Source: an uncultured Gemmatimonadota bacterium (lineage in GTDB: Bacteria > Gemmatimonadota > Gemmatimonadetes > Gemmatimonadales > Gemmatimonadaceae). Taken from it: a DNA stretch of 15,233 nucleotides. The stretch is taken from assembly GCA_946887155.1 (NCBI GenBank), contig CAMPKM010000023.1:1-15233 (forward strand). Direction: 5' to 3'. Position 1 is the stretch's first letter. Every line of letters starts with the position of its first letter. The notes beneath the pieces were generated by a model, which ran no database searches, was not told where the DNA came from, and worked only from the letters and a program-made list of their open reading frames with translations. Both the position numbers and the translations under genes were made by a program. Shown piece by piece: positions 1 through 15,233 of the stretch.

Positions 1-127
1 ACCCCCCCGCAGCCCGACACCACCCCGCCGCCCGCCGCAAGCAACCCGACCACGGGTTTGAAGCCCGACCCCCCCGAAGAAGGAAGCCCCCCAAACCAGT
101 ACACCATCCCCCATGCCCCATGCCCCT
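1..127. other. C-rich flank, possible tail of a plus-strand gene
   Basis: No complete gene is visible here. Reading the plus strand from base 1 gives an open frame to a TGA at 214-216. It is rich in Pro, Thr, Asp and Glu with almost uniform G/C at third codon positions up to about base 105, so this could be the proline-rich C-terminus of a gene entering from the left. It would run 89 bp antisense into the formate dehydrogenase gene, which weakens the case. The last 20 bases before the neighbouring stop codon are a heptamer array, annotated separately. Confidence 0.25.
105..125. repeat. Heptamer tandem array A
   Basis: Three head-to-tail 7-bp units, one CATCCCC followed by two CATGCCC, lie at 105-111, 112-118 and 119-125. 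Two bases separate them from the complement of the TAA stop codon of the formate dehydrogenase gene. They resemble the short tandemly repeated heptamers known from intergenic DNA of some bacteria such as cyanobacteria. A similar heptamer period with different sequence recurs at two other gene junctions in this window. Confidence 0.6.
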
Positions 128-3100
128 TTAGTCGCCCGCCTGCGTCGCCAGGGTGCGTGACTCTGAATCCGATTTCCGCGCCCCCACACGCTGCACCGAC
201 ACCGCGCACACCTTGAACTCGGGAATATGCGCGTACGGATCCAGCTCGGGGTTCGTCAGCAGGTTCACCGCCGCCTCGCGGTAGTGCATCGGAATGAAGA
301 CCTGGTGCCGCGCCACACGCCCGGACAGGCGAACCGAAATCCTCAACTCACCACGGCGCGACGCCACGCACACTTCGTCGCCGTCCGCCACGCCAAGGTC
401 GATCGCGTCGGCCGGGTTCAGCTCCACGATCGGGCCCGGTTCCCGCGCATCGAGCGCAAATGAACGGCGCGTCATCGTCCCCGTATGCCAGTGATACATC
501 TGCCGGCCCGTGTTCAGCATGAACGGGTAGTCGTCGTCAGGCAGTTCCGCCGGCGGCAGGAACTCGACGCCGACGAACTGGGCCTTGCCGTCCGCTGTCG
601 GGAACCGGTCGTCGAACAGGAAATCCGTGCCCGGGTGTTCCGCGTGAGGCACCGGGTACTGCAGGCCGCCATTCCCTTCCAGTCGGGCGTGCGAGACGCC
701 GCGCCATGACGGTGTCACGCGCGCGATCTCGTCCATGACCTCCGCCGAGTTCGTGAACGGCGTCGGCAGGCCGATGCGGTTCGACAGCTCGATGATGATC
801 TCCAGGTCGCCGCGGGCGTTGCCCGGCGGTTCGATCGCCTTGTGCGAAAGCTGGATCCGCCGCTCCGTATTCACGAAAGTCCCGGTCTTCTCGGCGAATG
901 ACGCGCCCGGCAGCACCACGTCCGCATAACGAGCCGTCTCGGTCAGGAAGAGGTCCTGGACGACCAGGAACTCCAGCTCGCGGAACCAGTGTTCGGCGTG
1001 CGACACCTCGGGGTCCGACAGGATCGGGTTCTCACCCATGATGTACATCCCGCGAACCGGGCTCGTCTCCTGCACGATCTGCGTCACCTTGAGGCCAACC
1101 TCGAGCGGGATCCGCTCGTCAGGCACGCCCCACGTCGACGCGAACATGTGCCGGATCGCCGGGTCCGTCACCGGCTGGTAGTCGGTATAGACCATCGGAA
1201 TGGCGCCGACGTCGCTCGCGCCCTGGACGTTGTTCTGCCCGCGGATGGGAATCATCGCCGCTCCCCAGCGCCCGATCATGCCCGTCGCCAGGATCAGGTT
1301 GAGCAGCGTTGCCACGATGTCCGTCCCCGTGGCGTGCTGCGTCAGCCCCATCGCCCAGAGCGTCGCCGACCGCGGTCCGCGAGCGTACAACTCCGCCGCC
1401 TGACGAATGAGATTTGCCGATACGCCCGTAATCGTCTCGGCCCGTTCCGGCGTGTAGGGCCGAACGGCCTCACGCACCTTGTCGAAGTCGTGCGTGCGGC
1501 TCGCGATGAATGCCCGGTCCTCCAGGCCCTCGGCCAGGATGTGGTGGAGCATCGCGTTCAGCAGGGCGACGTCCGTGCCGGGCAGCGGCTGCAGGTGAAT
1601 GTGCGCCCGCGCGGCCAGTTCGATCCGCCGCGGATCGGCCACGATCAGCTTCGCGCCGCGCTTCACCGCCCGCTTGATCGCCGCCCCGAACACCGGGTGC
1701 GACTCCGTCGTATTCGCCCCCAGGATGAAGATGACGTCCGATTCAGTCTCCACCTCGCGCATCGATCCCGAGGCCGCACTCGTGTTCATCGCGCGCTGCA
1801 TGGCCGACACGGACGATGAATGGCAGAGGCGCGTGCAATGATCGACGTTGTTCGTGCCGACACCGCCCCGGAACATGCGCTGGAGGAGGTAGTTCTCCTC
1901 GTTGCTGCACTTGGCCGACTGGAAGACCGCCAGCGATTGCGGACCTTTCGTATCCCGCATCCGGACGATCTCCTGCGCGGCCAGCTCGAGCGCTTCCTCC
2001 CACGTGGCCTCACGGAAGGGATCGTACCACGCACGGGGAGTCGCCACGCGATCCCGCGGGTCGCCCAGCGTGTCCATCCCGGTCGGCTTCGTGATGAGCG
2101 GATTGTTCTTCGGGCGGCGCTTTTTCTCCTGCGCTTCTTCCTGCACCAGGTCCCACGGCCCGCCGCGGCGGTTCCAGCCGTTGCGTTCATGTTCGGCCCG
2201 ATCGAACACCCACTGCCCGTCCCGCTTCACCCAGCCGCGACGGATGAGGGGCGTCGTCAGGCGGTCACGGTGCTGAACGAAGTCGGTACCGAACCGGCCC
2301 TTCACGCACGTCGATCCCTGGTTCGGAGTGTTCTCCTCGATCCATGGCGACCGAACATGGACGACCGTTTCGTCCCGCACTTGCAGGTCGATCTGGCAGC
2401 CGACGCCGCAGTACGGACAGACGCTGCGCACCTCGCGATCGACGACCGGAAGGTCCTTCGAACGCATGCGCTGGACCATCGTGCCGTTGTTCGCCCGGAC
2501 CGCCATCGGGATGATGTCGTGGATCGCCCCCGTCGGGCAGACCCGCACGCACTCGCCACACCAGGTGCAGCCGGCGTGCTCGGGGTTCCCATCGGCGCCA
2601 ACGATGATCTCGGCGTGATCGCCACGGTTGGCAACGTCGAGCACACCCACCACCTGAATGTCCTCGCAGGCGCGCACACAGCGCGTGCAGAGGATACAGG
2701 TGCTCATGTCGTGCTGGATGATGGGGTCGTCGTCGCGCTCGTCACCGGTGCGGAGCGGCAAACCGGACTGCTTCGTGGTCGGGACGTTATAGCGCCTGAC
2801 GAGTGCCTCGAACTCGTTCCGGTACCCGCCATCGGGAATTTCGTCCGTCGGATACCGTTCCAGCAGCATACCGAGCACGCCCTGCCGGTTCTTCACGGCC
2901 GCGACCGATTCCGTCGTGACGACCATGCCGTCGGCGGCCGCCGCGGCGCAGGCCGCCACCAGCTTCGGGTTCCCGTCAACGGACACGAGGCAGATCCGAC
3001 AGTTCCCGACCGTTGGGAGTTTCGGATACCAGCACAACGTGGGGACGTCGACGTTCAGCGATCGAGCCGCGTCGAGTATGGTCGCCCCTTCAGGCGCAGT

Positions 3101-3133
3101 GACGGCGATGCCGTCGATCGTCAGCGTCGGCAT
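128..3133 (-). CDS. fdhA: Molybdopterin formate dehydrogenase alpha subunit-like protein
   Basis: A 1001-residue cytoplasmic iron-sulfur/molybdopterin enzyme expected to oxidise formate to CO2, or a close relative. Domain order: NuoG/HoxU-like [2Fe-2S] domain (Cys34, 45, 48, 62), a His141/Cys146/149/152-type cluster region, a ferredoxin-like cluster (Cys189, 192, 195, 199), the [4Fe-4S] motif of molybdopterin oxidoreductases (Cys239, 242, 246, 276, followed by Lys278), the catalytic molybdopterin domain, and a C-terminal dinucleotide-binding domain. The motif RLCHSSS places a cysteine (about 437), not selenocysteine, as likely metal ligand. I chose the ATG at 3133 because the NuoG-like fold begins with PTLTIDG; a start at 3172 would add 13 residues encoded by repeat DNA. 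A charged insert of about 60 residues (about 308-370) lies between the iron-sulfur and catalytic domains. No diaphorase subunit or fdhD is in view, so the electron acceptor is unknown and the substrate is inferred. Confidence 0.85.
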   Translation of the reverse strand: MPTLTIDGIAVTAPEGATILDAARSLNVDVPTLCWYPKLPTVGNCRICLVSVDGNPKLVAACAAAAADGMVVTTESVAAVKNRQGVLGMLLERYPTDEIPDGGYRNEFEALVRRYNVPTTKQSGLPLRTGDERDDDPIIQHDMSTCILCTRCVRACEDIQVVGVLDVANRGDHAEIIVGADGNPEHAGCTWCGECVRVCPTGAIHDIIPMAVRANNGTMVQRMRSKDLPVVDREVRSVCPYCGVGCQIDLQVRDETVVHVRSPWIEENTPNQGSTCVKGRFGTDFVQHRDRLTTPLIRRGWVKRDGQWVFDRAEHERNGWNRRGGPWDLVQEEAQEKKRRPKNNPLITKPTGMDTLGDPRDRVATPRAWYDPFREATWEEALELAAQEIVRMRDTKGPQSLAVFQSAKCSNEENYLLQRMFRGGVGTNNVDHCTRLCHSSSVSAMQRAMNTSAASGSMREVETESDVIFILGANTTESHPVFGAAIKRAVKRGAKLIVADPRRIELAARAHIHLQPLPGTDVALLNAMLHHILAEGLEDRAFIASRTHDFDKVREAVRPYTPERAETITGVSANLIRQAAELYARGPRSATLWAMGLTQHATGTDIVATLLNLILATGMIGRWGAAMIPIRGQNNVQGASDVGAIPMVYTDYQPVTDPAIRHMFASTWGVPDERIPLEVGLKVTQIVQETSPVRGMYIMGENPILSDPEVSHAEHWFRELEFLVVQDLFLTETARYADVVLPGASFAEKTGTFVNTERRIQLSHKAIEPPGNARGDLEIIIELSNRIGLPTPFTNSAEVMDEIARVTPSWRGVSHARLEGNGGLQYPVPHAEHPGTDFLFDDRFPTADGKAQFVGVEFLPPAELPDDDYPFMLNTGRQMYHWHTGTMTRRSFALDAREPGPIVELNPADAIDLGVADGDEVCVASRRGELRISVRLSGRVARHQVFIPMHYREAAVNLLTNPELDPYAHIPEFKVCAVSVQRVGARKSDSESRTLATQAGD

Positions 3134-3162
3134 GCTGACCCGGATACCCGTTCTGCAGTGCG

Positions 3163-3183
3163 CATTCTGCATACTGCATACTG
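3163..3183. repeat. Heptamer tandem array B
   Basis: One CATTCTG (3163-3169) and two CATACTG units (3170-3176, 3177-3183) lie head to tail in the 80-bp gap between the permease stop and the formate dehydrogenase start. The period is 7 bp as in arrays A and C, but the sequence differs. The array overlaps a possible upstream in-frame start of the formate dehydrogenase gene, which argues against that start. Confidence 0.6.
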
Positions 3184-3213
3184 CGCCCAGTCAGGTCCAG
3201 TGACTCAGACGGC

Positions 3214-5604
3214 TTAATCCTCCCGTAACACCGAGGCGGGCGCCAGGCGCCGCGCCCCGAGTGCCGGGACAAGCGCCGCCAGGGCCGTCACCGCCAGGAC
3301 GCCGCCGGCGCATAACGCGTAAACGGACAGGTCCATCGGCTGCACGCCGTACAGGAACCCGGCAATGAGGCGCGAAAGCGCCATGGCGCCCGCGAGGCCG
3401 ATGACGATTCCCATCAGGCCCATGGAAACGCCGGACCACGTGACCAGCCTCACGACTTCTCCCGGACGCGCGCCAAGCGCCAGGCGCAGTGCGAGTTCGC
3501 GCCGCCGCTGCACCACCGCGTACGTCACCAGACCGAAGAGCCCGACCGCGGTGACCAGGGATGCCACCACCGCCAGCCAGATCGTGATGATGCCGAGCGT
3601 TCGTTCGGCCGAGATGGACTGGTCGAGATAGAAAGACACTGGATGGATTTCCGAGGCCGGGCTTCCCGGATCCACCGCGGTGGCCAGGGCACGCATTGGG
3701 GCAATGAGGGTGGAGGGCGGCACCGATGCCTTCAGCACGACGTTCAGGGTCTGCCCGTACCGGCTGATGGTTTGCCGGATCGGAACATAGATCTGGATTC
3801 GGGATGGTTCGCGCAGGGTGTAGTGGCGGACGTTCTTGGCGACACCGACGACCGTTCGATAAATCAGTTGACCGTCAGCCCCTCGCTCATCGATCGTGAC
3901 TTGTTGTCCAACCGCGTCCCTGCCTGGCCAGAATCGTTCGGCCATGGTCTCGTCGATGATCGCCACGGGCGCAGTGTCGTTCCGGTCGCCTCCGTTGAAC
4001 GACCGACCCTGGAGGAGCGGAACGCCAAGCGTGGTGAAGTAGTCCTCCGAGACCATGTTGAAAAGCACCGACGCTCCGGCCTCGATCGCTTCGGTAGCCC
4101 CATAGGGTTGGATGCGGACTTCCCAGGAACGGTCGCTGAGCGGAATGAGCAGGCTCGCCGAGGCGCTCATGACGCCGGGGATCGTGCGCGCTCGATCGAG
4201 AAGGGTTACGTAGTGGGCGAGCCACGGATCACGCGCGTTGGCGTTGGCGGTCGACGCCGCGATGCGCGCCATGAGCAGGCCGTCGTCATTGAAGCCCTTG
4301 TCGATCGTTCGCAGTTTCAGGAAGCTCGTGAGCAGAAGGCCGGCGGCGACGGCCAGCACGACGCTGAGGGCGGTCTCGCCAACGAGCAGGGCGGATCGGG
4401 CGCGCGTCCGGGGTGCCACGATCGAAGAGGATCCTCCGCGAAGCGTTTCCAGCAATCGCGCGGAGCCGGCGTAGCGAGCCGCGATCAGCCCGAAGATCAC
4501 GCCACCGGCGAGGCAGATCGCCAGCGTGCCCGTGACTGTCTGGACGTCGATCGCGATGCGATCGAGCAGGGATTTCGGCAGGTCCGACGGCAGCATCGGT
4601 ACCAGCGCCTCGACCAGCCCGCCGGCCAGCGCGAGAACGACGTGTTCGTAGAGGAACTGCCGCCTGAGGTCGGAACGATCGCCGCCCAGCGCCAGCCTGA
4701 CCGCCGCATCCCGGCGGCGATCCGCGGCGCGAGCCAGTACCAGTCCTCCCGCATTGCCGGTCGCGATGAGCATCACGATTGCGACCGCCGCGAGCAGGAG
4801 CCAGAGCTGCTGGTCGCGATCACCGATGAGGTAGTCGGAGAGCGACCGCATCGAGGGCAGGGCAGTCAGCGGACCGTTCTCCGCCTTCACGGCGGCGCCG
4901 GCGCGCTCGACATCGGCCGCGGCCGCGCGGATCGACGTACCCTGTCTCACTCGCGCGAATACTCGCGTACCGAATGCGGAACCGCGCTCGTCGAACGGCA
5001 GGTCGCGCATCGAGCCCATGTTGACCAGCACCGCTGGTTCCGTACGGGGAAACGAGAAATCGCCCGGCAGGACGCCAGTGATCGTGTGCGGAATGCCATC
5101 GAGCGTGATGGTGCGTCCGACGATGGTCGGATCAGCGCCGAATTCCGTCAGCCAGGTCGAGTGGCCCAGCATGGCCAGCGGCGCTGACCCTGGCTCTGTC
5201 TCACCCGGGAGGAAAGTTCGACCGATCTGCGGCCGCAGGCGAAGCACGCCAAAGAGATCTCCATAGACGGCGCCGCCGGTGAGCACCCTGGTCTCTGCGC
5301 CGGTGCTGAGATGGAAGCTCCAGCCGACCAGACCTCCGTAGGCTGCAAAGGAAGTCGTGCGGTCGCGCCAGTCACGCAGGTTGGGGATGGACGTCGAGAT
5401 GCCGAATCCGCGCGATGATGTCACGTCGATGGTGACGAGCTCCGCGGGATCATCGAAGGGCAGGGGCCGCAGCACCACCGCTCCCACGACGGCGAAGACC
5501 GCACTCAATCCGCCCACGCCGAAGGCAATGGTGGCGAGTTGCAGGGTGGTCGACCAGCGTGCGCGGAGGAGGGAGCGGATGCTAGTACGCAGCTGGCTGG
5601 TCAT
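3214..5604 (-). CDS. FtsX/MacB-like orphan ABC transporter permease (ADOP type)
   Basis: A 796-residue inner-membrane protein with the duplicated FtsX/MacB architecture. The first helix (about 20-45) runs into the family-typical RPLPFDDPAELV segment, followed by a large periplasmic MacB-like domain. A first FtsX block (about 265-335) contains RLALGG; helices follow near 360-375 and 408-428, then a second periplasmic domain (about 440-665) and a second FtsX block (about 670-790) with RLALGA and a C-terminal VLRED. Related two-domain permeases are abundant in Acidobacteria and Gemmatimonadota and often lack a neighbouring ATPase, as here. Some members carry an extra N-terminal PadR-linked region that is absent here. 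Substrate cannot be inferred; MacB relatives act in export or mechanotransmission. The ATG at 5604 has no strong Shine-Dalgarno. The formate dehydrogenase gene follows after 80 bp in the same direction, but a functional link is not implied. Confidence 0.85.
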   Translation of the reverse strand: MTSQLRTSIRSLLRARWSTTLQLATIAFGVGGLSAVFAVVGAVVLRPLPFDDPAELVTIDVTSSRGFGISTSIPNLRDWRDRTTSFAAYGGLVGWSFHLSTGAETRVLTGGAVYGDLFGVLRLRPQIGRTFLPGETEPGSAPLAMLGHSTWLTEFGADPTIVGRTITLDGIPHTITGVLPGDFSFPRTEPAVLVNMGSMRDLPFDERGSAFGTRVFARVRQGTSIRAAAADVERAGAAVKAENGPLTALPSMRSLSDYLIGDRDQQLWLLLAAVAIVMLIATGNAGGLVLARAADRRRDAAVRLALGGDRSDLRRQFLYEHVVLALAGGLVEALVPMLPSDLPKSLLDRIAIDVQTVTGTLAICLAGGVIFGLIAARYAGSARLLETLRGGSSSIVAPRTRARSALLVGETALSVVLAVAAGLLLTSFLKLRTIDKGFNDDGLLMARIAASTANANARDPWLAHYVTLLDRARTIPGVMSASASLLIPLSDRSWEVRIQPYGATEAIEAGASVLFNMVSEDYFTTLGVPLLQGRSFNGGDRNDTAPVAIIDETMAERFWPGRDAVGQQVTIDERGADGQLIYRTVVGVAKNVRHYTLREPSRIQIYVPIRQTISRYGQTLNVVLKASVPPSTLIAPMRALATAVDPGSPASEIHPVSFYLDQSISAERTLGIITIWLAVVASLVTAVGLFGLVTYAVVQRRRELALRLALGARPGEVVRLVTWSGVSMGLMGIVIGLAGAMALSRLIAGFLYGVQPMDLSVYALCAGGVLAVTALAALVPALGARRLAPASVLRED

Positions 5605-5779
5605 GATCGGCGTCGGTGAAGGACGGTTGTCTTGCGAGGTTCGACATCCGGACGCGGCAGCTCGTTTGAACGGGAGGAAACGGGTCGAAGCCGGCAGGAC
5701 GGCGGGCGATCGGGGCCGCCCGGGCCGCGTCAGGTGTCGTTAGGCGTCGGCCGGCAAATGGCTATCGGCAGGCTCACCA
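5605..5779. other. GC-rich intergenic stretch
   Basis: This lies between the divergent starts of the minus-strand permease and the plus-strand structured-RNA unit. I see no open frame with a convincing start and no clear promoter hexamers for the permease. G/C-rich self-complementary patches occur around 5703-5730, too loose to call a defined element. Confidence 0.3.
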
Positions 5780-5809
5780 TTGCGCGATGACACACCGCAA
5801 TCCTATATT
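5780..5809 (+). promoter_or_regulatory. Sigma70-like promoter of the structured RNA/micro-ORF unit
   Basis: A TATATT -10 hexamer (5804-5809, five of six consensus bases) lies 18 bp after a weak TTGCGC -35 (5780-5785). Transcription would start near 5816 and run through four hairpins and the micro-ORF to the intrinsic terminator ending at 6323, a transcript of roughly 0.5 kb. Only the -10 is strong. Confidence 0.35.
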
Positions 5810-5987
5810 CGTCCATCACTTCGCGTTCGCGCGGGGACTTCGCTTGGCTGCATCGCGACAACAAACAATCGAGTGCGCTTCCCTGGCCGCTGATGTTTAC
5901 GTGGCTGGCAGGTTCGAGGCCCCACCCTTGAAAGTTTGCGAGGTCTCTTTTACCAGTTTATGTGTCGCTTTTTGATTCTCTGTCATT

Positions 5988-6177
5988 GAAACCGGGCTTC
6001 TGGTCCGGTTTCGCTTATGTAGAGATGGTCGTCCTGCGGAACGTAGCCCCGCTGGACATGCTGTTTGAGAAGACCAGTCTGTCGCAGTTTTTTGCGCCGA
6101 AGTTCCGGCGCGCGGAACCAGTCGGGTGTTTCGCATCCGGCTGTTGCCGACCAATCCACCGGGGGATTGGACCGGCG
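5988..6177 (+). ncRNA. Candidate structured leader or ncRNA with four hairpins
   Basis: Four stem-loops follow one another. Hairpin 1 is GAAACCGG/CCGGTTTC (5988-6012, 8 bp, 9-nt loop). Hairpin 2 is GTCCTGCGG/CCGCTGGAC (6031-6057, 9 bp with one T-T mismatch). Hairpin 3 is GCGCCG/CGGCGC (6094-6111). Hairpin 4 is CCAATCC/GGATTGG (6151-6170), extended outward by TGCCG/CGGCG with a small internal loop (6145-6177). They end 17 nt before the Shine-Dalgarno of a micro-ORF, and a strong terminator follows that ORF. I could not match the region to tmRNA, 6S, RNase P, SRP RNA or a riboswitch I know. It may be a cis-regulatory leader or an independent RNA. Boundaries are those of the visible stems; true ends may be near 5816 and 6323. 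Confidence 0.4.
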
Positions 6178-6204
6178 TTCAACACCCTCTCCATGGAGAG
6201 AACA

Positions 6205-6261
6205 ATGGCTGCGAAGAAGAAGAAGGCTGCGAAGAAGGGCGGCGCCAAGAAGAAGAAGTAG
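6205..6261 (+). CDS. 18-residue Lys/Ala-rich microprotein
   Basis: ATG at 6205 is preceded by GGAGAG (6195-6200) at normal Shine-Dalgarno distance, and the frame ends in TAG. The peptide is MAAKKKKAAKKGGAKKKK: ten lysines, six Ala/Gly-type spacers and no acidic residue. It resembles the tails of histone H1-like and other nucleic-acid-binding bacterial proteins, so nucleic-acid or ribosome binding is a reasonable guess, not shown. Lysines are all AAG. The frame stays open upstream to a GTG at 5962, but that stretch has no Shine-Dalgarno, lies in hairpin-rich DNA and looks like no protein I know, so the short start is preferred. It sits between the structured leader and an intrinsic terminator and forms a one-gene unit. 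It could also be a decayed remnant of a longer gene. Confidence 0.5.
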   Translation: MAAKKKKAAKKGGAKKKK

Positions 6262-6289
6262 GCAACCGCTCGTTGTTTGTAACAAGGAA

Positions 6290-6323
6290 GCCGGCGCTTT
6301 TCAGCGCCGGCTTTCTTGTTTTT
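6290..6323 (+). terminator. Strong Rho-independent terminator
   Basis: The stem GCCGGCGC (6290-6297) and GCGCCGGC (6304-6311) pairs perfectly around TTTTCA and is followed by TTTCTTGTTTTT. The complementary A-rich sequence upstream of the stem means it could also end the 51-residue minus-strand gene that converges on it from 6395. Confidence 0.9.
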
Positions 6324-6394
6324 GAGAGGCAGGATTTACGCGGTACCTCAACCGACGGAACGGCGAGTCTCCGCGAATTGACGCGGATGTGAAA

Positions 6395-6550
6395 TCAGGC
6401 CCGATCGGTGCTTATGGGTTCGCCGCTCGTTTCGTCTTCTATTGAATAGACGTACGCCGTGAGGCGCGGGGTCGGGTCTTCATGCGGGCCGCCGGATATC
6501 ACGATGCCGATCGGCTCCTGCGGTTCATTCTGTTGACGACGCTTTGGCAT
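6395..6550 (-). CDS. Small hypothetical protein, 51 residues
   Basis: ATG at 6550 gives a 51-residue acidic-tailed protein beginning MPKRRQQNEPQEP and containing IGIVISGGPHEDPTPRLTAY, then a Glu/Asp-rich end. I recognise no characterised family. It has no signal peptide or membrane segment. A basic Pro/Gln-rich start, a short beta-like hydrophobic core (IGIVIS) and an aromatic TAYVYS segment give it protein-like composition, unlike a random frame. The frame extends upstream to 6640, but the extra 30 residues are Arg-rich and look like read-through of non-coding DNA. The Shine-Dalgarno is weak. It lies downstream of the methyltransferase-like gene in the same direction, 218 bp away, and has its own promoter-like site. 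The terminator at 6290-6323 could end its transcript. Confidence 0.5.
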   Translation of the reverse strand: MPKRRQQNEPQEPIGIVISGGPHEDPTPRLTAYVYSIEDETSGEPISTDRA

Positions 6551-6656
6551 TGCACTGCTCACTCTTGAAGGATCGCGAGCAGATCGCCCGCGGCGCCGGG
6601 CGCCAATGCAACGACAGTGCCTGCCCGTCCGAAATCGCAAGCCGTTGAACTACAGC

Positions 6657-6685
6657 GTGATACGACTCCGGTATCCGACCGCCAA
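6657..6685 (-). promoter_or_regulatory. Sigma70-like promoter for the 51-residue gene
   Basis: On the minus strand, TTGGCG (6685-6680) is separated by 17 bp from TATCAC (6662-6657); each hexamer matches four of six consensus bases. Transcription would start near 6650, about 100 nt before the ATG at 6550. A perfect 14-bp palindrome (6720-6733) lies just upstream in the activator position. Confidence 0.3.
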
Positions 6686-6719
6686 GTCATGCTTCGTATC
6701 AAATTGACACGCTGCATTT

Positions 6720-6733
6720 GAGACAGCTGTCTC
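6720..6733. promoter_or_regulatory. Perfect 14-bp palindrome, possible operator
   Basis: GAGACAGCTGTCTC reads identically on both strands. It lies between the end of the methyltransferase-like gene (6769) and the promoter-like site of the 51-residue gene. The absence of a loop favours a dimeric protein-binding site over an RNA hairpin. The binding protein is unknown. Confidence 0.4.
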
Positions 6734-6768
6734 GTTCCGACACGGCGTCACGGCTCGAGTGGAGAGGA

Positions 6769-7539
6769 CTACGCGACCGACTTGCGCGCCAGGAACGTTC
6801 GCGATTCCCTGCCGTCCACCACCGAAACATCCCAGCCGCGATACCGGGCCCGAAGCTCTTCCATGGTCACGTCTGATTCATTGGAATTGAACGTGTCCAC
6901 GAGGTGAACTCCGCCTTCGAGCGTCGACGTCTTGAGCATGTCGATCACCCGGGTCCGCTGCTCAGGGCTGAGTCCACGAAACGCTGACGGCGTCACGACG
7001 ACGGCGTTGAGCGGGGCATCGGGCGACCAGGCGTCGAGCCCGATCGGCTGGCTGTTCACGCGCGACATCAGTCCGACCTGGCTGGCCGCCGACACCACCC
7101 GTTCGACGACCTCCTCGTTGTCGTCGAGCGCGGTGACCTGGCAGCCGCGGGCGGCGAGGTACAATACCGGGCCCTCACGCCGCACCCCGGCTACCAGAAC
7201 CCGTGAATCCGCGTCAGGCACGATTTCCCGAACCAGCGGTGCGTCCGCCGCCATGCCCCAATGCGCATGATCGCGATACATCGCGAGCAGCTTCAGCCGC
7301 CGCTTCCGCCAGGTGGAATACTTCGGGAGGCGAAGGCGCTGCCCGATGATCCGGTCGACCTCGGAACAGAGCACGAGCTCGTCGAACTCGGGCTGCGTCC
7401 GGTCGCGGAGAGCCGACACGGCTTCGTCGCCGATCCGGAGAATCGCCGGGCGCGGAAGGGAGAACTTGTAGTTCTCGATCTCCTGCTCGACGTACACCTC
7501 GTATTCGTGCTTCAGTGAAACCTGCAATCGCGGAGCCAT
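6769..7539 (-). CDS. Degenerate class I SAM-methyltransferase-like protein
   Basis: A 256-residue soluble protein. An N-terminal region (1-105) rich in charged and aromatic residues has no fold I recognise. A Rossmann-like methyltransferase fold follows: strand and glycine loop VLVAGVRREGP (114-124), acidic end of strand 2 ALDDNEE (137-143), a strand 4 region LNAVVVTPSAF (177-187), then a helix and EGGVHLVD (208-215). The usual DxGxGxG loop is not intact, so SAM binding is uncertain and it may be an inactive relative. I chose ATG 7539, with GAGGGA just upstream, over a GTG at 7578 that adds an unrelated basic leader. It is divergent from mutM across a 136-bp gap. Its target is unknown; no neighbouring pathway suggests one. 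Confidence 0.7.
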   Translation of the reverse strand: MAPRLQVSLKHEYEVYVEQEIENYKFSLPRPAILRIGDEAVSALRDRTQPEFDELVLCSEVDRIIGQRLRLPKYSTWRKRRLKLLAMYRDHAHWGMAADAPLVREIVPDADSRVLVAGVRREGPVLYLAARGCQVTALDDNEEVVERVVSAASQVGLMSRVNSQPIGLDAWSPDAPLNAVVVTPSAFRGLSPEQRTRVIDMLKTSTLEGGVHLVDTFNSNESDVTMEELRARYRGWDVSVVDGRESRTFLARKSVA

Positions 7540-7613
7540 GTCCCTCGGCCGGCGGGTCGCGCGACAAGTTAGGCACACTCGTCAGGCAGGGCAAGAGTGA
7601 ATCGAAGACGCTC

Positions 7614-7643
7614 GCGAAAATGCATAACGCTCATGATTTTCGC
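7614..7643. promoter_or_regulatory. Dyad in the divergent methyltransferase/mutM intergenic region
   Basis: GCGAAAAT (7614-7621) and ATTTTCGC (7636-7643) form a perfect 8-bp inverted repeat around 14 bp. The centre-to-centre distance of 22 bp is about two helical turns, as in many dimeric operators. It could control one or both of the divergent genes. An RNA hairpin in the mutM leader is the alternative. Confidence 0.4.
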
Positions 7644-7675
7644 CATCAGTCATCTGCCCCTCCGCCATCACGGTG

Positions 7676-8467
7676 ATGCCTGAACTACCCGAAGTCGAAC
7701 ACGCCGCGTCGATCGCACGCAGTACCGCCGTTGGTCGCACCATAACGAGCGTGACGCTACACCATCGCGCCCAGCGCCGCGGCCTCCCGCTGCGCGCCGC
7801 CCGCTCGCTCGCCGGTGATCGGGTGCTGGCGGTCGTGAGACGGGGCAAGGCCCAGGTTTTCCACCTCGCCAGCGGACGCGAGCTCCGCGTGCACTTCCGC
7901 ATGACCGGCGACTGGCTGCTTCCGGGCGACGCCCCGCTCCCGCGCACGGTCCGCGCCGTCATCGCGTTCGACGACGGTGCCCGCCTCGCTCTCGATGACC
8001 CCCGGGCCCTGTCCGTCCTGTCGTTATGCGAAGCGCCTGACGAGACTGACCGGCTCGGTCCCGACGCCCTCGATCCCGCACTCAGCGGCGAGCGACTCGG
8101 CCAGGCCCTCGCGTCCCGGCGGATCCCCATCAAGGTCGCCCTCCTCGACCAGTCCATCATGGCAGGCGTCGGGAACATCTACGCCTCCGAAGCCCTCTGG
8201 CGCGCCCGCATCGATCCGCGAACCCCCGCCAACCGCGTCAGCACACCAAAGCTGCGCGAACTGGTCCGGGCCATTCGAATGACGCTGCGCAATGCCCTGC
8301 GCCGGCAGGAGCGTTACTACCGCTCCGGCACCGCGGCGACGGATGAAGGCAGGTTCAGGGTCTACGACCGCGAGGGCGCGCCCTGCCGGCGCTGCGGAAC
8401 AAAAGTGCGACGGATCACACAGTCCGCGCGCTCGACCTACTACTGCCCCACTTGCCAGAAGCGGTAA
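7676..8467 (+). CDS. mutM: Formamidopyrimidine-DNA glycosylase (Fpg/MutM)
   Basis: A 263-residue bifunctional DNA glycosylase/AP lyase that removes 8-oxoguanine and formamidopyrimidines during base excision repair. It begins MPELPEVE, giving the catalytic N-terminal proline and glutamate after Met removal. Lys58 in RRGKAQ matches the conserved phosphate-contacting lysine, and HFRMTGD carries the intercalating methionine. The helix-two-turn-helix shows as AGVGNIYASEALWRARIDP (about 163-181). A C-terminal zinc finger has Cys237, 240, 257 and 260 with RSTYYC before the third-fourth pair. ATG 7676 is preferred over the adjacent GTG 7673 because the proline must be residue 2. The usual DPRRFG segment reads DPRALS here, so the intercalating phenylalanine is missing. 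The gene converges on the RlmI-like gene with a 36-bp gap and no visible terminator. Confidence 0.95.
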   Translation: MPELPEVEHAASIARSTAVGRTITSVTLHHRAQRRGLPLRAARSLAGDRVLAVVRRGKAQVFHLASGRELRVHFRMTGDWLLPGDAPLPRTVRAVIAFDDGARLALDDPRALSVLSLCEAPDETDRLGPDALDPALSGERLGQALASRRIPIKVALLDQSIMAGVGNIYASEALWRARIDPRTPANRVSTPKLRELVRAIRMTLRNALRRQERYYRSGTAATDEGRFRVYDREGAPCRRCGTKVRRITQSARSTYYCPTCQKR

Positions 8468-8503
8468 TGATCCAGCCCCAACCGCTGGCCCAACCCAGAG
8501 CAT

Positions 8504-9667
8504 TTACTCCGCCCGCACGACCGCTCCCTTCAGGTATCCCGTCTCCGGAATCGTGAGTACTTCCGGATGATCCACCGGTTGCCCCGTGATCCGCTCCAGC
8601 ACCAGGCGCCGTCCACTGTCCGCGGCCGCGTGCTCGATCATCTCGAGAAAAAGCGAACGCGTCAGGTGATAGCTGCAACTGGCCGTGAACAACACGCCGC
8701 CAGGCGCGAGCAGCCGCATCGCCCGCAGGTTGATCTCGTGATACCCGCGCAGTGCCGCCTCCAGCGCATCGCGCGTCTTGGCGAACGCCGGCGGGTCGAG
8801 GACGATGGTGTCGAACCGGTCACCGGCGCGATCCCGGTCCCGCAGGAAGTCGAACACGTTCGCTTCGATCCGCTCGATGTTGGACAGCCCGTTCAAGCGC
8901 GCGTTTTCACCAGCGCGCTGCAGCGCCTCGGCTGACGAATCCACCGCCACGACCTGTTCCGCGCCACGGGCCAGGTGCAGCGAGAACGACCCGTGGTAGC
9001 TGAAGCAGTCCAGCGCCCGGCCGTTCGCGAGCTTACCCAGCCGTTGCCGGTTCTCACGCTGGTCCAGGAACGCCCCGGTCTTCTGGCCCGTCCACGGCGC
9101 CGCCGCATAACGAACATCCTGTTCGCGGACGACGACCTCCGTGGGCACATCGCCGTGGAGGAGGACCGTTTCCCGGGGCAGGTTCTCGCGCGACCGGACG
9201 GGCACGTCGTTGCGGGCCAGCACTCCCTCCGCGCTCGTCAGGCGGACGAGCACATCGACGATCTCGTCGCGGAAGACGTCCAGTCCGGCGCTCAGGATCT
9301 GCACCACCAGCCAACGGTCGTACCGGTCGCAGATCAGGGACGGCAGTCCATCACCCTCGGCGTGCACCAGGCGGTATCCCGTGGCGGCATCGCCGATGCC
9401 GCTCCGCCGCGCGATCGACCGCGCCAGTTGGCGTTCCCACCAGGTGACATCGATTTTCGCGTCGGCCGATTCGTCGAGTCGCCGGAGCGAGATCTCTGAC
9501 GACGGGCTCCACAGGGCAACGCCGATCCACCGGCCTCGATCGTCCCGCACCCGCACCACTCCGGCCGGTCCGGTCGGCCGCTTGCGGACGTCGCTTTTGA
9601 AGATCCACGGGTGGCCGCGTTGCCACCGGTCCGCGCCCCGCTGCGATACGGTCGCCGAGTCGGGCAC
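8504..9667 (-). CDS. rlmI: RlmI-like 23S rRNA (cytosine-5)-methyltransferase
   Basis: A 387-residue SAM-dependent RNA methyltransferase; family members of about 390-400 residues methylate C1962 of 23S rRNA. An N-terminal PUA-like domain (about 1-75, with GHPWIFKSDV) is followed by a linker domain and the Rossmann domain. KTGAFLDQRENR (196-207), LDCFSYHGSFSLHLARG (219-235, motif I), AVDSS (241-245), LDPPAFAK (290-297) and TASCSYHL (328-335, with the likely catalytic Cys331) are all typical. The start is GTG 9667, only 5 bp after the mltG stop, which indicates co-translation with ruvX and mltG. The exact target base is inferred from family; related YccW/RlmI-like enzymes with other specificity cannot be excluded. 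Confidence 0.9.
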   Translation of the reverse strand: MPDSATVSQRGADRWQRGHPWIFKSDVRKRPTGPAGVVRVRDDRGRWIGVALWSPSSEISLRRLDESADAKIDVTWWERQLARSIARRSGIGDAATGYRLVHAEGDGLPSLICDRYDRWLVVQILSAGLDVFRDEIVDVLVRLTSAEGVLARNDVPVRSRENLPRETVLLHGDVPTEVVVREQDVRYAAAPWTGQKTGAFLDQRENRQRLGKLANGRALDCFSYHGSFSLHLARGAEQVVAVDSSAEALQRAGENARLNGLSNIERIEANVFDFLRDRDRAGDRFDTIVLDPPAFAKTRDALEAALRGYHEINLRAMRLLAPGGVLFTASCSYHLTRSLFLEMIEHAAADSGRRLVLERITGQPVDHPEVLTIPETGYLKGAVVRAE

Positions 9668-9672
9668 GGGCG

Positions 9673-10659
9673 TCAGGGCCGCGCCGACGCCGCCTGCCGG
9701 CGGAGCGCCCGCATCCGTCTCACGGCCTCGTTATGCTCGCGCAAGGTCCGCCGGAACTCGTGATGGCCGTCCGGATGGGCCACGAAATAGAGAAACGGCA
9801 CGTCCGCCGGGAACAGCGCCGCCTCGATGCTGGCACTCCCCGGCGACGCGATCGGTCCCGGCGGCAGCCCGGCGTTGCGATACGTGTTGTACGGCGACTT
9901 CACTTCGAGGTCACGGTACAGCACGCGCGACACGCGGCGCCCTAACGCATAGATCACCGTCGGATCGGCCTGGAGCAGCATGCCGCGCTTGAGCCGGTTG
10001 TGGTAGACGGCCGAGATCAGCGGCCGCTCCGTGGCCACCCGCGCCTCCTTCTCGATGATGGATGCCAGGGTCATGACCTGGTGGCGGGTCATGCCGAGCT
10101 TCTCGAGTTGCGCGTTCCATTCCGGTTTCCACCGGCGCTCGAATTCCGAGACGAGCCGCCTGACGATAGGCAGCGGTGCCGACCCTTCCGGGAGCAGGTA
10201 CGTCTCAGGGAACAGGTATCCCTCCAGCGTTCCGGTCGGAATGCCCAGCCGGCGCACCAGCCCTGTGTCGCGGGCCGCGGAGTCCAGGGCGGCTTCGGGA
10301 ATCTTCATCACCTTCGCAACGGCCGGCACGATCGTCCGCAATTCCCACCCTTCGGGGATCGTCACCGTGAACACGATCCCGCGCCCGGCCTCGAGCGCGC
10401 TGATGATTGCGTTCCACGAGTCGCCGCGGTCGAGGATGTAGGTCCCGGCCTTGATGCGGCGGTCGCGCTCGCGAAGCTTGGCATAGAGACTGAACGCCCG
10501 CGCCGACCCGATCACCCCGGCGGCCTCGAGCGAATCGGCCGCGTGCCGCATCGATGCCCCGATCGGAATGACGACCCGCGCGTTGCCCTCTCCGCACGCC
10601 GTCAGCGACAGCAGGAAGAGCAGGCCAAGGCCAGACCGCCTGACGAGTCGCGGTCTCAC
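9673..10659 (-). CDS. mltG: Endolytic murein transglycosylase MltG, predicted lipoprotein
   Basis: A 328-residue YceG/MltG-family enzyme that cleaves nascent peptidoglycan strands and helps end glycan elongation. The LysM-like part (about 28-95) includes the segment IKAGTY. The catalytic domain shows GYLFPETY (147-154), ASIIEKEA (199-206) with Glu203 matching the family's catalytic glutamate, YHNRL (219-223), and SPYNTYRNAGLPPGPI (255-270). The N-terminus reads as a signal peptide with lipobox LTAC (Cys22) followed by Gly-Glu, so it appears lipid-anchored instead of using the single membrane helix of E. coli MltG. The start is GTG 10659, overlapping the ruvX TGA by four bases (GTGA), a sign of translational coupling. 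The ruvX-mltG pairing is common in bacteria. Confidence 0.93.
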   Translation of the reverse strand: MRPRLVRRSGLGLLFLLSLTACGEGNARVVIPIGASMRHAADSLEAAGVIGSARAFSLYAKLRERDRRIKAGTYILDRGDSWNAIISALEAGRGIVFTVTIPEGWELRTIVPAVAKVMKIPEAALDSAARDTGLVRRLGIPTGTLEGYLFPETYLLPEGSAPLPIVRRLVSEFERRWKPEWNAQLEKLGMTRHQVMTLASIIEKEARVATERPLISAVYHNRLKRGMLLQADPTVIYALGRRVSRVLYRDLEVKSPYNTYRNAGLPPGPIASPGSASIEAALFPADVPFLYFVAHPDGHHEFRRTLREHNEAVRRMRALRRQAASARP

Positions 10660-11078
10660 GGTGCTGGCTCTGTCAGTTGGAGGGCGTGTTGCAGCAACAC
10701 CGTCGCGGCCAGGGCGTCCACGTCCCCCTTCCGGCCGCGTGTCGACCCGCCCATCTCGCGGATGGCGCGCTGGGCAGCAGCGGTCGTAAAGCGCTCATCG
10801 ACCAGCCGCACCGGCAGCCCGCTGCGTTCACCGAGGAGCATCGCCAGGCGTCGCGCCTCGCCGCTTCGTTCGGTTTCATCGCCCTCCTGGTTCAGCGGCA
10901 GTCCCACGACGAATCCCTCAGCTTCCAGTGCCTTGGCTCGCTCGATGATCTCACCCACCGGCGCCCGTTTTCCCAGCCGTCGCATCAGGTGCCCGACCGG
11001 CGACGCGATCGTGCCCGTCGGGTCGCTGATAGCGAGACCGATCCGGCGGTCACCGAGGTCAATGGCGAGTAAGCGCAT
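10656..11078 (-). CDS. ruvX: RuvX/YqgF Holliday junction resolvase-like nuclease
   Basis: A 140-residue RNase H-fold protein of the YqgF family, linked to 16S rRNA 5'-end maturation and to Holliday junction resolution in different bacteria. Motifs in order: AIDLGDRRIGLAISD (5-19, with Asp7), FVVGLPLNQEG (56-66), VDERFTT (93-99) and DVDALAA (119-125) with the last catalytic aspartates. ATG 11078 places MRLLAIDLG at the N-terminus as in the family; the open frame to 11114 would add residues encoded partly by repeat DNA. It is followed by mltG with a 4-bp overlap, and lies 58 bp after rho across a heptamer array. Confidence 0.93.
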   Translation of the reverse strand: MRLLAIDLGDRRIGLAISDPTGTIASPVGHLMRRLGKRAPVGEIIERAKALEAEGFVVGLPLNQEGDETERSGEARRLAMLLGERSGLPVRLVDERFTTAAAQRAIREMGGSTRGRKGDVDALAATVLLQHALQLTEPAP

Positions 11079-11109
11079 CGTTTCTGATCTATTCGCCAAT
11101 CCGGGTTCG

Positions 11110-11137
11110 CTCACGTCTCACGACTCACGTCTCACGC
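11110..11137. repeat. Heptamer tandem array C
   Basis: Four 7-bp units lie head to tail: CTCACGT, CTCACGA, CTCACGT and CTCACGC (11110-11137). The array touches the last base of the rho TAG stop codon and fills half of the 58-bp gap to ruvX. The internal 13-mer CGTCTCACGACTC (11115-11127) recurs inverted upstream of rho at 12401-12413. Confidence 0.7.
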
Positions 11138-12381
11138 TATTGGGTCATGAGTTGAAAAAACTCCCGATTCGTCTTCGACTTCTTCATCTGCTTGATGAGG
11201 AACGTGATCGCCTCTTCCGAAGGCATGTCCCCGAGAAACGTCCGCAGCAGGAACACCCGGTTCCGTTCCTCCTGGTCCAGTAGCAGCTCTTCCTTGCGCG
11301 TTCCCGACTTGTTGATATCGATCGCGGGGAAAATCCGCTGGTTGGCAATCTCCCGGCTCAGCACGAGCTCCATGTTGCCGGTACCCTTGAACTCCTCGAA
11401 AATCACCTCGTCCATGCGCGAGCCCGTCTCGATGAGGGCCGTCGCCACGATGGTCAGGGACCCGCCACCCTCGATCTTACGCGCCGAGCCGAAGAATTTC
11501 TTCGGTCGCTGCATGGCGGACGCATCCAGGCCGCCGGAAAGGATTCGCCCCGACTGCGGGAGCACGCTGTTGTGGGCGCGCGCCAGGCGCGTGATCGAGT
11601 CCAGCAGGATGACCACGTCGCGACCGGCTTCCACCAACCGCTTCGCTTTTTCGATGACCATCTCGGCCACCTGCACGTGTCGTTCCGCCGGCTCGTCAAA
11701 CGTGGAGCTGATCACCTCGGCGCGCGGAACGTTTTCACGAAAGTCGGTCACTTCTTCCGGACGCTCGTCAATGAGCAGGACGATGAGCGTCACCTCTTCG
11801 TGGTTGGCCGAGATCGCGTTCGCCATCTTCTGGAGAAGGATCGTCTTGCCGGCACGCGGCGGGGCGGTGATGAGCCCTCGTTGTCCCTTGCCGATCGGCG
11901 CGATCAGGTCCACGATCCGCATCGACAGGTCGCCATCTTCGAGGTGGAGGCGCTCATCCGGGTACACCGGCCGCAGTGTGTCGAAGCTCGGCCTTGTTAT
12001 GTCCGGCTGCGGCTCGCCGCCGTTGATCGTCGCCAGGCGCAGCAGCGCCAGATATCGCTCCCACGGCTTTGGCGGCCGGACCTCGCCGCTGATGGTGTCG
12101 CCGGTGCGCAGGTTGAAGCGCTTGATCTGCGATGGCGACACGTAGATGTCATCGGGCCCAGCCAGGTAGTTCCAGTCCATCGCACGCAGGAACCCGTACC
12201 CTTCGGGCAGGATTTCCAGGACGCCCTCGGCCTGGAGGGTCGTCGACCCGTCGAGCAGCCGCTGCTCGATGCGGTAAATGAGATCCTGCTTTCTCAGGCC
12301 TGACGAGTTGGGAACGTTCAGGCTGTCGGCAAGGGCGAGCAGTTCGGGGATCGATTTTTGACGGAGTTCGGCGATGTCCAT
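11137..12381 (-). CDS. rho: Transcription termination factor Rho
   Basis: A 414-residue hexameric RNA-dependent ATPase/helicase that ends transcription of untranslated RNA. The N-terminal Rho helix-bundle (about 3-45) precedes the cold-shock-like RNA-binding domain (about 50-118, with [15 protein letters not shown]). The ATPase core has Walker A APPRAGKT (173-180), IDERPEEV (204-211), Walker [17 protein letters not shown] (256-271), the Q-loop region (about 274-290), and the R-loop/arginine region with KGTGNMEL and [10 protein letters not shown]. coli Rho is 419 residues, so this is a compact form without the large N-terminal insertions of some phyla. The ATG at 12381 lies inside a perfect inverted repeat, and no clear Shine-Dalgarno is present, pointing to regulated or leader-dependent translation. 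tRNA-Arg(CCG) lies 129 bp upstream in the same direction. Confidence 0.97.
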
Positions 12382-12395
12382 CTGAACTCAGATGG
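12378..12395 (-). promoter_or_regulatory. Inverted repeat covering the rho start codon
   Basis: CCATCTGA (12378-12385) and TCAGATGG (12388-12395) form a perfect 8-bp dyad with a 2-bp centre. In the rho mRNA it can fold as a 7-bp stem with an AGUU tetraloop, with the AUG paired in the 3' arm. This would hide the start codon and make rho translation depend on melting or on a bound factor. A DNA operator is the alternative reading. Confidence 0.5.
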
Positions 12396-12510
12396 GAGGG
12401 GAGTCGTGAGACGAGAAGATCTCGACGATGACGGTGTGCGACGGCAAGGTCGCCGGGGGAGGGGAGGGCCGTTCCCGCGAACAGATAGAACGTTCACAGG
12501 TTTCTGGCAG
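12382..12510 (-). promoter_or_regulatory. C-rich rho leader with rut-like composition
   Basis: The rho sense strand between tRNA-Arg and the start codon is about half C and under a fifth G in its last 80 bases, with pure C/T tracts at about 12470-12454 and 12404-12394. C-over-G bias with spaced YC dimers is the signature of Rho loading sites, and E. coli rho is known to attenuate its own leader. No intrinsic terminator separates the tRNA from rho. The leader also holds one and a half units of the heptamer family of array C (12401-12417). Confidence 0.4.
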
Positions 12511-12584
12511 TGCGCGAGGCGGGATTCGAACCCACGACCTTCGGCTCCGGAGGCCGACGCTCTATCCAGCTGAGCTACTCGCGC
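12511..12584 (-). tRNA. tRNA-Arg (anticodon CCG)
   Basis: A 74-nt cloverleaf. The acceptor GCGCGAG pairs perfectly with CTCGCGC and is followed by discriminator A. The D arm is GCTC/GAGC, the anticodon stem TCGGC/GCCGA closes loop CTCCGGA (anticodon CCG, reading CGG), and the T arm GTGGG-TTCGAAT-CCCGC has one G-U pair. CCA is not encoded. It stands alone 129 bp upstream of rho. Confidence 0.95.
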
Positions 12585-12626
12585 GTGGTCCGGCAGACGT
12601 CTGGCCGGGATCCGAGAGAGCGGCCT

Positions 12627-12655
12627 AGAGTAACCGGGCACGAAAGGTAATACAA
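12627..12655 (-). promoter_or_regulatory. Possible promoter of tRNA-Arg(CCG)
   Basis: On the minus strand, TTGTAT (12655-12650) and TACTCT (12632-12627) are spaced by 17 bp, placing a start near 12620, about 36 nt before the mature tRNA. Each hexamer matches only three of six consensus bases, so the call rests on spacing and position. Confidence 0.25.
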
Positions 12656-12694
12656 GCGACCGGGCAGGCCGTTCTCCACCGCCGTTCGGTGTGT

Positions 12695-13384
12695 TTATCG
12701 TTCTTGCCGACGTTGCTCCACCGGACTACCGACCGCGGACTCGACGCGCGGTATCGGCTCTGCACGTTCCTGCAGCAATTTCGTCGTGTAGCGCTGGTTT
12801 TCGGAGATGCGCTCGACTTCGACGGCAATCGCGTCGACCGCGTGCTTGATACCCGTCACATCCTGGGCCGAAGCAAACAATTGTGTGGCCCGGCGCGTCG
12901 CCCGCCGCCACAGGAACCGTCCAACCAGGATAGAGCCAAGAATGAGCCCCAACGCCTGGGCGATCATCAGGCTTTCATAGCGTTTCACGAGTAGTGCTTC
13001 GCGCGCCGAAAAATCCTCACCAGGCACCGAGATCACGGTCGCATTGCCTCCCTCGCCCTGCGTCTCCGCGCTGCCGACGCCCCGTGCAACCGCGTTGGCG
13101 ATGGCCTCATCGGCTTGCGCAATCTGGCGTTGGAGCTCACCACCCCTCGTTCCAAGCTCACTGATCTGCTGCTCATACTCCTGCATGAGCCTTCGATCGA
13201 GCGTCGGATTCGAGGACGAATTCGCGCGTGCCTCGGCGTTCAACCGCTCCTGCGCGAGCCTGCCTCGTTGTTCGGTGACCCGTTCGAGCTGGTCGCTCAA
13301 TACGTCGCGGCTGCGCAAAAGGGTTTGAAGCTCAGCCTGCGTCTGCACTGCGCCTCGTCCCTGGATTGAACTCATGACCTTCAT
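12695..13384 (-). CDS. Coiled-coil protein with one transmembrane helix
   Basis: A hypothetical protein of 229 residues from ATG 13384. Residues about 12-105 are Gln/Glu/Arg/Leu-rich with heptad character (QTQAELQTLLRSRDVLSDQL), interrupted by a Ser/Asn patch near 56-59. A short Gly-rich linker leads to a single hydrophobic helix at about 139-158 (SLMIAQALGLILGSILVGRF), followed by a basic stop (WRRATRRA) and a second short helical segment (about 178-208). This suggests a membrane-anchored scaffold; positive charge after the helix suggests that end is cytoplasmic. ATG 13384 has GAGG at a good distance; ATG 13420 (241 residues) is also possible. It follows the TetR gene in the same direction after about 100 bp. 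I recognise no family and infer no function. Confidence 0.7.
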   Translation of the reverse strand: MKVMSSIQGRGAVQTQAELQTLLRSRDVLSDQLERVTEQRGRLAQERLNAEARANSSSNPTLDRRLMQEYEQQISELGTRGGELQRQIAQADEAIANAVARGVGSAETQGEGGNATVISVPGEDFSAREALLVKRYESLMIAQALGLILGSILVGRFLWRRATRRATQLFASAQDVTGIKHAVDAIAVEVERISENQRYTTKLLQERAEPIPRVESAVGSPVEQRRQER

Positions 13385-13488
13385 GGCCGCCTCGTGATTT
13401 CTCGGAGCAGGGAGCTTCATGTCATGTTCGACCAAACGCAATCACGCCCCTGCAGGTTTCGCGGATTCATCGCGTTGGCCCGGTTGCA

Positions 13489-14073
13489 TCACGACGGTTG
13501 CTGATTCAAGCCGCGCCACACCAGGTCGTGAAACCGCTCATCCATCTGCTTTGCGGTGAACTGTGCCGACCGGCCCATCCACCACTTCGCCAGTTCCATC
13601 GCCATAGCCCCGAAGACGCGGGCGGTGGCGCTCAGTGGAAGCTCCCGTGGTGCGACGCCGAGCTCGCGAAGCCGGCGCTCGATGATGCGAGCGAGATGTC
13701 CGCTGGCGATGTCGAGGATGGCTTCCATTCGTCCGGCGCGGGAGAGCGCATCGGCGAAATCCCTCGACTCGCCGAAGTGCGCGAACAGTTCCGCAATCGG
13801 CGCCACCCGGCGCGAGGTGCCCACCGTTCGATCGAAGTGAGCTTCAGTCAGGGACAACATCCGCTCCAGGTCAGTCAGCAGGAAGTCGTCCTTGTTGCGG
13901 AAGTGGGAATAGAACGTGGACCGCCCGACACCAGCGCGATCGAGCAGGTCCTGCACCGTGATCGAGTCGAATTCCCGCGTCTGCAGCAGTTCCACCATGG
14001 CTGCGCTCAACGCCCGGTACGTGCGTTCGGTGCGGGCGTCGAGTCGCGGGCGTTCGTCGAGATTCTCGTTCAC
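13489..14073 (-). CDS. TetR/AcrR-family transcriptional regulator
   Basis: A 194-residue one-component repressor from GTG 14073. The N-terminal DNA-binding domain shows RTYRALSAAMVELL (helix 1), then the helix-turn-helix ITVQDLLDRAGVGRSTFYSHF (38-58) and the typical NKDDFLL continuation. The rest is an all-helical ligand-binding and dimerisation region with no motif that identifies the ligand. The frame runs open to 14181, but the extra residues overlap the divergent gene and the palindromes, so the GTG is preferred; AGGA lies very close to it. The divergent six-helix membrane protein starts 90 bp away, and the gap contains two palindromes, so the regulator most likely controls itself and that neighbour. 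Confidence 0.88.
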   Translation of the reverse strand: MNENLDERPRLDARTERTYRALSAAMVELLQTREFDSITVQDLLDRAGVGRSTFYSHFRNKDDFLLTDLERMLSLTEAHFDRTVGTSRRVAPIAELFAHFGESRDFADALSRAGRMEAILDIASGHLARIIERRLRELGVAPRELPLSATARVFGAMAMELAKWWMGRSAQFTAKQMDERFHDLVWRGLNQQPS

Positions 14074-14079
14074 GATCCT

Positions 14080-14102
14080 GAACAAATGACGGCGGTTTGT
14101 TC
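14080..14102. promoter_or_regulatory. Candidate TetR operator
   Basis: GAACAAA (14080-14086) and TTTGTTC (14096-14102) form a perfect 7-bp dyad around 9 bp. It lies 7 bp upstream of the TetR GTG and about 60 bp before the divergent membrane-protein start. Position and symmetry fit an autoregulatory TetR-type operator. Confidence 0.55.
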
Positions 14103-14142
14103 GGCAGGCAATGCCGGCTCCCGCGGGGCTCGCTACGCTTGC

Positions 14143-14155
14143 GGGAACGTTTCCC
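14143..14155. promoter_or_regulatory. Second palindrome before the membrane-protein gene
   Basis: GGGAA-CGT-TTCCC is a perfect 5-bp dyad with a 3-bp centre, ending 7 bp before the ATG at 14163. It could be an operator or a hairpin affecting translation. It differs in sequence from the GAACAAA dyad, so it may bind a different protein. Confidence 0.3.
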
Positions 14156-14162
14156 CACACCC

Positions 14163-14786
14163 ATGCCCAACGAAAGACCATACGGACTTGCGCTCATCCT
14201 CGGCACCCTGGCCGGTGTCGTAACCATGGCATTTCACCCGACCGGGCATGCGCTGCTCGCGGACTTCGACCGGGTTGCGCTGATCAATCGTTCGGTGCAC
14301 GCCTTGGCGATCGCTGGCACCATCACGACGGTGGCAGGGCTCGTCGGATTGAGGAGAAGTTTCGCGCCGCAGTCGGTCCTCGTTGACCTGGCGATAGTGT
14401 CGTATGGATTCGGTGCCCTGGCGGTGATGTTTGCCGCCATCGCCAGCGGGTTGCTCGGCACCGAGCTATCGCGGCGGGTTCTCGAGGCGGGTGATGGAGG
14501 TCGCGCCGTCTGGGAGACCGTCATGGTCTACAACTTCGCGTTGAATCAGGCGACGACCCAGGTCTTCGTGGTTGCGGCGTCAATCGGGATACTGCTCTGG
14601 TCCCTGGCCATGCTCGAGGTCCCGCGGTTCGGCAAGTCGTTAGGCCTGACCGGAATCGTGGTCGGCGGTGCCGCGGTCGTTGCCATTCTGGCTGGTGTAA
14701 CGAGGGACATTCACGGCTTCGGCGCGATCGTCCTGGGGCATGGCGTCTGGCTCGTCTGGACCGGCAGTCGGTTGCTGAAGGGCTGA
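14163..14786 (+). CDS. Six-helix membrane protein of unknown function
   Basis: A 207-residue protein starting MPNERPYG, with six predicted membrane helices at about 8-24, 44-63, 76-98, 133-151, 160-179 and 184-203. A short hydrophilic stretch (about 100-130) separates the third and fourth helices. Conserved-looking polar positions inside or near helices include HPTGH (25-29), RSVHA (43-47), NQATTQ (128-133), RDIHGF (181-186) and LGHG (191-194); the histidines could bind metal or a cofactor, but this is a guess. I recognise no named family. It is divergent from the TetR gene, and small multi-helix proteins in that setting often act in transport or stress response. ATG 14163 is chosen because earlier residues overlap the regulatory palindromes. 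A plausible hairpin follows the gene at 14808-14834. Confidence 0.8.
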   Translation: MPNERPYGLALILGTLAGVVTMAFHPTGHALLADFDRVALINRSVHALAIAGTITTVAGLVGLRRSFAPQSVLVDLAIVSYGFGALAVMFAAIASGLLGTELSRRVLEAGDGGRAVWETVMVYNFALNQATTQVFVVAASIGILLWSLAMLEVPRFGKSLGLTGIVVGGAAVVAILAGVTRDIHGFGAIVLGHGVWLVWTGSRLLKG

Positions 14787-14800
14787 CGGGGTCGAGTACG

Positions 14801-14834
14801 TGAAAGAGCCCGCGAGTCGTTTGACCTCGCGGGC
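14801..14834 (-). terminator. Terminator of the tRNA cluster
   Basis: GCCCGCGAG (14808-14816) and CTCGCGGGC (14826-14834) form a perfect 9-bp stem. On the minus strand the stem is followed by TCTTTC, a short U-rich tract, and it lies 22 nt past the tRNA-Pro 3' end. On the plus strand it could slow transcription of the membrane-protein gene, but no U tract follows there. Confidence 0.6.
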
Positions 14835-14856
14835 CATCCATGTGAATCTGTCTCAG

Positions 14857-14930
14857 TCGGGGCGACTGGATTTGAACCAGCGACCTCCTGCTCCCGAAGC
14901 AGGCGCTCTACCGGGCTAAGCTACGCCCCG
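14857..14930 (-). tRNA. tRNA-Pro (anticodon CGG)
   Basis: A 74-nt cloverleaf. The acceptor CGGGGCG pairs with CGCCCCG, with the C1-G72 pair and discriminator A typical of bacterial tRNA-Pro. The anticodon stem CCTGC/GCAGG closes loop TTCGGGA (anticodon CGG, reading CCG). The T arm is CTGG-TTCAAAT-CCAG type. CCA is not encoded. It lies 46 bp after tRNA-Arg(ACG) and is probably cotranscribed with it. Confidence 0.95.
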
Positions 14931-14976
14931 AAACCTGTGGATCGATCACTACTCCCTGCTCGCTACCATCGTGCGA

Positions 14977-15050
14977 CGCGCCCTGAGAGACTCGAACTCC
15001 CAACCTTCTGATCCGTAGTCAGATGCTCTATCCAATTGAGCTAAGGGCGC
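14977..15050 (-). tRNA. tRNA-Arg (anticodon ACG)
   Basis: A 74-nt cloverleaf. The acceptor GCGCCCT pairs with AGGGCGC, followed by discriminator G. The D arm is GCTC/GAGC, the anticodon stem TCTGA/TCAGA closes loop CTACGGA, and the T arm is GGGAG-TTCGAGT-CTCTC. The A at position 34 is expected to be edited to inosine, reading CGU, CGC and CGA. CCA is not encoded. Confidence 0.95.
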
Positions 15051-15065
15051 CCTGCCGTGCTACCT

Positions 15066-15096
15066 GATAGAAGAACGGCCCGCGAAAAGCGGGCCG
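15066..15096 (-). terminator. Terminator downstream of tRNA-Val
   Basis: CGGCCCGC (15076-15083) and GCGGGCCG (15089-15096) form a perfect 8-bp stem around GAAAA. On the minus strand the stem is followed by TTCTTCTATC, giving a U-rich tail. It lies between tRNA-Val and tRNA-Arg(ACG), so the two may be separate transcripts. Confidence 0.65.
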
Positions 15097-15097
15097 C

Positions 15098-15127
15098 ATA
15101 GTACCCGGGACAACAGGATGGGATCAA
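15098..15127 (-). promoter_or_regulatory. Possible promoter of tRNA-Arg(ACG)/tRNA-Pro
   Basis: On the minus strand, TTGATC (15127-15122) and TACTAT (15103-15098) are 18 bp apart, each matching four of six consensus bases. The predicted start near 15091 falls inside the terminator hairpin of the upstream tRNA-Val unit, so the two elements would overlap. Confidence 0.35.
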
Positions 15128-15180
15128 GCGCGCCAATCACGAATACCCATACTGTATGTATGTCCCTTCCCCTGCTTCGA

Positions 15181-15233
15181 TGGGCGGTACAAGACTCGAA
15201 CTTGTGACCTCCACGATGTCAACGTGGCGCTCT
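15181..15233 (-). tRNA. tRNA-Val (anticodon GAC), cut by the window edge
   Basis: The 3' part of a tRNA. The anticodon stem CCACG/CGTGG closes loop TTGACAT (anticodon GAC, reading GUC and GUU). The T arm is ACAAG-TTCGAGT-CTTGT, followed by acceptor strand ACCGCCC and discriminator A. The D arm is represented only by GAGC at the edge; the acceptor 5' strand lies beyond the window. Confidence 0.93.

Follow-up and report, generated by a model that had tools for sequence, protein, structure and literature searches.

In RNA thermometers and other hairpins that sequester the Shine-Dalgarno (SD) sequence, the SD is enclosed in a short hairpin that precedes the start codon; we know of no RNA thermometer that has a separate fixed-loop hairpin upstream. 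The leader described here resembles these elements in that its SD is predicted to be paired in a weak hairpin (H3), modestly so in the window itself (the whole 15,233-nucleotide stretch of DNA that was analyzed). A second close comparison is with the autogenous leaders of ribosomal proteins, a kind catalogued in PMC7247131. Like those, the leader is structured and stands 5′ of the gene for a small basic protein, with the translation of that gene as its presumed target; unlike those, the gene here encodes a K/R-rich protein of low complexity or a SWIB protein, not a ribosomal protein. In Chlamydia, HctA (Hc1) is controlled by the sRNA IhtA, according to two papers (PMC3469542 and PMC4355289). 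Here, too, we propose that a basic, H1-like chromosome protein is controlled posttranscriptionally; however, the chlamydial regulator is a separate trans-acting sRNA, whereas the conserved RNA here is on the mRNA itself. The protein also shares the K/A/R-rich low complexity of Hc2 (PF07382, NF038052), and a 114-amino-acid relative matches it weakly, but the relatives score below the curated cutoffs and the protein of the window has just 18 amino acids.

The best reading of this locus, given the comparisons below, is that the leader of an H1/Hc2-like microprotein is a new cis-regulatory RNA leader. Consistent with the original prediction, which had matched the region to no known RNA class, a search of the whole window with Rfam 15 at the gathering score returned four tRNAs only, with nothing in 5780-6323. 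Relaxing the search to an E value of ≤10 gave, as the best candidate near the unit, Thr_leader at 6262-6320 (31.3 of 55 bits), which we rejected as a terminator look-alike. No literature on this leader was found among open-licence PMC papers, and an earlier description elsewhere is possible. A new structured RNA, a cis-regulatory leader for a microprotein, and a dual-function RNA had all been offered as readings; the second is the one that the comparative data back.

First relatives of 6090-6321 came from blastn, which found them in 121 of the 179 genomes of the family set (handles up to G179), many of these matching just AAG-rich coding sequence. Two covariance models were used, with a match threshold of E ≤ 0.001 for the counts of both. 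R1 spans H2, H3 and the ATG and derives from an alignment (A2) of 25 sequences with the exact core; R2 models the 29-nt H2 hairpin alone and contains neither the SD nor the ORF. R1 matched 112 of the 395 genomes in the phylum set, 111 of them in the family set, and a K/R-rich ORF follows all 111 best sites there (in G117 the ORF is cut at 10 codons by the contig end, and an overlapping other contig shows its continuation; in G130 the ORF is that of a SWIB protein whose tail is K-rich). With R2, 22 of 39 family genomes had a site, and the best site was always 5′ of a K/R-rich ORF; even at E ≤ 1, six of the 39 gave no match, possibly because of an assembly gap or divergence, and one of the six, G091, has an R1 match. 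Across the phylum set, R2 matched 95 genomes, 93 of them in the family set, and in all 93 the site stands before a K/R-rich ORF. Matches outside the family were taken as chance: that of R1 in G293 has a lipoprotein-like ORF downstream, and near those of R2 in G255 and G409 no K-rich ORF was found.

Essentially one convincing site per genome was found with R2. A second match in G141 lies in another gene, in unrelated sequence, and weak matches in G110, G111, G154, G026, G092 and G116 are likewise unrelated sequence, those of the last four falling in a gene reading PIQGSAADLIK, which we take to be polA. At E ≤ 1, the leader was the sole match among the 150 candidates scored per genome in G049, a carrier whose genome is one contig of 4,636,964 bp, and in G088; the rRNA of these two genomes gave no R2 match at E ≤ 1. 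ACCGGG does occur in the rRNA of both, by eye without complementary arms, and ACCGGGGG is present in the 16S rRNA of G088 and absent from that of G049. Mimicry of an rRNA site, as in autogenous ribosomal-protein leaders, finds no support in these two genomes, though a looser resemblance may exist.

Because R2 finds one site per genome, before the same kind of gene, the element appears to be the leader of one kind of gene rather than the mark of a regulon. No regulon was found by the R1 and R2 searches, which covered one phylum (395 genomes); the sole other gene encodes a protein with a SWIB domain and a K-rich tail. SWIB sites are second sites in G125, G128 and G129 and the only site in G130, with the SWIB identity established by Pfam for the G130 protein (L133) only. 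In these four genomes, the SWIB-type proteins (L133, L151, L152 and L153) have a K/A-rich N-terminal tail and a weaker copy of the hairpin upstream. The leader and the microprotein start appear to have been duplicated onto a SWIB gene. Overall, what was found is a conserved structure at a near-fixed place 5′ of one type of gene, the arrangement by which a cis-regulatory mRNA leader is recognized.

The core of the leader is H2 (6147-6175, plus strand), which has an inner 7-bp stem closed by an ACCGGG hexaloop, a 1x2 internal loop and an outer 3-bp stem. In A3, 102 rows (94 distinct) aligned by and fitted to the model, each of the 10 H2 pairs is changed on both sides in at least one row, and 96.2% of the cells of H2 and H3 pair. 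Double-sided changes fill 171 cells, whereas shuffles average 38.4 and none of 500 comes as high, and slid controls stay far lower; the covariation score of 0.416, against 0.145 shuffled, was also reached in 0 of 500 shuffles, two antisense rows (L103, 828-880, and L061, 1490-1540) being counted in this covariation. In A5, a MAFFT alignment made without structure and thus not fitted to the model, 8 of the 10 pairs have double-sided changes and the score is 0.387 versus 0.127 shuffled (0 of 500 as high), for 37 ungapped rows out of 58 distinct hairpins, the antisense rows excluded; this covariation, like the R2 searches, leans toward the regular form because 21 irregular hairpins (SWIB rows, and stems that are weak or shifted) are not in A5. 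The sequences behind all counts given here are related and hence do not represent independent events.

The counts of loops and arms, and those below for H1, SD pairing, reading frame, ORF and terminator, omit the two antisense rows and the G293 row (L147). Among 101 distinct sequences, the hexaloop is ACCGGG in 98 and ACCGGT in 3, carried on 29 different arm pairs. Six consecutive pairs are present in 81 of the 101 stems; the other 20 have fewer, several through a single mismatch, others with a shifted or weak stem. The inner stem includes 15 G-U pairs, which point to RNA, and the distance from the loop to the ATG stays within 33 to 46 nt. The way H2 has evolved shows that its RNA shape is maintained by selection, probably to set the amount of the lysine-rich protein.

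H3 (6187-6200, plus strand; CTCTCCATGGAGAG) is a hairpin of only 4 to 5 bp that encloses the SD, GGAG at 6195-6198. The predicted pairing probability of the SD in 101 sequences is 0.87, compared to 0.56 with shuffled flanks, and 63 of the sequences are inside the top tenth of their own 60 controls; 38 are outside, including the window (0.75 versus 0.60, with 21 of 60 controls as high), and since the sequences are related these controls are descriptive only and carry no probabilities. In subclade relatives without the upstream CUCC, a UCUC or CUC lying downstream appears by eye to be a possible pairing partner for the SD. Immediately 5′ of H2 is H1 (6119-6143, plus strand), a hairpin of variable sequence. 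The 42 nt preceding H2 have a mean z of -2.0 relative to shuffles in 104 sequences (81 below -1 and 45 below -2), and 4 of 10 H1 pairs show double-sided changes among 11 sequences from the window's subclade, with no fixed sequence. When four members taken from across the family were folded, H1, H2 and H3 appeared in every prediction. Farther upstream, H0 (6094-6111, plus strand; GCGCC/GGCGC) is kept in the window's subclade; its 5 pairs are all formed in 11 of 11 sequences, with two varying on one side and none on both.

The micro-ORF (6205-6261 including the stop, plus strand) encodes MAAKKKKAAKKGGAKKKK, 18 lysine-rich residues, and in relatives the ATG is likewise at the end of the model. 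Together with the SD and the intrinsic terminator, it matches the description first given of it. Across 105 distinct loci, including the SWIB sites of G125, G128 and G129 and excepting the cut ORF, lengths range from 14 to 137 amino acids (median, 32). A 99-amino-acid in-frame extension (5962-6261) was considered and rejected: in 56 of the 105 loci the frame is closed by a stop codon fewer than 40 codons 5′ of the ATG. The window's own frame is open for 91 codons, and there the extension may exist. As for the similarity to Hc2, the 114-amino-acid relative matches PF07382 with an E value of 1e-6 and 29.4 of 40 bits and NF038052 with 1.9e-5 and 24.9 of 135 bits; neither it nor a 113-amino-acid SWIB protein (11.6 bits) attains the PF07382 gathering score of 40 bits, and relatives of 98 and 34 amino acids have no PF07382 match. 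Judging from composition, the microprotein would be expected to bind nucleic acids. The terminator (6281-6324, plus strand, arms 6281-6297 and 6304-6320) is seen in the fold and was found by our own terminator search; a simple terminator scan did not list it. Under a lenient rule applied without a shuffle control, 89 of the 105 loci have a terminator-like site no more than 130 nt past the stop.

Upstream of this conserved part, the picture changes. The original prediction had drawn a single coherent RNA from about 5816 to 6323; instead, conservation begins at about 6094 to 6119, and 5787-5975 is what is left of a deleted tldD-tldE operon. All four stems that it named (5988-6012, 6031-6057, 6094-6111, the H0 above, and 6145-6177, which takes in H2) are present in the sequence, and the fold of 5940-6323 has an energy of -168.6 kcal/mol (z, -5.65), which none of 100 shuffles equalled. 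The expectation that the stems would be conserved and covary in relatives is strongly borne out for H2; the first two (both plus strand) are without comparative support. They are stable in the fold, and only G088 aligns there; read off that alignment, 5988-6012 has lost one pair, and 6031-6057 has lost one and gained one. As conserved elements these two stems are unproven. H1 and H3, absent from the earlier list, are both better supported. That the unit is richer in AT holds relative to its left flank, with a GC in 250-base windows of 0.54-0.59 over 5750-6374 versus 0.65-0.70 over 4500-5749, but low GC is not limited to it, since values of 0.56-0.62 continue rightward as far as about 6999.

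The near-consensus -10 is there as described, TATATT at 5804-5809, and with TTGCGC at 5780-5785, a weak -35, and an 18-nt spacing it forms a candidate promoter on the plus strand; a strict sigma-70 scan gave no sites. The motif TCCTATATTCG is present in the window, in G088 (L043), upstream of tldD in L001 and upstream of the hairpin in L005. About 3 kb separates it from the hairpin in L001, with two genes for PmbA/TldD domains in between. In the window, 5787-5975 (plus strand) is a 62-codon open remnant in which the start of tldD is fused to the end of tldE: its beginning is identical to L001 tldD at 58 of 79 bases (73%), and its end, PPLKVCEVSFTSL, corresponds to PPLKVRDFTFTSL in L146, the last residues of tldE. 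The same scar is present in G088. By these comparisons, a tldD-tldE operon was deleted here, leaving 5780-5975 as its scar with the promoter retained; the deletion is common to the window and G088, and it explains both the -10 and the lack of a gene in 5787-5975. In L005 the motif sits 462 nt 5′ of the hairpin core, and the leader of L005 may therefore be transcribed from this promoter. A TldE-like C terminus (FTSLSDA or FTSLSEA) lies within 700 nt upstream in 28 of the 105 loci by hand count; an automatic tally of 32 had included two scars and two spurious matches. By eye, a promoter-like TTTACG-16 nt-TATAGA is found within the 3′ end of the tldE gene of L003 (5545-5572, minus strand) and L004 (2274-2301, minus strand), and in these two close relatives it may be where the leader transcript starts.

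Several neighboring genes can be described as well. Adjoining the unit, 3214-5604 (minus strand) encodes an ADOP-family duplicated permease (TIGR03434, above cutoff). The gene at 6769-7578, which adjoins the unit in several relatives, has weak methyltransferase similarity with no family above cutoff; its six relatives in named genomes are all from MAGs labelled Gemmatimonadaceae or Gemmatimonadetes, which places the window in that group. About 2.2 kb of the window (12608-14842) finds no blastn counterpart in G088 (L043), which is collinear elsewhere and in which the matches on either side almost touch.

The position of the element, its covariation, the fixed loop and the paired SD all fit cis translational control, and we give a probability of roughly 0.62 to the reading in which a structured leader, with a factor that reads the loop, controls translation of the H1/Hc2-like microprotein in cis. 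We imagine 6119-6323 as the 3′ portion of an mRNA whose leader is structured, with H1 and H2 standing upstream. Because the SD would be tied into H3, initiation would be damped by default. A factor reading the ACCGGG loop of H2 would then set how often H3 opens, and that frequency would determine the output of the polycationic microprotein. As that factor we would first consider the lysine-rich product itself, acting in feedback, which is a guess; an RNA-binding protein or an RNA pairing with the loop could also serve. We infer the transcription of the leader, the direction of control, the factor and any effect of H2 on H3.

One can envision a more specific version, in which the ACCGGG-loop leader is a new class of RNA in Gemmatimonadaceae and an autogenous sensor, the microprotein binding its own mRNA and closing the SD hairpin. 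An H1-like microprotein, down to 14 to 18 residues, would thereby count its own free pool. We put this forward tentatively and consider it doubtful as a whole.

It is unlikely, in our view, that the hairpins are a constitutive feature of the mRNA, shielding a short message from RNases or fixing a level of translation with no regulation. A protective stem would be kept in shape without a fixed sequence, as H1 is, and the message is indeed short, with its terminator-like site at most loci, but protection has no need of a fixed loop, and the H2 loop stays nearly invariant while its arms change. Less probable still is that the RNA acts also or mainly in trans, as a dual-function RNA whose H2 loop pairs or kisses with another RNA or a second copy of itself. 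CCGG is self-complementary, the invariant hexaloop is exposed, and the predicted transcript has its own terminator; however, no partner was identified, R2 gives essentially one convincing site per genome, and the element keeps one place before one gene.

We regard it as very improbable that H2 is a DNA operator. An inverted repeat close to a gene is what a transcription factor might recognize, but the many arm pairs with compensating changes around a fixed center, the G-U pairs and the near-constant distance from the ATG all argue otherwise. Chance or coding constraint in an intergenic stretch that folds by accident is hardly credible: GC-rich sequence folds easily and the window pairs its SD weakly, but covariation that no shuffle equalled refutes chance for H2, and conservation extends across the family.

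The cis-acting leader favored here is a strongly covarying motif without an Rfam match, from a little-studied soil phylum, and it is tied to one kind of gene. Lysine-rich histone-like genes, down to 14 residues, are easily missed by their coding sequence, and the leader flags them. If the cis reading is true, the leader would be a second solution for dosing bacterial H1-like proteins, beside the trans-acting sRNA of Chlamydia; and if the leader is moreover an autogenous sensor, it would be a bacterial parallel of the control of chromatin-protein dosage.
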